Of a DNA stretch of 64,000 bases, positions 1 through 64,000 are shown piece by piece; position 1 is the first letter of the stretch, and the number at the start of each line of letters is the position of its first letter. The notes under the pieces are model-generated. The model worked only from the letters and a program-made list of their open reading frames with translations, was not told the DNA's origin and ran no database searches. The DNA is taken from positions 62,001-126,000 of the forward strand of contig NZ_KB899493.1 in NCBI RefSeq assembly GCF_000378245.1. The letters are read 5' to 3'. The DNA is from Aromatoleum toluclasticum ATCC 700605 (lineage in GTDB: Bacteria; Pseudomonadota; Gammaproteobacteria; Burkholderiales; Rhodocyclaceae). A program made the translations under genes and the position numbers.

Positions 1-1
1 A

Positions 2-400
2 TCCCTGACCGTCGCGCCGACCGAGGACGCCTCGATGTCGCGCATGACCATCGTCACCACCGGATCGGACGACATCATCGAACAGATCACCAAGCAGCTG
101 AACAAGCTGGTCGAAGTGGTCAAGGTCGTCGATATCTCTGAGGCCGCGCACATCGAGCGCGAGCTGATGCTCACCAAGGTCCGCGCTACCGGCAAGGACC
201 GCGAGGAGATGAAGCGCATGGCGGAGATCTTCCGCGCACGCATCATCGACGTCACCGACACGTCCTACGTCATCGAACTGACCGGCAACCAGACGAAGCT
301 CGATGCGTTCATCAGCGCCATCGACCCGGCGCTGGTCCTGGAAACGGTGCGCTCCGGCGTCTGCGGCGTAGGCCGCGGCGACCGCATCCTGAAGGTCTGA
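2..400 (+). CDS. ilvH: Acetolactate synthase small (regulatory) subunit, 5'-truncated by window edge
   Basis: Regulatory subunit of acetohydroxyacid synthase, which makes acetolactate or acetohydroxybutyrate for valine, leucine and isoleucine. The reading frame is open from the first bases of the window, so the N-terminal ACT domain with most of the valine site lies upstream. The visible 132 residues carry the family's conserved segments: [19 protein letters not shown], then [10 protein letters not shown], and a C-terminal domain ending in GRGDRILKV. The internal ATG at position 35 is not the true start. ilvC follows 119 nt downstream on the same strand, the usual ilvIH-ilvC order. The catalytic subunit gene ilvI/ilvB should lie just outside the window. 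Confidence 0.95.
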
Positions 401-445
401 TCCACGACCGCTGGACAGTCCGTTTCCGGAATACCGATCAACCGA

Positions 446-473
446 TTGCGACCGGCATGCCTGCCCTTATCAT
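446..473 (+). promoter_or_regulatory. Candidate promoter for ilvC
   Basis: TTGCGA at 446-451 and TATCAT at 468-473 with a 16-nt spacer, 47 nt before the ilvC start. Both hexamers deviate from consensus, so this is only a candidate. ilvC could also be read through from ilvH. Confidence 0.35.
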
Positions 474-519
474 GGCGGCGGCCGGGCAACATCCCCACCG
501 AAAGCGAAAAAGGAAAAAC

Positions 520-1536
520 ATGAAAGTCTATTACGACAAGGACGCCGACCTCTCCCTCATCAAGGGCAAGAAGATCAGCATCATCGGCTACGGCTCGCAG
601 GGCCACGCCCACGCCCAGAACCTGAAGGATTCCGGCTGCAAGGTCACCGTCGGCCTGCGCAAGGACGGCGCCTCGTGGAAGAAGGCCGAAGCGGCCGGCC
701 TGAAGGTCGAGGAAGTGGCCAAGGCGGTCAAGGGCGCCGACATCGTGATGATCCTGCTGCCGGACGAGAACATTCCGGGCGTGTACTACAACGACATCGA
801 GCCGAACATCAAGAAGGGCGCCACGCTCGCCTTCGCGCACGGCTTCAACGTGCATTACAACCAGGTCGTGCCGCGTGAAGATCTGGACGTGATCATGGTC
901 GCCCCGAAGGGCCCGGGCCACACCGTGCGCTCGGAATACCTGAAGGGCGGCGGCGTACCCTCGCTGATCGCCATCCACCAGGACCGTTCCGGCAAGGCCA
1001 AGGACATCGCGCTGTCGTACGCGGCGGCCAACGGCGGCACCAAGGGCGGCGTGATCGAGACCAACTTCCGCGAAGAGACCGAGACCGACCTCTTCGGCGA
1101 ACAGGCCGTGCTGTGCGGCGGCGCCGTCGAGCTGGTCAAGATGGGCTTCGAGACCCTCACCGAAGCCGGCTACGCGCCCGAAATGGCCTACTTCGAGTGC
1201 CTGCACGAGCTCAAGCTGATCGTCGACCTGATGTACGAAGGCGGCATCGCGAACATGAACTACTCGATCTCGAACAACGCCGAGTACGGCGAGTACGTGA
1301 CCGGTCCGGAAGTCATCAACGCGCAATCCCGCGAAGCCATGCGCGCCGCGCTGAAGCGCATCCAGACCGGCGAGTACGCCAAGATGTTCATCCAGGAAGG
1401 CAAGACGAACTATCCGTCGATGACCGCGCGTCGCCGTCTCAACGCTGCCCACCCGATCGAGCAGGTCGGCGGCCAGCTGCGCGACATGATGCCCTGGATC
1501 AAGAAGAACAAGCTGGTCGACCAGTCGAAGAACTGA
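520..1536 (+). CDS. ilvC: Ketol-acid reductoisomerase (NADP+), class I
   Basis: Converts acetolactate to dihydroxyisovalerate, and the isoleucine analogue likewise, in the cytoplasm with Mg2+ and NADPH. At 338 residues this is the short class I form. The Rossmann nucleotide loop [10 protein letters not shown] lies at about residues 23-32, followed by the proton-shuttle region FAHGFNVHY. The knotted C-terminal domain contains [17 protein letters not shown] with the metal-binding acidic residues. I chose the ATG at 520 ([16 protein letters not shown]) because the A/G-rich AAAAAGGAAAAAC precedes it and homologues start there. The frame is open upstream to 457, but those residues look non-coding. 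A strong terminator follows at 1554-1590. Confidence 0.98.
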
Positions 1537-1553
1537 GCCGCATCGGCATAACA

Positions 1554-1590
1554 GGCCGGGCTGCGCCGTGCGCGCGGGCCCGGCCTTTTT
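1554..1590 (+). terminator. Rho-independent terminator after ilvC
   Basis: Stem GGCCGGGC (1554-1561) pairs perfectly with GCCCGGCC (1578-1585) and is followed by five T (1586-1590). It lies between ilvC and psd, so psd probably has its own promoter or depends on read-through. Confidence 0.8.
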
Positions 1591-1605
1591 CATATCGGGT
1601 ACGCC

Positions 1606-2256
1606 ATGTCCAACAGCAACTATCCTCACCCCATCCTGGCACGCGAAGGCTGGCCGTTCATCGCGATCGCGCTGGTCGTGACGTTGGTGATCAACACTTC
1701 GGCAGGCTTCGGCTGGGCCCTTCCGTTCTGGATCCTGTTCGCCTTCGTGGTGCAGTTCTTCCGCGACCCCGCGCGCCCGATCCCGCAAGGCGCCAAGGAT
1801 GTCCTGTCGCCCGCCGACGGTCGCATCGTGGCGATCGAGCCGGTGCGCGACCCCTACCTCGACCGCGACTGCGTGAAGATCAGCGTGTTCATGAACGTGT
1901 TCAACGTGCATTCGAACCGCATCCCGGTGGACAGCGAGGTCATCAACCACTGGTACAACGCCGGCCGCTTCGTGAACGCCGCGCTCGACAAGGCTTCGGT
2001 CGAGAACGAGCGCAATGCGCTACACCTGCGCACGCGCGATGGCCAGGACGTGACCTGCGTGCAGGTCGCCGGCCTCGTTGCGCGCCGTATCCTGTGCTAC
2101 GTCGAAACGGGTGCCAAGGTCGCGCGTGGCCAGCGCTACGGCTTCATCCGCTTCGGTTCGCGCGTTGACCTCTACCTGCCGACCGGGACGCGCGCACGCG
2201 TGACGATCGGCGACAAGGTTTCGGCCTCGAGCACCATCCTCGCCGAGCTTCCCTGA
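1606..2256 (+). CDS. psd: Phosphatidylserine decarboxylase proenzyme, short form
   Basis: Decarboxylates phosphatidylserine to phosphatidylethanolamine at the inner membrane. At 216 residues it is the short (archaeal-type) family member, with membrane-associating hydrophobic segments near residues 18-55. Conserved blocks are [20 protein letters not shown] and the histidine-containing [11 protein letters not shown]. The self-cleavage site is FGS (residues 183-185): Ser185 would become the pyruvoyl cofactor, leaving a small alpha chain of about 30 residues. pssA, which makes the substrate, follows 101 nt downstream, so the two steps of PE synthesis are encoded together. Confidence 0.95.
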
Positions 2257-2357
2257 TCGCCCGCCTGCGAGGGGGGTCATCCCGACCACCCCTCGCTGCG
2301 TTAGAATCGGCAACCGGCCACCACGCGCACCCGCCCTGCGCAGGAACGTCATATTCC

Positions 2358-3161
2358 ATGCCACTGATCTCCAACGAAAAACGCCGCCGCGGCATCTACA
2401 TCCTGCCCAACCTGTTCACCACCGCAGCGCTGTTCGCCGGCTTCTACGCGATCGTGCAGGCCATGAACCTGCGCTTCGAATCCGCCGCGGTCGCGATCTT
2501 CGTCGCCATGGTGCTCGACGGACTGGACGGCCGCGTGGCGCGCCTGACGCGCACGCAGAGCGCATTCGGCGCCGAGTACGACTCGCTGTCCGACATGGTG
2601 TCGTTCGGTGCCGCCCCCGCACTGGTGGTGTATGAGTGGGCGCTCAAGGACACCGGGAAATTCGGCTGGATCGCGGCCTTCATTTATTGCGCCGGAGCCG
2701 CGCTGCGACTGGCCCGCTTCAATACCAACATCGACGTCGTCGACAAGCGCTTCTTCCAGGGTCTGCCCAGCCCGGCAGCCGCCGCGCTGGTTGCCGGGCT
2801 GGTGTGGGTCGTGACCGACCTGGGGCTCGCCGGCCAGGACGTGCGCTGGCTTGCGGGCGTGCTCACGATCTTTGCGGGCGTCTCGATGGTCAGCAACGTG
2901 CTGTTCTGGAGCGGCAAGGATATCAACCTGCGCAAGAGCGTTCCCTTCATCGTCGTGATCGCGCTGGTGATGGCGTTCGCGCTCGTGTCCAGCTATCCGC
3001 CGGGCGTGCTCTTCGGACTCTTCCTCCTCTACGCAGGCTCCGGCTATGTCGTGTATGTGATGCGCTGGCTGAAGAAGCGGCGCGAGGGCACGCCCGCCGC
3101 CGCGACTGCCCCGGCGGCCGAGGTCCGGGCCGGGGACGACGAAGCTTCCACACCGCAGTAG
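2358..3161 (+). CDS. pssA: CDP-diacylglycerol--serine O-phosphatidyltransferase
   Basis: Makes phosphatidylserine from CDP-diacylglycerol and serine, the step before Psd. The protein has 267 residues and is a multi-pass membrane protein. The CDP-alcohol phosphatidyltransferase signature is complete: Asp54, Asp57-Gly58, Ala61-Arg62, Gly71, Asp75 and Asp79, within DGLDGRVARLTR and the following GAEYDSLSD. Several hydrophobic helices follow, and the tail is charged and Ala-rich. The start is the ATG at 2358 (MPLISNEKRRRGIYILPNL), which matches family N-termini. A TAGAAT at 2302-2307 could be a -10 element, but no good -35 accompanies it. Confidence 0.96.
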   Translation: MPLISNEKRRRGIYILPNLFTTAALFAGFYAIVQAMNLRFESAAVAIFVAMVLDGLDGRVARLTRTQSAFGAEYDSLSDMVSFGAAPALVVYEWALKDTGKFGWIAAFIYCAGAALRLARFNTNIDVVDKRFFQGLPSPAAAALVAGLVWVVTDLGLAGQDVRWLAGVLTIFAGVSMVSNVLFWSGKDINLRKSVPFIVVIALVMAFALVSSYPPGVLFGLFLLYAGSGYVVYVMRWLKKRREGTPAAATAPAAEVRAGDDEASTPQ

Positions 3162-3320
3162 GCTCGGCGCGGGGGGCGGACGCGCTGGCGCCCGCCTGTT
3201 CCCCCGCCCCGTCCGCCGGGACGCCCACCCCGCGGACCTTCACGAATTCTTCACCATGCCTTGAGCGCTGCTTGACGGCCGGGCTGCAAGCATCCCTGCT
3301 TGCCGCATCCGGAGCCCTGC

Positions 3321-5201
3321 ATGTCCGCCCTGCCCTCGTCCCGCACGCTCAACGCCTACTTCCTGATCACGTGGCTGGTGGCGCTCGTGCAGTTGTTCTC
3401 GCAGCAGGGCGCGAGCGACTACGTGAGCCCGGCGGTTAGCGGCTGGACCCTCGCGGCGACACTCTCGTACGCGTTCATGTACCTGCTGCCGAGCGTCGCG
3501 ATCGGACATGGACTGCGTTGGCTGTTGGCAGGCCGCAAGGCGTTTCGGCGCGGACCCGCTATCCTCGCGGCAGCGGCGATCGTGCTGACGGGTTTCACGC
3601 AGGTACTGCTATTCGCGGACTGCGTGATACACAAGATGTACGGGTTCCACGTCAACGGTTTCGTCGTGAACCTGGTGCTTTCGGGAGGCGGTATCGCCTC
3701 GCTCGGCGTCAGCCACAGCGCCGAGATGACGGCCGGCGCGATCGCCCTCGCACTGGTCGCGCTGCAGGCTGCGGCCTGGGTATGGGTGCTGCGGCGGGGC
3801 GCCGGCGATGGTGCCTGGAGGCTGCGCGGTGCATGGGCGATGGCACTGTTCCTGGCGCTGACCACAGGCGAGCGCATCGCTTACGCCTACAGCGAGATGT
3901 CGAACTACCAGCCCATCCTGTTCGCCAGCGAGCATTTCCCGCTTTATCAGCCGCTGACCTTCCGCAACTTCGCGCAGAAACTGGGTTTCAAGGTTGATCA
4001 GGCAACCGCGCGCAGCCTGCACGAACTGGAAGGTAGCCTGAGCTACCCCCAGCGGCCGCTGCGCGTGACGCCGCCGGACAAGCCGATGAACATCGTCTGG
4101 CTGGTCGCGGAGTCGCTGCGCTTCGACATGCTCGACCCGAAGATCATGCCGAACCTGTGGGGGCTCTCGAACGATGCCGTACGTCTGGAAAAGCACTTCA
4201 GCGGTAGCAACACGACGCAGATGGGCGTGTTCTCGATGTTCTACGGCCTGTACGGAAATTACTGGTTCCCGATGCTGGCCGCCCGCCAAGCGCCGGTGCT
4301 GATGGAGGTGCTGCGGCAGCAGAACTACCAGTTCAGCCTGAACACGAGCCAGCGCTTTACCTACCCGGCCTTCGACAAGACGGTGTTCGCCGGCATGCGG
4401 ACGGAGGATCTGCATTCGCTGGAAGGCGGGGCGCCGGCCTGGCGGCGCGACGCGCGCAATATCGACGTGCTGATCGATTTCATCGACCGGCGCGATCCCG
4501 CCCGCCCCTTCATGACCTACATGTTTTTCGAGTCGACGCACGCGAACTACGACTATCCGCCGGAGGCCGAGATCTTCACCCCGGTCCTGCAGGAATTCAA
4601 CTACCGGACGGGAGACTTCCGGGCGCAGATCGGGCAGATCAAGAATCGCTACATCAACGCCGCACATCACGTGGACAGCCAGATCGGACGCATGATCGAC
4701 CACCTGAAGAAGCGCGGCCTACTCGACAACACCATCGTGATCGTGCTCGGAGACCATGGCGAGGAATTCATGGAGCGCAGCCGCTGGGGCCATGGCGCGG
4801 AGTTCAACCGTTTCCAGACGAGCACGCCGGGCGTAATTCACGTGCCGGGCCGTGCGCCGCGCGTCGTGACCGGCATCAGCAGCCACCTCGACATTCCCGC
4901 AACTCTGATGCCGCTGCTGGGAGTGCAGAATCCCCCGGAGGATTACTCGCTGGGCCACGATCTGCTCGCTCCGGATTTTCACCGCGAATACGCCGTCGCC
5001 GCCGACTGGAACCGTCTCGCCTACATCGGCGACGACTTCAGGGTGACCTTCCCGGTCAATGCGATCGGCGCCGCACACAACCAGGCGAGCGACGGCGACG
5101 ATCGCCCCCTCGCCCACGCGGACGAGGCAATCGCATCGATCCGCTCGGCGATGATGGAGATCATGGCGAATCTGGCGCGATTCAGCCGACACCGCGGATA
5201 A
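3321..5201 (+). CDS. YejM/PbgA-like inner-membrane protein: DUF3413 membrane domain plus sulfatase-fold periplasmic domain
   Basis: 626 residues. The first ~190 form several membrane helices of the DUF3413 type, and residues from about 254 form an alkaline-phosphatase/sulfatase fold beginning NIVWLVAESLRFDML. SGSNTTQMG (294-302) aligns by eye with the same block in E. coli YejM/PbgA/LapC, which controls LPS synthesis through LapB/FtsH. Unlike my recollection of E. coli YejM, this protein keeps a metal-site-like GDHGEEF (477-483) and WGH (489-491), so it may be catalytic. The ATG at 3321 is preceded by GGAG six bases upstream; a TTG at 3300 is in frame but lacks a ribosome site. A response regulator gene follows 47 nt later. 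Confidence 0.82.
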   Translation: MSALPSSRTLNAYFLITWLVALVQLFSQQGASDYVSPAVSGWTLAATLSYAFMYLLPSVAIGHGLRWLLAGRKAFRRGPAILAAAAIVLTGFTQVLLFADCVIHKMYGFHVNGFVVNLVLSGGGIASLGVSHSAEMTAGAIALALVALQAAAWVWVLRRGAGDGAWRLRGAWAMALFLALTTGERIAYAYSEMSNYQPILFASEHFPLYQPLTFRNFAQKLGFKVDQATARSLHELEGSLSYPQRPLRVTPPDKPMNIVWLVAESLRFDMLDPKIMPNLWGLSNDAVRLEKHFSGSNTTQMGVFSMFYGLYGNYWFPMLAARQAPVLMEVLRQQNYQFSLNTSQRFTYPAFDKTVFAGMRTEDLHSLEGGAPAWRRDARNIDVLIDFIDRRDPARPFMTYMFFESTHANYDYPPEAEIFTPVLQEFNYRTGDFRAQIGQIKNRYINAAHHVDSQIGRMIDHLKKRGLLDNTIVIVLGDHGEEFMERSRWGHGAEFNRFQTSTPGVIHVPGRAPRVVTGISSHLDIPATLMPLLGVQNPPEDYSLGHDLLAPDFHREYAVAADWNRLAYIGDDFRVTFPVNAIGAAHNQASDGDDRPLAHADEAIASIRSAMMEIMANLARFSRHRG

Positions 5202-5248
5202 TGGCGGGGCGCGACGCTCCCCGCGTCCGACTGGAGACTGGAATCCGC

Positions 5249-5920
5249 ATGCGGCTACTGTTGGTGGAAGACAACCGCGACATTCTTGCGAATCTCGCGG
5301 ATTACCTGGCCTTGAAGGGCTACGAGGTCGACTGCGCACAGGATGGGCTGACCGGCCTGCATCTCGCCGCGACCCAGCAGTACGACCTGATCGTGCTCGA
5401 CGTGATGCTGCCGGGCATGGACGGCTTCACGCTGTGCCAGCGTCTGCGCGACAGCGAGCGCAGCCACGTGCCCGTGATCATGCTGACCGCGCGCGACACG
5501 CTCGACGACCGGCTGCAGGGCTTCCGCACCGGTGCGGACGACTATCTGACCAAGCCCTTCGCCCTTTCCGAGCTAGCGGCCCGCATCGCGGCCGTGCTCA
5601 AGCGTACACGGGGTGGCGGCCGACGCATACTCAGCGTCGCGGACCTGCAGTACGACCTCGACACACTCGCCGTCACACGCGCCGGGCAAACCCTGCACGT
5701 CGGCCCGATCGGCCTGAAGCTGCTCGAACTGCTGATGCAGAAGAGCCCCAGCGTGGTCCGGCGCGAGGCCCTCGAGAGCGCCCTTTGGGGCGATTCGCCC
5801 CCCGACAGCGACAGCCTGCGCAGTCACATCCACACGCTGCGACAACAGATAGACAAGCCCTTCGACTCCCCGCTGCTGCACACCGTACACGGAGTCGGCT
5901 ACCGGCTCGCCGCAGCCTAG
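5249..5920 (+). CDS. OmpR-family response regulator
   Basis: 223 residues with a receiver domain (1 to ~115) and a C-terminal winged-helix DNA-binding domain. The acidic pair Glu7/Asp8, phospho-acceptor Asp51 (IVLDVMLPGMDG), Thr80 and Lys102 are all present. The effector domain ends HTVHGVGYRLAAA, as in the OmpR/PhoB class. The ATG at 5249 is preceded by a purine-rich CTGGAGACTGGAA. The open frame reaches 5201 but the extra residues do not belong to the receiver fold. The kinase gene starts 65 nt downstream, and the upstream YejM-like gene lies 47 nt away, so the three genes probably form one transcript. Confidence 0.93.
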   Translation: MRLLLVEDNRDILANLADYLALKGYEVDCAQDGLTGLHLAATQQYDLIVLDVMLPGMDGFTLCQRLRDSERSHVPVIMLTARDTLDDRLQGFRTGADDYLTKPFALSELAARIAAVLKRTRGGGRRILSVADLQYDLDTLAVTRAGQTLHVGPIGLKLLELLMQKSPSVVRREALESALWGDSPPDSDSLRSHIHTLRQQIDKPFDSPLLHTVHGVGYRLAAA

Positions 5921-5985
5921 GATGAAGCGTTCCGGCGGAACCCCGTGCGCATTTGCGCGAACGGCGGCACGACAACAGGGCTGAC

Positions 5986-7254
5986 ATGGCGGCACCGCAA
6001 AGTCTCGCGTCGCGCATCGTCGCGGCATTCGTCCTGATGGCCGCGTTTGTCGCGGGCGTCTTCGCGCTGATCATCGTCGAAGCGATCAACACGGTTGAAA
6101 CACGCCTCGTCACCGATGCGCTGAACCACCAGCTCGATTTCATCATCGACGAATCGAACGAGGGGCGATTTCCGGCTCTCGGCCCAGGTCTGGACCTTTA
6201 TGTCGCCCCCATCGGCGCGAGTGCGTCCCTGCCGGCGTGGCTCGCACCGCTGCAGGAAGGCCTGCATGAAACCGAGAACGACGACGAGGCCTTTCACGTG
6301 CTGGTGCGCGACCGGGAGGGCAAGCGCTATGTCCTCGTACTCGACCAGGAGGACTTCGAGCGACGCGAGACCATGCTGTTCGTCGCGGTCACCGCGGGAG
6401 TGGTGATTTCCATCCTCGCCGCGGCCCTGCTCGGGCGGGCACTCGCGCGCACCGTGATCTCGCCGGTCGTGCGCCTGTCGGGACAGGTACAGCACCGCGA
6501 CCAGTTGCTGCCGCTCGCACCGCCACTCGCCGCCGAATACGCGGAGGACGAAGTCGGCAAGCTGGCCGCGGCTTTCGACGAGACGCTCGGAAGCCTGCGC
6601 GAGGCGCTGGAACGCGAACAGCTCTTCACCAGCGACGTGAGCCACGAGTTGCGCACGCCGCTGATGGTGATCGCCAGTTCCTGCGAGTTGCTCGAGGCGC
6701 AGGAACTGGCGCCGCAGCAGCTCGCACAGATCAACCGCATCGGCCGCGCCTGCGCCGAGATGCAGGAGCTGGTGGAGACTTTCCTGAGCCTCGCTCGCGT
6801 GCCGCAGGAGCGCGGCACGAAGCTCGCGGGCGCGTCGCTCGCCGCGGTGGCGACCGAACAGTTGCACCGCTGGCAACCCGAGGCAGCGCAGCGTGGCCTC
6901 GCACTCGATCTCGTCAGCGAAAGCGTGGACGATGGCGTCTATCCGGCACCCTTGTTGCGTGCGGTGCTGACAAACCTCGTGCGCAACGCCATCCACTACA
7001 CCGATGAAGGCTTCGTGCGCTTGGTGCTGCGCGATGGCGGTTTTTCGGTGCTGGATTCCGGCGCGGGGATTCCGGAGGCGGAGCGCGCGCTGGTGTTCCG
7101 GCCGTTCGCCCGCGGCGGCAGTACGCGCGGCGACGGCATCGGCATCGGGCTGTCGCTGGTACAACGCATCTGCGACCGGCAGGGATGGCAGATCAGCCTG
7201 TCCCCCCGCGAAGGCTCCGGCTGCGAGTTCCGGGTCCAGCTGCGCGCCTCGTGA
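5986..7254 (+). CDS. Sensor histidine kinase, partner of the upstream regulator
   Basis: 422 residues. Membrane segments at about 10-32 and 131-150 flank a periplasmic sensor of about 95 residues rich in acidic residues (HETENDDEAFHV). A HAMP-like linker leads to the H-box TSDVSHELRTPLMVI with phospho-acceptor His220. The catalytic domain has the N-box LTNLVRNAIHY, G1 box LDSGAGIP and G2 box GDGIGIGLSL. The start at 5986 follows AGGG and places the membrane segment properly; a TTG at 5953 is a weaker alternative. Ligand unknown. The link to the YejM-like gene suggests an envelope or lipid signal, which is inference only. Confidence 0.92.
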   Translation: MAAPQSLASRIVAAFVLMAAFVAGVFALIIVEAINTVETRLVTDALNHQLDFIIDESNEGRFPALGPGLDLYVAPIGASASLPAWLAPLQEGLHETENDDEAFHVLVRDREGKRYVLVLDQEDFERRETMLFVAVTAGVVISILAAALLGRALARTVISPVVRLSGQVQHRDQLLPLAPPLAAEYAEDEVGKLAAAFDETLGSLREALEREQLFTSDVSHELRTPLMVIASSCELLEAQELAPQQLAQINRIGRACAEMQELVETFLSLARVPQERGTKLAGASLAAVATEQLHRWQPEAAQRGLALDLVSESVDDGVYPAPLLRAVLTNLVRNAIHYTDEGFVRLVLRDGGFSVLDSGAGIPEAERALVFRPFARGGSTRGDGIGIGLSLVQRICDRQGWQISLSPREGSGCEFRVQLRAS

Positions 7255-7342
7255 CGCGAACTCCAGGCTCCGCACAGGCGCTTGGGGCGCTGTGACCCGC
7301 CCCTGAGGCGAACGCGGGATGCCCCGCACATGGAACCGTCTG

Positions 7343-8293
7343 TCAGCGCGTCAGCTCGGAGGTGAGCTTCTTCAGGTCCAGGGTACGGGCACGCTCGGCG
7401 ATTTCGGGCGCATGACGCCGCTGCAGCTCCTTGGCATTGTCGACGAACTGGCCGAAGGCGGGCTTGAGCGCGGCCCCGTCCAGCCGACGCCCGCCGGCGT
7501 AGTAGCGCTTCGCGACGTGCCCCAGCGCGTAGGTCGTGGCGAACGAGAACGCCGAGCCGGTGGCCTCGCTGCCAATGGTCCGTCCGACCTTGCCCAACAC
7601 CTTGCCGAGCAGGCCGCCGACAAGTTTGCGGCCGAACTGCTCGACGTACTGCGAGGTGAGGCCGACGCCGACGGTCGCCAGGAAATCGGTAATGTGGCTA
7701 CGGTCGAGCTCGAAGCCGTGGGCCTTGCCGACGCGATACACGAGGCGCGTCTGCAGCGGAATGATCGCCATCGACGCGAGCGACTCGGGCAGCAGTTCGA
7801 GCGCACCGTTGAGGATCGCCGCATTGAGGATCATCTTGTCCAGTTCGGCCTGGTTGGGCCCGGCAGGCGCCGCCGGTGACGGGACGGACAGGATTTCCGG
7901 CAGGGGCCTGTCGGCCGGGGCCTGCGCCAGCGCATCGGCGTCGTCCACGACAGGAGCGGTTTCGCCTCGCACAAGCTGCAGCGAGGCGCCCAGGCGCTCC
8001 AGGAACGCTGTCTCGGCCACGTCATGCACGCCGTCGGCGTCGCATACGCCGACCGCCATCTCGAAAGCGAGCTGGCGCAGTTCGGGCGAGTCGAGTCCGG
8101 CGGCAGCCTGCTCCAGCGTGACACGTTTCAGCAGGACATCCTGATAGAGCGACATCACGTCGATGCCGGCGCCAGCCGACAACGATTCGGCGGTGCGCCG
8201 CACATGTTCGCGTTCGCGCGGGTCGTTACGGCCGTCGGCAAACGCTGCCATCAGGCAAATGGTGAGCAGGGATCGGGTCTGTTCGGGAGTCAT
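7343..8293 (-). CDS. TerB-like plus DUF697 protein of unknown function
   Basis: 316 residues. The N-terminal ~125 residues form an acidic helical domain resembling TerB/DnaJ-accessory domains (LLTICLMAAFADGRNDPRE and a second CDADGVHDVAE motif, both with spaced Asp residues). A Pro/Ala linker follows. Residues ~155-270 resemble DUF697: hydrophobic IIPLQTRLVYRVG, then Gly-rich GLLGKVLGKVGRTIGSEATG. DUF697 proteins are usually membrane-associated and found next to GTPases, but no GTPase gene is adjacent. The gene lies 55 nt after the kinase gene on the same strand and may be the last gene of that transcript. Confidence 0.7.
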   Translation of the reverse strand: MTPEQTRSLLTICLMAAFADGRNDPREREHVRRTAESLSAGAGIDVMSLYQDVLLKRVTLEQAAAGLDSPELRQLAFEMAVGVCDADGVHDVAETAFLERLGASLQLVRGETAPVVDDADALAQAPADRPLPEILSVPSPAAPAGPNQAELDKMILNAAILNGALELLPESLASMAIIPLQTRLVYRVGKAHGFELDRSHITDFLATVGVGLTSQYVEQFGRKLVGGLLGKVLGKVGRTIGSEATGSAFSFATTYALGHVAKRYYAGGRRLDGAALKPAFGQFVDNAKELQRRHAPEIAERARTLDLKKLTSELTR

Positions 8294-8348
8294 CGGTCCA
8301 TTTCTCGCAGCAACAAAACGGTTTCGAAAGGAACCCTGCCGCGGGATT

Positions 8349-9707
8349 TCAGGCGGCAGGCAGGATCAGCGAGGCGCGTAGGCCACCATCCGGCGCCTGC
8401 CCGAGCTCGATGCGGCCGCCATAGAGCTGGGCGAGGTCGCGCACGATGCCGAGACCGAGGCCGGAGCCCGGCACCTCCTCGTCGGCACGCGCGCCACGGG
8501 CGAACATCGCGTCGCGAGCATCTGCCGGAAGACCGGGACCGTCGTCGTCGATCACGATCTCGACCTCGCCGTCGCGTACGACGGCCGCAACACGGACCGC
8601 GTGTCGTGCCCACTTGCATGCGTTGTCGATGAGATTGCCGAGCATCTCCTGCAGGTCCTGCTCCTCGCCGCGGAACGCCGCATCGTCGGGCATCGCTTCG
8701 ATCGCGATCCGCAGATTGCGTTCCGCGTGCACGCGCTGCATCACGCGCACGAGCCCCTCGACAGCAGGGCGCAGCGCCGTGCGCAGCCCCGGCACCTGCG
8801 TCGCCGCCGCCGCACGTGCGCGTGCGAGGTGGTAGTCGACCTGCCGTTGCGCCGTTGCCACCTGATCGGTCACGAGACGCGCGAGCGCCCCCTCCTCGCG
8901 CATCGCGGCGTTGCCGAGCACGGCGAGCGGCGTCTTGATGGCGTGCGCGAGGTTGCCGGCCTGTGTCCGCGCGCGCGCAACCACTTCCGCATCGTGCGAG
9001 AGAACGGCATTGAGTTCGTCGACCAGCGGCTGCACCTCGTTCGGGAATGCCCCTTCGAGGCGGCGGCTGCGCCCGTCACGAATTTCAGCGAGCTGCGCGC
9101 TCAGGCGTTTCAAAGGGGCGAGGCCGATCGACACCTGCAGCATGACCGCGGTGACCAGGCCCGCCGCCAGCACGCCCATTGCGATGACGAGAAGACCGAC
9201 GAACTCGCGCACCGGGCTCGTCATGGCGCGCTCGTCGGCCGCGACGATCAGGCGCAGCGGCACGGCTGCGCCGTCGTCCAGCCTGACGATGCGCTCCATC
9301 ATCACCAGCCGCTCGCCATCGGGTCCGGAAACGGCGTGCACATGCACTTCACCGTCCCCGGGGCCGTCGGAAGGCACGTCGAGCGTGGTGTCCCATAACG
9401 AGCGGGACCGCAACACGCCCCGCACCGCGTCGCCCCCCTCACGATCGACCTGCCAGTAGAGTCCGGACAGGGGCTTGCGCAGGCGCGGGTCGCTGAGTTC
9501 GGCACGCAGCCGCGGGATGGCGTCGGCACCGAATTCGACGTTCGCGGTGAGCTGGTCGAGGTGGATGCGCAGTTCCGCCTCGAATCGCTCCGTGACGTGT
9601 TCGCGAAACAGGTCGGCCAGTACGAAGCCGGTCGCAGTCAGCGCGGCCAGGATCCACACCAGGCTGCCGGCCAGCAGCCGCGCACGCAGCGAGCCCTGCG
9701 CGCTCAT
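8349..9707 (-). CDS. Sensor histidine kinase, PhoQ/QseC-like
   Basis: 452 residues. Membrane helices at about 10-32 and 168-192 enclose a periplasmic domain of about 135 residues. The H-box GNLAHAIKTPLAVLGN carries His255 and has the K-T-P form seen in PhoQ-type kinases. The catalytic domain shows GNLIDNACKWA (N-box), IDDDGPGLP (G1) and GSGLGLGIV (G2). The start at 9707 overlaps the stop of the regulator gene as ATGA, indicating translational coupling; an in-frame ATG at 9716 is the alternative. It is cotranscribed with the regulator and the PepSY gene. A divergent cytochrome operon suggests a redox or gas signal, which is inference. Confidence 0.93.
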   Translation of the reverse strand: MSAQGSLRARLLAGSLVWILAALTATGFVLADLFREHVTERFEAELRIHLDQLTANVEFGADAIPRLRAELSDPRLRKPLSGLYWQVDREGGDAVRGVLRSRSLWDTTLDVPSDGPGDGEVHVHAVSGPDGERLVMMERIVRLDDGAAVPLRLIVAADERAMTSPVREFVGLLVIAMGVLAAGLVTAVMLQVSIGLAPLKRLSAQLAEIRDGRSRRLEGAFPNEVQPLVDELNAVLSHDAEVVARARTQAGNLAHAIKTPLAVLGNAAMREEGALARLVTDQVATAQRQVDYHLARARAAAATQVPGLRTALRPAVEGLVRVMQRVHAERNLRIAIEAMPDDAAFRGEEQDLQEMLGNLIDNACKWARHAVRVAAVVRDGEVEIVIDDDGPGLPADARDAMFARGARADEEVPGSGLGLGIVRDLAQLYGGRIELGQAPDGGLRASLILPAA

Positions 9708-10366
9708 TCGGGACATGCGAGGCGATACCCCAGGCCGCGCACCGTTTCGATCAGCCCCGCGGGCAGCTTCTTGCGCAGGCGTCCGATGAAGACTTCGATC
9801 GTATTCGAATCGCGCTCGAAATCCTGTGCGTAGATATGCTCGGTGAGTTCGGCGCGCGAGACGACCTGCCCCTTGCGGTGCATCAGGTAGCTCAGCACGC
9901 GCAGTTCGTGGCTCGTCAGCGTCACGGCCTGCCCGTCGATCGTGACGCGACCACCGCGGGTGTCGAGCAGCACAGGTCCGCATGCGAGCTCGGCGCTCGC
10001 GTGCCCGGCGCTGCGGCGGATCAGCGCCCGCACGCGCGCGAGCAGCTCTTCCATATGGAAGGGTTTGGTGAGGTAGTCGTCGGCCCCGGCGTCGATCCCG
10101 GCGACCTTCTCATGCCAGTTGTCGCGCGCGGTGAGGATCAGCACCGGCATCGTCCGTCCGGCAGCCCGCCACTTCTTCAGCACGGTGAGCCCGTCCATCA
10201 GCGGCAGTCCGAGATCCAGCACCACCGCATCGAGCGATTCGACCTCGCCGACGAAATACGCGTCGCGGCCATTGACCGCGTTATCAACCGCGTAGCCGGC
10301 CTCGCGCAGCGCCTGCGACAGCTGTGCCACCAGCGTCGGCTCGTCCTCCACGACCAGGATGTGCAT
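9704..10366 (-). CDS. OmpR-family response regulator, PhoP/QseB-like
   Basis: 220 residues. Receiver domain with Glu7/Asp8, phospho-acceptor Asp51 (VVLDLGLPLMDGL), Thr79 and Lys101, then a winged-helix effector domain with TSHELRVLSYLMHRKGQVVSR and the ending ETVRGLGYRLACPE. This arrangement matches the PhoP/QseB/PmrA subgroup. It starts one base inside the stop of the PepSY gene (TGATG) and ends within the start of the kinase gene (ATGA). Likely targets are the paired CTGAAY hexamers at 10787-10825, in the gap between its own operon and the cytochrome operon (inference). Confidence 0.94.
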   Translation of the reverse strand: MHILVVEDEPTLVAQLSQALREAGYAVDNAVNGRDAYFVGEVESLDAVVLDLGLPLMDGLTVLKKWRAAGRTMPVLILTARDNWHEKVAGIDAGADDYLTKPFHMEELLARVRALIRRSAGHASAELACGPVLLDTRGGRVTIDGQAVTLTSHELRVLSYLMHRKGQVVSRAELTEHIYAQDFERDSNTIEVFIGRLRKKLPAGLIETVRGLGYRLACPE

Positions 10367-10716
10367 CAGCGCCTCCCATTCCTATCCGCGCGCGACGCGG
10401 CGTCACGCGACTTCACCCCGATCACGGTGCCGTCGCGCGCATCGACATCCAGCCGCACGAGCGCCCCGCCGTCGCGCAACAGGCGGATCTCGTAGATCCA
10501 GCGGCCACGCTCACGCTCCAGTTCGACTTCCACGACTTTTCCCGGATAGTCGCGCCCCACCTTGTCGAGAATCGTGCGCAGCGGCAGCACCTCGCCGCGT
10601 TCGAGCGCGGCACGTGCACGATCGTGATCGTGCTCGTCGTCGCTGGCGGCGACCGGGCAGATCGAAAGACTTGCAAGAGCCATCACCGCGACTCCCGAAG
10701 CGAACAGCCTGCGCAT
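10366..10716 (-). CDS. Periplasmic PepSY-domain protein
   Basis: 116 residues. A signal peptide (MRRLFASGVAVMALASLSICPVAAS) is followed by an acidic His/Asp-rich stretch (DDEHDHDRAR) and one PepSY domain (EVLPLRTILDKV, then IYEIRLLRDGGALVRLDVDARDGTVIGVK). Small PepSY proteins are often encoded beside PhoPQ-like systems and may modulate the sensor or bind metal. The His/Asp cluster would suit metal binding (inference). I chose the ATG at 10716 because AGGAG lies 8 nt upstream; the ATG at 10722 leaves only 2 nt. It is the first gene of the leftward operon and its stop overlaps the regulator start. Confidence 0.85.
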   Translation of the reverse strand: MRRLFASGVAVMALASLSICPVAASDDEHDHDRARAALERGEVLPLRTILDKVGRDYPGKVVEVELERERGRWIYEIRLLRDGGALVRLDVDARDGTVIGVKSRDAASRADRNGRR

Positions 10717-10786
10717 CGACATCTCTCCTGAATGCACGCGCACCGTGCGCGTTGCGGACCTCGGAACCCGTTTTAGAGCCGCCGGC

Positions 10787-10825
10787 CTGAACGGCGGCTG
10801 AATGCTGCCTTCACCTTCCGTTCAG
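10787..10825. promoter_or_regulatory. Candidate operator: paired direct hexamers on both strands between divergent operons
   Basis: On the + strand CTGAAC (10787-10792), 5 nt, CTGAAT (10798-10803). On the - strand CTGAAC (10825-10820), 5 nt, GTGAAG (10814-10809). The outer parts form a perfect 10-bp inverted repeat, GCCTGAACGG (10785-10794) with CCGTTCAGGC (10818-10827). Hexamers repeated every 11 bp are the usual site architecture of PhoP/PmrA/QseB-type regulators. The site lies between the PepSY-regulator-kinase operon and the cytochrome operon, so it could control both. Confidence 0.5.
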
Positions 10826-10919
10826 GCTCGGCCGGGCAAAGTACGTTCCGAAGCCGGCGCAAACGCCCCGGCGGATCGATTCCATAGACATTGTTCCACC
10901 TTCAGCGACAGGAGCAAAC

Positions 10920-11333
10920 ATGAGAAACCACTCCCTGCAGATGCTGTTGGGCGCCGCCGCCCTGATCGCCAGCGGATTCGCCAGCGCGGAGACGCCCGCC
11001 GACTTCCTCGCCCGCTACGAAACCGAGGCACGCCAATCGTCGCCGAGCTTCAGCGCATCGGCCGAGCGCGGCGAGAAATTTTTCACGAACACCCACGGTG
11101 GCGAATGGAGCTGTTCGACCTGCCATACGAAGAATCCCACCGTGCGCGGCAAGCACGCCAGCACCGGCAAGGCGATCGAGCCGATGGCGCCCGGAGCCAA
11201 TCCGGAACGCTTCGCGAGCACGCGCTCGGTCGAGAAATGGTTTGGCCGCAACTGCAAGGACGTGCTGGGCCGCACCTGCACGCCCGGCGAAAAAGCCGAC
11301 GTCGTCGCCTGGCTGATGATTTCCCCCCGCTGA
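10920..11333 (+). CDS. SHP-type monoheme cytochrome c (DUF1924)
   Basis: 137 residues with a signal peptide (cleavage near ASA-ET, residue 23) for the periplasm. One heme site, CSTCH (Cys65, Cys68, His69). The C-terminal part FGRNCKDVLGRTCTPGEKADVVAWL fits the sphaeroides heme protein (SHP) family, where an Asn serves as the distal heme ligand and a disulfide lies nearby; Asn111 and Cys112/Cys120 are the matching candidates here. SHP binds O2 and NO in the structurally studied family member. The start follows AGGAG with 6-nt spacing. The diheme cytochrome and cytochrome b genes follow, as in the described SHP-DHC-cytb clusters. Confidence 0.85.
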   Translation: MRNHSLQMLLGAAALIASGFASAETPADFLARYETEARQSSPSFSASAERGEKFFTNTHGGEWSCSTCHTKNPTVRGKHASTGKAIEPMAPGANPERFASTRSVEKWFGRNCKDVLGRTCTPGEKADVVAWLMISPR

Positions 11334-11353
11334 CCAGCAAGGAGCATGATGAA

Positions 11354-11866
11354 ATGAACGCACGCCTTCCCGCCCGCGCCCTGCGCACCCTCGCTCTTGC
11401 CCTGGCCACCGGCGCCGCCGCCACGGCCATGGCCGACGATGAAAACAAGCGGATGAACATCGATCACCCGGTCTATCGCAGCGAATGCGGCAGCTGCCAC
11501 ATCGCCTTCCCGCCCGCCCTGCTGGGCGCCAATTCGTGGCGCGCGATGATGGCCGGCCTCGACAAGCACTTTGGCTCGGACGCCAGCCTCGATGCCGAGA
11601 CGGCCGCCACAATAACGAAGTTCCTCGTGGCCAATGCGGGCCGCCGGGACACCACCGGCAGCGACGGCAACCCGCAGCTGCGCATCAGCGACACCCCCTG
11701 GTTCCGCAAGGAGCACCGCGACGGCCATGACGGCATCACACCGGGCGTCTTCCGCAGCGAAGCGGTCAAGAGCGCCGCCAACTGCGCCGCCTGCCACCGC
11801 GACGCGGGCCAGGGCGACTACAGCGAGCGCAATATCCGCATCCCCAAGAACGGAGCCCGATCATGA
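11354..11866 (+). CDS. Diheme cytochrome c (DHC), partner of SHP
   Basis: 170 residues with a signal peptide ending near residue 27 (TAMA-DD). Two heme motifs: CGSCH (Cys45, Cys48, His49) and CAACH (Cys144, Cys147, His148). The segment SECGSCHIAFPPALLGANSW is typical of the periplasmic DHC family that passes electrons to SHP. The ATG at 11354 has AAGGAG nine bases upstream; an ATG at 11346 in another frame stops at once. Its stop overlaps the cytochrome b start by four bases (ATGA), so the pair is probably translationally coupled. Confidence 0.88.
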   Translation: MNARLPARALRTLALALATGAAATAMADDENKRMNIDHPVYRSECGSCHIAFPPALLGANSWRAMMAGLDKHFGSDASLDAETAATITKFLVANAGRRDTTGSDGNPQLRISDTPWFRKEHRDGHDGITPGVFRSEAVKSAANCAACHRDAGQGDYSERNIRIPKNGARS

Positions 11867-12600
11867 GCACCAGCCTCGCTTCCGCCCCCGCCGGCGGCCG
11901 CACGTCGCAGACCGCCGACGCTGCTGCCACGGTGCGCGTCTGGGACGTCCCGACGCGCGTCTTCCACTGGAGCCTCGCGCTATGTTTCGCCGGCGCGTGG
12001 CTCACGTCCGACTCCGAACGGCTGCGCGACCTGCACGTAATGCTCGGCTACACCTTCGCCGGCCTCATCGTGTTCCGCGTGCTGTGGGGACTCGTCGGCA
12101 CGCGCTACGCGCGCTTCGCGAGCTTCCTCTTCTCGCCGCGTGAACTCTCGTCCTATTTGAAATCGCTCATCGCCCGCAAGCCCGAGCACCATCCGGGCCA
12201 CAATCCCGCCGGCGCGATCGCGATCTTCGCGATGCTGGGCCTGGGCGCCCTGATCGTACTGAGCGGCTTCGCGGTCTATCAGGACATCGGCGGCGAATGG
12301 CTGGAGGAGCTCCACGAAGTGGTCGCCAGCACCATGCTCGCCGTCGTCTTCGTGCACATCGCCGGGGTCGTCGTCAGCAGCCTGATGCACCGCGAGAACC
12401 TCGTACGCGCGATGGTCACGGGCAGCAAGCTCGGCGCCCCGTCCGACGGCATCCGCCACACGCACCGGATCGTCGGCGCCGCACTCCTCGTCGCGGTCCT
12501 CGGCTTCTGGTGGGCCTACCAGAGCGGCGCGGCCGACGCATGGCTGCCGCAACCGGCCGCGGCTGCCGGCGAACGGTCAGACCGGCACCACGACGACTAG
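11863..12600 (+). CDS. Cytochrome b561-type membrane protein
   Basis: 245 residues with four main hydrophobic helices plus a C-terminal one, as in Ni/Fe-hydrogenase-type or b561 cytochrome b. Candidate heme-ligand histidines lie in TRVFHWSLAL (His35), LRDLHVMLGY, LEELHEVVAS and VVFVHIAGVV. It is probably the quinol-side electron donor to the DHC/SHP pair: quinol, cytochrome b, diheme c, SHP (inference from the operon). A C-terminal helix (VGAALLVAVLGFWWAYQ) and a His/Asp tail follow. A terminator lies at 12625-12659. Confidence 0.87.
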   Translation: MSTSLASAPAGGRTSQTADAAATVRVWDVPTRVFHWSLALCFAGAWLTSDSERLRDLHVMLGYTFAGLIVFRVLWGLVGTRYARFASFLFSPRELSSYLKSLIARKPEHHPGHNPAGAIAIFAMLGLGALIVLSGFAVYQDIGGEWLEELHEVVASTMLAVVFVHIAGVVVSSLMHRENLVRAMVTGSKLGAPSDGIRHTHRIVGAALLVAVLGFWWAYQSGAADAWLPQPAAAAGERSDRHHDD

Positions 12601-12624
12601 GCGGGCATCACTCCCGTCCCTGCG

Positions 12625-12659
12625 AGGCCGCCGCGGCGATCCTGCCGGGGCGGCCTTTT
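12625..12659 (+). terminator. Rho-independent terminator after the cytochrome operon
   Basis: AGGCCGCC (12625-12632) pairs with GGCGGCCT (12649-12656) and runs into TTTT (12656-12659). The 16-nt loop is GC-rich. Confidence 0.7.
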
Positions 12660-12725
12660 GCTGTCCCGCGGTCACCGATGGCCGGCAACAATCGCTCCCA
12701 TATCGGGCGAAGCGCCGTTCCGTCC

Positions 12726-12755
12726 TTGCATTCGGCCAAATCCGCGGTTTATAGT
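12726..12755 (+). promoter_or_regulatory. Sigma-70-type promoter upstream of leuA
   Basis: TTGCAT (12726-12731), an 18-nt spacer and TATAGT (12750-12755). Transcription would start at about 12762, right at the ATG of the short Leu-rich frame at 12763. leuA starts 195 nt further on, leaving a long transcribed leader. Confidence 0.6.
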
Positions 12756-12762
12756 CGTACGC

Positions 12763-12852
12763 ATGAATTCCGCCCGCGACCACTTCCTCCCGTCGCTACG
12801 CCTTCTCCCGGCGGGCCTGCTGCTCGGCCCGCTGCTGCGCCCCGCGCGCTAA
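12763..12852 (+). CDS. Candidate leucine-rich leader peptide upstream of leuA (29 aa)
   Basis: 29 codons, ATG to TAA, with nine leucines including Leu-Leu, Leu-Leu-Leu and Leu-Leu runs ([17 protein letters not shown] at the C-terminus). A short Leu-rich frame just before 2-isopropylmalate synthase is the expected design of a leucine attenuator. The promoter at 12726-12755 would start the RNA at or next to this ATG, and no Shine-Dalgarno is visible, so it could be read as a leaderless message. A weak bulged hairpin with TTTT lies at 12905-12925, and CGGGCC/GGCCCG can pair within the Leu codon run. High GC makes chance Leu-rich frames possible. Confidence 0.45.
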
Positions 12853-12949
12853 ATATACCCATCCACCTCGTGTTGCCCGACTTCAGCCAGCGTCCCAGCG
12901 CAGGCCGATCGTCATATCCGGTTTTCCAACATCCCCGCAGGAGCCGACG

Positions 12950-14485
<1,536 letters not shown>

Positions 14486-14491
14486 CCGGAT

Positions 14492-14522
14492 GCGAACCAC
14501 GGGCAACCGGCCCGCGGTTCGC
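14492..14522. terminator. Hairpin between leuA and DUF2069 genes, possible terminator
   Basis: GCGAACC (14492-14498) pairs with GGTTCGC (14516-14522), and inside it CGGGC pairs with GCCCG across one A/C mismatch. There is no clear T-tract, so termination is uncertain. It sits between convergent genes. Confidence 0.4.
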
Positions 14523-14554
14523 GCCGCACGGGACCCGATCGGCCCCGCGTCAGG

Positions 14555-15545
<991 letters not shown>

Positions 15546-15591
15546 GCCGCCCCTCCGGCATCGCCCTGACTCCCGCCATCGCATCCACCGC

Positions 15592-16803
15592 ATGTCCGTC
15601 ATGCCCCTGCATCCCGCACGCGACTTCCTGCGCCTCGTCGCCCAGCGCTTCGTTGCCACCCGCTGCCCGCAGGTCGCCGGCAGTCTCGCCTTCACGACGC
15701 TGCTCGCACTCGTGCCCCTCGTCACCGTCGTCATCGCGCTCTTCAGCAACTTCCCGGCATTCTCCGAGCTCGGCATTTCGCTGAAGACCTTCCTGCTGGA
15801 AAACCTGCTGCCCGACCGTGCCGGCAAGATCATCGCGACCTACGCCTTCCAGTTCTCGCAGAAGGCCGCCAAGCTCACGCTGATCGGCACCGGCGCGCTG
15901 GTCGTCACCGCGCTCATGCTGCTGATGACGATAGACCGCGTGTTCAACCAGATCTGGGGCGTGCGCCGCCCGCGCCCGCTGCTCACGCGCCTGACCGTGC
16001 ACTGGTCGACCCTCACCCTGGGCCCGGTGGCGCTCGGCGCCAGCGCGCTGGCCACGGGCCACCTCGTCGCCAGCTCCGTCGCCCTGGCCGGCAAGGGCTC
16101 GTGGGTCGTCGAAGCATTCTCGGCGCTGGCGTCCGCAGCGCTGCTGTGCGTCGTGTTCACCTTCCTGTACTTCGCGGTGCCCAACCACAAGGTACGCCCG
16201 AGCCATGCGTTCGCCGGCGGCACCACTGCGGCGCTGGCCTTCCTCCTGATGCAGCAGCTCTTCGCCCTCTTCCTCGCGCGCATCCCGACCTACACGCTGA
16301 TCTATGGCACCTTCGCGACGGTGCCGATCTTCCTGCTGTGGCTCTACCTGTCGTGGGTCGTGATCCTGCTCGGGGCGATCCTGTGCGCGTCGCTGCCCGG
16401 CTTCTTCGAGCGCACGCGCGTGCTCGCCCCCTTCGCCGGCGACCGCGCCTGGGCTGCGACCACGGTACTGACGACCCTCGCGCGCGCGCAGGCCGAGGGC
16501 CGCACCGTGGCATTCGAACCGCTCGTCGGCGCGGCTCGCCTCAATGGCAACGAAGGCGAAAGCCTGCTCGGCGAATTGTGCGAGGCCGGCTGGGTGGCAC
16601 GCACCGACGAAGGCAACTGGCTGCTCAGCCGCGACGCCGCCAGCATCGGCCTCGCCGACGTGCTGTGCCGGCTCGCGCTGTCGCCGCCGGCATGGCGCAA
16701 GGCCGGACGCAACGAGCTGTCGCGCGATACGGCAGAACGCATCGAGAACGCACTGCGCGCCGCGGATATCTCGATCGCGGCACTGGCCGCGCAAGAAGCC
16801 TAG
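15592..16803 (+). CDS. YihY/virulence-factor BrkB family membrane protein
   Basis: 403 residues. The first ~290 contain the six-helix YihY/BrkB core, with conserved starts AGSLAFTTLLALVPLVTVVIALF and later YGTFATVPIFLLWLYLSW. The C-terminal ~110 residues form a soluble extension resembling a winged helix (LLGELCEAGWVARTDEGNWLLSRD), common in betaproteobacterial members. The older name ribonuclease BN is not supported for this family. An alternative ATG at 15601 is possible. No partner gene is evident. Confidence 0.88.
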   Translation: MSVMPLHPARDFLRLVAQRFVATRCPQVAGSLAFTTLLALVPLVTVVIALFSNFPAFSELGISLKTFLLENLLPDRAGKIIATYAFQFSQKAAKLTLIGTGALVVTALMLLMTIDRVFNQIWGVRRPRPLLTRLTVHWSTLTLGPVALGASALATGHLVASSVALAGKGSWVVEAFSALASAALLCVVFTFLYFAVPNHKVRPSHAFAGGTTAALAFLLMQQLFALFLARIPTYTLIYGTFATVPIFLLWLYLSWVVILLGAILCASLPGFFERTRVLAPFAGDRAWAATTVLTTLARAQAEGRTVAFEPLVGAARLNGNEGESLLGELCEAGWVARTDEGNWLLSRDAASIGLADVLCRLALSPPAWRKAGRNELSRDTAERIENALRAADISIAALAAQEA

Positions 16804-16821
16804 AACGGACCTGGATTGGAG

Positions 16822-18348
16822 CTAGATCGGGTAGGGGTCGATCTCGTACTGGAACAGTTCGACGTTCGCCGTCTGCATGTCGAGAGTCAGTACGCGTGCC
16901 TGCGCCACATAGAGGTGCTCACCTTCGTGCACCAGCACGAAGCGGCGCGATGCATAGGTTCCCGCCGGCGCCAGGATTGCCTGGCTGCGGCGCAACGCAG
17001 GCAGCGGCGGAAGAATGAGCGCGTGCGTCGTGGAACGCATCTCGCTACCGCGAAAGCCAATCGTCACCGGCGTGCAGGTCTGCGCCACCAGCTGCAGGCC
17101 GAGCTCGACCTCACCGGGGCTGTCGCTGCGGATCCAGCGCACGATGCACACCGCCCACGGATGCCCGGCATCCCGGCGCAGCGCAACCGCCATGCCGGCG
17201 CTCAGGCTACCCGTTACGCCCTCGACGGACATCAGCGCATACCCGCCGGGGCTCTCGTTGTACACCATCCATTCCGAGATGCGTTCCGTCGCGCCATCGG
17301 ACCGCGCGGCCTCCCAGACCGCGCGCAGGCCGACACACACCTGAACCGAATACCGGTACGCACGGCGCGACTGACCGCGATTCGGCGGCAACGCCCACCG
17401 GTCGCGCATGCGTTGGAGCAGCGAGACCATCTCCACCGGCGTCAGCCCGACAGGCAATCCGGACGCATCCGGCTCGAGCAGCTCGCCGTCGCGCTCCAGC
17501 CCCACCGCTTCGGCCTCGGCGATGCGCTCCTTGAGCCGGTCGAGCGGCCCCGCGAGCGCACGCGACACGCCGAAGGCGGAAAAATGGACGAGCCCCTCCG
17601 CCACCGGCGCCGCGCTTCGGATCGTCGCAATCGGCGGCAGATCCTCCTCGGGATCGATCCAGAAGGACGAGGCAGCCGGCTGCAGGGCTTCCAGAGAAAG
17701 CGCCCCCTCGTCCGCAACGCCTTCGAGGTAATCGTTCGCCCACACCAGTTCGCGCGCCGTCAGACTTTCGGGCTGCAGCACCGCCAAGGCCAGCAGGCGC
17801 TTCATCGCTTGCAGGGCATCAGCGGCGGCCGTATCGGGCCGCGCCGATACCAGCGCGGCGAAGCCGCCCCCGGCTGCGACGATGCCGTATGCCGCAAGCC
17901 ACAATCCGGGCGGCGTGACCGCACCGCCCATCGCGGCGACAACGAAGGCCTCATGCACCAGACCAAGCCCACGCGCCGTCATTGCCATCGGATCACCGCG
18001 GCGCACCGGACGCCAGCGCTCACCCGCCGCCGCCGCCAATTCGCCGAGTTTGCCCCCGACCTCGAGCAAGGCCTCGACAAGCTCGCCCGCGACCGCATGC
18101 AGTTCGTGCGAAAGCGGCAACGCCGCATTGAGAAGGCGCGGTTTCAGGCGCCCGCACACATCGAGGACCCGCGCCTCGAATTCGTCGACGCATTCCACGA
18201 GCTGAGCGCCGCCGCCGGCCGGATCGGGCAGCCCGCCCAGATACCCCCGCAGGGCATTCAGCTCGACGTGCGGATCGTCAGCCGGCTCGCTCGCCAGCCA
18301 CACCAGCACGGGGGCCAACTGTTCGGAGACCGGATCGGATGCAGGCAT
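16822..18348 (-). CDS. PilZ-domain protein with a large uncharacterised N-terminal region
   Basis: 508 residues. The first ~320 are mostly helical, Ala/Leu/Glu-rich and without a family I recognise. The C-terminal part carries both PilZ signatures: RxxxR at 328-332 (RRAYR) and N/DxSxxG at 364-369 (NESPGG), followed by beta-rich GMAVALRRDAGHPWAVCIVRWI and ELGLQLVA. This predicts cyclic-di-GMP binding. I see no signal peptide or membrane segment, so it is probably cytoplasmic. It stands alone and converges on the YihY gene, leaving 18 nt between. It might tune motility or surface behaviour with the flagellar genes later in the window (inference). Confidence 0.7.
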   Translation of the reverse strand: MPASDPVSEQLAPVLVWLASEPADDPHVELNALRGYLGGLPDPAGGGAQLVECVDEFEARVLDVCGRLKPRLLNAALPLSHELHAVAGELVEALLEVGGKLGELAAAAGERWRPVRRGDPMAMTARGLGLVHEAFVVAAMGGAVTPPGLWLAAYGIVAAGGGFAALVSARPDTAAADALQAMKRLLALAVLQPESLTARELVWANDYLEGVADEGALSLEALQPAASSFWIDPEEDLPPIATIRSAAPVAEGLVHFSAFGVSRALAGPLDRLKERIAEAEAVGLERDGELLEPDASGLPVGLTPVEMVSLLQRMRDRWALPPNRGQSRRAYRYSVQVCVGLRAVWEAARSDGATERISEWMVYNESPGGYALMSVEGVTGSLSAGMAVALRRDAGHPWAVCIVRWIRSDSPGEVELGLQLVAQTCTPVTIGFRGSEMRSTTHALILPPLPALRRSQAILAPAGTYASRRFVLVHEGEHLYVAQARVLTLDMQTANVELFQYEIDPYPI

Positions 18349-18480
18349 CGGGGTAAAATTTCCGCTTGGAGACGTCTTCGCATTCTATTCAAGAATCACT
18401 CGCTTGAGCGGAATCCCGCAGCCCACGGGCCTTGCAGCACAATCGCCACACCCCGTTCCGCGACGAATCCCGATCCGCAC

Positions 18481-18509
18481 TTGTCTCCCGCGGCCGCTTG
18501 CCTTACAAT
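18481..18509 (+). promoter_or_regulatory. Promoter of the rpsP-rimM-trmD-rplS operon
   Basis: TTGTCT (18481-18486), a 17-nt spacer and TACAAT (18504-18509), 36 nt before the rpsP ATG. Good sigma-70 match at the expected place for a ribosomal protein operon. Confidence 0.65.
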
Positions 18510-18545
18510 CGCCTGCTTTTCGCACCTACTCATCAGGACACCCCA

Positions 18546-18797
18546 ATGGTCGTCATTCGCCTTGCCCGTGGTGGCGCCAAGAAGCGCCCGTTCTACAACA
18601 TCGTTGCTGCCGATTCGCGCAATCGCCGCGACGGCCGTTTCATCGAGCGCGTTGGCTTCTACAACCCGATGGCAGCCGAGTCCGAAAAGGGTCTCGTGAT
18701 CAACGCCGAACGTCTGGCCTACTGGAAGCAGAACGGTGCCCAGCTGTCGCCGACGGTCGAGCGTCTGGCCAAGCAGGCTGCGAAAGCCGCAGCCTGA
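18546..18797 (+). CDS. rpsP: 30S ribosomal protein S16
   Basis: 83 residues, normal length. Typical N-terminus [20 protein letters not shown], then [20 protein letters not shown] and [17 protein letters not shown]. It binds 16S rRNA early in 30S assembly. The frame is open 38 codons further upstream, but the ATG at 18546 follows CAGGAC and gives the conserved N-terminus. First gene of the classic rpsP-rimM-trmD-rplS operon; rimM starts 22 nt downstream. Confidence 0.99.
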
Positions 18798-18819
18798 TCC
18801 TGCCTGAATCTTTGCAGTC

Positions 18820-19326
18820 ATGATGGTACTGGGGCGCATTGTCGCCCCTTTTGGTGTCAAGGGCTGGGTCAAGGTACACCCCTTCGGGGACGACCCGCTC
18901 TCCTGGCGCGAAATGCCTCAGTGGTGGCTCGCCGACAAGGCGGAAGCCCCCGAAGAGGCGTGGCAGCCAATGAAACTCGCCGGCTTCCGCGAACACGGCG
19001 CGAGCCTCATCGCCTCGTTCGAAGGCGTGACGGACCGCAGCGGCGCGGAAGCGTTGCAGGGCCGCTACATCGCTGCGCCACGCGAGGCGATGCCCGGCAC
19101 CGACGATGACGAATACTACTGGGGCGACCTGGTGGGCCTTTCGGTCGTAAACCAGTCGGGCGAATCGCTCGGCACGGTCGAAGCCCTGATGTCCACCGGC
19201 GCCCATGAGGTACTCCAGGTTCGCAACGGAGACGAGGAGCGGTTGATTCCGTTCGTCGCCGCCTACGTGCTGAACGTGGACCTGCCGACCCGGACGATCC
19301 GGGTCGACTGGCAAAGGGATTGGTGA
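18820..19326 (+). CDS. rimM: Ribosome maturation factor RimM
   Basis: 168 residues. N-terminal RimM domain with [20 protein letters not shown] and a C-terminal PRC-barrel ([36 protein letters not shown] in two conserved blocks). It assists 30S head assembly and 16S processing, and binds S19. Starts ATGATG at 18820, so the second ATG is an equal alternative. trmD begins 7 nt after its stop. Confidence 0.97.
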
Positions 19327-19333
19327 AGACAGG

Positions 19334-20122
19334 GTGAGCGCACCAACCGCCGCAAGGCGCTTCGACGTGATCACCCTGTTTCCCGAGATGTTCGCGGCGC
19401 TGACCGCCAGCGGCATCACGCGGCGTGCGCTGGATCGCGGTCTCTATGACATCGCGTTCCACAGCCCGCGCGATTTCGTGGACGATCCGCACCGCACGGT
19501 CGACGACCGCCCCTACGGCGGCGGCCCCGGAATGGTGATGATGGCCGAGCCGCTGGAAAAGGCGATCAGCCAGGCGAAGGCGGCGCAGCAGGCGCTGCTC
19601 GGCGCCGCAGGACGCGTGATCTACCTGTCGCCGCAAGGCCGGCCGCTGGACCACGCGAAAGTGCTGGAACTGAAGGAACTACCCGCGCTGACGCTGCTGT
19701 GCGGACGCTACGAGGGCGTCGATCAGCGACTCATCGAGCGCTGCGTAGACGAGGAAATATCGCTCGGCGACTTCGTGCTGTCGGGCGGCGAACTGCCGGC
19801 AATGGTGCTGCTCGATGCGATCGTGCGCCAGCTGCCGGGCGCATTGAACGACGCCGTATCGGCGATCGAGGACTCGTTCGTGGACGGGCTGCTGGACTGC
19901 CCGCACTATACGCGACCCGAGATCTACGAAGGCGAGCCGGTGCCGGCGGTGCTGCTCTCCGGCAATCACGCCGCGATCCGTCGCTGGCGGTTGAAGCAGG
20001 CGCTGGGCACGACCTGGCGCCGGCGCCCCGACCTGCTGGAAGGGCGCAGACTGAACAAGGAAGAATTGTCACTGCTTGGTGAATTCAAGCAGGAGCAAGC
20101 AGGGGCGGAAGGCCAGGCCTGA
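19334..20122 (+). CDS. trmD: tRNA (guanine-N1)-methyltransferase
   Basis: 262 residues. Makes m1G37 in tRNAs with a G at position 36, using S-adenosylmethionine bound in a trefoil knot. Recognisable blocks are [10 protein letters not shown], the [13 protein letters not shown] loop, [12 protein letters not shown], and the knot [18 protein letters not shown]. It starts at GTG 19334 behind ACAGG; no in-frame ATG gives the conserved N-terminus. rplS follows after 82 nt. Confidence 0.98.
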
Positions 20123-20204
20123 AGCCCGAATACAAACCGCGCGCATCAGGCATGTCCTGCTCTGCCGCAAGGCCAAGTGCCATTGAATCGACAGGAGTCG
20201 CACA

Positions 20205-20582
20205 ATGAACCTGATTCAGCTGCTCGAACAGGAAGAAATCGCCCGCCTGAACAAGACCATCCCCGAGTTCGCCCCCGGCGACACCGTGGTGGTGCAGGTG
20301 AAGGTCAAGGAAGGCACGCGCGAGCGTCTCCAGGCCTACGAAGGCGTGGTGATCGCCAAGCGCAACCGTGGCCTGAACTCCAACTTCATCGTGCGCAAGA
20401 TCTCGTCGGGCGAAGGCGTGGAGCGTACGTTCCAGACCTACTCCCCGCTGGTCGACAGCATCGAAGTCAAGCGTCGCGGTGACGTGCGTCGCGCCAAGCT
20501 GTACTACCTGCGCGAGCGCTCGGGCAAGTCCGCACGTATCAAGGAAAAGCTCAACTACAAGGCCGCCGCGAAGAAGGACTGA
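20205..20582 (+). CDS. rplS: 50S ribosomal protein L19
   Basis: 125 residues, normal length. Blocks [65 protein letters not shown] (each shorter than the full run) identify it. L19 sits at the 30S-50S interface. Last gene of the operon, ended by the strong terminator at 20611-20637. Confidence 0.99.
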
Positions 20583-20610
20583 TCGCGCGATTCAGCCAGC
20601 AGCACATGAA

Positions 20611-20637
20611 ACGGGCCCCGCGGGGCCCGTTTTTTTT
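20611..20637 (+). terminator. Rho-independent terminator of the rpsP-rplS operon
   Basis: ACGGGCCCC (20611-20619), a 2-nt turn, GGGGCCCGT (20622-20630), then T through 20637. Perfect nine-pair stem. Confidence 0.92.
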
Positions 20638-20693
20638 ATCCTCGACGATCGATACCGCAAAACCATGCACACAGCGCGGCACCGCGCACGCGG

Positions 20694-20882
20694 CTACTCC
20701 TTCTTCGCATCCTCATCGTCGTCGTCCGGAATCACGGCATCGACGCCGGCGCCGACAACCTTCGCGCCCACCTTGACCGTTGTCGCCACCACCGTCACCG
20801 CCGCATCGGCGACGGCCACCACCGCACATCCGCCCAGCATTGCTGCGCTCGCGACAGCGAGCAGCGCATTCCTCACGCTCAT
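20694..20882 (-). CDS. Small lipoprotein of unknown function (62 aa)
   Basis: 62 residues: MSVRNALLAVASAAMLGGCAV gives a lipoprotein signal with lipobox LGGC (Cys19). A Val/Ala-rich stretch (VADAAVTVVATTVKVGAKVV) follows, and the C-terminus is acidic (PDDDDEDAKKE). The purine-rich GAGAGGGATCGGG precedes the ATG at 20882; the frame is open further upstream, but the lipoprotein signal sets the start. Residues +2/+3 after Cys do not include Asp, so outer-membrane sorting is expected. I recognise no family. Confidence 0.65.
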   Translation of the reverse strand: MSVRNALLAVASAAMLGGCAVVAVADAAVTVVATTVKVGAKVVGAGVDAVIPDDDDEDAKKE

Positions 20883-21070
20883 TTGCACCCGATCCCTCTC
20901 CGATAGCGGCCGCGCAAGCTTCGTCGCGCGGCAATTGCGCCCCCAAGGGCGACGTTCCGAGATTATCCCCGCAACGAATGCCGCGTGTTCACCGACTGGT
21001 ATCCTGTACCCGCCCGAGCGTGCCAACGCGCGCGCCGAAGGTCCGGCCACGCACCTTGCCGCCCAGAAAA

Positions 21071-21097
21071 GAAAAAGCCCTGACGAATCAGGGCTTT
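21071..21097 (-). terminator. Terminator of the tRNA-Ser(GCU) gene
   Basis: On the minus strand AAAGCCCTGA (21097-21088), loop TTCG, TCAGGGCTTT (21083-21074), ending in a T-run to 21072. It lies 12 nt beyond the tRNA 3' end. Confidence 0.8.
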
Positions 21098-21108
21098 ATC
21101 TATTAGGC

Positions 21109-21202
21109 TGGCGGAGAGTGAGGGATTCGAACCCTCGATACGAGTTTTAGCCCGTATGCTCCCTTAGCAGGGGAGTGCCTTCGACCTCTCGGCCAACTCT
21201 CC
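21109..21202 (-). tRNA. tRNA-Ser, anticodon GCU
   Basis: 94 nt including an encoded CCA. The minus strand reads GGAGAGTTGGCCGAGAGG..., ends CTCTCCGCCA, and the acceptor stem pairs GGAGAG with CTCTCC. The anticodon loop CTGCTAA gives GCT, reading AGC/AGU serine codons. The long variable arm (from GCATACGGGC to CTCGTAT) marks a class II serine tRNA, and the T-loop GGTTCGAATCC is intact. Confidence 0.96.
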
Positions 21203-21218
21203 AACCTTTCAGCCCGCC

Positions 21219-21247
21219 ATCATAGCGAATGCAGGCCAGCTGGTCAA
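21219..21247 (-). promoter_or_regulatory. Promoter of tRNA-Ser(GCU)
   Basis: On the minus strand TTGACC (21247-21242), a 17-nt spacer, and TATGAT (21224-21219). Transcription would begin about 10 nt before the tRNA. Near-consensus, and it sits just behind the lysC stop. Confidence 0.75.
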
Positions 21248-21253
21248 ACTTAA

Positions 21254-22477
21254 TTATGCAGCGACATCGAGACCGAAAGCCTTGTGCAGTACGCGCACGG
21301 CCAGCTCGAGGTACTTCTCCTCGATCGCGACCGAGATCTTGATTTCGGACGTCGAGATCATCTGGATGTTGATCCCCTCTTCCGCGAGCGTGCGGAACAT
21401 CTGCGAGGCTACACCGGCGTGCGAACGCATGCCGACACCGACGATGGAGACCTTGGCCATGGTCCGGTCGGTCATGATCGAGCGGGCGCCGATGTGCTCC
21501 TTGACGGCTTCGAGCACCTTCACCGCTTTATCGAGTTCGCCGCGGGCGACGGTGAACGAGAAATCGGTCGTGCCGTCCTTGCTCACATTCTGGATGATCA
21601 TGTCGACTTCGATGTTGGCATCGGCGACCGGCCCGAGGATCTGGTAGGCGATACCCGGCTTGTCGGGCACGCCGAGCACCGTGAGCTTGGCTTCGTCGCG
21701 GTTGAAGGCGATACCGGAGATGACGGGTTGTTCCATGTTCTGTTCTTCCTCGACAGTGATGAGCGTGCCCTCGCCTTCCTCCTGGAAGCTGGACAGGACG
21801 CGCAACTTGACCTTGTACTTGCCGGCGAATTCCACCGAGCGGATCTGCAGCACCTTGGAGCCGAGGCTGGCTAGCTCGAGCATTTCCTCGAAGGTGATGG
21901 TATCCAGCTTGCGCGCTTCCGGCACGACGCGCGGGTCAGTGGTGTAGACGCCGTCGACGTCGGTGTAGATCTGGCACTCGTCCGCCTTGAGTGCGGCCGC
22001 CAGCGCAACGCCGGTGGTATCCGAACCGCCGCGGCCGAGCGTGGTGATGGCGCCATGCTCGTCCACACCCTGGAATCCGGCCACGACGACGATGTTGCCT
22101 TCGTCGAGATCCTTCTTGATCGGTGCCTCGTCGATATTCAGGATGCGCGCCTTCGTATGCGCGCTGTCGGTGAGGATGCGCACCTGGCCGCCGGTGTAGC
22201 TCTTCGCCTTGACGCCGATGTCCTGCAGCGCCATGCACAGCAGGCCGATGGTGACCTGCTCGCCGGTCGACACGACGACGTCCAGTTCGCGCGGATCGGG
22301 AGTGGCTGCGACCTCCTTGGTGAGCGCGATCAGGCGGTTGGTTTCGCCGCTCATCGCGGACACCACCACCACCACCTGATGGCCGGCCGCCTGGAACTTC
22401 GCGACCTTGCGGGCGACGTTCTTGATGCGTTCCGGGTTGCCAACGGAGGTGCCGCCGTACTTCTGAACTATCAGTGC
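21254..22477 (-). CDS. lysC: Aspartokinase
   Basis: Phosphorylates aspartate, the first step towards lysine, threonine, methionine and diaminopimelate. The start is the ATG near 22480 ([19 protein letters not shown]); the minus-strand codon spans 22480-22478, so the gene runs 22480 to 21254 with 408 residues. Kinase motifs: [28 protein letters not shown] and [15 protein letters not shown]. Two C-terminal ACT domains ([18 protein letters not shown] and [19 protein letters not shown]) provide feedback control. Length and layout fit the lysine/threonine-sensitive class found in betaproteobacteria. A TTG at 22492 is a less likely start. Confidence 0.97.
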
Positions 22478-22621
22478 CATCGTCGTATCCAAATAGCCGT
22501 GGATAAAACCCGTGATTCTAGCGAAAGCCCGTGGACTTTGCAGATCGATGTCACTCTGGCCGTCACGCCCAACTTGGGCACTTATGGATTGCGGTTAACC
22601 CTAGGACTTTTGATTTTCCCG

Positions 22622-22651
22622 TTGTATTTGTCCGGAATAGTAATCTATACT
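22622..22651 (+). promoter_or_regulatory. Promoter of the small HTH regulator gene
   Basis: TTGTAT (22622-22627), an 18-nt spacer and TATACT (22646-22651). The surrounding 100 bp are clearly AT-richer than the rest of the window. The start of transcription would fall at about 22658, just before the palindrome at 22660-22679. Confidence 0.6.
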
Positions 22652-22659
22652 TTGGTTAC

Positions 22660-22679
22660 CATATGACTTAAGTCGTATG
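22660..22679. promoter_or_regulatory. 20-bp near-perfect palindrome at the transcription start: candidate operator
   Basis: CATATGACTT (22660-22669) faces AAGTCGTATG (22670-22679) with a single mismatched pair. It covers the predicted +1 region of the HTH gene that starts at 22741, as expected for an autoregulatory repressor site. Confidence 0.5.
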
Positions 22680-22740
22680 ATCGCCTTCGGGCGCAGCTAA
22701 TCCTCATAGCACAACCGACTTCACAGCAGAGGCCCAAGAG

Positions 22741-23043
22741 ATGAAAAGCACTGACACCATTGATGTTCGCGAGATCCGCCGCAAGCTCGGCCTGAACCAG
22801 TCGCAGTTCTGGTCGAAGATTGGCGTTACCCAAAGTGGGGGCTCGCGATACGAGAGCGGCCGTAACATTCCGCGTCCCGTGCAGGCCCTGCTCCGCCTCG
22901 TTCACATCGAGCAGATCGACATCAACAAGGTCAAGAAGGAAGACGTCGAAGTTGCCGAGTTCCTGAAGTCGTCGAACCCGGAACTGTTCAAGACGCTGAA
23001 GAAGGAAGCCCGTGCGAAGCGCAAGGAGCGCACGTCGCGCTAA
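22741..23043 (+). CDS. Small XRE-like helix-turn-helix regulator
   Basis: 100 residues. Residues ~8-55 form a five-helix XRE/Cro fold: VREIRRKLGLNQSQFWSKIG, then VTQSGGSRYESGRNIPRPVQ with the recognition helix. The C-terminal ~35 residues are strongly basic (KTLKKEARAKRKERTSR) and could add DNA contacts. No ligand domain is present. It has its own promoter and a palindrome at +1, and a terminator directly behind it, so it is a single-gene unit. Target genes cannot be told from context; lysC (divergent) and the radical SAM gene (convergent) are neighbours. Confidence 0.8.
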   Translation: MKSTDTIDVREIRRKLGLNQSQFWSKIGVTQSGGSRYESGRNIPRPVQALLRLVHIEQIDINKVKKEDVEVAEFLKSSNPELFKTLKKEARAKRKERTSR

Positions 23044-23067
23044 CCCGGGCGGAGTACTACATGGCCA

Positions 23068-23922
23068 TCAGGGGCTGACGCGAACCGTCAGCCCCGTTTT
23101 TTTTATGCGCCCGGCGATCGCCTCGAGTTCCGCCTCGGTGAGCGGCGACAGGCGCGGCGCCTCGGGCTGCATCGAGGGGCGCGCGATCCCGTAGAGCAGC
23201 ACCCCGGCAAGACGTTCGACGCCGGCCTTTTCCAGTACCGCCAGATAGGCGGCGATGTCCGCTTCGGACGGCGCCTGTCCGTCCCAGCGGAACATGCAGG
23301 TCTGCACCCAGGTCGTGCAGCGCTCGGCGCTCGCCTGCAGGCGGCGCGCGACCGCATCGGGGTCGGGGCCCACGCCGTTGATGCGGCGCATGCCTGCCCG
23401 CGTACCCGAATCGAGCTTGAACCATACTTCCCCGCCCGCCTCGCCCAGGCGACGCACGCCTTCGCGCACGGCCGCCTGCCCCATCAGGCTGCCGTTGGTG
23501 ATGAGGCGCAGGGGCACTTCGGTGCCGAACCCGAAGCGCGCCCGCAGGCGTATCGCAACCGCCATCGCATCGGCGAATTCGGCAGCGCTGGTCGGTTCGC
23601 CGTTGCCGGAAAAGGCGATGTCGCGGACCTGGCGCAGCCCCTCGGGCACATGCCGCTCGAGGTAGTCGCCGTTGACGAGCGCATCGAGGAAACCGGCGAG
23701 CTCGGCCTCGAGCTGCGCGAGGTCGATCGGGGGGGCGCTGCCGCGCACGAGATCGGGCACCTGGCAGTAGGCGCAATGCCAGTTGCACGCGTTATTGGGG
23801 TTGAGGTTGATGCCGACCGATACCCCGCCTGCACGGCGCGACAGCACCGGATAGACGTAGGTGAGGCCCGCGAGGTCGCGGTCGTGGTTGCGGATCGTGA
23901 GTTGCCGGTCGCTGGAAGCCAT
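23068..23922 (-). CDS. Radical SAM protein of unknown substrate
   Basis: 284 residues. CNWHCAYC (Cys46, Cys50, Cys53) is the 4Fe-4S/SAM motif CxxxCxxC. It is followed by IAFSGNGEPTSAAEF, the glycine-rich SAM-contact segment, and VPLRLITNGSLMG. VWFKLDSGTRAGMRRINGV is a later conserved strand. Members with this pattern are mostly annotated only as radical SAM proteins. The divergent neighbour is queD, 105 nt away, so a role near deazaguanine synthesis could be considered, but QueE has a different cysteine spacing in some lineages and is shorter. The last codons form the terminator of the facing gene. Confidence 0.8.
   Translation of the reverse strand: MASSDRQLTIRNHDRDLAGLTYVYPVLSRRAGGVSVGINLNPNNACNWHCAYCQVPDLVRGSAPPIDLAQLEAELAGFLDALVNGDYLERHVPEGLRQVRDIAFSGNGEPTSAAEFADAMAVAIRLRARFGFGTEVPLRLITNGSLMGQAAVREGVRRLGEAGGEVWFKLDSGTRAGMRRINGVGPDPDAVARRLQASAERCTTWVQTCMFRWDGQAPSEADIAAYLAVLEKAGVERLAGVLLYGIARPSMQPEAPRLSPLTEAELEAIAGRIKKTGLTVRVSP
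23071..23104 (+). terminator. Terminator of the HTH gene, lying inside the end of the convergent radical SAM gene
   Basis: GGGGCTGACG (23071-23080), loop CGAAC, CGTCAGCCCC (23086-23095), G, then eight T (23097-23104). Perfect ten-pair stem. The same bases encode the last ten or so codons of the minus-strand gene ending at 23068. Confidence 0.88.
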
Positions 23923-23994
23923 CGCTGAAGGTGCCGCGAATCGCGGTCAAAAAGGGCGGAAGGAGGCCCGAAAGGGGTCGATCGGGACGGGTGC

Positions 23995-24000
23995 TATAAT
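23995..24000 (+). promoter_or_regulatory. Candidate -10 element for queD
   Basis: Perfect TATAAT 27 nt before the queD ATG. No good -35 is visible at the usual distance. Confidence 0.4.
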
Positions 24001-24027
24001 CCGCGCCCTGCACTCCCGAGGTCAATC

Positions 24028-24483
24028 ATGCGCATCACCCGCCGCCTGGAATTCGACGCAGGCCACCGGATTCCGGACCATGCCAGCCAGTGCCGCCATC
24101 TGCACGGCCACCGCTACGCGATCGAGATCACCTTGTCGGGAGGAATCATCGAGGCCGCCGGCCAGCCGGTCAATGGCATGGTGATGGACTTCGGCGAGGT
24201 GAAGACGATCGCCAAGGCGCATGTCGTGGACGTCTGGGACCACGCCTTCCTGGTGTTCCGCGGCGATGCGCAGGTCATGCAGTTCCTCGCCTCGATGCCG
24301 GGGCACAAGACGGTCGTACTCGATTGCGTGCCGACCGCCGAGAACCTCGCAAGCGAGGCCTTCCGCATCCTCGATCCGCGCTACCACGACAGCTACGGCA
24401 ACCACCTGCGTCTCGAGCGCGTGCGCCTGTACGAAACGCCCAACTGCTGGGCCGACGCCGTGCGCGGCGACGCCGGCCTCTGA
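24028..24483 (+). CDS. queD: 6-carboxytetrahydropterin synthase, queuosine/7-deazaguanine pathway
   Basis: 151 residues, tunnel-fold (6-pyruvoyltetrahydropterin synthase) family. The zinc site is His13 with the HLHGH cluster (His26 and His28), and Cys22 is the expected catalytic cysteine. MVMDFGEVK and WDHAFLV carry further conserved residues; PTAENLASEAF contains the substrate-binding glutamate region. It turns 7,8-dihydroneopterin triphosphate into 6-carboxytetrahydropterin, a step to queuosine. queE and queC are not in the window. Confidence 0.93.
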   Translation: MRITRRLEFDAGHRIPDHASQCRHLHGHRYAIEITLSGGIIEAAGQPVNGMVMDFGEVKTIAKAHVVDVWDHAFLVFRGDAQVMQFLASMPGHKTVVLDCVPTAENLASEAFRILDPRYHDSYGNHLRLERVRLYETPNCWADAVRGDAGL

Positions 24484-24498
24484 CGCGGCCGCAGGAGA

Positions 24499-25821
24499 TC
24501 AGTCGTCCGCCGCGGCCGCGGCGACCGCCTGCGTCAGCGCAGCTTCACTGTGCACGACGCGCACTTCCCGCTGCGGGTAGGGGATCTCGATGCCCTCGGC
24601 ACGGAAGCGTTTCCACACTTCCAGATTGATGTGCGAGATCACGCCGAGCGTGCCCTCCTGCGGATCGGCGATCCATACCGCCAGGCGCAGGTCGATGCCG
24701 CTCTCGCCGAAGGCGACGACGAAGGCCTTGGGCGCCGGATCCGAAATCACTCGCTCGTGCGTTTTCGCGGCGTCGACGAGGATCTGCATCGCGCGCTCCA
24801 GATCGGTCGCATAGCTCACCTGGATGTTGATCGGCACGACGATGCGCGTGTCGCTGTATGTTTCGTTCTGCACGACGGAGCCGATCAGGGTCTCGTTCGG
24901 CACCAGCGATTCGATGCCGGTGGCCGCGCGCAAGACCGTGTAGCGGGTGTTGATCTGCGTGACGACGCCGCGCTCGGTGCCGACCGAGATCAGGTTGCCG
25001 ATGCGCAGCGAGCGGTCGAGCAGGATGATGAAGCCCGACACGTAGTTCGCTGCGATCTTCTGCAGGCCGAAGCCGAGACCCACGCCCAGCGCGCCGCCGA
25101 ACACCGACAACGTCGTCAGGTCGATGCCGACCATGGGCAGGGCAACGAGCACCGCCACGACCATCATCAACGCCTTGGCGACCCGCATCAGCACGAGGCG
25201 CATGCTGTCATCGAGGCCCGCGGCGGCGCTCAGCCGGCGCTCCAGCGCCCCCGCCGCCCACAATGCGATCAGCAGCGTGAACATCACCATGCCGGCGCCC
25301 TGCAGCAGCGTCCATAGCGAGAGCTTCTGACTGCCGACCTTGAAGGACACGCTCTCGAGCGCATCGATCACCTCCGGCAGCCAGCCGAGGATATGCAGCG
25401 CGACCACGGCCCACGCGAGCGATGCGAAGACGCGCTCGAAGTTGCCCAGCCAGCTCGAGCGGCCTATGCCCTGCCGCACCGTGAACACGACGAAGCGGAT
25501 AGCAGCGAACGAGGTCAGCAGCGGCACCGTGAGATTGAGCAGGTTCACGCTCTGGTATTTGCCCAGCACCGCGCGCGCGGCAAACACGAAGGTCAGTGCG
25601 GCGAGCGGAAACAGCACGCGGCGCAGGCCGCTGCGGCCGAAGCGCTGGGCAGCGGTTTCGGGATCACCGCGACGTGCGACGCGCTCGAGCATCGCGCGTT
25701 CGATCAGCCACGCGAGCGCGAGGCAACCGAGCAGGGCGCCGAGCTGCCACAGGATGGAGGGACTCTGCAGGTCGCTCCAGGTGTCCGTGAGCATGGCGGC
25801 GAAACGAATCTCTTCTTTCAC
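24499..25821 (-). CDS. MscS-family mechanosensitive channel
   Basis: 440 residues. Several N-terminal membrane helices (from LWQLGALLGCLALAWLIERAM onward) lead to the pore helix and MscS core: LSVFGGALGVGLGFGLQKIAANYVSGFIILLDRSLRIG (in pieces), then the beta domain GVVTQINTRYTVLRAATG and LVPNETLI. The soluble C-terminus (VSYATDLERAMQIL, WKRFRAEGIEIPYPQREV) is typical of MscS cages. It relieves turgor on osmotic downshock. Its start overlaps the stop of the PLD gene (ATGA), as the last gene of the purN operon. An internal ATG at 25794 is possible. Confidence 0.9.
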   Translation of the reverse strand: MKEEIRFAAMLTDTWSDLQSPSILWQLGALLGCLALAWLIERAMLERVARRGDPETAAQRFGRSGLRRVLFPLAALTFVFAARAVLGKYQSVNLLNLTVPLLTSFAAIRFVVFTVRQGIGRSSWLGNFERVFASLAWAVVALHILGWLPEVIDALESVSFKVGSQKLSLWTLLQGAGMVMFTLLIALWAAGALERRLSAAAGLDDSMRLVLMRVAKALMMVVAVLVALPMVGIDLTTLSVFGGALGVGLGFGLQKIAANYVSGFIILLDRSLRIGNLISVGTERGVVTQINTRYTVLRAATGIESLVPNETLIGSVVQNETYSDTRIVVPINIQVSYATDLERAMQILVDAAKTHERVISDPAPKAFVVAFGESGIDLRLAVWIADPQEGTLGVISHINLEVWKRFRAEGIEIPYPQREVRVVHSEAALTQAVAAAAADD

Positions 25822-26408
25822 GTTCCGGGTTTCCAGGGGAGACGGGTGATGCGGGTGGCGTCGGCGCGGTGACGGCGCCAGTTGTCCAGGTAGATCCCGG
25901 TCAAGTTGCAGTTGTCGCGCAGCACGAGGAGGTTTTCGGCGTTGCGCTTGACGGCGGATTTGGTGAAGTTGAAGGAGCCGGTGACCAGCGCACAGGCCGG
26001 CCCTTCGGCGTCGGCGATCATGACCTTGTTGTGGGCGGCGGCATAGCGCGTTTCGAGCGATACCGGGATGCCGGCCTCCAGGAGATCGGGCAGCACGTTG
26101 CCCTTGCCGCGCTTGTTCATCTTCGCGTCGGCGAGCACTTCGACGCGCACCCCGCGCCGATGCGCGTTTATCAGCGCGCGGGCGATCGGCTGGCTCGTGA
26201 AGGCGTAGGCCTGCACATGCAGCGTCTTGCGCGCGTCATCGATGACGTCGATGAGCAGCGTCTCGGGGCGATCTGCCGGGGAAAACGCGACTTCGACCGA
26301 ACCGCGCGCGGGCAGGCGCTGGCTTGCTGCGGCGCCTTGCGGCGCCATTGCAAGGAACGCGAGGGCGACCGCTGCGAGCAGCCGCCCCGATGCATCACGC
26401 CCCCGCAT
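25818..26408 (-). CDS. Exported phospholipase D-fold nuclease (Nuc-like, single HKD motif)
   Basis: 196 residues. Signal peptide MRGRDASGRLLAAVALAFLAMAPQGAAA, then one PLD half: ARKTLHVQAYAFTSQPIARALI and the catalytic HNKVMIADAEG (HxKxxxxD) followed by TGSFNFTKSAVKRNAEN. Single-motif members act as dimers and include the Nuc endonuclease. I placed the start at ATG 26408, which begins the signal peptide and overlaps the rsmB stop by 14 nt; the open frame extends to 26450. Probably periplasmic and active on nucleic acid or phosphodiesters (family knowledge). Confidence 0.82.
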   Translation of the reverse strand: MRGRDASGRLLAAVALAFLAMAPQGAAASQRLPARGSVEVAFSPADRPETLLIDVIDDARKTLHVQAYAFTSQPIARALINAHRRGVRVEVLADAKMNKRGKGNVLPDLLEAGIPVSLETRYAAAHNKVMIADAEGPACALVTGSFNFTKSAVKRNAENLLVLRDNCNLTGIYLDNWRRHRADATRITRLPWKPGT

Positions 26409-27678
26409 CCACGCGCTCCAGCACGGCGGCGAAGAAACCGTCGGTGTCATGCATGCGCGGCGTCAGGCGCAGGCGCTCGCCGGTGTCGAGCGCGATGCCC
26501 TGTTTGGCGAGCACTTCGGCCGCGCTCACCTGGCGGAACTCGGGATGCGCGGCGAGGAAGGCATCGACGATGCCGTCGTTCTCGTCGGCGAGCAGACTGC
26601 AGGTCGCATACACGAGCCGGCCGCCCGGCTTCACGAGGCGCGCGGCGGAGTCGAGGATGGCGCCCTGCTTGGCGACCATCTCGGCGACCGACTCGGGCGT
26701 CTGGCGCCACTTGAGGTCGGGGTTGCGGCGCAGGGTGCCGAGGCCGCTGCACGGCGCGTCGACCAGCACACGGTCGGCCTTGCCGGCGAGGCGCTTCACC
26801 TTGGCGTCGCGCTCGTGCGCGATCAGCACGGGATGAACGTTCGACAGGCCGGCGCGGGCGAAGCGCGGCTTGAGCTTGGCGAGACGCTTTTCGGACACGT
26901 CGAAGGCATACAGGCGCCCGGTCGAGCGCATCAGCGCGCCCAGTTGCAGCGTCTTGCCGCCGGCGCCGGCGCAGAAGTCGACGACCAGTTCGCCGCGCTT
27001 GGGCTGCACGAGGAAGCCGAGCAGCTGGCTGCCTTCGTCCTGCACCTCGAAGGAACCGTCGAGGAAGAGCGGGTGTTTCTGCAGCGCAGGCTTGGCGGCG
27101 AGGCGGATGCCCTGCGGCGAGTACGGACAGGGGGCGGCGCCAATGCCATTCACCTTGAACGCGTCGAGCACGGCCTCGCGGTCGCTCTTCAGCACATTCA
27201 CGCGCAGGTCCAGCGGCGCGGCGCGGTTGAGGCTGTGCGCGAGTTCGAGCAGCGTGGCCTCGTCGTGCGTCGCGAGCAGGCGCTCGGCGAGCCAGTCGGG
27301 CATGTCGGCGCGCTCGGCGAGCGAGCCCTCGTCCAGCTCCTTGGCCTTGATGCCCGAGATCCAGTCGCGCTCGGTCGCCGACGCGAGGCCCTCGAAGTTG
27401 CGCATCGGCCAGCCTTCGCCGCGCGCGAGCCACGCCAGCAGCAGCGTGCGCGGGCGCGCGTCATCTCCAACGAGGCGATGCAGCCAGCGCAGGCGCCGCA
27501 CGATGCCGTAGACGGCCTCGGCGATGAAGCCGCGGTCGCGATGGCCGATCTCGCGGTTCTCGCGGAAGTGCCGCGAAAGCACGACGTCGGCCGGATGTTC
27601 GAAGGTGAGCACCGCGCCAAGGACCTGGGCGGCGTGGATCAGCAGGCCGCGCGAGGCGGCCTCTTCATGTCTTGCCAT
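26395..27678 (-). CDS. rsmB: 16S rRNA m5C967 methyltransferase
   Basis: 427 residues. The N-terminal NusB-like RNA-binding domain spans ~1-140, and the C-terminal Rossmann methyltransferase follows. SAM loop VVDFCAGAGGKTLQLGA, catalytic DAPCSGLGTLRRNPD and YATCSLLADEN carry the two cysteines typical of RNA m5C enzymes. It modifies C967 in 16S rRNA. The gene starts 9 nt after the DUF3108 gene stop and overlaps the PLD gene start. Homologues often lie near fmt/def or purN-like genes. Confidence 0.95.
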   Translation of the reverse strand: MARHEEAASRGLLIHAAQVLGAVLTFEHPADVVLSRHFRENREIGHRDRGFIAEAVYGIVRRLRWLHRLVGDDARPRTLLLAWLARGEGWPMRNFEGLASATERDWISGIKAKELDEGSLAERADMPDWLAERLLATHDEATLLELAHSLNRAAPLDLRVNVLKSDREAVLDAFKVNGIGAAPCPYSPQGIRLAAKPALQKHPLFLDGSFEVQDEGSQLLGFLVQPKRGELVVDFCAGAGGKTLQLGALMRSTGRLYAFDVSEKRLAKLKPRFARAGLSNVHPVLIAHERDAKVKRLAGKADRVLVDAPCSGLGTLRRNPDLKWRQTPESVAEMVAKQGAILDSAARLVKPGGRLVYATCSLLADENDGIVDAFLAAHPEFRQVSAAEVLAKQGIALDTGERLRLTPRMHDTDGFFAAVLERVDAGA

Positions 27679-27687
27679 ATCTGTTCT

Positions 27688-28887
27688 TCAGTTTCCGATG
27701 GTTGGATGGGCGAAGGCATTGTCCTCCGCCCGCAATTCGATCATGTCTTCTTCCGCCCCCGCGCCGCCGGCTCCCCCCGCCACCGCGGGTTTCTCTCCGG
27801 CCGATCCGGGGGGCGACAGGCGCAGTTCGACGGCCTGCTGGTCGAGCACCTCGCCCTTGTCGTCGACGACGCGGATGCGCACCGGCAACATGCCGTAGTT
27901 GCGCGCGAGCCAGATGTCGATCGTCAGACTGCCGTTGCGCGCTTCGGCACGCACGCGCACGGTATCGAGCAACCCGATCGGCAGCGACTGTTTCTCGGGA
28001 CCGACGACCTCGACCGTCGACGGGGTGGCCTCACGTCCGGTGATAACGTTCAGCTCGGTCGATCCGCTGACCGCGCCGACAATGCCGATCTGGTGCCACA
28101 GGCTCAGGATGTCCTGGTCGCCGGGGCGCAGGTCCGCGACGCGCTCCTTTTCGCCGCGCTTCATCGTCACCTTCCGCGCATTCCAGTCGAACTGGGCGCC
28201 CGCCGGTGTCTTGCGCGACTGCTCGACGCTGAAGCGCTCCGGCTTCAGGCCTTCGCGCCCGACGCTGCCCTCGCTGCTCTGGGCATAGTGGAAGGATCGG
28301 AACAGGCCGACGACGCCGGTCGTGCGCACCGCGACCGACATGCGATAGCGCTTGTCGTCATGCGACCACTCGTGCTGCGCCTCGCCGACGGCGAAACCGC
28401 TTTCGCCCAGATGCACGCGGAAGCGGATGCTGCCGCGCTCGGGCCAGCCGGCGATGTCGAAGCCCTTGAGGTCGGCGGCCGCGACGAGTTCCGGCGCGGC
28501 GTCGGCAACGGGTGCAGCGTCGGCGGCCTGGGGCACCTCCGCCGCAGGCTGCGCCTCGACTGCAGCGGGCGCCGCGATGGCGATCTGGCCGCCCTCTCCG
28601 GCCGCCGGCGCCGTCAGCGGGGCCGCGGGCGGGGCCTCGACCGCAGGTGCGGGACGAGGCTTCGGCCTGGGCCGCGGCTTGGGCTTTTCCGGCACGACGG
28701 GCGGAGGCGGAGGCAGCGCGACCGGGGCGAGCTCCACCACCGGCTGCGGTTCGGGAATCACCAGCGTCGCATGCAGGACCGGCGGCTCCGCGCCGCCGTG
28801 CACGGGCCAGCCCGGCAAGCTCAGCACGAGCGCGTGCGCGAGCACCGAAGCGCCCGCGGCGAGGATCAGGATTGTTGGCTGTCGCAC
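27688..28887 (-). CDS. DUF3108 protein with TonB-like proline-rich N-terminus
   Basis: 399 residues. A membrane anchor (TILILAAGASVLAHALVLSL) is followed by a Pro/Lys/Arg-rich segment (PPPPPVVPEKPKPRPRPKPR) and an Ala-rich linker, like the periplasm-spanning part of TonB. The C-terminal ~230 residues are the DUF3108 beta-rich domain (RGSIRFRVHLGESGFAVGEA, then LRPGDQDILSLWHQIG). Function unknown. I chose GTG 28887, which has GGAGG seven bases upstream and overlaps purN by 22 nt; the ATG at 28929 would overlap more and lacks a good site. Confidence 0.8.
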   Translation of the reverse strand: MRQPTILILAAGASVLAHALVLSLPGWPVHGGAEPPVLHATLVIPEPQPVVELAPVALPPPPPVVPEKPKPRPRPKPRPAPAVEAPPAAPLTAPAAGEGGQIAIAAPAAVEAQPAAEVPQAADAAPVADAAPELVAAADLKGFDIAGWPERGSIRFRVHLGESGFAVGEAQHEWSHDDKRYRMSVAVRTTGVVGLFRSFHYAQSSEGSVGREGLKPERFSVEQSRKTPAGAQFDWNARKVTMKRGEKERVADLRPGDQDILSLWHQIGIVGAVSGSTELNVITGREATPSTVEVVGPEKQSLPIGLLDTVRVRAEARNGSLTIDIWLARNYGMLPVRIRVVDDKGEVLDQQAVELRLSPPGSAGEKPAVAGGAGGAGAEEDMIELRAEDNAFAHPTIGN

Positions 28888-29546
28888 GCTCCGGCCTCCG
28901 GGGTGCGATCCAGCGACGGGATCGTCCACCCGGCCTCATCGACCGCTTCGTCGCGCACGAGCACCTGGCCCTGCGCCGTGATCGTCAGCCGGTCCTCGAC
29001 GAACCAGCGCACCGCCTGCGGGTAGATGCGATGTTCCTGCCTGAGCACGCGCGCCGACAGGCTGCCCTCGTCATCGCCGGGCAACACCGGCACGACCGCC
29101 TGGATCACGACCGGTCCGCAGTCGAGTTCGGGGGTCACGAAATGCACCGTCGCCCCATGCACGCGCACCCCCGCCTCGATCGCCCGCTGGTGCGTATGCA
29201 GGCCGGGGAAGGACGGCAGCAGCGAGGGGTGGATGTTCAGCAGGCGCCCGTCGTAGCGGCGTACGAAAGCGTCGGTCAGCACGCGCATGAAGCCCGCGAG
29301 CACGACGAGATCGGCGCCATGCGCGTCGATACTCTCGGCCAGGGCGGCGTCGAAGGCTTCGCGCGACGGGAAGGCCTTGTGGTCGACCACGGCGGTCGGG
29401 ATGCCGTGCGCCGCGGCGAATTCGAGCCCCTTGGCGTCGGCGCGGTTGCTGATCACCGTGGCGATGCGCGCGCCGGCAATGCGCGCGTTCACGATGGCTT
29501 CCATGTTGCTGCCGCGACCGGAAATGAGGATGACGATGGACTTCAT
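28866..29546 (-). CDS. purN: Phosphoribosylglycinamide formyltransferase
   Basis: 226 residues. Transfers formyl from 10-formyltetrahydrofolate to GAR in purine synthesis. N-terminal ISGRGSNMEAIV, SNRADAKGLEFA, and the catalytic block NIHPSLLPSFPGLHTHQRAIEAG contain the Asn-His pair. TPELDCGPVVIQA holds the catalytic Asp region. The ATG at 29546 (MKSIVILISGRGSN) gives the family start; the frame is open 47 codons upstream. First gene of a five-gene leftward cluster with overlapping ends. Confidence 0.96.
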   Translation of the reverse strand: MKSIVILISGRGSNMEAIVNARIAGARIATVISNRADAKGLEFAAAHGIPTAVVDHKAFPSREAFDAALAESIDAHGADLVVLAGFMRVLTDAFVRRYDGRLLNIHPSLLPSFPGLHTHQRAIEAGVRVHGATVHFVTPELDCGPVVIQAVVPVLPGDDEGSLSARVLRQEHRIYPQAVRWFVEDRLTITAQGQVLVRDEAVDEAGWTIPSLDRTPEAGACDSQQS

Positions 29547-29720
29547 GAAGGTATTCTTGGTATTCGGTTCGGACGCGCGCTTGCGCATCAGGGGGAATCG
29601 GACAGGGAGCGGCCGGCCTTTGTTCCGCGAGGGACGAAATCCCGACAATGATACCGGAAGGCCGGCCGCACCCCGAATCCGAGCCAAGGCAAACGCATGA
29701 ACGGTCGGGCGGGGCCTCTT

Positions 29721-29795
29721 GTGGGAGCGGCTTCAGCCGCGAATCGGCGCGTGGCGAGGCCAAGCCGGTTGATTCGCGGCTGAAGCCGCTCCCAC
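29721..29795. repeat. REPIN-like pair of inverted REP sequences
   Basis: A perfect 25-bp inverted repeat: arm 29721-29745 starts GTGGGAGCGGCTTCAGCCGC, and arm 29771-29795 is its exact reverse complement. The loop is 25 nt. Each arm also contains its own small palindrome, GCGGCT-TC-AGCCGC. Paired inverted REP elements with a short spacer are the layout of REPINs, which are spread by RAYT (IS200-like) transposases. The element sits in the divergent gap between purN and mutL, where it causes no disruption. Confidence 0.75.
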
Positions 29796-29838
29796 GAGGT
29801 GGCTGCGAGACGCTGGAAGATTGAAATACCCAACTCCG

Positions 29839-29844
29839 TATAAT
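29839..29844 (+). promoter_or_regulatory. Candidate -10 element for mutL
   Basis: TATAAT overlaps the first in-frame ATG (29843). If used, transcription starts near 29851, which supports translation from the ATG at 29873. No strong -35 is visible. Confidence 0.35.
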
Positions 29845-29872
29845 GACCGGACTGCCCCCTCTCCCCGCCCCC

Positions 29873-31762
29873 ATGCCCTCGATCCACCTGCTGTCCGACC
29901 TCCTGATCAACCAGATCGCCGCCGGCGAGGTCGTCGAACGCCCGGCCTCGGTGCTCAAGGAGGTGCTGGAGAACGCCGTCGACGCGGGCTCGCGCGCGAT
30001 CGACGTGCAGCTCGAACAGGGCGGCGTGCGGCGCATCCGCGTCGCCGACGACGGCTGCGGCATCGCGAAGGACGAACTCGCGCTGGCGCTGGAGCGCCAC
30101 GCGACGAGCAAGATCGCGAACCTCGACGACCTCGAGCGCGTCGGCACGATGGGCTTCCGCGGCGAGGCGCTGGCGGCGATCGCGGCGGTCGCGCGCACGA
30201 CGCTCACCAGCCGCGCCGAGGGCAGCGCGCACGCGTGGCGCATCGAGGGCGCCGAGCGTAGCGTGGCGCCGGCGGCGCTCGGCGCGGGCACGGTCGTTGA
30301 TGTCGCGGACCTGTATTACAACACCCCCGCGCGGCGCAAGTTCCTGAAGTCGGAAGGCACCGAATACGCGCACTGCGACGAGATGTTCCGCCGTGTCGCG
30401 CTGGCGCGCCCCGACATCGGCCTGCAGCTCGCGCACAACGGCCGTGTCGTGCATCGCCTGCCCGCCGCGGACCATGCACGACGCGTCGCCGCGCTGATGG
30501 GCGACGATTTCCTCGCGCAGGCCCGTCCGCTGGATGCCGATGCGGGCCCGCTGCGCCTGTCCGGTTTCGCCTCGCTGCCGGCGTATTCGCGCGCGAGCCG
30601 CGACGCGCAGTACTTCTTCGTGAACGGCCGCTTCGTGCGCGACAAGCTGCTCACGCACGCGGTGCGCCAAGCCTACACGGACATCCTGCATGGCAACCGT
30701 CATCCGGCCTATGTGCTGTTCCTCGAACTCGACCCGGCGGGCGTCGACGTGAACGTCCACCCGGCCAAGATTGAAGTGCGCTTCCGCGAATCGCGCGCGA
30801 TCCACCAGTTCGTGTTCCATGCGCTGTCGCGCACGCTCGCCGAGTCGGGCGCAGGCCTCGCGATGCGGGATGCGCCGATCGCCGCGTCCACCACGTACTC
30901 CGCGGCCTCGCCGGCCGCCGCGGAGCCGGACGACCGAGCTGCGGCCGCGCGCGCGCAACCCTTCGGCGCCTATCGCGACGCCCCGCCCGTGCAGGGCCGG
31001 CTCGCGATGGAGTCGGCGAGCCGCAGCTATTTCGATTTCGTCGGCACCGCGCGCGAATCCGCGCCGCCCCCCTCGGCACAGCCCTCGGCGACGGAAGGCT
31101 TCCGCCCGACCGCCTTCCCCGCGCCGGCGGGCCGGTCCGCTGCGCCGACGGCGCCCCAACTGCCGCAACATGCGGACGACTCCGCCCCGCTCGGCTACGC
31201 GCTCGCGCAGCTCCACGGCATCTATATCCTCGCGCAGAACGCGAAGGGCCTCGTGCTCATCGACATGCACGCGGCGCACGAACGCATCCTGTACGAAAAG
31301 CTCAAGACCGTGCTCGACGGCCGCCCCTCGGTGCAGCGCCTGCTAATCCCGGCGGTGTTCTCGGTAAGCGCGAAGGACATGGCCGCGGCCGAGGAATGCG
31401 CCGAGGTGCTCACCGGCATGGGCTTCGACGTCGCGCCGGCCGGCCCGCAGGAGCTTGCCGTGCGCAGCGTGCCCGCCCTGCTCGCGAGCGCGCCAGTCGC
31501 GGAGCTGATGCGCAGGCTGCTGGAGGAATTGCGCGAGTTTCCGGCCTCGGAGGTCGTCACGGCGCGCCGCAACGAACTGCTCGCGACGATGGCCTGCCAC
31601 GGCGCGGTGCGCGCGCACCGCAGCCTGACGCTGCCCGAGATGAACGCACTGCTGCGCGACATGGAAGCGACCGAGCGCGCCGACCAGTGCAACCACGGCC
31701 GCCCGACCTGGACGCAGCTGACGATGAGCGAGCTCGACCGCTTCTTCATGCGCGGCCAGTAG
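29873..31762 (+). CDS. mutL: DNA mismatch repair protein MutL
   Basis: 629 residues from the ATG at 29873 (MPSIHLLSDLLINQIAAGEVVERPAS); 639 if the ATG at 29843 is used. The GHL ATPase domain has LLENAVDAGS, VADDGCGI, ERHATSKI and TMGFRGEALAAIAAV. A Pro/Ala-rich linker (residues ~330-430) follows, then the dimerisation domain with GRPTWTQLTMSEL at the end. It links MutS mismatch recognition to downstream repair. The C-terminal endonuclease motif DQHAxxER of non-enteric MutL appears as DMHAAHERILYE, so this protein may cut DNA (inference). Confidence 0.96.
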   Translation: MPSIHLLSDLLINQIAAGEVVERPASVLKEVLENAVDAGSRAIDVQLEQGGVRRIRVADDGCGIAKDELALALERHATSKIANLDDLERVGTMGFRGEALAAIAAVARTTLTSRAEGSAHAWRIEGAERSVAPAALGAGTVVDVADLYYNTPARRKFLKSEGTEYAHCDEMFRRVALARPDIGLQLAHNGRVVHRLPAADHARRVAALMGDDFLAQARPLDADAGPLRLSGFASLPAYSRASRDAQYFFVNGRFVRDKLLTHAVRQAYTDILHGNRHPAYVLFLELDPAGVDVNVHPAKIEVRFRESRAIHQFVFHALSRTLAESGAGLAMRDAPIAASTTYSAASPAAAEPDDRAAAARAQPFGAYRDAPPVQGRLAMESASRSYFDFVGTARESAPPPSAQPSATEGFRPTAFPAPAGRSAAPTAPQLPQHADDSAPLGYALAQLHGIYILAQNAKGLVLIDMHAAHERILYEKLKTVLDGRPSVQRLLIPAVFSVSAKDMAAAEECAEVLTGMGFDVAPAGPQELAVRSVPALLASAPVAELMRRLLEELREFPASEVVTARRNELLATMACHGAVRAHRSLTLPEMNALLRDMEATERADQCNHGRPTWTQLTMSELDRFFMRGQ

Positions 31763-32142
31763 CGGCACCAACGGGTCGGACATCCGCTCCGCGGACGCCC
31801 CGGCTATACCATCGACATTTTCCGTCCGGCATCGCCGGTCGTCGCCAAGTCCCACGCAGAACCCGCCCATACCAGCATTTCGTTGCAATTTCGCCGGAGT
31901 TGGCCGCAGAAAATGATGGCGCGCGGACAGCCGTCGGCCTATAAAGATACAGGAGCGAGTGAACGGCGCTCGCGCGTCGACCGTCCGATTCATCCCGTCC
32001 GCATGATTGGGAGACGTGTCGCCGAGGCGTTCATTCCATTCGCGGGGCCGGACGGCGCGGCCGATTCGGGATCCCGTCCATACGACGGCAGCAAGGGCAT
32101 CGACAGCATCTCACGTGGGGCAACCCCGAGGGAGAATCAGGC
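31763..32142. other. 380-bp intergenic region without a supported gene
   Basis: Between mutL and the exported basic protein. A TATAAA at 31940-31945 lacks a partner -35 at normal spacing. Small open frames here show no recognisable start site or composition. GAGGGAG at 32128-32134 is the ribosome site of the next gene. I see no RNA gene or strong terminator. Confidence 0.5.
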
Positions 32143-33084
32143 ATGCGCAAGTTATTGATGGTGTTGTGGCTGACGCTGGCGGGGATCACGTCGGCGACGG
32201 CCTCGGTGCAGGTGAGCATCGGCATCAACCTGCCGGTGTACCCCCAACTCGTGCGGGTGCCGGGCTACCCGGTGTATTACGCGCCGCGGGTGGCCGGGAA
32301 TTTCTTCTTCTACGACGGCCTGTACTGGGTGTTCTACGGGGACGACTGGTACATGAGCTCCTGGTACAACGGCCCGTGGACGCTCGTTGCACCGCTGGCC
32401 GTGCCCGTGTTCATCCTGCGGGTTCCGGTCCGCTACTACCGCGACCCGCCGATCTATTTCCGCGGCTGGCGCCACGAGGGTCCGCCGCGCTGGCGCGAGC
32501 ACTGGGGCGACGACTGGGCGGAACACCGCCGCGGCTGGGACCGCTGGGACCGCCGCGCCGCGCCGGCGCCCGCACCGTTGCCAATCTATCAACGAAAGTA
32601 CTCGGGCGACCGTTATCCGCGCGACATTCGCGAACAGCGAGACCTGAGCGGCCAGCATTACCGCTATCGGCCGCGCGACGCCGCAGCGCGCGAATTCCTC
32701 CCCCCGCCGGCGCCCCCCAGAACGCGGGGACCGGATCGGGATGAACGCGATGCCGCACGCCGCGAGCGCCTTCCCCGCACGCAGGAGCAGGATCGCGCGC
32801 GTTCGGCTCGCGAAGCGGAATCGCGGCAGGGCGGCCCGGTTCAGCGGCGCGCCGAACCAATGCAGATGGAACCCCGGCAGATGGATCCGCGCCAGATGGA
32901 ACCCGGGCGCGAACACCGGATGCGGGAAAGGGAGATGCGTGATCGACAGATGGGCGGCCCGCGCACGGACGAGCGCACACCGCAGGACCGGGGAGGCGAC
33001 GCGCAGCCGCAACGACGCAAACAGCCGCAGCAGGAAGATGAACGCGGCCGGCGCGGCAGGAACGAGCAGCAGATGGAGCGATAG
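32143..33084 (+). CDS. Exported protein with compact N-domain and highly basic, repetitive C-terminus
   Basis: 313 residues. Signal peptide MRKLLMVLWLTLAGITSATA. Residues ~22-110 are aromatic-rich (VYPQLVRVPGYPVYYAP, GLYWVFYGDDWYMSSWYNGPW), a pattern seen in exported proteins of unknown function in betaproteobacteria. From ~115 on it is dominated by Arg, Asp, Pro and Gln, with Trp-rich WREHWGDDW and RGWDRWDRR. Near the end are imperfect repeats of the type MEPRQMDPRQMEP. The tail is likely disordered and may bind polyanions (inference). RBS GAGGGAG. Confidence 0.65.
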   Translation: MRKLLMVLWLTLAGITSATASVQVSIGINLPVYPQLVRVPGYPVYYAPRVAGNFFFYDGLYWVFYGDDWYMSSWYNGPWTLVAPLAVPVFILRVPVRYYRDPPIYFRGWRHEGPPRWREHWGDDWAEHRRGWDRWDRRAAPAPAPLPIYQRKYSGDRYPRDIREQRDLSGQHYRYRPRDAAAREFLPPPAPPRTRGPDRDERDAARRERLPRTQEQDRARSAREAESRQGGPVQRRAEPMQMEPRQMDPRQMEPGREHRMREREMRDRQMGGPRTDERTPQDRGGDAQPQRRKQPQQEDERGRRGRNEQQMER

Positions 33085-33114
33085 CGCACGGCGCACTCGC
33101 AGCCCCGGGGAGCG

Positions 33115-33552
33115 TCACGCCGGACGGTCGCCCTCCAGGGCGTCGAAACCGACATACTGCGTCGTGAAGCGCGCCTTGCCCGTGCGCAGGAAGCGCTCGA
33201 AATCCCACTCCCCGTCCACGAGCCCCGCCGCGCACTCCGGCCGGAAGACGTAGGTCCACGCCGCCTCCATCCGCCCGTCCTGCAGCCGCACGACGACCTG
33301 CCGGCGCTCGTACTCCTCGCCCTCGAAACGGTCCAGCCGCGGCCAAGCCGGCGCCGGCAGATCGAGGTACAGCCCCCCCTGCACACGCCCTCCCGCCGCC
33401 GGCACCATCCCCGGATACGCCCGCCCGCGCACGGGCTGCCGCCGATACCCGTCCAGCGACGCCGGGACGAACGGGCAGCGCGCGCGGCTCACCGCGGACA
33501 TGATGTCCTCGCACATCAGTGAACCGTAGGTAAAGCAATGCTGCATGGCCAC
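33115..33552 (-). CDS. Gamma-glutamylcyclotransferase/AIG2-like protein
   Basis: 145 residues. N-terminal YGSLMCEDIM contains the substrate-loop YGSL of the GGCT/AIG2 fold, with GRAYPGMVPA and LDRFEGEEYERRQVVVRL following. The conserved glutamate of the family fits Glu in FEGEEY. Members act on gamma-glutamyl or related amines; the substrate here is unknown. A second ATG (33546) is as good a start. Convergent with the exported protein gene. Confidence 0.8.
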   Translation of the reverse strand: MAMQHCFTYGSLMCEDIMSAVSRARCPFVPASLDGYRRQPVRGRAYPGMVPAAGGRVQGGLYLDLPAPAWPRLDRFEGEEYERRQVVVRLQDGRMEAAWTYVFRPECAAGLVDGEWDFERFLRTGKARFTTQYVGFDALEGDRPA

Positions 33553-33656
33553 GCACTCTCAACGACCGCAAAGTCGTATTCTATCGACCTGAGCGGCCGC
33601 GATCATGCCGACAGCCCGTATCATGTCCGCATCACGATGACATTCCGGCCTCACCC

Positions 33657-34226
33657 ATGCGCATAGACGGCACGCTCGGCAAATGGAACGACGACCGCGG
33701 CTTCGGCTTCATCACCCCGAAAATCGGCGGCCCCGAAGTCTTCGCCCACATCTCCGCCTTCCCCCGCGACGGCCGCCGCCCGCAAGTCGGCGAAGCGCTG
33801 TCCTTCGAGATCGGATTCGACAAGGAGGGGAAGAAGCGCGCGACCAACATCGTCCGCCCGGGTCTGGCGCGGACAGCGCCCATCCGCCGGCCGTCGTCCA
33901 CCCGCCCTGCCGCGAGGCGGAGCCCCTTCTCGTCCATCGTCAAACTGGTGATCGTCGGCGCGCTGGCGGCCTACGCCTACACCGATATCTACCCGCGCTT
34001 CGCGCAGACCCGGGCCAGCTTCGGTTCCTCGGGCGAAAGCGCCAATCCGACGACAGACGCGCCGACCGAGTCCTTCCGCTGCGATGGACGAACGCACTGC
34101 TCCCAGATGAGCTCGTGCGCCGAGGCGACGTTCTTCCTGAAAAACTGTCCCGGCGTGAAGATGGACGGGAACAACGACGGGGTGCCGTGCGAGCAGCAGT
34201 GGTGTACGGGGTTCTTTGCCAGGTAA
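33657..34226 (+). CDS. Cold-shock domain, transmembrane and Excalibur-domain fusion protein
   Basis: 189 residues. Residues 1-66 are a cold-shock/OB domain (GTLGKWNDDRGFGFITPKIG with the RNP1-like aromatic motif, then VFAHISAFP). A basic linker leads to a single membrane helix at about 94-112 (IVKLVIVGALAAYAYTDIY). Residues ~139-187 are an Excalibur domain: Cys pairs in CDGRTHCSQMSSCAEA and the calcium-loop-like DGNNDGVPCE. Topology suggests a cytoplasmic nucleic-acid-binding domain joined to an extracytoplasmic cysteine/calcium domain. No partner gene is evident. Confidence 0.82.
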   Translation: MRIDGTLGKWNDDRGFGFITPKIGGPEVFAHISAFPRDGRRPQVGEALSFEIGFDKEGKKRATNIVRPGLARTAPIRRPSSTRPAARRSPFSSIVKLVIVGALAAYAYTDIYPRFAQTRASFGSSGESANPTTDAPTESFRCDGRTHCSQMSSCAEATFFLKNCPGVKMDGNNDGVPCEQQWCTGFFAR

Positions 34227-34384
34227 GGCTGTTGGAAGTGGCGGACGTCAGAGATCGAAAGCAGATCCCGCTGTCCGGATGACCGAGCAATACCCAGAAG
34301 CACTCGTTCGGATTTTGACGGCCACGGTCTCTTGATGGCCGGATGCAACCTCGGGTTCCGGGCTTGGCTTGTCGCCGCGTCGAA

Positions 34385-34416
34385 GCCTCACAGCCTCACA
34401 GCCTCACAGCCTCACA
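34385..34416. repeat. Short tandem repeat, GCCTCACA x 4
   Basis: Four exact copies of the 8-bp unit GCCTCACA at 34385-34416, running over the stop codon (34414-34412) of the minus-strand PLD gene. Copy number could vary by slippage and would change only the 3' untranslated region. Confidence 0.8.
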
Positions 34417-35125
34417 GCCCCATATTCTCCGGCCACAGGAAATACGGCCCAAATTTCGGGCTCATGCGGAATTCGCCGCCGGCTTCCTTGCCCCTCACGG
34501 TGATGTAGTGCTTGCCTTCGCGCAGTTCGAGCAGGCCGTTGGCGACAAAGCGCTCGATGAGGTCGGCGGTGCGCAACCCCAGCCGCTGTGCGAGCTTGGA
34601 GGTGGTGAGCTTGTCCGCCTTGTCGGCGACTTCTTCGCCATCGGCCTTGCCGTCGCCGTCGTTGCGCACCTCGGCGGTGACGCGTTCGAGCGTAATGCGC
34701 ACTTCGTCGCTGATGCGGATTATGCGTTGAGCTTCTTCGTAGGCGTCCCTGTAGAGCTCGCCATCGTCGTCGCGGCGAATGAGGACGCCCATTTCGTTGT
34801 TGTTGATCTGGCTGAACTCGTAGAGGTTGAGGCTGGTGATGATCGCCAGTTCCTCGTTGAGGTAGCACTTAGCGTGCAGGTTCTTGCAGAAGCTGGTGCG
34901 GATGTAGGTGAGTTCCTTGAGCCAGTTGATTTCTTCGGGCTGCAGTTCGCTCTTGCCATAGACGATGCGCACGTCGATCTTGAGCCGGTTTTTGTCGGCC
35001 AGGAGTTCCTTCATGCGGTCGTTGAGCTTGAGAAAGGGGCTGATCAGGACCAGGCGGTCCTTGGCATTCTTGATCAGCTCTTCAAGGAAGTAGTTGGTGG
35101 CGCTGGTATTGAGAAACTTGGCCAT
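34412..35125 (-). CDS. Phospholipase D-fold protein with C-terminal winged-helix-like region
   Basis: 237 residues. Residues 1-~125 form a PLD half: NYFLEELIKNAKDRLVLISPF, then LHAKCYLNEELAIITSLNLYE (HxK motif, with N for the usual GSxN region) and NNNEMGVLI. The final ~85 residues (TSKLAQRLGLRTADLIERFV, LLELREGKHYITVRGKEAGGEF) look like a small DNA-binding or regulatory domain. I took ATG 35125 (MAKFLNTSATNYFLEEL) as start; the upstream part of the open frame does not match the fold. Such proteins are found in restriction and defence settings but also alone; here it stands alone. Confidence 0.72.
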   Translation of the reverse strand: MAKFLNTSATNYFLEELIKNAKDRLVLISPFLKLNDRMKELLADKNRLKIDVRIVYGKSELQPEEINWLKELTYIRTSFCKNLHAKCYLNEELAIITSLNLYEFSQINNNEMGVLIRRDDDGELYRDAYEEAQRIIRISDEVRITLERVTAEVRNDGDGKADGEEVADKADKLTTSKLAQRLGLRTADLIERFVANGLLELREGKHYITVRGKEAGGEFRMSPKFGPYFLWPENMGL

Positions 35126-35457
35126 GGCGCGAATCCGTTCTCCGTTGTCGTCGTTCGCCAAGATAGAACACGTGGCCCGCGGATTGCGGACGGCATCGGT
35201 GTGTTCATGTCGAAAGCGTTGCTTGTGCATATTACATTTGCACACATGCGGCGCAAGTGAAGCCTTTCGCATGAAGAGCTGAGTCGACCAATGTTGCGTT
35301 CAACTGTAGCGCGGGCAACCGGCCTACACCCGTCAGCAGGGGAGCCCCCGAACGGTGTATCCGATCCATTGCATCGCCACCGTGCCAGAAGCCCGCGCAG
35401 CGGGTATCCTTGCACGCCTCCCGGCGCTCGGCCGGACCGTAACACAGCGCAGACACC
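35126..35457. other. 332-bp divergent gap between the PLD gene and parE
   Basis: Contains a dyad TGTGCA (35224-35229) N9 TGCACA (35239-35244) about 100 bp upstream of the PLD gene, in an AT-richer patch. It may be a regulator site for that gene. No small gene or RNA is supported. Confidence 0.4.
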
Positions 35458-37431
35458 ATGACAGGCAAGCAATACGACGAATCGTCCTTCCGCGTCCTCA
35501 AGGGACTCGAACCGGTGCGCGAACGCCCCGGGATGTACACCCGCACCGATTCGCCGGCGCACATCATCCAGGAAGTCATCGACAACTCGGCCGACGAGGC
35601 GCTCGGCGGCTTCGCGAAGAAGATCCACGTGACGCTGCACCTCGACGGTTCGCTCAGCGTCGCCGACGACGGCCGCGGCATCCCGGTCGGCCTGCATCCC
35701 GAGGAAGGCGTGCCGGTCGTCGTGCTCGCCTACACGCGCCTGCACGCCGGCGGCAAGTTCGACAAGCGCGACGGCAACGGCGCCTACGCATTTTCGGGCG
35801 GCCTGCATGGGGTCGGCGTTGCGGTGACGAACGCGCTGTCGACGCGTGTCGAGGTCGAGGTGAAGCGCGAAGGCAAGATCCATCGCATCGATTTCAGCGA
35901 GGGCGGCGAGAACATCGGCGCGATCTCCATCGTCGGCGATTGCGGGCGGCAGACCGGGACGCGCGTTCGCGTGTGGCCGGACGGCAAGTATTTCGAGAAC
36001 CCGCGCGTGCCGCAGAACGAGATCGAGCGCCTGCTGCGCTCGAAGGCGGTGCTGCTGTCGGGCGTGTCGGTGCGGCTCGACATCGAGCAGGCGAGCGGCC
36101 CGGCGCTGACCAAGACCTGGTCCTATCCGGACGGACTGGCCGGTTACCTGCGCGAGCAGGCGGGCGACCTCGAGCCGGTCGCGCCGCTCTACACGGCCGA
36201 GAAGTACGCCGACAAGGACGATTCGACCTTTGCGCCCGGCGAAGGCGCGGCCTGGGTGCTCGGCTGGTTCGAGCACTCGGTGCCGAGCGAATCCTTCGTG
36301 AACCTGATCCCGACGGTGGCCGGCGGCACGCACGAGAGCGGGCTGCGCGCGGGCGTGTTCGATGCGGTAAAGAGCTTCATCGAGCACCATGCGCTGCTGC
36401 CGCGCGGCGTGAAGCTGCAGCAGGAGGACGTCGCTGGGCGCATGAGCTTCGTGCTCTCGGCGCGCCTGCTGGACCCGCAGTTCCAGGGGCAGGTAAAGGA
36501 AAAACTCAACTCGCGCGAGGCGGTGAAGCTCGTGTCGAGCATGATCCGCGACCCCTTCGAGATCTGGCTGAACAACCACGTCGAGGCCGGCAAGGCGATC
36601 GCGGAGCTGTCGATCAAGCAGGCGCTGGCGCGGCAGAAGAGCGCGCAGAAGGTCGAGAAGAGGAAGACCTCGGGCGTCGCGGTGCTGCCGGGCAAGCTCT
36701 CCGACTGCGAATCGGAAGACATCGCGGAAAATGAGCTCTTCCTCGTCGAGGGCGACTCCGCGGGCGGTTCGGCGAAGATGGCGCGCAACAAGGAAACGCA
36801 GGCGATCCTGCCCTTGCGCGGCAAGGTGCAGAACTCGTGGGAGATCGACCCCGACCGCCTGCTCGCCAACGCCGAGATCCACGACATTGCGGTGGCGCTG
36901 GGCGTGGACGCGCACCTTGCCGGCAGCACCCCGGACCTCGCGGGCCTGCGCTACGGCAAGGTCGTGATCATGTCGGATGCGGACGTCGACGGCTCGCACA
37001 TCCAGACGCTGCTGCTGACGCTGTTCTTCCGTCACTTCCCCGAGCTGATCACACGCGGCCACATCTACGTCGCGCAGCCGCCGCTGTACCGCGTCGACGT
37101 GCCCGCGCAAGGCAAGAAACGCCCGGCGCGGCGCCTGTATGCGCTGGACGACGGCGAGCTCGCGGCGATCCGCGACCGCGTCCAGAAGGAAGGCTTCAAG
37201 CCGGAAGCGATCGAGGTCGGCCGCTTCAAGGGCCTGGGCGAAATGAACCCCGACCAGCTGCGCGAGACGACGATGGACCCCGCGACGCGGCGCGTGCTGC
37301 CGGTGCAGGTGCGCGCCGATGCGCTCGACGACACGCTGAAGATGTTCACGCTGCTGATGGGGAAGGGCGAAGCCTCGGGCCGGCGCGCGTGGATGGAGGA
37401 GAAGGGCGACACGGTCGAGGCGGACATCTGA
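35458..37431 (+). CDS. parE: DNA topoisomerase IV subunit B
   Basis: 657 residues, ATPase subunit of topoisomerase IV, which decatenates daughter chromosomes. GHKL domain: EVIDNSADEAL, VADDGRGIPVG, and GGLHGVGVAVTNALS. TOPRIM domain: LVEGDSAGGSAKMARN, LPLRGKVQNS and MSDADVDGSHIQTLLLT with metal-binding acidic residues. The C-terminus GRFKGLGEMNPDQLRETTMDP is typical. Length is normal. The partner subunit parC lies 7.6 kb away at 45079, so the two are not in one operon. Confidence 0.98.
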   Translation: MTGKQYDESSFRVLKGLEPVRERPGMYTRTDSPAHIIQEVIDNSADEALGGFAKKIHVTLHLDGSLSVADDGRGIPVGLHPEEGVPVVVLAYTRLHAGGKFDKRDGNGAYAFSGGLHGVGVAVTNALSTRVEVEVKREGKIHRIDFSEGGENIGAISIVGDCGRQTGTRVRVWPDGKYFENPRVPQNEIERLLRSKAVLLSGVSVRLDIEQASGPALTKTWSYPDGLAGYLREQAGDLEPVAPLYTAEKYADKDDSTFAPGEGAAWVLGWFEHSVPSESFVNLIPTVAGGTHESGLRAGVFDAVKSFIEHHALLPRGVKLQQEDVAGRMSFVLSARLLDPQFQGQVKEKLNSREAVKLVSSMIRDPFEIWLNNHVEAGKAIAELSIKQALARQKSAQKVEKRKTSGVAVLPGKLSDCESEDIAENELFLVEGDSAGGSAKMARNKETQAILPLRGKVQNSWEIDPDRLLANAEIHDIAVALGVDAHLAGSTPDLAGLRYGKVVIMSDADVDGSHIQTLLLTLFFRHFPELITRGHIYVAQPPLYRVDVPAQGKKRPARRLYALDDGELAAIRDRVQKEGFKPEAIEVGRFKGLGEMNPDQLRETTMDPATRRVLPVQVRADALDDTLKMFTLLMGKGEASGRRAWMEEKGDTVEADI

Positions 37432-37479
37432 ACCGATACGCCCCGGCGACGGCTTGCTGCGCCGCATCACGCCGCCTAT

Positions 37480-37504
37480 AACGGAAACGCCTGTTCCGTT
37501 TTCG
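37480..37504 (+). terminator. Probable terminator after parE
   Basis: AACGGAA (37480-37486) and TTCCGTT (37494-37500) pair perfectly across a 7-nt loop. The T-tract is short (TTTT, 37499-37502). It lies just before the HAD gene. Confidence 0.5.
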
Positions 37505-37515
37505 AATAAACCCTC

Positions 37516-38307
37516 ATGGCCGCGAATCCCGCCCCACGCCTCGCCCGACGCCCCCGCGCCGTGCTGGTGGATCTCGCCGGCGTGCTGCACGTCGGTGAGC
37601 AAGCCATCTCCGGCGCGGTCGACGCGCTCGCCCGGCTGCGTGCCGCGGGGCTGCCGCTGCGCTTCCTGACCAACACGACACGCACGCCGCGCCGCACGCT
37701 CGTCGCGAAGCTGCAGCGCATGGGCTTCGCGATCGACGAGGACGAGCTCCAGACCGCGCCGCACGCCGCGCAGCGACTCGTGCGCGAGCGCGGCCTGAAG
37801 CCGCTGTACCTGGTCCATCCCGATCTTGCGGCGGAAATCGGCCCGAGCGCGGACGCGCCCGATGCCGTCGTGATGGGCGACATGGGGCCGCATCTCGACT
37901 ACGCGCAACTCAACGCCGCGTTCCGCCTGCTGATGGCCGGCGGCGCCTTCATCGCGATGGCGAAGAACCGCTATTTCATGGAAGAGGACGGCCTGTCGCT
38001 CGACATGGGCGCCTTCGTGGCCGGACTGGAGTTCAGCAGCGGCGTGCAGGCCGAGGTCGTCGGCAAGCCGGCGCCGGCCTTCTTCCATACCGCACTCGCC
38101 GAACTGGGTGTATCGGCCGCGGACGCCGTCGTGATCGGCGACGACCTGCACGACGACATCGGCGCGGCGCTCGCCGCCGGCATCCCGGCGATCCTCGTGC
38201 GCACCGGGAAATTCCGCGCGGGCGACGACGCCGATGCGGCGATCCGGCCCAGCCTCGTCGCCGACGACTTCGCCGACGCCGTCACGCGCCTGCTGGCGCT
38301 CGGCTGA
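37516..38307 (+). CDS. HAD-IIA family phosphatase, LHPP-like
   Basis: 263 residues. Motif I is LVDLAGVLHVG: the nucleophile Asp is present and the second Asp of the usual DxD is replaced by Ala. The LHPP branch often has Ser there, so this may be natural. FLTNTTRTPRR is motif II, and GKPAPAFFHTAL with VVIGDDLHDDIGAAL give motifs III and IV. The C2 cap fits HAD subclass IIA. Probably a phosphatase of phospholysine, phosphohistidine or a small metabolite. It lies downstream of parE after a hairpin, and converges on pxpA. Confidence 0.85.
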   Translation: MAANPAPRLARRPRAVLVDLAGVLHVGEQAISGAVDALARLRAAGLPLRFLTNTTRTPRRTLVAKLQRMGFAIDEDELQTAPHAAQRLVRERGLKPLYLVHPDLAAEIGPSADAPDAVVMGDMGPHLDYAQLNAAFRLLMAGGAFIAMAKNRYFMEEDGLSLDMGAFVAGLEFSSGVQAEVVGKPAPAFFHTALAELGVSAADAVVIGDDLHDDIGAALAAGIPAILVRTGKFRAGDDADAAIRPSLVADDFADAVTRLLALG

Positions 38308-39078
38308 TCAGGCGAGTTCGGGAATCGCGACCAGCTCGTAACCCGCCCGCTGCAGCCCGTCGCGCAGCGCGCGCGCCGTCGCGACCGCTTCGGCGTCGTC
38401 GCCATGCACGCAGATGCTCTGCGCCTTCACCGGCAGGCGCTTGCCGTTGATCGAGATCAGCGCGCCCGCTTCGAGCATGGCCAGCACGTGGCGCAGGCAG
38501 GCGTCCGCGCCATGCACCATCGCGCCCGGCTGCGAGCGCGGCACGAGGTTGCCGTCATCCAGATACGCCCGGTCGGCGAAGATCTCCTCGACGACCCGCA
38601 GCCCCGCCTCGCGCCCGGCGATGACGAGCTGCGACAGCGCCGGCGCGAGCAGGATCAGGTCCGGATCGAACGCACGCACCGCGCGTGCGACCGTCGCCGC
38701 GAGCTTCGCATCGGCGCAGGCCATGTTGTTCAGCGCGCCGTGCGGCTTGACGTGGGTTACCGTCGAGCCTTCGGCACGCGCGATGCCGGCGAGCGCCCCG
38801 ATCTGGTAGATCAGCATCGCTTCGAGTTCCGCGGACGGCACGTCCATACGCCGGCGGCCGAAGCCCTGCAGGTCGGGGAAGGAAGGATGCGCACCGAGGC
38901 TCACGCCGCAGCGTTTGGCCGTGGCGACGGTCTGGCGCATCACGAGCGGGTCGCCGGCGTGGAAGCCGCAGGCGACGTTGGCCGACTTGACGACCTCCAG
39001 CATCGCCGCGTCGTCGCCCATGCTCCAGGCGCCGAAACTTTCGCCGAGGTCGGCGTTGAGATTGATGCGCTCAGACAT
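38308..39078 (-). CDS. pxpA: 5-oxoprolinase subunit A
   Basis: 256 residues, LamB/YcsF family. N-terminus INLNADLGESFGAWSMGDD, then ANVACGFHAGDPLVM, LGAHPSFPDLQGFGRR and VKPHGALNNMACAD match the family, with metal-like His/Asp residues. PxpA works with PxpBC to open 5-oxoproline to glutamate using ATP. The ATG at 39078 has GGAG six nt upstream and overlaps the pxpC stop by 8 nt. Last gene of the cluster. Confidence 0.96.
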   Translation of the reverse strand: MSERINLNADLGESFGAWSMGDDAAMLEVVKSANVACGFHAGDPLVMRQTVATAKRCGVSLGAHPSFPDLQGFGRRRMDVPSAELEAMLIYQIGALAGIARAEGSTVTHVKPHGALNNMACADAKLAATVARAVRAFDPDLILLAPALSQLVIAGREAGLRVVEEIFADRAYLDDGNLVPRSQPGAMVHGADACLRHVLAMLEAGALISINGKRLPVKAQSICVHGDDAEAVATARALRDGLQRAGYELVAIPELA

Positions 39079-40150
39079 GGTGTGCTCCATATTGCAAATT
39101 GACGCCGTGCAGGTTCCATTCGTCGCCGCGCACTGCGCCGCAGATGAGGTTCGCGCCATACAGCGCCGCCTCGTCGATGACGCCGGGCGGACGGAAACTC
39201 TGGATCATGCCGACCCACTCGGCAAGCCGCTGCACCTGTTCGCGCAGCGCCGCCGCGGCCTCGGCGTGGCTCACCGCGACGAAGCGCAGTTCGTCGCCGG
39301 GCCGCACATGTGCGAGCCGCGGCAGGTCGGCGCGGATCACCGTCGCGATTTTCGGATAACCGCCCGAGGTCTGGCAGTCGGCCATCAGCACGATGGGCTG
39401 GCCGTTCGCCGGCACCTGGATCGTGCCCGGCGCGACACCGTCCGACACGATCTCGGCGCCCTTGTCGTTGTGCACGAGCTTCTCGCCGTCGAGGCGCAGG
39501 CCCATGCGGTCCATGTCGCGCGTCACGGCATAGGGCTTCGACAGGAAACTCGCCAGCGCATCGGGCGTGAAGTGGTCCTCCTGCGGCCCGAGGATCACGC
39601 GGATCGGACCCGTGTCGTGATGCCACGGCGCCCGCGCGCGGAATTCGAGCCAGGGGTCGCCGCGCACCGCGTCGCACTGCAGGCGGTCGCCGACCCTGGG
39701 CGCCCTGCCCTGCACGCCGCCGATCGCCGCACGCAGGTAGGTCGAGCGGCTGCCGAGCTGCTCGGCCACCTGCACCCCGCCGGAGAGCGCGACGTAGCCC
39801 ACGCCGTGCGACACGCCGCCGACGCGGATGACGTCGCCGGGGAACAGCGTCGCGGTGTGCCACGGCGCCACATTCAGCACCTGGCCGCGCGTATTCACGA
39901 GCTGGGCGCCCATCTCGCCGGAAAGCCCCACGCGCACCGTGCCCGACAGCGCCTTGAGCGACGGCCCGCTCAGGCCGACTTCGAGCACCGCGGCCTCCGA
40001 TGCATTGCCGGCCAGCGCATTCGCCGCCGCCATCAGCACCGGATCGAGCGCGCCCGACACCGGCACGCCGATGTTGCGATAGCCCGTGCGGCCACGATCC
40101 TGGACGCTGACCGCGAGGCCTGCGTCGATGATTTCCACGACAGTGCTCAT
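39071..40150 (-). CDS. pxpC: 5-oxoprolinase subunit C
   Basis: 359 residues, KipA/allophanate-hydrolase-subunit-2 family. Begins VVEIIDAGLAVSVQDRGR and RNIGVPVSGALDPVLMAAAN. Later blocks TPDALASFLSKPYAVT, MGLRLDGEKL and VLMADCQTSGGYPKIATVI are characteristic. It forms the PxpB-PxpC complex, which phosphorylates 5-oxoproline (family knowledge). The start at 40150 overlaps the pxpB stop as ATGA. Confidence 0.96.
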   Translation of the reverse strand: MSTVVEIIDAGLAVSVQDRGRTGYRNIGVPVSGALDPVLMAAANALAGNASEAAVLEVGLSGPSLKALSGTVRVGLSGEMGAQLVNTRGQVLNVAPWHTATLFPGDVIRVGGVSHGVGYVALSGGVQVAEQLGSRSTYLRAAIGGVQGRAPRVGDRLQCDAVRGDPWLEFRARAPWHHDTGPIRVILGPQEDHFTPDALASFLSKPYAVTRDMDRMGLRLDGEKLVHNDKGAEIVSDGVAPGTIQVPANGQPIVLMADCQTSGGYPKIATVIRADLPRLAHVRPGDELRFVAVSHAEAAAALREQVQRLAEWVGMIQSFRPPGVIDEAALYGANLICGAVRGDEWNLHGVNLQYGAHHV

Positions 40151-40914
40151 GCCGCCTCTCCTTCCTTCAACAGCGAGGACAGATCGAAACGGCCCGCGGC
40201 GCAATCCCGCTCGAGGGCATCGAACGCGTCGAGGTCGATCGCCTCCCAAACCACCTGGTCGCCCGGCGCGAGCAGGGCCGGCCGGCGTGCGTTGGCCGCA
40301 TCGAAGAGGCGCACCGGCGTGCGGCCCATCAGGCGCCATCCGCCCGGGCTTTCCCACGGGTAGGCGGCGCACATGCGCCCCGCGATCGCGATCGAGCGCG
40401 ACGGCACGACCTTCCGTGGTGAGGCCAGCCGCGGCATGTCGAGCGCCTCGGGCAGGCCGCCGAGATAGGGGAAGCCGGGCAGGAAGCCCAGCATGTAGAC
40501 AGTGAAAACGGTTTCCGTCATCAGCCGCACAACCTCGTCGCGCGCCAGGCCTTTCGCGGCGGCGACATCGTCGAGGTCCGGCGCGCAGGCCGCGTCGAAG
40601 CACACCGGGATGTGCCAGCGGCTGCCCGCCGCCGAGACGCTGCCGCTCCGGCCGGCAAGTTCGGCGAGCAGATCGTGCAGCGCCATCGCGTCGGTGCGTA
40701 GCGGGTCGAAATGGACCGTCACCGAACGGAAAGTCGGCACCCATTCGACGACGCCGTCGAGGCGGCCGTCGCTCGACAGCGTGTCGAGCAGGCTTGAGAA
40801 ACCGAGCACGCGGCCGTGGATCGCCGGGTCGATGCCGTTGCCGAACTCGACCGTCCAGGCGGAGTCGCCGACGCTCAGCAGACGCGCCGACGGGTGTGCA
40901 AGCTCAATAGTCAT
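40147..40914 (-). CDS. pxpB: 5-oxoprolinase subunit B
   Basis: 255 residues, KipI/allophanate-hydrolase-subunit-1 family. Blocks SVGDSAWTVEFG, VTVHFDPLRTDAMAL and the conserved TVYMLGFLPGFPYLGGLPE and GGWRLMGRTPVRLFD identify it. Slightly longer than typical KipI proteins. First of the three pxp genes, 114 nt after the MFS gene stop. Confidence 0.95.
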   Translation of the reverse strand: MTIELAHPSARLLSVGDSAWTVEFGNGIDPAIHGRVLGFSSLLDTLSSDGRLDGVVEWVPTFRSVTVHFDPLRTDAMALHDLLAELAGRSGSVSAAGSRWHIPVCFDAACAPDLDDVAAAKGLARDEVVRLMTETVFTVYMLGFLPGFPYLGGLPEALDMPRLASPRKVVPSRSIAIAGRMCAAYPWESPGGWRLMGRTPVRLFDAANARRPALLAPGDQVVWEAIDLDAFDALERDCAAGRFDLSSLLKEGEAA

Positions 40915-41028
40915 GGCGGGAGTCTTCCGCTGGAGAGGGCGAGAGCCCGGTGATACGCATGCATCGGATCCCCGCGCCGCGCCGTGCAGGACGGCGCGGG
41001 AAGCCTTGCGACCGAGAAGACGGCGCGC

Positions 41029-42261
41029 TCAGTTCTGCAGAACCAGGTCCCGGCCGCGCGTCTCGGGCAGCGGCAGGCAGGCGACGATCACGAGGAGGTA
41101 GCCGCCCACGGCGAGCATGCCGATCACTTCGCCAAGCGGCATGCTGGTGCTCAGATAACCGACCAGCGCCGGGAAAGTCGCGCCGACCGCACGGCCGAAG
41201 TTGTAGCAGAAGCCCTGGCCCGAACCGCGCAGCTCGTTCGGGAAGAGTTCCGCGAGGAAGGCGCCCATCCCGGAGAAGATGCCCGACAGGAAGAAGCCGA
41301 GCGGGAAGCCGAGGAAGAGCATCATCGTGTCGTTGATCGGCAGCAGCGTGTAGCTATAGACCAGGACACCGGCGCAGGTCGCGAAGAGCATGAAGCAGCG
41401 GCGGCGGCCGAGGTGGTCCGACAGCCAGGCGCTCGTCAGGTAGCCGATAAAGGAACCGAGGATCAGCACCAGCAGGTAGCCGCTCGTGCCCAGCACCGAC
41501 AGCCCGCGCTCCATCTTGAGGAAGGTCGGCAGCCAGGTCGTGACCGCGTAGTAGGCGCCCATCATGCCGGTCGACAACAGGCTGGCGAAGATCGTGGTCG
41601 GCAACAGGCGCGGCGAGAAGATCTCGAGGAAGTTGCCGCCGCCTTCGGCCTTCACCTTCGCGCGGGCGACGTGGAAGACTTCCGGGTCGTGGATGTTGCG
41701 GCGGATGTAGAAGATCAGCACCGCCGGCAGAATGCCGATCCAGAACAGCACGCGCCACGCATACTCGGCGGGCATCAGTGCATACACGACCCAGAACGCG
41801 ATGGCGGAGATGCCCCAGCCAACGGCCCAGCTGCTCTGCACCAGGCCGACCGCCTTGCCGCGGTTCTTCGGCTGGATCATCTCGGCGATCAGCACCGCGC
41901 CGACCGACCATTCGCCGCCGAAGCCGAAGCCCTGCATCGCCCGCGTGAAGAAGAGCTGCTCGAAGGAATTCGTGAAGCCGGACAGAAAGGTGAAGGCCGT
42001 GAACCAGATGACGGTCCATTGCAGCACGCGCACACGGCCATACTTGTCAGCGAGGATGCCGGCGGCCCAGCCGCCGATCGCGGACGTGATCAGCGCGCCC
42101 GTCGCGATGTAGCCGGCTTCGACCTTGCTCATCGCCCACGCCGCCATCAGCGTCGGAATCAAGAAAGTGTAGATCATGTAGTCGAACGCATCGATGCCAT
42201 AGCCGGCAAAGGCCGCGGTCAGCGTCTTGCGTTCGTTCGGGGTGGTCTCGTTAATCCACAC
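41029..42261 (-). CDS. Major facilitator superfamily transporter
   Basis: 410 residues, 12 predicted helices. The helix 2-3 loop GGWAAGILADKYGRVRVL is the MFS signature, and the equivalent in the second half is LTSAWLSDHLGRRRCFML. FDYMIYTFLIPTLMAAW at the start resembles the acid/H+ symporter group. By position in a 5-oxoproline cluster it may import 5-oxoproline or a related acid (inference). The start at 42261 (MWINETTPNERKTL) follows GGAGATCC. Confidence 0.88.
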   Translation of the reverse strand: MWINETTPNERKTLTAAFAGYGIDAFDYMIYTFLIPTLMAAWAMSKVEAGYIATGALITSAIGGWAAGILADKYGRVRVLQWTVIWFTAFTFLSGFTNSFEQLFFTRAMQGFGFGGEWSVGAVLIAEMIQPKNRGKAVGLVQSSWAVGWGISAIAFWVVYALMPAEYAWRVLFWIGILPAVLIFYIRRNIHDPEVFHVARAKVKAEGGGNFLEIFSPRLLPTTIFASLLSTGMMGAYYAVTTWLPTFLKMERGLSVLGTSGYLLVLILGSFIGYLTSAWLSDHLGRRRCFMLFATCAGVLVYSYTLLPINDTMMLFLGFPLGFFLSGIFSGMGAFLAELFPNELRGSGQGFCYNFGRAVGATFPALVGYLSTSMPLGEVIGMLAVGGYLLVIVACLPLPETRGRDLVLQN

Positions 42262-42335
42262 GGTGGATCTCCTTTAGGTGGTTCGACACACGCTGTCCCC
42301 GTTCTGTGCCGGGGTGCAGCGAAATAAGGCTCTGT

Positions 42336-43154
42336 TCAGGAAAAGGCGAGTTGGTGATTGAGCAGGTCAGTGACGAGCATGTATCCCGGCGCGTGCGTGA
42401 TGCACAGCTCGGGGCGGGCTTCCATCACCGCCGCTTGCGGCGTGACGCCGCAGGCCCAATACACCGGGACTTCACCCGGCAGGATCTCGACCGCATCGCC
42501 GAAGTCGGGCTTTGCGAGGTCGGCGATGCCGATCTCGGCCGGATCGCCGAAGTGCACCGGGGCGCCATGCACGTTGGGCAGGCGCGAAGTGACCTGGATC
42601 GCACGGATCGCGTTCGCCGCCGTCATCGGCCGCATCGACACGACCAGCGGACCGTGGAACTTTCCGGCCGGGTTGGTGGCGATATTCGTACGGTACATCG
42701 CGACGTTGCGCCCTTGGGCGACATGGCGCAGCGGGATGCCCGCGTCGAGCAGCCCCTGCTCGAAGGAGAAGGAGCAGCCGATCACGAAAGTCACGAAGTC
42801 CGGCTGCCACAGATCGTCGATCGCGGTCGGCTCGGCGACGAGTTCGCCCTTGCGCCACACGCGGTAGCGCGGCACATCGAAGCGGATATCGACGTCGGCG
42901 CCGAGCGTCGGCAGCAGCGGCTCGCCCGGCTCGGACACCGCCAGCAGCGGACAGGGTTTGGGATTGCGCTGGCAGAAGCGCAGGAAATCGTCGGCATCGG
43001 ACGCGCGCAGGATCACGACGTTGCCCTGCACATGGCCCGGCGCGATCCCGCTGGTGTGCGAGGTCCACAGCCTAGTCCGGATCGCACGGCGTGCGGCGAC
43101 CCCGGTTGTCAGTTCCTCAGCGGGCACACCTGCGCTATCAAGATTCCTTTCCAC
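42336..43154 (-). CDS. DUF1445 (YcsI-like) putative hydro-lyase
   Basis: 272 residues. [61 protein letters not shown] (in parts) and [20 protein letters not shown] are the conserved segments. The same family (ycsI) sits in the B. subtilis ycsFGI-kipIAR cluster, the Bacillus counterpart of pxpABC. DUF1445 is also part of the mammalian D-glutamate cyclase protein, whose product is 5-oxo-D-proline. I chose GTG 43154, with AGGAG 7 nt upstream; ATG 43169 is an alternative with a poorer site. Confidence 0.85.
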
Positions 43155-43254
43155 CGACCGTCTCCTCATCCTTTGCCCGACGCTGTAATCGCGCCGTGAT
43201 CAAAGTATCGGCGGGGGGCGGAAGCTAGACAAACGCAAAATTTCTTTGTGAGCT

Positions 43255-43309
43255 CATCGATTTTTTCGATGCTGACCGCACTTGATCCGGCTGCGCGACA
43301 GGTGCGGTC
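43255..43309. promoter_or_regulatory. Two inverted repeats at the LysR gene end, upstream of the DUF1445-MFS-pxp genes
   Basis: CATCGA (43255-43260) and TCGATG (43266-43271) with a T5 loop, next to GACCGCAC (43274-43281) and GTGCGGTC (43302-43309). They could be a partial terminator after the LysR gene or binding sites for its product. The T-run lies on the + strand, so a minus-strand terminator is not clear. Confidence 0.4.
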
Positions 43310-44207
43310 AAGTCGTGCCGTCGATCGGGAAGCCGCGCACGAAGGCGATCGCCTCCTGTACGGCAGCCTCCATCTGGGGCGCGCCCGGGTAGGCCCAATA
43401 CGACGCATGGATCGGCAGCGGCGCGAGACGCGGTTCGGCATCGAGCACCGCGAGATCGGCCCCGCGGGCGAAGCCGGGCACCGTGGCGTGCGGCAAGGTC
43501 GCGAAGCCGAAACCGCCCTCGACCATGCGCGCCAACGCCGAGATCGACGAGATCGTGTGAATGCGCCCGCTCTCCAGGCCCGCGCGGCGGATCACTTCGA
43601 TCAGCGCGACATGCGGCTGCGAGCCGCGCTGGAAGGTCAGCACGTCGTGTTCGAGGATCTCCGGCAAGGTCCATTTGCCGACGCGTTCCGCGTCGCTGCG
43701 GCGGCCGACGAACACCATCTCCAGCGACGGCAGTTCGGTGACGCGAATGCCCTCGCCGGTGGCGGGCAGCGCCGCGAACGCGAGATCCAGCCCGCCGCGC
43801 CGCAACTGCTCCGTAATCACCGGCGTCATTTCCACCGCCAGCTCGAACTCGATGTGCGGCTGGGTGCGGCGCAGATGCTCGACGAGCGGGATCAGCCAGG
43901 TATGCAGCACCGACTCGATGCAGCCGATGCGCAGCGTCATCGCCTCGGGCTCCGCCATGCCGATCTCGTCCTTCAGCTCGCGCTGGATCGCGAGCAGCCG
44001 CTCGGCGTAGACGAGGAAGCGGTTGCCGGAGTTGGTCAGGCGGAAATGCCGCTCGCGCCGATCGATCAGCGCCACGCCCAGTTCCTCCTCCAGGCTCGCG
44101 ATGCGGCTCGACACCGCCGACTGCGTCAGGCACAGCTTGTCCGCGGCACGCGTGATGCTCTTCAGGCGCGCCACCCACAGGAAGGCTTCGACGAAACGCA
44201 GGTTCAT
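43308..44207 (-). CDS. LysR-family transcriptional regulator
   Basis: 299 residues. N-terminal winged HTH: MNLRFVEAFLWVARLKSITRA, then LCLTQSAVSSRIASLEEELG and LIDRRERHFRLTNSG. The C-terminal periplasmic-binding-like domain starts around TLRIGCIESVLHTWL. The start at 44207 gives the standard LysR N-terminus. Unusually for LysR genes, it is in the same direction as the genes it probably controls (DUF1445, MFS, pxpBCA), directly upstream of them. 5-Oxoproline or D-glutamate is the likely inducer (inference). Confidence 0.92.
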   Translation of the reverse strand: MNLRFVEAFLWVARLKSITRAADKLCLTQSAVSSRIASLEEELGVALIDRRERHFRLTNSGNRFLVYAERLLAIQRELKDEIGMAEPEAMTLRIGCIESVLHTWLIPLVEHLRRTQPHIEFELAVEMTPVITEQLRRGGLDLAFAALPATGEGIRVTELPSLEMVFVGRRSDAERVGKWTLPEILEHDVLTFQRGSQPHVALIEVIRRAGLESGRIHTISSISALARMVEGGFGFATLPHATVPGFARGADLAVLDAEPRLAPLPIHASYWAYPGAPQMEAAVQEAIAFVRGFPIDGTT

Positions 44208-44378
44208 GGATGAGATCGGTGTGATGAGGAAGGGCCGACGGTGCTCGACATTCTTGAATTTCGGCCCGGAACGCTGCCAGAATGCGCGCTTTCGCCGACT
44301 GGCGGCGACAAGGACTTTAGGCCGATCGGTTCGCCGGTGCAATTTGCCTCCCATCGGCCGGCGCCACGGGCGCTGATA

Positions 44379-44406
44379 TATACTAACGATAGATACGTCA
44401 CTATCG
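44379..44406 (+). promoter_or_regulatory. Promoter element and candidate VapB operator
   Basis: TATACT at 44379-44384 looks like a -10 box. Just after it, CGATAG (44387-44392) and CTATCG (44401-44406) form a perfect inverted repeat with an 8-bp spacer, 9 nt before the vapB ATG. This suits autoregulation by the toxin-antitoxin complex. Confidence 0.5.
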
Positions 44407-44414
44407 AGGCCTCC

Positions 44415-44645
44415 ATGGAAACCGCCAAATTGTTCATCAATGGCCGCAGCCAGGCCGTGCGGCTACCCAAGGAATTCCGCTTCGAGGGCGACGAGGTGTT
44501 CATCAAGCGCGTCGGCGATGCGGTCGTCCTGCTTCCGCGCCGTGGCTGGGGCACGCTCTTTGCCGCGCTCGACGCATTCGAGCCCGGCTTCGCGATCGAA
44601 CGCAACCAGCCCGAGCAGCCTGCCCGCGAGGCCTTGCTGCCGTGA
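44415..44645 (+). CDS. vapB: Antitoxin VapB (AbrB/MazE-type)
   Basis: 76 residues. [23 protein letters not shown] and [21 protein letters not shown] are the swapped-hairpin AbrB DNA-binding domain. The acidic C-terminal tail ([22 protein letters not shown]) would thread into the toxin active site. The start at 44415 gives the classic VapB N-terminus; the upstream open frame is not related. The stop overlaps the vapC GTG start by four nt. Confidence 0.93.
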
Positions 44646-45082
44646 GGTACATGCTCGACACCAACCTCTGCATCTACCTCATCAACCACCGCCCGGCCCA
44701 CGTGCGTGCCCGCTTCGAGGCGCACGCGATCGGCGACATCGGCGTGTCGGCGATCACCGCCGCCGAACTCGCCTATGGCGTGGCGAAAAGCGGCTCGGCC
44801 CGCAATCGCAGCGCGCTGGAAACCTTCCTGCTGCCGCTCGAGATCGCGCCCTTCGACGACCACGCGATCTGGCACTACGCGGAACTGCGCACCGAACTCG
44901 AACGCCGCGGCGCCCCGATCGGCGCCCTCGACACCCAGATTGCCGCCCACGCGCTGACGCTCGGCTGCATCCTGGTCACCAACAACACTCGTGAATTCGC
45001 GCGGGTCGACGGCCTCCACCTGGAAAACTGGATGGAACCGAACCTGATGGAACCCGCCGCCACTTACTTGAACGCTCCATGA
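44642..45082 (+). CDS. vapC: Toxin VapC, PIN-domain ribonuclease
   Basis: 146 residues. PIN active-site acidic residues lie in [11 protein letters not shown] (Asp6), [10 protein letters not shown] (Glu42) and [11 protein letters not shown] (Asp near 98), with a final [13 protein letters not shown]. VapC toxins cut specific tRNAs or rRNA when not held by VapB. It starts at GTG 44642 within GTGA. Its TGA overlaps the parC ATG (45079-45082), so translation of parC may be coupled to that of vapC. Confidence 0.93.
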
Positions 45083-47433
45083 CCACAGAATCGGAATCCC
45101 TGGACCTCTTCAGCGCACCGCCCCCACCCTCCCCGCCCTCGGGCGACGGCAGCGACGCCCCGCCCCCCGACGACGGCACCCTCGCGCTCGACCGCTACGC
45201 CGAGCGCGCCTACCTCGCCTACGCGATGAGCGTCGTCAAGTCGCGCGCGCTGCCGCAGGTCGAGGACGGCATGAAGCCGGTGCAGCGCCGCATCCTCTAC
45301 GCGATGAACGAGATGCGCCTGTCGGCAAGCTCGAAGCACGTGAAGTCCGCGCGCGTCGTCGGCGACGTCATCGGCAAGTACCACCCGCACGGCGACTCCA
45401 GCGTCTATGACGCGATGGTGCGCGTCGCACAGGACTTCTCGCTGCGCTACCCGCTCGTCGACGGCCAGGGCAACTTCGGCTCGCGCGACGGCGACTCCGC
45501 GGCGGCGATGCGTTACACCGAGTGCCGCCTGACGCCGATCGCGGAACTGCTGCTCGCCGAGATCGACCGCGGCACCGTCGACTTCGTGCCGAACTACGAC
45601 GGCGCCTTCGAGGAGCCGCAGCTGCTGCCCGCACGCCTGCCCTTCGTGCTGCTCAATGGCGCGTCCGGCATCGCGGTCGGCATGGCAACCGAGATCCCGC
45701 CGCACAACCTGCGCGAAGTCGCCGACGCCGCCTGTCACCTGATCCGCCACCCGGATGCCGGCCTCGACGACGTCCTGCCGCTGCTGCCGGGCCCGGACTT
45801 CCCCGGCGGCGGCCAGCTCATCTCCTCGCCCGAAACGATCCGCGAGGCCTATGCGAGCGGGCGCGGCAGCCTGCGCATGCGCGCGCGCTGGCACATCGAA
45901 GAGCTCGCCCGCGGCCAGTGGCGCGTGATCGTCGACGAGCTCCCGCACGGCGTGTCGGCCGCCGGCGTGCTCGCCGAGATCGAGACGCTGACCAACCCGC
46001 AGCCGCGCGCCGGCAAGAAGGAAGTCAGCCAGGAACAGAAGAACCTCAAGCAGCTCGTGCTCGGCGTGCTGGAGACGGTGCGCGACGAATCCAGCGACAA
46101 GGCGCCGGTGCGCATCGTGCTGGAGCCGCGCTCGTCCCGACAGAGCCGTGACGAATTCATGGCGGTACTGCTCGCGCACACCAGCCTCGAAAGCTCGGCA
46201 TCGGTGAATATGACGATGATAGGCCGCGACGGCCGGCCGCAGCAGAAGAACCTCGTGCAGATCCTGCGCGAATGGATCGACTTCCGCTACGTCACGGTCG
46301 ACCGCCGCACGCGCCACCGCCTCGACGAAGTCGATCGCCGCATCCACATCCTCGAAGGCCGCATGATCGCCTTCCTGCACATCGAGGAAGTGATCCGCGT
46401 CATCCGCGAGTCCGACGAGCCCAAGCCCGCGCTGATCGCCGCCTTCGGCCTCTCCGACGTGCAGGCCGAGGACATCCTCGAGATCCGCCTGCGCCAGCTC
46501 GCGCGCCTCGAAGGCTTCAAGATCGAGAAGGAACTGGCCGAGCTCAAGGACGAGCGCGCCGGCCTGCAGCACATCCTCGACAGCCGCGCGGCGATGACCC
46601 GGCTGATCCTCAAGGAGATCGAGGAGGACACGAAGAAGTACGGCGACACGCGCCGCACCGTGATCGAGGCCGTCGCCGCGGTCGCGCCGGCCGAGATCAG
46701 CGTAGCGGACGAGCCGGTCACCGTGATCGTGTCGAAGAACGGCTGGGTGCGCTCGCGCCAGGGCCACGGCATCGACGCCGCCGCCATCAGCTACAAGGCG
46801 GGCGACTTCGCCTTCGCCGTGATCGAGACGCGCACGACCTGGCCGCTGGTCGTCATCGACACCAACGGCCGCGCCTACACCGTGCGCGTGTCGGACCTGC
46901 CCGGCGGACGCGGCGATGGCGCGCCCATCGCCACGCTCGTCGACTTCCAGGACGGCGGCAAGGTGGCGCAGGTGCTCACCGCCGAGCCCGAGTCGAGCTG
47001 GTTCTTCGCCAACTCCGGCGGCTACGGCTTCATCTGCACGCTCGCCGACGCGACGAGCCGCCAGCGCGCGGGCAAGGCCTTCATGACGCTCGAAAAGGGC
47101 GAGAAGGTGCTGGTGCCGGCGCGCGTCGCGGGCGAGCGCATCGCTGCGGTGTCGGAGAACGGTCGCATCCTGGTCTTCATGCGCAGCGAGATGAAGGTGC
47201 AGTCCGGCGGACGCGGCGTCATCGTGATGGCGCTCGACGACAAGGAGGCGCTCGTCGCGGTCGCCGTGCCGCCCGACCAGGCAACGCTGCGGGTCGAAGG
47301 CACCGGCCGCGGCGGCAGGGCCATCGCCGTCGAGCTCAAGCCGAGCCAGCTCGTGCCGCTGCTCCACCGCCGCGCACGCAAGGGCATGGCGCTCACGCCA
47401 AAAGTCGCGCCCGCGGCGCTCACGACTGCCTGA
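45079..47433 (+). CDS. parC: DNA topoisomerase IV subunit A
   Basis: 784 residues, breaking-rejoining subunit. The start of the catalytic domain is [19 protein letters not shown] and the active tyrosine lies in [29 protein letters not shown] is the quinolone-region helix, with Ser at the usual resistance position. The C-terminal domain contains the pinwheel repeats ([30 protein letters not shown]). The N-terminus has an acidic Pro/Asp-rich tail. It overlaps vapC by four nt. Partner parE is at 35458-37431. Confidence 0.97.
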
Positions 47434-47502
47434 TTTGCCGGCCGCGCGATGGCGGCCGGAACCCCTCGCTCCCCGACACGGTCTTTCAACTAGTGACGCC
47501 CC

Positions 47503-47538
47503 GACGCCCGCCGGTCTCGCATGAGGCCGGCGGGCGTC
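47503..47538. repeat. Long hairpin between parC and the antiporter gene
   Basis: GACGCCCGCCGG (47503-47514) and CCGGCGGGCGTC (47527-47538), a perfect 12-pair stem around a 12-nt loop. No T-tract follows on either strand, so it is not a standard terminator. It lies 70 nt behind parC. Confidence 0.6.
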
Positions 47539-47575
47539 GTTGCGGCTGCCCCATGCCTGACAAACAAGACTCCGA

Positions 47576-49282
47576 ATGGACCACGACATTTCCCTCATCA
47601 CGACCATCGCCGCGGCCTTCGGCTTCGCGCTGATCTTCGGCTTCGTCGCCGAGCGCCTGAAGGTGCCCGCGCTCGTCGGCTATCTCGTCGCCGGCATCGC
47701 GATCGGACCCGCGACCCCCGGCTTCGTCGCCGACATCCACACCGCCTCCCAGTTGTCCGAGATCGGCGTGATGCTGCTGATGTTCGGCGTCGGCCTGCAC
47801 TTCTCGCTCGACGACCTCCTCGCGGTACGCCGCATCGCGCTGCCCGGGGCGGTCGTGCAGATGGGCTTCGCGACCGTGCTGGGCGCGGGGGTGGCGTGGT
47901 GGTGGGGCTGGAGCCTTGGTGCCGCGCTGGTGTTCGGCGTGTCGCTGTCGTGCGCCAGCACCGTGGTGCTGCTCAAGGCGCTCGAGGCGCGCGGCGTGCT
48001 CGACACGATGAACGGGCGCATCGCGGTCGGCTGGCTGGTCGTCGAAGACCTCGCCACCGTCGTCATCCTCGTACTGCTGCCGCCGCTCGCCGGTACGCTC
48101 GGCGCGACCTCCGCCCCCGTTGGCGATGCCGGCGACCCGCTGTGGCGCACCATCGGCAAGACCCTGCTGGAAGTCACCGCCTTCATCGCGCTGATGCTCA
48201 TCGCCGGCCGGCGCGTCCTGCCCTGGCTGCTGTGGCAGGTCGCGCGCACCGGCTCGCGCGAACTCTTCACGCTGTCGGTGATCGCTACGGCCATCGGCAT
48301 CGCCTACGGCGCCGCGCAGCTCTTCAGCGTGTCCTTCGCGCTGGGCGCCTTCTTCGCCGGCATGATGATGCGCGAGTCGGAGTTCAGCCACCGCGCCGCC
48401 GAGGAGTCGCTGCCGCTGCGCGACGCCTTCTCGGTGCTGTTCTTCGTCGCCGTCGGCATGCTTTTCGATCCGGCCGTGATCGCGGAATATCCGCTGCAGG
48501 TGCTCGCCGTCGTGCTCATCATCGTGCTCGGCAAGTCGATCGCCGCGATGGCGCTGGTGCTCGCATTCCGCTACCCGCTCAACACCGCGCTGACGGTCGC
48601 CGCGAGCCTCGCGCAGATCGGCGAATTCTCCTTCATCCTCGCCGGCCTGGGCCTGTCGCTGGGCCTGCTGCCGCAGACCGGCATGAGCCTCGTGCTCGCC
48701 GGCGCGCTGATCTCGATCGCCCTCAACCCGCTGGTCTTCGCGACGATTGCGCCGATACGGGAATGGACGCTCAAGCACTCCGAATTCGCGCGGCGCCTCG
48801 AACGCCGCGAGGATCCCTATGCCGAACTGCCGACGAACACCGAGCGCAAGTACCTCGAGGGCCAGGTCGTGCTCGTCGGCTACGGGCGGGTCGGCCGGCG
48901 CATCGCGCAGGCCCTTTCCGCACGCGGCATCCCCTTCGTCGTCGCCGAACAGAACCGCGAACAGGTCGAACAGCTGCGCAGCGAGGGCGTGGCGGCGGTC
49001 GCGGGCGATGCGTCAGAGCCGGCAGTGCTGATCCAGGCCCACATCGCCAATGCGGCGATGCTGGTGATCGCCACGCCCGACCCAGTCAACGTCCGCCCCA
49101 TGGTGGCTACCGCGCGCGCACTCAACCCGGCCATCGAGATCGTGCTGCGCACCCATAGCGAGGACGACTCGCGGCTGCTGCGCACGGAAGGAATCGGCAC
49201 GGTTTTCCACAGCGAGGAGGAACTTGCGAAGGGCATGACGGGGCACGTGCTTGCGCGCTTCGCGCCGCACGCCGGCACTTGA
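47576..49282 (+). CDS. Kef/YbaL-type monovalent cation:proton antiporter with RCK domain
   Basis: 568 residues. The first ~390 form a CPA2 exchanger (GFALIFGFVAERLKVPALVGY, LMFGVGLHFSLDDL and GWLVVEDLATVVIL, with the acidic pair of the ion site). The C-terminal part is a TrkA-N/RCK nucleotide domain: VVLVGYGRVGRRIAQAL, then AVAGDASEPAVLIQA and LVIATPDPVNVRPMV. This matches YbaL more than KefB/C, because the quench-loop region for glutathione is not obvious. Probably exports K+ in exchange for H+ (family knowledge). Confidence 0.9.
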   Translation: MDHDISLITTIAAAFGFALIFGFVAERLKVPALVGYLVAGIAIGPATPGFVADIHTASQLSEIGVMLLMFGVGLHFSLDDLLAVRRIALPGAVVQMGFATVLGAGVAWWWGWSLGAALVFGVSLSCASTVVLLKALEARGVLDTMNGRIAVGWLVVEDLATVVILVLLPPLAGTLGATSAPVGDAGDPLWRTIGKTLLEVTAFIALMLIAGRRVLPWLLWQVARTGSRELFTLSVIATAIGIAYGAAQLFSVSFALGAFFAGMMMRESEFSHRAAEESLPLRDAFSVLFFVAVGMLFDPAVIAEYPLQVLAVVLIIVLGKSIAAMALVLAFRYPLNTALTVAASLAQIGEFSFILAGLGLSLGLLPQTGMSLVLAGALISIALNPLVFATIAPIREWTLKHSEFARRLERREDPYAELPTNTERKYLEGQVVLVGYGRVGRRIAQALSARGIPFVVAEQNREQVEQLRSEGVAAVAGDASEPAVLIQAHIANAAMLVIATPDPVNVRPMVATARALNPAIEIVLRTHSEDDSRLLRTEGIGTVFHSEEELAKGMTGHVLARFAPHAGT

Positions 49283-49297
49283 ACCGCCCGCGCGGCC

Positions 49298-50164
49298 TCA
49301 GCGCCCTGCCGGCGCTTCCTGCGTCCCGGCGGCCTCGCCCGGAAGGATAGAGCGGATCGGGTCGTCCTCGCGGATCTGCCCCGGCGCGCGCGGCGGCCGC
49401 TCTCCGACCATCGACTCGATCAGGATCGTCACGCGCCGGTTGCGCGCACGGCCTTCCTCGTTGGTGTTGTCGGTGAGCGGCCGCTGGTCCGCGTAGCCGG
49501 CCGCGGTGAGGCGGTCGCCGCGCACGCCCGACTCGATGAAGAGGCGCACGACCGTGGATGCACGCACAGCGGACAGCTCCCAGTTCGACGGGAAACGCCC
49601 GTTGCGGATCGGCACGTTGTCGGTGTGCCCCTCGACCGTGATCGGGAACTCGGCACGCGCCAGCACCTCGGCAACGGCCCGCAGCGCCGCCACCGCGGGC
49701 GCCGCAAGCACCGCATCGCCCGGCGCGAACAGCACCCTGGCGTTGATCTCCACCGAGATCCCGCGCGCCCCTTCGGACACACGGACCTGCCCTCCCTGGG
49801 TCAGCGGCTCAAGCACGCGACGGATGTCCTCGGCCATCGTCGTCATGCGCTTGTACTCGGCGCGGCGCCGCTTCTCGACCTCTTCGTCGGGGCTCGGCGA
49901 CAGCGGCGCAGGCTTGGGCGGCGCAACGGCCGGCGGCGGCGCGATCACCGGGTCGCCCGGCACATTCACGGTGATGTTGCGGAAGGCGTTGATCAGCGAA
50001 TCGGACAGGACGCGGTATTTGCCCTCATTCACCGACGAAAGCGAATACATCACGACGAAGAACGCGAACAGCAGCGTGATGAAGTCTGCGTAGGACACAA
50101 GCCAGCGATCCTGATTCTCGCGGTTCGCGTCGTCGTGCTGGCGGTGTCGGCGGTGGCGTCGCAT
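49298..50164 (-). CDS. motD: Flagellar motor stator protein MotD (MotB-type)
   Basis: 288 residues. One membrane helix (WLVSYADFITLLFAFFVVMYSL) carries the proton-conducting Asp in SYADF. A periplasmic linker with Pro residues follows, then an OmpA-like peptidoglycan-binding domain (ITVEGHTDNVPIRNGRFPSNWELSAVRA). It anchors stators to peptidoglycan. Partner MotC is encoded 11 nt upstream. The motCD pair behind fliA is the Pseudomonas-style second stator set. Confidence 0.9.
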   Translation of the reverse strand: MRRHRRHRQHDDANRENQDRWLVSYADFITLLFAFFVVMYSLSSVNEGKYRVLSDSLINAFRNITVNVPGDPVIAPPPAVAPPKPAPLSPSPDEEVEKRRRAEYKRMTTMAEDIRRVLEPLTQGGQVRVSEGARGISVEINARVLFAPGDAVLAAPAVAALRAVAEVLARAEFPITVEGHTDNVPIRNGRFPSNWELSAVRASTVVRLFIESGVRGDRLTAAGYADQRPLTDNTNEEGRARNRRVTILIESMVGERPPRAPGQIREDDPIRSILPGEAAGTQEAPAGR

Positions 50165-50174
50165 CGCGGCACGC

Positions 50175-50915
50175 TCAGGCCATGTAGCCCTGCATGCGGC
50201 TCTCGATGATGCGCGGGTTGTCGCCGTTGGCGATGCCCACCAGGCCGTCGACGAGCATCTCGCGCTGCGACACCCCGTCGGCCACGTAGGCCATCAGCTT
50301 CTTCGACATCGGCAGGAAGACCAGGTTGGCGAAACCCACGCCATACACGGTCGCGACGAAAGCCACCGCGATGCCCGCCCCCAGCTTCGACGGATCGGTG
50401 AGGTTTTCCATCACATGGATCAGGCCCAGCACCGCACCGAGGATGCCCAGCGTCGGCGCGTAGCCGCCCGCGGCCTCCCAGATGCGCGCCCCCTGGCGCA
50501 TCTGCGCCGCCCAGGCGTCGATCTCGACCTCCAGCACCTCGCGCAGCCGCTGCGGCTCGACGCCGTCGACGAGGAGCTGCAGCCCCTTGCGCGTGAACGG
50601 GTCGTTGATGCGCGGGATCTGCGCCTCCAGCGCCAGCAGCCCTTCCTTGCGCGCAACCTGGCTCCAGCCCGTCGCCTGACGGATCAACGCCGCATGGCTA
50701 GCCGGCGGCGGCACGAAGACCCAGCGGGTCATGCGGATGCCTTCGCGGAAGACCTTCAGCGGGCTCTGCAGCATGACCGCACCCAGCGTGCCGCCGACCA
50801 CGATAAGGAAGGCGGTGGGCTGCATGAGGGACGCGATGTGGCCGCCCTCGATCACCTGCCCCATGATCAGGGCGGAGATGCCTAGCGTGAGTCCGACGAC
50901 GCTGATCTTGTCCAT
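50175..50915 (-). CDS. motC: Flagellar motor stator protein MotC (MotA-type)
   Basis: 246 residues, four predicted helices. MDKISVVGLTLGISALIMGQ and PTAFLIVVGGTLGAVMLQS begin the MotA/ExbB fold. The cytoplasmic loop lies at ~60-140, then YAPTLGILGAVLGLIHVMENL and GVGFANLVFLPMSKKL with the conserved Pro that lines the channel. Forms the stator with MotD. It lies 25 nt after fliA, so probably the tail of the flagellar operon. Confidence 0.93.
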   Translation of the reverse strand: MDKISVVGLTLGISALIMGQVIEGGHIASLMQPTAFLIVVGGTLGAVMLQSPLKVFREGIRMTRWVFVPPPASHAALIRQATGWSQVARKEGLLALEAQIPRINDPFTRKGLQLLVDGVEPQRLREVLEVEIDAWAAQMRQGARIWEAAGGYAPTLGILGAVLGLIHVMENLTDPSKLGAGIAVAFVATVYGVGFANLVFLPMSKKLMAYVADGVSQREMLVDGLVGIANGDNPRIIESRMQGYMA

Positions 50916-50940
50916 GTCCGCAGTCCCTCGACCGGCCCGC

Positions 50941-51720
50941 TCAACCGCCGGACGGCGGATTCTTGGGCGGGCGACCGCGGCGCGCCCCGGTCGTGGCGCC
51001 GCCCGGCCGCGCGGTGCCGAGGATTCGCGAGCGCAGACGCGCCACGGCCTGGCTGTGGAGCTGGCACACGCGCGACTCGGACACGCCCAGCACCTCGCCG
51101 ATCTCGCGCAGGTTGAGCTCCTCGTCGTAGTAGAGCGCCATCATCAGCTTCTCCCGCTCGGGCAAGTCCTCGATCGCCCGCACGAGCGTCTTACGCATAT
51201 CGGCCTGTTCGAGGATGTCGGCCGGATTCGACTCATGTTCGCCGAGATGGCGCTCGAAGTAGTCCTCGCCCTCACCGTCGGTGAAGTCCTCGAAATGCAC
51301 GAGCTGGTAACCGCGCGCGTCCTGCAGCATGCGCTGGTACTCGGCGAGCGGCATCCCCAGCAGCTCGGCGAGCTCCGCCTCGCTCGGCTGGCGCCCGTTG
51401 CGTTGCTCGAGTTCGTGCACCGCCGACTCGATGCGCCGCATGTCCCGCCGCATGCTGCGCGGCAGCCAGTCGTTCTCGCGCAGGCCGTCGAGCATCGCGC
51501 CGCGGATGCGCTGCACCGCGTAGGTCTCGAACTGCGCTCCGAGCCCGTCCTCGTAACGGCTGATAGCATCCAGCAGGCCCATCATGCCGTTCTGGATCAG
51601 GTCGTCCATCTGCACGCTGGCCGGCAGCTTCGCCATCAGATGGTAGGCGATGCGCTTGACCAGCGGAGCGTAGGCCTCCACCAGATGGTTCTTGTCGAGA
51701 TTACCTGCTGCGTCGTACAT
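50941..51720 (-). CDS. fliA: Flagellar sigma factor sigma-28
   Basis: 259 residues, standard FliA. Region 2 is AYAPLVKRIAYHLMAKLPASV, QMDDLIQNGMMGLLDAI and RRIRGAMLDGLRENDW-like RIRGAMLDGLRENDWLP. Region 4 is LPEREKLMMALYYDEELNLRE and LGVSESRVCQLHSQAVARLR. It directs transcription of late flagellar genes (flagellin, chemotaxis, motors). The start at 51720 (MYDAAGNLDKNHLVEAY) follows GAAGTGG; the open frame runs much further upstream without homology. A basic tail (TTGARRGRPPKNPPSGG) is unusual. Confidence 0.96.
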   Translation of the reverse strand: MYDAAGNLDKNHLVEAYAPLVKRIAYHLMAKLPASVQMDDLIQNGMMGLLDAISRYEDGLGAQFETYAVQRIRGAMLDGLRENDWLPRSMRRDMRRIESAVHELEQRNGRQPSEAELAELLGMPLAEYQRMLQDARGYQLVHFEDFTDGEGEDYFERHLGEHESNPADILEQADMRKTLVRAIEDLPEREKLMMALYYDEELNLREIGEVLGVSESRVCQLHSQAVARLRSRILGTARPGGATTGARRGRPPKNPPSGG

Positions 51721-51830
51721 CCACTTCGCCTGTATTTTCTTACGGCCCGGACGGGTTTCCGCGCTTGGGGGCAACGCAGCGGATTTCCATTGTCCCGCAG
51801 CCGACCCGCTTTTGCCAAACGGGTACGCAC

Positions 51831-52646
51831 TCAATCCCATGCCTGTCTCCCGCGGACTGCCGCCGCGCCGGCCTGTGCGTTGCCGAAGGCCGCGAGACGC
51901 CGCAGGAAGGCGGCCTCCGCATCGCGCGGCGACGCTTCCGCCGCACTGTGCCCCAGCCCCGCCACCAACTCGTCGCGCTCCAGTTCGCCCAGCCATGCGA
52001 GCGGCACGCCGACGTGGCGGCGCACGAGCTCGCTCAGGCTGTGGAAGAAAGCCATTGCATCCTCGCGGCCGCGCGCACCGCACACCGCCACATGCAGCGA
52101 ACCCGCCCCGGCCGTGGCAAGGCGCTTGATGACCTGGTAGGCGTCCGTCGCACCGCTGCGACTCGCCTCGGCGACGACCAGACGGCGCGGCGCGGCCAGC
52201 GCGAAGGGCGACGGATCGGTCGCGCTCTCGCACGCCGAATGGATCAGGACAACGTTCGCGGGGCGCTGCAGCGTGCGCAAGGCGTCGAGCACACAGTCGC
52301 GCCGCTCGCCGTCGAGCAGCGGCAATGCGAGCGCGCACGCCGCCACCGGCACGCGCCCGAGCAGGCCCGGCACCGGCTGGACGAGCGCCCGCACCGAACT
52401 GCGGCCGCCGAGCACGCTCAGCAAGTCGCCGCCCGCGGGCAGGCCGAGCACCCCGGCCAGCGAATCCTCGCCCTGCACCTCGTCGAGCAGCAACACACGC
52501 CGGCTGTGCCCGGCGATGCGGTGCGCCGCCTGCAGCGCAATGTCCGCACGGCGGCGTCCGGTCGCGTACAGCGCGACGACCGTCGGGGGTGCGCGCCGGA
52601 ACAGGCGCCGCAGCCCGGCCGCCTGGTCTTCACGCGGGTCTATCAT
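51831..52646 (-). CDS. FleN/FlhG-like protein without the MinD P-loop
   Basis: 271 residues in the flhF-fleN-fliA position. The normal KGGxGKT ATP-binding loop is missing: the equivalent strand reads VVALYATGRRRADIALQAAHRI. The remaining fold is recognisable (RVLLLDEVQGEDSLAGVLGL, VVLIHSACESATDPSPFALAA, SLHVAVCGARGREDAMAFF). It is one base after flhF and 110 nt before fliA. FleN/FlhG normally limits flagellar number by acting on FlhF and FleQ; this version may work without ATP or have a changed role. Confidence 0.72.
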   Translation of the reverse strand: MIDPREDQAAGLRRLFRRAPPTVVALYATGRRRADIALQAAHRIAGHSRRVLLLDEVQGEDSLAGVLGLPAGGDLLSVLGGRSSVRALVQPVPGLLGRVPVAACALALPLLDGERRDCVLDALRTLQRPANVVLIHSACESATDPSPFALAAPRRLVVAEASRSGATDAYQVIKRLATAGAGSLHVAVCGARGREDAMAFFHSLSELVRRHVGVPLAWLGELERDELVAGLGHSAAEASPRDAEAAFLRRLAAFGNAQAGAAAVRGRQAWD

Positions 52647-52647
52647 G

Positions 52648-54120
52648 TCAGACTCCGCCCGCCGCCAGCATCAGGGCTGCTTCGTCGCCCTGCAGCCTCC
52701 ACGGCGACTCGGCCGACTGCTCGCGCAGCGCGCGGTGCAGCAGGTAGGCGCGATTCGGCAGGTGCAGGTCCTCCGGCACACGCTGCCCGTTGGCGACATA
52801 GAACACGTCGAGCTCGTTGCGCACGGCCACATCCAGCGCGGGGGCGAGCGATGCCGCCTCGTCGACCTTGGTCAGCACGCAGCCCGCCAGGTCCGGCCCG
52901 CTGTAGGCGCGCACGACATCGGCGAGGGTGTCGCCGCGGCAGGTCGAATTGAGCAGCAGCAGGCGGCGCACATCGCCGGCACCGGTCAGCATCGCCGCCT
53001 GGTCGGCGACCATCTTGTCGCGCTGGCTCATACCCATCGTGTCGATCAGCACCATGTGTTTGTTGCGCAGCTCAGCGAGGGTCTGGCGCAGGTCGGCCCC
53101 GTCGCGCACCGAGAACACCGGCACGCCGAGGATGCGCCCGTAGATGCGCAGCTGTTCCTGCGCGCCGATGCGGTAGCCGTCGGTCGTGATCAGCGCCAGC
53201 CGCTCGGCGCCATGACGCACGACGCAACGCGCCGCGAGCTTCGCCGTCGTCGTCGTCTTGCCCACGCCCGTCGGCCCCACCAACGCATACACGCCGCCGC
53301 GGTCGACGATGTCCGCATCCGACGCAACCGCACGCAGGTCGCGCGCGAGGGCGTTCTTCACCGCAGCGCGGGCGTCCTCGGGCGACGCCTCCTCCTCCAC
53401 GGCTTCGGCCAGCCGGCGCGCGAGCACGCCGGAGAAACCGGCTTCGAGCAGTTCGCCGACGATGTCCGCGCGCGCGGGCGCCTTGCGCCGCGTCTCGCCC
53501 CACGCGAAACCCGCGAGCTGGCGCTCGATCATGCTGCGGATACCGGCCATTTCCTTCATCAGCTGAACGTTCGCATCCTGCAGCGAGCGGATGCGCTCGT
53601 CCTCGACCTCGCGCGCGGGCTCGGCGGCGCGGACCGGCGGCGCGGCCGGAGCAGGCTGCTTCGGCGCGGGAGGCATTTCCGTGGCAAGGGGCCTGGCCGC
53701 GGCCTCGGGAGCGCTCCAGTCGTCGATCGCGTACTGCTCGCTCAGTGCCGCGGCGCGCGTGCGCATCACGTAGTCGGGCGTTTCCATGCGCGGCGGGTTG
53801 AACGGGCGGATGATCCTGGCCGGTTTGCGCGGAGCGGCCTGCGGCGCCGGCGAGCGTCCCGACAGGCTCACCTGGAAATCGTCATCCTCGACCGACGGCG
53901 CCGGCGCACGCGGGGCCGGCTGGGGGATCCGCTGGGGGGCAGGCGCGGCTGCGCGCTGCGCACCGGGCAGCGCTCCCACGTCCTCCGCCGGCAAGGCGAG
54001 GATCTCGACGCCGCCCTCGACCGCGCGATTCGACAGCACGATGGCATCGGCGCCGAGTTCGGCCTTCAGGGCGCGCAGGGCTTCACGGGCGGAGGGGGCA
54101 AAGTAGCGCTTGACGTTCAT
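52648..54120 (-). CDS. flhF: Flagellar biosynthesis GTPase FlhF
   Basis: 490 residues, SRP-type GTPase that sets flagellar position. P-loop LVGPTGVGKTTTTAKLAARC, then ITTDGYRIGAQEQLRIYGRI, the G3 motif LIDTMGMSQRD, and G4 TKVDEA. The N-terminal ~200 residues are Pro/Ala-rich with the usual basic start (MNVKRYFAPSAREALRALK). fleN and fliA follow directly. Confidence 0.95.
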   Translation of the reverse strand: MNVKRYFAPSAREALRALKAELGADAIVLSNRAVEGGVEILALPAEDVGALPGAQRAAAPAPQRIPQPAPRAPAPSVEDDDFQVSLSGRSPAPQAAPRKPARIIRPFNPPRMETPDYVMRTRAAALSEQYAIDDWSAPEAAARPLATEMPPAPKQPAPAAPPVRAAEPAREVEDERIRSLQDANVQLMKEMAGIRSMIERQLAGFAWGETRRKAPARADIVGELLEAGFSGVLARRLAEAVEEEASPEDARAAVKNALARDLRAVASDADIVDRGGVYALVGPTGVGKTTTTAKLAARCVVRHGAERLALITTDGYRIGAQEQLRIYGRILGVPVFSVRDGADLRQTLAELRNKHMVLIDTMGMSQRDKMVADQAAMLTGAGDVRRLLLLNSTCRGDTLADVVRAYSGPDLAGCVLTKVDEAASLAPALDVAVRNELDVFYVANGQRVPEDLHLPNRAYLLHRALREQSAESPWRLQGDEAALMLAAGGV

Positions 54121-54253
54121 GGTGGATCTCCCGGCTACCGCGCTCTGTGCGCAGCATGGAACCGATTATGGTGGCGGGGAGACGGATCGATAGCGCGGAA
54201 TAGACCCTTTTTCCCCCCGCAAATCCCGCCCGCGACGGCTTCATCACAAGCGC

Positions 54254-56356
54254 TCAGCGCGCCGCCCCGCCCACCATCGCCGTGACGCGGATCGTGCGCG
54301 TCTCGGGCACTTCGGAATTCGCGATGACCTTGAGGGAAGGCACCGCACGGCGCAGGAAACGCGACAGCAGCCAGCGCAGCTGCGGCGGCACCAGCAGCAC
54401 CGGCGGCAGTCCCATGTCTTCCTGCCGCTGCGACACCTCGGCCGCATGCCGCAGCATGCCGTCGGCGAGGCTCGGCTCGATGACGCCGCCATCGCCGCCG
54501 CCCGTTGACATCGCCTGCATGAGGATGCGTTCGAGCGCCGGATCCAGCGCCATCACCTGGATATCGGCATTGCCCGGGAACAGGCTCTGCAGGATCGAAC
54601 GACCCAGCGCCTGACGCACGCGCGACGTGAGTTCGAGCGGGTCCTGGGTGCGCGGCGCGTTCTCGGCGAGCGTCTCGATGATCGTGCGCATGTCGCGGAT
54701 GTTGACGCCCTCCTCGAGCAGGTTCTGCAGCACGCGCTGCACCGTCGCAACCGGCAGCAGCGCCGGCACAAGGTCCTCGACGAGCTTGGGCGTCGTCTTG
54801 CCGATGTGATCGAGCAGCGCCTGCGTCTCCTGACGCCCGAGCAGCTCCGCCGCATGGTTCAGGATCAGGTGGTTGAGGTGCGTCGCCACCACCGTGCTCG
54901 CATCGACGACCGTGTAGCCCAGCGCGTGCGCCTGTTCGCGCTGGCTCGCGTCGATCCAGTACGCCGGCAGGTCGAACGCCGGATCGCGCGTCTCGCGCCC
55001 GGCGAGCACCCCCGTCACGCGCCCCGGGTTGATCGCAAGATACTGCCCCGGGTAAGCCTCGCCGGACCCGATCTCGACGCCCTTCAGCGCGATGCGGTAG
55101 GCGTTGGGCTTGAGCTCGAGGTTGTCCCGGATATGCACCGGCGCCGACAGGAAACCGACATCCTGCGCGAACTTCTTGCGCAACCCGCGGATGCGCTTCA
55201 GCAGCTCGCCGTCCTGCCCCTTGTCGACCATCGGAATCAGGCGGTAACCGACTTCCAGTCCCAACACGTCCACCGGAGCGACGTCGTTCCAGCTCGCCTC
55301 CTGGCTCTCGGCCGGCACCACCGCCGCTGCGGCCTCGGGCGCGACCCGTACGGCAGCGGCCGCCTCCTTGCGCAAGATGCCGAAGCGCCGCCACGCGAGC
55401 CACCCAAGCGAACCGGCCATCAGGATGAACACCAGGTTCGGCATGCCGGGAATCAAGCCCAGCACGCCGATGATCGCAGCCGCGAGCATCAGCACCTGCG
55501 GATTCGAGAACACCTGGTCGATCACCAGGCCGCCCACGTCCGCGTCGTCGCCGACGCGCGACACCACCATGCCCGCCGCGACCGAGATGATCAACGCCGG
55601 GATCTGCGCGACGAGACCGTCGCCGATCGTCAGAAGCGTGTAGGTCTCGACCGCGACACCGGCCGCCATGTCGTGCTGCACGACGCCGACCATCAGCCCG
55701 CCGACAATGTTGATCAGCAGGATCACGATGCCCGCGACCGCATCCCCACGCACGAATTTCGACGCACCGTCCATCGCGCCAAAGAACTCCGACTCCTGCG
55801 CAACCTCCTTGCGCCGGCGCTTCGCCTCCGCCTCGTCGACCAGGCCCGCATTGAGGTCGGCGTCGATCGCCATCTGCTTGCCGGGCATCGCATCCAGCGT
55901 GAAGCGCGCACTCACTTCCGCGATCCGCCCCGCACCCTTCGTCACCACGACAAAGTTGATGACGACCAGGATCACGAACACCACCAGGCCGATCGCCGTA
56001 TTGCCGCCGACGAGGAAGTGGCCGAAGGCCTCGATCACCTTGCCCGCCGCGTCGGGGCCAGTGTGGCCTTCGAGCAGCACGATGCGCGTCGACGCGACGT
56101 TCAGCGCCAGGCGCAGCAGCGTCGTCACCAGCAGCACGGTCGGGAACACCGAGAACTCGAGCGGACGGCGCGTATACATCGCCACCAGCATCACCATCAC
56201 CGACACGGCGATATTGAAGGTGAAGAACACGTCCAGCGCGAACGCCGGCAGCGGCAGCACCATCATGGACAGCACCATGATGATGAAGATCGGCGCGCCG
56301 AGCATCCGCAGGTTCGTCGGCGTCAGCAGCGCACGCAGGTTGAGGACATCGTTCAT
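54254..56356 (-). CDS. flhA: Flagellar export protein FlhA
   Basis: 700 residues. Eight N-terminal membrane helices (from PIFIIMVLSMMVLPLPAFALDV on) with the conserved loop RIAEVSARFTLDAMPGKQMAIDADLNAG (in pieces), then the cytoplasmic domain with GYRLIPMVDKGQDGELLKRI and the end DLVPALLPVATVQRVLQNLL, SLKVIANSEVPETRTIRV. It forms the export-gate ring. flhB is 38 nt upstream and flhF 133 nt downstream. Confidence 0.97.
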   Translation of the reverse strand: MNDVLNLRALLTPTNLRMLGAPIFIIMVLSMMVLPLPAFALDVFFTFNIAVSVMVMLVAMYTRRPLEFSVFPTVLLVTTLLRLALNVASTRIVLLEGHTGPDAAGKVIEAFGHFLVGGNTAIGLVVFVILVVINFVVVTKGAGRIAEVSARFTLDAMPGKQMAIDADLNAGLVDEAEAKRRRKEVAQESEFFGAMDGASKFVRGDAVAGIVILLINIVGGLMVGVVQHDMAAGVAVETYTLLTIGDGLVAQIPALIISVAAGMVVSRVGDDADVGGLVIDQVFSNPQVLMLAAAIIGVLGLIPGMPNLVFILMAGSLGWLAWRRFGILRKEAAAAVRVAPEAAAAVVPAESQEASWNDVAPVDVLGLEVGYRLIPMVDKGQDGELLKRIRGLRKKFAQDVGFLSAPVHIRDNLELKPNAYRIALKGVEIGSGEAYPGQYLAINPGRVTGVLAGRETRDPAFDLPAYWIDASQREQAHALGYTVVDASTVVATHLNHLILNHAAELLGRQETQALLDHIGKTTPKLVEDLVPALLPVATVQRVLQNLLEEGVNIRDMRTIIETLAENAPRTQDPLELTSRVRQALGRSILQSLFPGNADIQVMALDPALERILMQAMSTGGGDGGVIEPSLADGMLRHAAEVSQRQEDMGLPPVLLVPPQLRWLLSRFLRRAVPSLKVIANSEVPETRTIRVTAMVGGAAR

Positions 56357-56394
56357 TGCCAGCCTCTATCGCATCGTCCGTTCCGCACGCCCGC

Positions 56395-57534
56395 TCAGTC
56401 GGGCGCGCCGGGGTCCATGTCGGCGGGCACCGGCAGCTTGCCGGGCGCCGCAGGCGGAAGTCCGCCGTGAGCCATCCAGTGGTTGAGCTGATACACGTAG
56501 GCCATCACCTCGGCCACCGCCGTGTACAGCGCCCCCGGCACCGCCTGTTCCAACTCGCAGTGCTTGTACAGCGCGCGCGCCAGGGGCGGCGCCTCCAGCA
56601 TCGGCACCTTGTGTTCCTTCGCCAACTCGCGGATCTTCAGCGCAAGCTCGCCGCGTCCCTTCGCGACGACGATCGGCGCGCGCATCTTGTCCGCGTCGTA
56701 CTTCAGCGCCACCGAGAAGTGCGTCGGGTTCGTCACCACCACGTCGGCCTTCGGCACCTGCGTCATCATGCGACGACGCGCCATCTCGCGCTGCATCGCG
56801 CGGATGCGGCCCTTCACCTGCGGATCCCCTTCCTGTTCCTTGCTCTCGCGCTTGACCTCTTCCTTCGTCATGCGCAGCTTCTTGTTGTACTGCCACAGCT
56901 GGAAAGGCACGTCGATCAGCGCAAGGATCGCCAGCCCCATGATGATCAGCACCGTCGCGAACAGCACCATCTCGAGAAAGTCCGGCACCGCCGCTTCCAC
57001 TGCCTCGCCGGTCAGGCCGAAGATGTGCTCGTGTTCGCGCCACACCGCGAAGACGCCCATCAGGCCGACCACCGCCGCCTTGAGGACCGACTTCACCAGC
57101 TCCGCCACCCCGTGCATCGAGAACATACGGCCGATGCCCTGGATGGGGTTCATGCGTTCGAGCTTCAGCCCCAGCATCTTCGGCGCGAACACGAAGCCCC
57201 CCATCAGCACCGGCGCCGCGATCGCCGCGACCATCAGGACCCCGAACAGCGGCAGCATCGTCAGCAGCGCATCGGTGAACAGAGCCCCGAAACTCTCCAG
57301 CATCAGCTTCGGATCGAAGGCGCGCGCGCGCTCGATCGCGAATCCGGCGCGCAACATGCCGAGGATGCGCCCCGACATCCATTCCCCCATCATCCACAGC
57401 GCGCCGATCCCGGCGATCAGGACGAGAAAGGTCGACAGCTCGCGCGACTGCGGAACCTGCCCTTCCTCACGGGCCTGTTCCAGCCGTCGTGACGATGGCT
57501 GTTCGGTTTTCTCGAGATCGCTGTCTTCGGCCAC
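56395..57534 (-). CDS. flhB: Flagellar export protein FlhB
   Basis: 379 residues. N-terminal EDSDLEKTEQPSSRRLEQAREEGQVPQSRE precedes four membrane helices. The cytoplasmic domain holds the self-cleaving NPTH (VVVTNPTHFSVALKYD), which switches export from hook to filament. The C-terminus ends MAYVYQLNHWMAHGG and a Pro-rich tail. First of the flhB-flhA-flhF-fleN-fliA-motCD series. Confidence 0.97.
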   Translation of the reverse strand: MAEDSDLEKTEQPSSRRLEQAREEGQVPQSRELSTFLVLIAGIGALWMMGEWMSGRILGMLRAGFAIERARAFDPKLMLESFGALFTDALLTMLPLFGVLMVAAIAAPVLMGGFVFAPKMLGLKLERMNPIQGIGRMFSMHGVAELVKSVLKAAVVGLMGVFAVWREHEHIFGLTGEAVEAAVPDFLEMVLFATVLIIMGLAILALIDVPFQLWQYNKKLRMTKEEVKRESKEQEGDPQVKGRIRAMQREMARRRMMTQVPKADVVVTNPTHFSVALKYDADKMRAPIVVAKGRGELALKIRELAKEHKVPMLEAPPLARALYKHCELEQAVPGALYTAVAEVMAYVYQLNHWMAHGGLPPAAPGKLPVPADMDPGAPD

Positions 57535-57591
57535 GGCCGACTCCTTGCCTGCACGCCGGACGCGGCCCGTTCAGCACGGACGTTCGGCGAC

Positions 57592-57612
57592 GTGCGGCAA
57601 TTATCGCCGCAC
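57592..57612. promoter_or_regulatory. Dyad upstream of flhB
   Basis: GTGCGGC (57592-57598) and GCCGCAC (57606-57612) around AATTATC, 58 nt before the flhB ATG. It is the only clear dyad in this gap and could be a regulator site; the type cannot be told. Confidence 0.35.
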
Positions 57613-57703
57613 ACCGGCAAGCCCCGCCGCCGGATAAGCGCGGGAAAACAGCCCTAAATCGCGTATTGGAACGTGCGGCGGCCTGCTTGGGGCCCGCGGC
57701 GCC

Positions 57704-58159
57704 TCAGCGCCCGGCCGGCAGCCGGTCGACGCCGCGGATCACCGTACCCGCGCCGATGCCGCGCGCGGCGAACCAGCCTGCGTTCATCTCCAGCGCGAAG
57801 CGCGCCGGCGCAGCCGCACAATGGCTGTCCTCGGTCTGCGGCTTCATCTCCGCGATGTTCAGGATGCGCCCCTCGCGGTCCATGAACGCCACCGACAGCG
57901 GGATCAGCGTGTTCTTCATCCACATGCAGTGGCGTGCATCCTGCGCAAACGCGAACACCATGCCGTGCTGCAGCGGCATCGCCGTGCGGTTCATCAGGCC
58001 GATCTGACGCGCCTGATCCGTATGCGCCAGTTCCGCCTCGATGCGGTACATCCCCGCCCCCAGCTCGACCATCGGCAATTCCGCACGGGCAGCGGGCAGG
58101 CAAGCGCCGGCCATCGCAACGATCGCCGCACAGCGGCCGAAAAAGGACGGGAGACTCAT
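57704..58159 (-). CDS. Exported DUF192 protein
   Basis: 151 residues with a signal peptide ending near ARA (residue 26). The DUF192 beta-barrel shows HTDQARQIGLMNRTAMPLQHGMVF, then CMWMKNTLIPLSVAFMDREG and EMNAGWFAARGI. Function unknown; periplasmic by prediction. An isolated gene between flhB and rluE. Confidence 0.87.
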   Translation of the reverse strand: MSLPSFFGRCAAIVAMAGACLPAARAELPMVELGAGMYRIEAELAHTDQARQIGLMNRTAMPLQHGMVFAFAQDARHCMWMKNTLIPLSVAFMDREGRILNIAEMKPQTEDSHCAAAPARFALEMNAGWFAARGIGAGTVIRGVDRLPAGR

Positions 58160-58220
58160 CGCCGGAAAGCCCTGGGGAATGATTGGGAAGCGCGATTCTA
58201 CCGCCTACGCCGCAGCGCGG

Positions 58221-58877
58221 TTAAGAACGCCGTCCTCGGGCGCCCCCGGCTGCGCGCGGCTGGCGCCCCGCAGCTTCCGGCCCGCGCCGGACCGGCACCG
58301 CGCGGCCCTGTTCCTCGCCGCCGAAACTCGCGCCATCGACCTCCTCGGCGCGCCACACCCCCGGCGCCAGGCCAGCGAGCGCCCAACCGCCGATCGCCAC
58401 CCGGATCAGGCGCAGCGTCGGAAAACCCGCCTTCGCCGTCATCCGTCGCACCTGCCGGTTCTTCCCCTCGCGCAGCACGATCTCCAGCCACGACGTCGGC
58501 ACGCTCTTGCGGAAACGCACGGGCGGATCGCGCGGCCACAGCCAGTCAGGCTCCGGAATACGCCGCGCCTCGCACGGCCGCGTCACGAAATCCCCCAGAT
58601 CCAGTCCGCCGCGCAGCCGCGCCAACGAGTCCTCGTCCGGCTCGCCCTCCACCTGCACGACATAGGTCTTGGGCAGCTTGTGGCGCGGATCGGCGATCCG
58701 ATGCTGCAATGCGCCGTCATCGGTCAGCAGCAGCAACCCTTCGCTGTCCGTATCGAGCCGCCCGGCCGCATACACGCCGGGCACCGGCACGAAATCCTTG
58801 AGCGTCGGCCGCCCCGGCTCCGCCGTGAACTGGCAGATCACGCCGTAGGGCTTGTTCAGGAGAATGACGCGGGACAT
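58221..58877 (-). CDS. rluE: 23S rRNA pseudouridine synthase, RluE-like
   Basis: 218 residues. The RsuA-type catalytic block is [21 protein letters not shown] with catalytic Asp. [12 protein letters not shown] at the start and [22 protein letters not shown] later are family motifs. No N-terminal S4 domain, as in RluE (U2457 of 23S rRNA). The C-terminal ~35 residues are an Arg/Gly-rich tail ([21 protein letters not shown]), longer than in E. coli. Confidence 0.92.
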
Positions 58878-58937
58878 GCGGAGAAGGAGGGGGAGAAGAT
58901 CCGGACGCCGGAAGATGCGGGGAAGATAGGCGGGATC

Positions 58938-59025
58938 TGGCGGAGGCGGTGAGATTCGAACTCACGAACGGTTGCCCGTTGCCGGTTTTCAAGACCGGTG
59001 CAATCGACCACTCTGCCACACCTCC
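58938..59025 (-). tRNA. tRNA-Ser, anticodon UGA
   Basis: 88 nt including an encoded CCA. Reads GGAGGTGTGGCAGAGTGG..., with the acceptor stem GGAGG/CCTCC, anticodon loop CTTGAAA (TGA, reading UCN codons) and a long variable arm. T-loop GAGTTCGAATCTC is intact. Second serine tRNA of the window. Confidence 0.96.
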
Positions 59026-59036
59026 GGAAGCGGCGG

Positions 59037-59064
59037 AGTATATCACCCCGCCCCCGCATGTCAT
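59037..59064 (-). promoter_or_regulatory. Promoter of tRNA-Ser(UGA)
   Basis: Minus strand ATGACA (59064-59059), a 16-nt spacer and TATACT (59042-59037). The -35 region overlaps the last codons of rlmD. Confidence 0.65.
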
Positions 59065-60362
59065 CCCCGCTCGAACAGTGCAATCGACTCGACGTGCGAG
59101 GTCTGCGGGAACATGTTCGCGATCCCGGCGCCGCGCAGCACGTAGCCCTTTTCGCGCACCAGCACCGCCGCGTCGCGTGCCAGCGTCGCCGGGTTGCACG
59201 ACACATACACGATGCGCGGCGGCATCTGCTGCTCGCTCAGCGCCTTCACCACCGCAATCGCCCCCTCGCGTGGCGGATCGATCAGCAGCTTGTCGAGCCG
59301 GCCGAGCGCGGCGAGGCTGTCCTCGGTGGCTTCGAAAAGATTCGCCGCGTAGAACTCGGTCCGCTCCGCCAGTCCATTGCGCCGCGCGTTCTTCAACGCG
59401 CGTGCGACCAGCTCGTCGCTGCCCTCGACGCCGATCACATGCGCCCCGCGGCGCGCGATCGGCAGGCTGAAATTCCCCAGACCGCAAAACAGGTCGGCGA
59501 TGCGCTCGCCCGGCTGCGGATCGAGCAATTGCATCGAGCGCCGGATCAGCAGCCGGTTGATGTCGACATTCACCTGCGTGAAGTCCGTCGGCAGGAAATC
59601 GAGCGTCACGTCGAATTCCGGCAGGGTATACGCGAGCCCCGGCCCCTTCTTCGGATGCAGTGGCTTGGCCGTTGCCGGGCTGCCCGGCTGCTGCCATACC
59701 TGCACGCCATGCAAGTCGGCAAACGCGGCGAGGTGCGCGATATCCTGCGGCGTGAACGGCAGCAGGTTGCGGAACACCAGAACCGTAATGCCCTCACTCA
59801 CGGCGATCTCGATCTGCGGAAGCCGGTCGGGAATCGACAATCCCGCGACCAGCTCGTGCAACGCCGGCAGCAGCGCCGACACATGCGCGGGCAGCACCGC
59901 ACAGCTCTGCATGTCGGCGATGTAACTGCTGCGGCGCTCATGGAAGCCGATCAGCACCCCGCCCTTCGACGGCACCATCCGCACGCCGATGCGCGCGCGG
60001 TAGCGGTAACCCCAAGCCGGCCCGTGGATCGCCGGATACACCACTTCCGGCGTCACCTTGGCGATATGCCACAACGCATCCTCGAGCACGCGCTGCTTGG
60101 TCGCCGCCTGCGCCACCGAATCGAAATGCTGCATCGAGCAGCCACCGCACGTGCCGAAATGCGGACACGGCGGCACCACCCGCTGCCCGCTGGGCTTGAG
60201 CACGCGCTCCAGTTCGGCCAGATCGTAGCTCGGTCTCTGGCGCACCACCCTGTATTCGACCGTCTCGCCAGGCAATGCGCCATCGACGAACACCGCCTTG
60301 CCGTCCACACGGGTGAACCCGCGCCCTTCGTGGTCCAGTGATTCGATGACAGCAACCGGCAT
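59061..60362 (-). CDS. rlmD: 23S rRNA m5U1939 methyltransferase
   Basis: 433 residues. N-terminal TRAM domain ([14 protein letters not shown] and similar), an iron-sulfur cluster motif [15 protein letters not shown], and the SAM domain with [17 protein letters not shown]. Catalytic cysteine in [11 protein letters not shown]. Start at ATG 60362; the open frame extends to a TTG at 60377. Transcribed towards tRNA-Ser(UGA), whose promoter lies in its 3' end. Confidence 0.95.
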
Positions 60363-60423
60363 CAAACGTCCGCCCAAAAGAGCGTGATTTTACTACTCGC
60401 ACAGCGCTTTACCCGCCGGGTTC

Positions 60424-60429
60424 TATAAT
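60424..60429 (+). promoter_or_regulatory. Candidate -10 element for the gene at 60512
   Basis: Perfect TATAAT in the divergent gap after rlmD, 82 nt before the ATG. No clear -35. Confidence 0.3.
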
Positions 60430-60511
60430 TGCCCCGACCGGGCGGAGAACAGGCGATTGCATCCGGCCTCTGCCTCCCCGCCCCACCCCGCTCACCGTGC
60501 AGGCTCTGATC

Positions 60512-61000
60512 ATGGATACCCCACGCGAACAGACTTTCGACAGCTACGGCGAATACCGCTCAGCCTTCATCGGCGCCCTGGAGAACGCGCAGCAGACGGT
60601 GATCATCTTCGACCCCGACCTGCGTGAATGCGGACTGGAAAGCCCGCAAGGCATCGCGCAGCTGGAACGGCTGTGCTCGCAGAGCACGCGGCGCGACGCC
60701 CTGCGCATCCTGCTGCACTCAACCACCTGGCTGGAACAGGACTGCCCCCGCCTCACACGCCTCCTCGGCCATTACGCGCACTGCGCCAGCGTCCGCAGTG
60801 CGGACACCGGGGCCCGCCTCTGGAGCCAGCCCTTCCTGATCGCAGACGCCAGCGACCTCGTAACCCGCTTCCATCAGGACCTGCCGCGGGGAAAGCGCAG
60901 CACCGACGGATCGGGCACGCTCGCGCACCTTGCTACGCAATTCGAAACATTCTGGATGAATGGCGGGGTCAGTGCAGTCGGCACGCCGCTTGCACTTTGA
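60512..61000 (+). CDS. Conserved small protein, possible PLD-like fold, function unknown
   Basis: 162 residues. SYGEYRSAFIGALENAQQTVIIFDPDLRECGLES begins a Rossmann-like or PLD-like sandwich (shown in parts), with RILLHSTTWLEQDCPRL, and SQPFLIADASDLVTRFHQDLPRG. The HKD catalytic motif is not present, so it is probably not a PLD enzyme. I picked ATG 60512; GTG 60497 in frame is an alternative. I cannot name a function. It stands alone with a possible -10 upstream. Confidence 0.6.
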   Translation: MDTPREQTFDSYGEYRSAFIGALENAQQTVIIFDPDLRECGLESPQGIAQLERLCSQSTRRDALRILLHSTTWLEQDCPRLTRLLGHYAHCASVRSADTGARLWSQPFLIADASDLVTRFHQDLPRGKRSTDGSGTLAHLATQFETFWMNGGVSAVGTPLAL

Positions 61001-61038
61001 CCTATCGTTTTTCCTTATTGCGTTGCACCAACAAACTA

Positions 61039-61066
61039 TTGGCACGCCTGCATCACATGCTAGAAT
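61039..61066 (+). promoter_or_regulatory. Promoter of the Ala/Pro lipoprotein gene
   Basis: TTGGCA (61039-61044), a 16-nt spacer and TAGAAT (61061-61066), in an AT-richer gap 90 nt before the ATG. Confidence 0.55.
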
Positions 61067-61155
61067 TTCTTGAGGTTCACCGGACGGGAGGCTGTTTGCG
61101 CCCGCCCGGATGGAACTGATCACCCATTTAGCCCCCACAAGAAAGGACATCGAAC

Positions 61156-61401
61156 ATGAAACAGTCGCTCCTCGTTGCTTCCCTGCTCGCCCTCGCTGTT
61201 GCCGCCTGCGGCAAGCCGGCTGAAGCTCCGAAGGCTGAAGCCCCCGCCGCTGCCGCTCCGGCTGCGCCCGCTGCCGCCCCGGCCGCTGCTCCGGAAGCCG
61301 CTGCTCCCGCCGCCGCCCCGGCTGCTCAGGAAGCCGCTCCGGCCGCCGCTGCTCCGGCTGCTGCCCCCGCCGAAGCTCCGAAGGACGGCGCGCAGAAGTA
61401 A
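61156..61401 (+). CDS. Short Ala/Pro/Glu-rich lipoprotein
   Basis: 81 residues. MKQSLLVASLLALAVAACGKP is a lipoprotein signal with lipobox VAAC. The rest is low complexity, alternating Ala with Pro and a few Glu/Lys (EAPKAEAPAAAAPAAPAA and similar), without a domain. It has its own promoter, a good ribosome site (AAAGGACATCGAAC) and a strong bidirectional terminator, so it is a real gene. Possibly a periplasm-spanning tether (inference). Codon use is dominated by GCT/GCC pairs. Confidence 0.72.
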   Translation: MKQSLLVASLLALAVAACGKPAEAPKAEAPAAAAPAAPAAAPAAAPEAAAPAAAPAAQEAAPAAAAPAAAPAEAPKDGAQK

Positions 61402-61424
61402 TCCCGCCGCTCTCGCAGCGACGC

Positions 61425-61454
61425 AAAAAAGCCGGCTCTCGAGCCGGCTTTTTT
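61425..61454. terminator. Bidirectional terminator between the lipoprotein gene and bamC
   Basis: AAAAAAGCCGGCTC (61425-61438), TC, GAGCCGGCTTTTTT (61441-61454). A perfect stem with A/T runs at both sides, so it can stop transcription from either direction. Confidence 0.9.
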
Positions 61455-61567
61455 GTTGCCCGTCGCAGTCCTTCACTTCGCCGCGGTCAGGCCATGCTGC
61501 TGTCCCGCCACGCGAAACGCAACCCGGCTTGCGGAACCTCGCGGACCCGCAAGCCGAATCCGACACC

Positions 61568-62707
61568 TCAGCGCAACTGCTCCTGCAGCAGCCCAAGAAT
61601 CTTGCGCGCGGTTTCGGACGAATCCTCGCCCCCTTCGCGAGTCATCACGCTGACCACCGACTTTTCGCCCTCACCCCGGACACGCAGGCGGTATTCGCCC
61701 CCCTTCTGCACGGACTGTTCGTTGCTGCGCCAGAAAGCGAGCTTGGACAAGATGCCTTCGGATTTCTTCGTCTGCACGTCCGCATCCGGATCCACGTAGC
61801 GGACAAAGAAGAGTCCCTTCGAGCGGTCACGATCCTCGACCGTGAAGCCGATGCGATCCAGCGCCAGACCCACGCGACGCCACGCCCGGTCAAAGGACTC
61901 ATCCATTGCCAACGTCACGCTGCCGCCGCTCGCCCCCTTGAGAGCGGCACGCTCGGCCGCCGGCGCCGCCGCCACGATGGCCGCCGCGCGCTCTTCCGCC
62001 GCGCCAAGCCGAACCATCAGGCGACGCAGCATTTCGGCTTCGAGCTCGGGATCGGCCGGGCGAGGCTGCCAAACGGTCGTGTCCTTCGCCTCGTTGGGAT
62101 AGATCTCCATCATGCCGCGATGGCTGATGTAGATTTCCACCGTATTGGGATCCTTGCCCGCCTCCATCCGCGTACGGAACTTGTCGCGCACCGGCGTCGA
62201 GAACACACCGTCGAGCACCTTCCCGAGCGTCGAGCGGATGAAGTCCTGCGGAAGCTTCGCGCGGTCCTCGGCCCAATCCGTCTCCATCACGCCGAGTTCG
62301 GGACGCTCGACGTTGAGGATGAAGCCCGTCTCGAGCCAGAAGTCCTTGACCTTGGGCCACATGACATCCGGTGAGCCTTGCACGACGAGCCAACGCTGAC
62401 TGCCCGCGCGCTCGACGCGCATGCTTTCGACCTTCGGCAGCACCTCCTGCTGGCTTGCGCTCGGCTGGGGCTGCGCGCGGTCGGTCGCATAGGCCGAGTA
62501 GGTCGCCACACCCTTGGGCGAGACGTCCGGCACCACGTAACGGTCATCGCGTGTCGGGGCCGTGAGGTCCGGCGGAATCTCGAGCGATGGCAACTGCCGC
62601 GCGCTCTTGTAATCGATCTTCTTGGATTCGACGAGGGAGCCGGAGCAACCCGACAAGGCGACGGCCGCGCCGAGCAGCGAGGCCGCAGTACGCAAGGTAC
62701 GATTCAT
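61568..62707 (-). CDS. bamC: Outer-membrane assembly lipoprotein BamC
   Basis: 379 residues. Lipobox ALSGC (Cys21), then the conserved unstructured lasso SKKIDYKSARQLPSLEIPPDLT that binds BamD in E. coli. Two helix-grip domains follow (PDVMWPKVKDFWLETGF and DESFDRAWRRVGLALDRIGF). Located in the periplasm attached to the outer membrane as part of the BAM complex. Follows dapA by 24 nt, as in the well-known dapA-bamC (nlpB) pair. Confidence 0.93.
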   Translation of the reverse strand: MNRTLRTAASLLGAAVALSGCSGSLVESKKIDYKSARQLPSLEIPPDLTAPTRDDRYVVPDVSPKGVATYSAYATDRAQPQPSASQQEVLPKVESMRVERAGSQRWLVVQGSPDVMWPKVKDFWLETGFILNVERPELGVMETDWAEDRAKLPQDFIRSTLGKVLDGVFSTPVRDKFRTRMEAGKDPNTVEIYISHRGMMEIYPNEAKDTTVWQPRPADPELEAEMLRRLMVRLGAAEERAAAIVAAAPAAERAALKGASGGSVTLAMDESFDRAWRRVGLALDRIGFTVEDRDRSKGLFFVRYVDPDADVQTKKSEGILSKLAFWRSNEQSVQKGGEYRLRVRGEGEKSVVSVMTREGGEDSSETARKILGLLQEQLR

Positions 62708-62731
62708 GAGTTTCGGTAGTTCCAGGAAAAA

Positions 62732-63610
62732 TCAGACGTTCACGCCGGCGCGACGCATTGCCGCACGTACGCGCTCGTGCAGGCCCTCGGACAGCTGGGT
62801 GAGCGGCAGGCGGATGCCGGACGTGACCAGCCCCATCTGCTCGACCGCCCACTTCACCGGGATCGGATTGGCCTCGCAGAAAAGGTCGCGGTGCAGGCCG
62901 ACGAGACGTGCATTGATCTCGCGCGCCTTGATCGCGTCGCCGGCGATGGCCGCGGCGCACATCTCGTGCATCGCGCGCGGGGCGACGTTGGCCGTCACCG
63001 AGATCGCGCCATGGCCGCCCAGGAGCATGAAGGCCATGCCGGTCATGTCATCGCCGGTATACAGCGCAAACCCCTTGGGTGCACGCTCGATCAGGTCGCA
63101 CGCACGGTCGATGCTGCCCGTGGCGTCCTTGATGCCGACGATGTTCGGAATCTGCGCCAGCCGCAGCGCCGTGTCGTTGGACAGGTCGGCCACCGTGCGC
63201 CCCGGCACGTTGTACAGGATCAGCGGCAGTTCGACCGCCTCGGCGATCGAGCGATAGTGGCGGTACAGGCCTTCCTGCGTGGGCTTGTTGTAGTACGGCA
63301 CGACCGACAGATGCGCCACGGCGCCCGACTTCTGCGCGAAGCGCGCGAGTTCGACGGCCTCGGCCGTCGAATTCGCGCCGGTGCCGGCGATCACGGGGAT
63401 GCGTCCGGCCGCGTGCTCGACCGCCACGCGGATCAGCTCGCAGTGTTCTTCGACGGTCACCGTGGGCGACTCGCCGGTCGTTCCGACGATGACGATTCCG
63501 TCGGTACCCTCGGCAACATGGAAGTCGATCAAGGCGCGCAGGCGCGGAATGTCCAGGCTGCCATCTTCGTTCATCGGGGTGACGATGGCGACAATCGATC
63601 CGGTAATCAT
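62732..63610 (-). CDS. dapA: 4-hydroxy-tetrahydrodipicolinate synthase
   Basis: 292 residues. Condenses pyruvate and aspartate semialdehyde on the lysine/diaminopimelate route. The TIM barrel shows [28 protein letters not shown] with the catalytic Tyr and the Schiff-base Lys in [31 protein letters not shown] is another block. The ATG at 63610 follows GGAAGCG. Upstream, TAGAAT (63643-63638, minus strand) may be its -10. Confidence 0.97.
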
Positions 63611-63630
63611 GGAAGCGGCCGAAAATTAAA

Positions 63631-63643
63631 AGAATCGATTCTA
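63631..63643 (-). promoter_or_regulatory. Candidate -10 with palindrome before dapA
   Basis: TAGAAT on the minus strand (63643-63638) overlaps a perfect 12-bp palindrome, AGAATCGATTCT (63631-63642), 21-33 nt before the dapA start. The -35 is weak. Confidence 0.35.
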
Positions 63644-63737
63644 CCTGATCGACGCCGGACGGCCAGTGGCTTGCACGAAGGACTGGCTGCCGGCCCCGGC
63701 TCGCACCCTCCGGTGCGGGCGTCCTGCAACTCGGCGT

Positions 63738-64000
63738 TCAAAGGTCGGCAAGCTCCTTGACGTGCGCCACGACCGAGCGTGCCAGCGATGACAGCGAGTA
63801 GCCGCCCTCGAGGATGGACACGATGTTCTTGTGCCCGCACTCCTCGGCCACCGCCTTGACCTGCCGGGTGACCCACACGTAGTCCGACTCCACCAGCCCC
63901 ACCGAGCCCATGTCGTCCTCGTAATGCGCATCGAAACCGGCCGAGATGAACACCATCTGCGGCTTGTGCTCCCGCAGTGCAGGCATCCAGCGCTCGGCGA
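63738..64000 (-). CDS. Histone deacetylase-family protein, C-terminal part only
   Basis: The frame runs to the right edge, so the N-terminal part lies outside. The visible ~87 residues include MVFISAGFDAHYEDDMGSVGL (metal and catalytic-site region of class II deacetylase-like enzymes) and SILEGGYSLSSLARSV. Bacterial members include acetylpolyamine amidohydrolases and acetoin-utilisation AcuC. No start is visible; the internal ATG at 63986 is not the start. Lies 127 nt before dapA on the same strand. Confidence 0.9.
   Translation of the reverse strand, partial: AERWMPALREHKPQMVFISAGFDAHYEDDMGSVGLVESDYVWVTRQVKAVAEECGHKNIVSILEGGYSLSSLARSVVAHVKELADL

Follow-up and report, generated by a model that had tools for sequence, protein, structure and literature searches.

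The best explanation of this locus, which we hold with high confidence, is that a 39-bp element at 10787-10825 of the window (the whole stretch of DNA analysed, 64,000 nucleotides) serves as the operator of the adjacent response regulator and co-activates two divergent operons, the sensor operon and that of the sphaeroides heme protein (SHP), with a PepSY protein restraining the kinase and an electron chain as output. The sensor system thus likely turns on both gene sets together. Control of both operons by the regulator through a shared operator had been proposed in the initial annotation, and comparison with related loci strongly supports it.

The element is intergenic, with the PepSY, regulator (RR) and kinase (HK) genes on one side and the SHP, diheme cytochrome (DHC) and cytochrome b561 genes on the other (Table 1). 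This gene order, PepSY-RR-HK on the minus and SHP-DHC-CytB on the plus strand, matches the SK1/Orf1 layout. The kinase carries the periplasmic motifs SGLYWQ and RSRSLWD and the H-box HAIKTPL. The recognition helix of the regulator is DSNTIEVFIGRLRKKL, and its PDB relatives include BasR/PmrA and CarR. The best NCBIfam models were PmrA for the regulator and PhoQ for the kinase, both below cut-off and the kinase far below. We rejected the PmrA equivalog (217.4 against a cut-off of 330 bits) as well as the PhoPQ equivalogs (PhoP, 198.8 against 336 bits; PhoQ, 159.5 against 497 bits); the pair, first described as PhoPQ-like, falls below all equivalog cut-offs shown and does not represent an orthologue of either PhoPQ or PmrA.

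Table 1. Features of the divergent locus (positions in the window)
Feature	Positions	Strand	Basis or remark
Sensor histidine kinase (HK), SK1 type	8349..9707	-	Pfam HATPase_c
Response regulator (RR), OmpR family, PmrA/BqsR-like	9704..10366	-	Pfam Response_reg + Trans_reg_C
Small PepSY protein	10366..10722	-	Pfam PF03413, 2.1e-11
Predicted -10 hexamer of the PepSY-RR-HK promoter, 5'-TAAAAC-3'	10770..10775	-	12 nt from half-site 1
Half-site 1, CTGAAC	10787..10792	+	Sequence and alignment of relatives
Half-site 2, CTGAAT	10798..10803	+	N5 after half-site 1 hexamer; 11-bp step
Half-site 3, GTGAAG on - (TTCA 10810-10813 on +)	10809..10814	-	
Half-site 4, CTGAAC on - (TTCA 10821-10824 on +)	10820..10825	-	N5 from half-site 3
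Predicted -10 hexamer of the SHP operon promoter, CAAAGT	10837..10842	+	12 nt from half-site 4
SHP (sphaeroides heme protein), PF09086/DUF1924	10920..11333	+	Pfam 9.9e-37; PDB 1dw0 4.3e-27
DHC, soluble diheme cytochrome c, PF09626	11354..11866	+	Pfam; PDB 2fw5 3.2e-26
Cytochrome b561-type membrane cytochrome, PF01292	11863..12600	+	Pfam

SHP has the heme site CxxCH (CSTCH in the alignment to 1dw0) and is of the Asn sixth-ligand type, as KWFGRNC...TC aligns with the R. sphaeroides protein (Trp84, the Asn ligand and the following cystine). The Trp and Asn residues are found in 54 of 55 SK1-linked SHPs (23 assessed by regular expression, the other 32 by eye), the exception (L228) having Arg/Asp. 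The locus had been read as a gas/redox electron-transfer module: the electron-transfer part fits the gene content, and gas sensing gained no support. The small PepSY protein begins with a signal-like segment, as judged by eye, and is taken to be DbfQ-like and the counterpart of Orf1 described in 2010 (PMC2909971).

The YWQ and RSxSLW motifs are present in 86/86 SK1 kinases, most of which had been retrieved with patterns that included a YWQ peptide. The ExxE motif of the juxtamembrane periplasmic helix occurs in four of the 86, including the window kinase (ERFE), and BqsS-like Fe2+ sensing by ExxE is therefore not supported as a family feature. An AF2 model of the kinase sensor domain (pLDDT 88.9) gave no match at E <= 0.001 in a structure search of the PDB, so that no signal could be read from the fold; the best rows were a Mycobacterium tuberculosis transcriptional regulator, a yeast longin domain, LOV/PAS domains and chemoreceptor ligand-binding domains, and the CzcS sensor ranked 19th. 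Sequence relatives of the sensor domain in PDB were likewise absent at E <= 0.1.

The paired hexamers at 10787-10825 and the 10-bp inverted repeat reported earlier are exactly as described. They form four half-sites, TGAAC-N6-TGAAT / TTCAC-N6-TTCAG, set back to back with a step of 11 bp. The perfect 10-bp arms are GCCTGAACGG (10785-10794) and CCGTTCAGGC (10818-10827), and longer arms of 21 nt around the operator are 81% complementary. The promoter scan found no canonical -35 element, which is uninformative since shuffled sequences likewise expect 0.0. In the 64-kb window the paired word occurs twice with at most one mismatch, where 1.61 occurrences are expected, and we rejected its presence there as evidence. 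The exact pair occurs four times in the whole genome and a reversed control pattern three times; rarity within the genome thus proves nothing, and conservation carries the case.

The initial annotation had held that its proposal would fall if relatives with the same gene pair lacked the hexamers; the relatives keep them. When words were counted in an unbiased way across 85 upstream regions belonging to this kinase type, TGAAC recurring at a step of 11 bp ranked first (65/85), the best unrelated word reached 19, and the highest top-word count in ten Markov-1 resamples was 15. All four exact half-sites at spacing 11 were likewise found in 65 of the 85 regions, with 0.0 expected from Markov-1 resamples, and at spacings of 7-10 and 12-16 in none (0/85 each); the operator is accordingly not due to chance. 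It stands upstream of the SK1-linked regulator in 76/84 aligned loci, whatever the divergent gene and loci without SHP included, and the exact TGAA pair in 75/84 rows. The 76 operator-bearing rows reduced to 66 after dereplication, 55 of which have all four half-sites exact. In these 66 rows -10-like hexamers start 12 nt past the last half-site on both sides, with conserved columns TAnAA on the PepSY side and CAnAnT on the SHP side; conservation is strong at the half-sites and -10-like hexamers and weak in the spacers. Where the locus is split, sites are retained at both genes, for example as a pair of four-site operators in each of L167 and L175.

At the criterion used, the operator is missing from eight of the 84 aligned upstream regions, five of which (L200, L216, L219, L225, and L226) come with under 1 kb of upstream sequence. 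The three with the full 1 kb are L173, with pairs at both genes, L207, with the operator at SHP, and L202, with pairs only. Half-site 4 is degenerate in L057, L113, and L120. A chance palindrome or an RNA hairpin could also account for the perfect 10-bp arms, and the paired word does stay within chance in a single window, but we give this reading a negligible probability in the face of four half-sites at one spacing in most regions, of the contrast between conserved hexamers and weakly conserved spacers, and of several distant relatives that keep the geometry with other words.

Among those distant relatives, at a threshold of at least 13 of 16, 9/13 SK1-like loci keep the 11-bp geometry with changed half-site words, and the element is absent from a further set of kinase loci that are more distant still (0/15); the words scanned (TGAA, TTAA, and TGAC) were chosen partly after the fact, and the two groups were divided by search E-value. 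RSRSLW is present in nine of these 15, which makes them an imperfect negative control and means that the element is not established across the wider kind of kinase. Two loci (L247 and L248) have apparent TAAC repeats, seen by eye only.

At the level of sequence, the operator tracks the class of the linked regulator. SHP loci with a linked SK1 have the TGAA pair in 5/5 cases and the TTAA pair in 0/5, whereas of the SHP loci in which another PmrA/QseB-like regulator is present, 34/57 have TTAA pairs with the 11-bp step and 0/57 the TGAA pair. One SHP locus without a nearby regulator (L117) has a clear TGAA operator, and the same genome encodes SK1 on another contig. All regulators of the SK1 set (85/85) have VF at one position of the recognition helix, and L replaces F in TGAC, TTAA, and TAAC loci, a difference confounded by descent. 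The operator could nonetheless belong to a different PmrA/QseB-like regulator of the cell rather than to the adjacent one. Half-sites are alike across the family, down to the 11-bp step of the TTAA pairs; one genome (G858) has the operator and no convincing SK1; and the EVF helix residue is absent from the regulators of L242 and L244, which are distant loci with TGAA-type sites, and present in 3/17 matched helices of the other PmrA/QseB-like class, where the pattern failed for 40/57 regulators. We consider such an assignment very unlikely, given the position of the site upstream of the SK1-linked regulator with or without SHP, the absence of TGAA pairs beside other regulators, and the helix residues, confounded by descent as they are.

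Sites also occur at unlinked operons. In this genome the paired site lies upstream of two unlinked operons that encode PepSY and ferric-reductase-like flavocytochrome (FRE) proteins. FRE operons unlinked to SK1 in SK1-bearing genomes had the 11-bp pair upstream in all six examined, the pair facing away from FRE in one (L301), and two of 22 SK1-linked FRE loci (L304 and L320) had no pair within the 1.5-kb flank. The full four-site operator also stands upstream of FRE in G858 (L296), where the best SK1 candidate scored 45 bits. A genome scan for the pair plus a -10 gave five sites against three for the reversed control; we therefore rejected the genome-wide pattern count as proof of a regulon, and it is only where the sites lie that carries information. 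Among the five, C10:158293 (L328) is ambiguous; it precedes the gene of a secreted-looking protein that has no Pfam hit, and the neighbouring gene is presumably hemerythrin-like. An exact pair in L002 was set aside as it is inside an open reading frame, and the L137 site is flanked by genes that we take to be amino-acid-oxidase-like and Lrp-type. FRE is found in 32 loci and cytochrome b561 in 19, and both together in 0/86 at the score thresholds used, which suggests that one terminal heme protein is served by either of two electron donors.

From these observations we infer that the regulator binds the element as two PmrA/BqsR-type sites arranged back to back, each made of two half-sites with an 11-bp step, and both in a single 11-bp phase. 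At either promoter one copy would occupy the -35 position, with the -10 hexamer following 12 nt further on, an overlap deduced from the -10-like columns. The SK1 kinase would phosphorylate the regulator, and a dimer on each copy would recruit RNA polymerase, so that expression of the PepSY-RR-HK operon (with positive feedback) and of the SHP-DHC-cytochrome b operon would increase in step. The small periplasmic PepSY protein probably acts on the sensor domain of the kinase, binding it and holding it in check, which would close a feedback loop. As output, electrons would pass along a periplasmic chain to SHP, a heme protein that binds O2/NO; they would come from quinol by way of cytochrome b561 or, in relatives, from FRE in its place. 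The same regulator probably also controls the unlinked PepSY/FRE operons.

Phosphorylated regulator most likely activates both promoters from the -35 position. It could instead bind and repress, either because one phosphorylation state blocks both promoters or because the promoters are mutually exclusive: the half-sites appear to overlap the -35 positions, and the predicted starts, near 10763 (-) and 10849 (+) and about 86 bp apart, might leave two polymerases crowded. Three published systems make repression unlikely. BqsR of P. aeruginosa, with the same pair geometry, is described as an activator on TTAAG-N6-TTAAG whose downstream pentamer overlaps the -35 (PMC4682146); DbfR of Vibrio cholerae is reported with evidence of positive autoregulation (PMC12714742); and in Allochromatium vinosum the SHP, DHC, cytochrome b561, RR, and HK genes are reported to rise together on pyrite, along with many other genes (PMC11267869). 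Activation from the -35 position is thus the reading that we retain.

We lean towards a wider interpretation, with a little more confidence than doubt. SK1-type PepSY kinases may command an undescribed periplasmic heme/flavin reductase regulon through one mirror-symmetric operator, whose four half-sites in a single 11-bp phase would replace both -35 elements and allow co-activation from one nucleoprotein complex. The geometry (the 11-bp step, and 12 nt to the -10 in the TGAAC set) would stay fixed, and the word of the half-site would change along with the regulator (TGAAC, TGACA, and TTAA; TAAC by eye). SHP operons with another PmrA/QseB-like regulator, having TTAA and not TGAA, would then provide a naturally occurring series in which regulator and operator co-evolve at a single target operon, and the SK1/TGAA and PmrA-QseB-like/TTAA versions of the operon a clean case of partner change. 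To our knowledge, none of the roles proposed for SHP is settled; oxygenase and NO-dioxygenase roles have been put forward (PMC2909971). A defined operator makes SHP regulation directly testable at the bench, predicts PepSY/ferric-reductase operons as further regulon members, and links SHP to a PepSY-kinase class described in 2025. Among the matches listed from the open-access literature, no title or abstract described the operator of an SK1-linked or DbfR-type regulator of SHP. What appears to be new is the operator and the wider regulon, the gene cluster being known since 2010 and PepSY control of a kinase since 2025.

PmrA and QseB sites are paired hexamers 11 bp apart. PmrA/BasR and QseB are sequence relatives of the window regulator but use another half-site word, and their recognition helix is mostly different from that of SK1-linked regulators. 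BqsRS/CarRS comes close in its paired pentamers with a 6-bp spacer, which give an 11-bp step, and in having clusters where as many as five pentamers follow a single step (PMC4682146, PMC12666569), and has the PepSY genes PA2658 and PA2659 upstream (PMC12714742). The window operator shares the paired half-sites and the 11-bp step near a -35 (by deduced overlap), but its word is TTCAG/CTGAA (also TTCAC) rather than TTAAG, and the accessible parts of those reports describe no back-to-back operator common to two promoters (PMC4682146, PMC12666569).

DbfQRS of V. cholerae likewise has a small periplasmic PepSY gene upstream of RR and HK genes (PMC12714742). There, PepSY control of a kinase was reported in 2025: DbfQ binds the sensor domain of DbfS and shifts it to phosphatase, an experimental precedent for the tuning of the kinase by PepSY that the initial annotation proposed. 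Its output is biofilm, metabolism, and membrane stress, with no operator or SHP output in the accessible parts of that report (PMC12714742). The closest system is the SHP operon with Orf1/RR/SK1 published in 2010 by Meyer, Kyndt and Cusanovich, which has the same gene set and SK1 motifs (SGVYWQ/RSRSLWD variants) and, in photosynthetic Rhodospirillaceae, the same divergent layout as the window (PMC2909971). That account, in its accessible parts, is without the operator, the ferric-reductase variant, the unlinked members, and the operator swap; its authors had already proposed a divergent promoter and a coupling of both operons (PMC2909971).

The paired hexamers described in the initial annotation, CTGAAC-N5-CTGAAT on the forward strand and CTGAAC-N5-GTGAAG on the reverse, were re-found exactly as claimed in the gap between the sensor operon and the operon encoding the sphaeroides heme protein (SHP), a diheme cytochrome c (DHC) and a cytochrome b561 (CytB). 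Read on one strand they give TGAA, TGAA, TTCA and TTCA (starts 10788, 10799, 10810 and 10821), that is, four half-sites in a single 11-bp phase, two per orientation. By a chance count within the 64-kb window alone the paired word is unremarkable, and the test was therefore moved to relatives. A second response regulator/kinase pair is encoded at 5201-7254 (+), 1.1 kb from the SK1-type kinase, and adjoins a gene (3300-5201) that we take to encode a sulfatase-like membrane protein.

Genes and predicted promoter elements around the divergent gap (window positions)
Feature	Position	Strand	Remark
Kinase	8349-9707	-	SK1 type
OmpR-family response regulator	9704-10366	-	
Small PepSY protein	10366-10722	-	
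Predicted -10 hexamer, sensor side	10775-10770	-	conserved columns
Predicted -10 hexamer, SHP side	10837-10842	+	conserved columns
SHP	10920-11333	+	
Diheme cytochrome c	11354-11866	+	
b561-type cytochrome	11863-12600	+	

SHP-family matches are present in 107 of 399 genomes of the order. The set of SHP loci comprised 100 places (94 strong matches outside the window and six weaker ones; stretches of 3.9 to 10.3 kb), five of which carry a divergent SK1-type PepSY-regulator-kinase set (L057, L107, L113, L116 and L120). All five have the element, although its fourth half-site is degenerate in three of them. Allowing at most one mismatch over 12 positions, we detected it in 5/5 SK1 loci versus 1/95 other SHP loci (L117).

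A kinase-alignment scan of the genome collection gave a wider set, of which the best 80 of at least 585 relatives (L155-L234) were kept. Together with the window and the five SHP-linked SK1 loci these make 86 loci and, since no regulator was found for L209, 85 upstream regions, each at most 1 kb long. All 5-mers were counted at each step of 7 to 16 bp, with no target word supplied. TGAAC at 11 bp was the top word of this unbiased count (65/85 regions), followed by CTGAA (28), GAACG (23) and ATGAA (20), all pieces of this one motif; among words unrelated to it the highest count was 19, and the top word in ten Markov-1 resamples reached at most 15. Four exact half-sites at step 11 occur in 65 of the 85 regions (0.0 expected); for every other step tried (7-10 and 12-16) the count is 0/85. 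Requiring a pair of at least 8/10 and an exact third half-site, we identified the operator in 76 of 84 aligned rows, L193 being too short to align. It was missed in L200, L216, L219, L225 and L226, where the upstream region is shorter than 1 kb, and in L173, L202 and L207 despite a full 1 kb. Near duplicates occur among the rows (L107 and L170 look like one stretch); removing rows at least 80% alike leaves 66 of the 76 operator rows, 55 with all four half-sites exact.

The operator lies upstream of the SK1-linked regulator whatever gene faces it: SHP-DHC with a ferric-reductase-like flavocytochrome (FRE), SHP-DHC-CytB, FRE alone, or none of these. SHP loci with a linked SK1 kinase have the TGAA pair in 5/5 cases and a TTAA pair in 0/5. 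The counts are 0/57 and 34/57 where another PmrA/QseB-like regulator is present (scoring 140 bits or more against the window regulator; we use "QseB-like" as a label), and 2/38 and 14/38 where no regulator was found, one of these two TGAA loci (L122) looking like chance. When the unbiased word count was repeated on the 95 SHP loci that have no linked SK1, it gave CTTAA/TTAAG at 11 bp in 39. The TTAA-pair loci (e.g., L044, L048 and L123) form a distinct class of operator at the SHP operon. L117 is the clear exception; in its genome (G055) an SK1 kinase is encoded on a different contig (6.9e-84). Upstream of SHP, L117 has a hybrid operator, TTAAC, TTAAC, TTCAG and TTCAG at 11 bp. When the SHP and sensor operons are apart, the sites are kept beside the genes: there are two four-site operators in each of L167 and L175, both genes have sites in the split loci L173 and L230, and L207 has them at SHP only. 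Among 28 distant kinase loci (the best matches from 369 genomes, 169 of which gave a match), 9/13 SK1-like loci of the class reach 13/16 half-site positions with TGAA, TGAC or TTAA words, which were picked after a first look; 0/15 still more distant loci do, RSRSLW being present in 9/15. This comparative evidence, in which the element tracks the regulator and is kept in relatives, strongly supports the earlier proposal that it is the shared predicted operator of both operons.

Aside from the half-sites, the best-conserved columns of the 66 rows form two groups. With positions numbered relative to the operator's first T, these are TT.TA at -17 to -13 (TA.AA when read on the opposite strand) and CA.A.T at +49 to +54. 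They look like -10 hexamers on both sides, each starting 12 nt past the nearest half-site. A scan of the gap found no canonical sigma-70 promoter, and none was expected by chance either. The predicted layout is that of an activator taking the place of the -35 element. A precedent is BqsR, which binds pairs of pentamers 6 bp apart, the downstream one overlapping the -35 (PMC4682146).

In the window's own genome, the exact pair occurs in four places. One is at SHP and one falls within an ORF (L002); the other two precede PepSY/ferric-reductase operons located on different contigs. In the stretches read, neither of these operons has a regulator of this kind beside it. These two (L152 8022 and L153 11748, contigs 8 and 32) are copies of a PepSY_2 and ferric-reductase-like operon, with FRE proteins 92% identical and an identical 18-nt paired site upstream. 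A TTCA pair with a -10-like hexamer at the right step precedes a small PepSY_2 gene on contig 10 (L327 1501-1533, contig 10:155579), a candidate further regulon member. Across the 86 loci, FRE replaces cytochrome b561 (19/86) inside the SHP operon in 32; the two together were found in 0/86 at the score thresholds used, and 21 loci, several on short contigs, show none of these genes. An Azonexus MAG (L190 4242-5600) has three successive PepSY matches between FRE and DHC. Within the family (121 genomes), the kinase is present in 43 genomes and an FRE match at 1e-60 in 52. We scanned upstream of 30 FRE loci. Where FRE is away from the kinase (other contig or >30 kb) in SK1-bearing genomes, the 11-bp pair is upstream in 5/5, or 6/6 with the second copy of the own genome, the pair in L301 facing away from FRE. 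SK1-linked FRE loci have it within the 1.5-kb flank in 20/22, and genomes without SK1 in 1/3. That single case, L296 (G858), has a complete four-half-site operator upstream of FRE, with no convincing SK1 found in its genome.

In Allochromatium vinosum grown on pyrite versus sulfide, the cluster is up as a block, as are many other genes in the same experiment (PMC11267869). The log2 values are 7.10 for Alvin_0022 (DUF1924), 5.54 for 0023, 5.32 for 0024, 5.13 for 0021, 4.38 for 0020, 4.15 for the regulator 0025, 3.51 for FieF (0019), 3.24 for the peroxidase 0018 and 2.18 for the kinase 0026 (PMC11267869). Equating Alvin_0022 with SHP, which ties these data to SHP regulation, is our own link, the source table giving DUF1924 only. 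Together with the metal pumps found in that cluster, these data make metal or redox stress a plausible signal; the gas sensing initially proposed for the module found no support in this analysis. BqsS has an Fe2+-binding ExxE (PMC12666569), a motif present in the window kinase and in only 4 of the 86 kinases overall. The modelled sensor domain gave weak structural matches only.

Meyer and colleagues described this gene cluster with its SK1 motifs and divergent layout, and suggested coupling (PMC2909971). For Vibrio cholerae, Nguyen and colleagues showed that a small PepSY protein of the periplasm binds the cognate kinase and shifts it towards phosphatase; they also report evidence of positive autoregulation, and iron left the reporter of that system unchanged (PMC12714742). 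Neither the predicted wider regulon nor the operator swap was described in the literature found, and the operator is not a new kind of system but a variation on a known kind of regulatory site.
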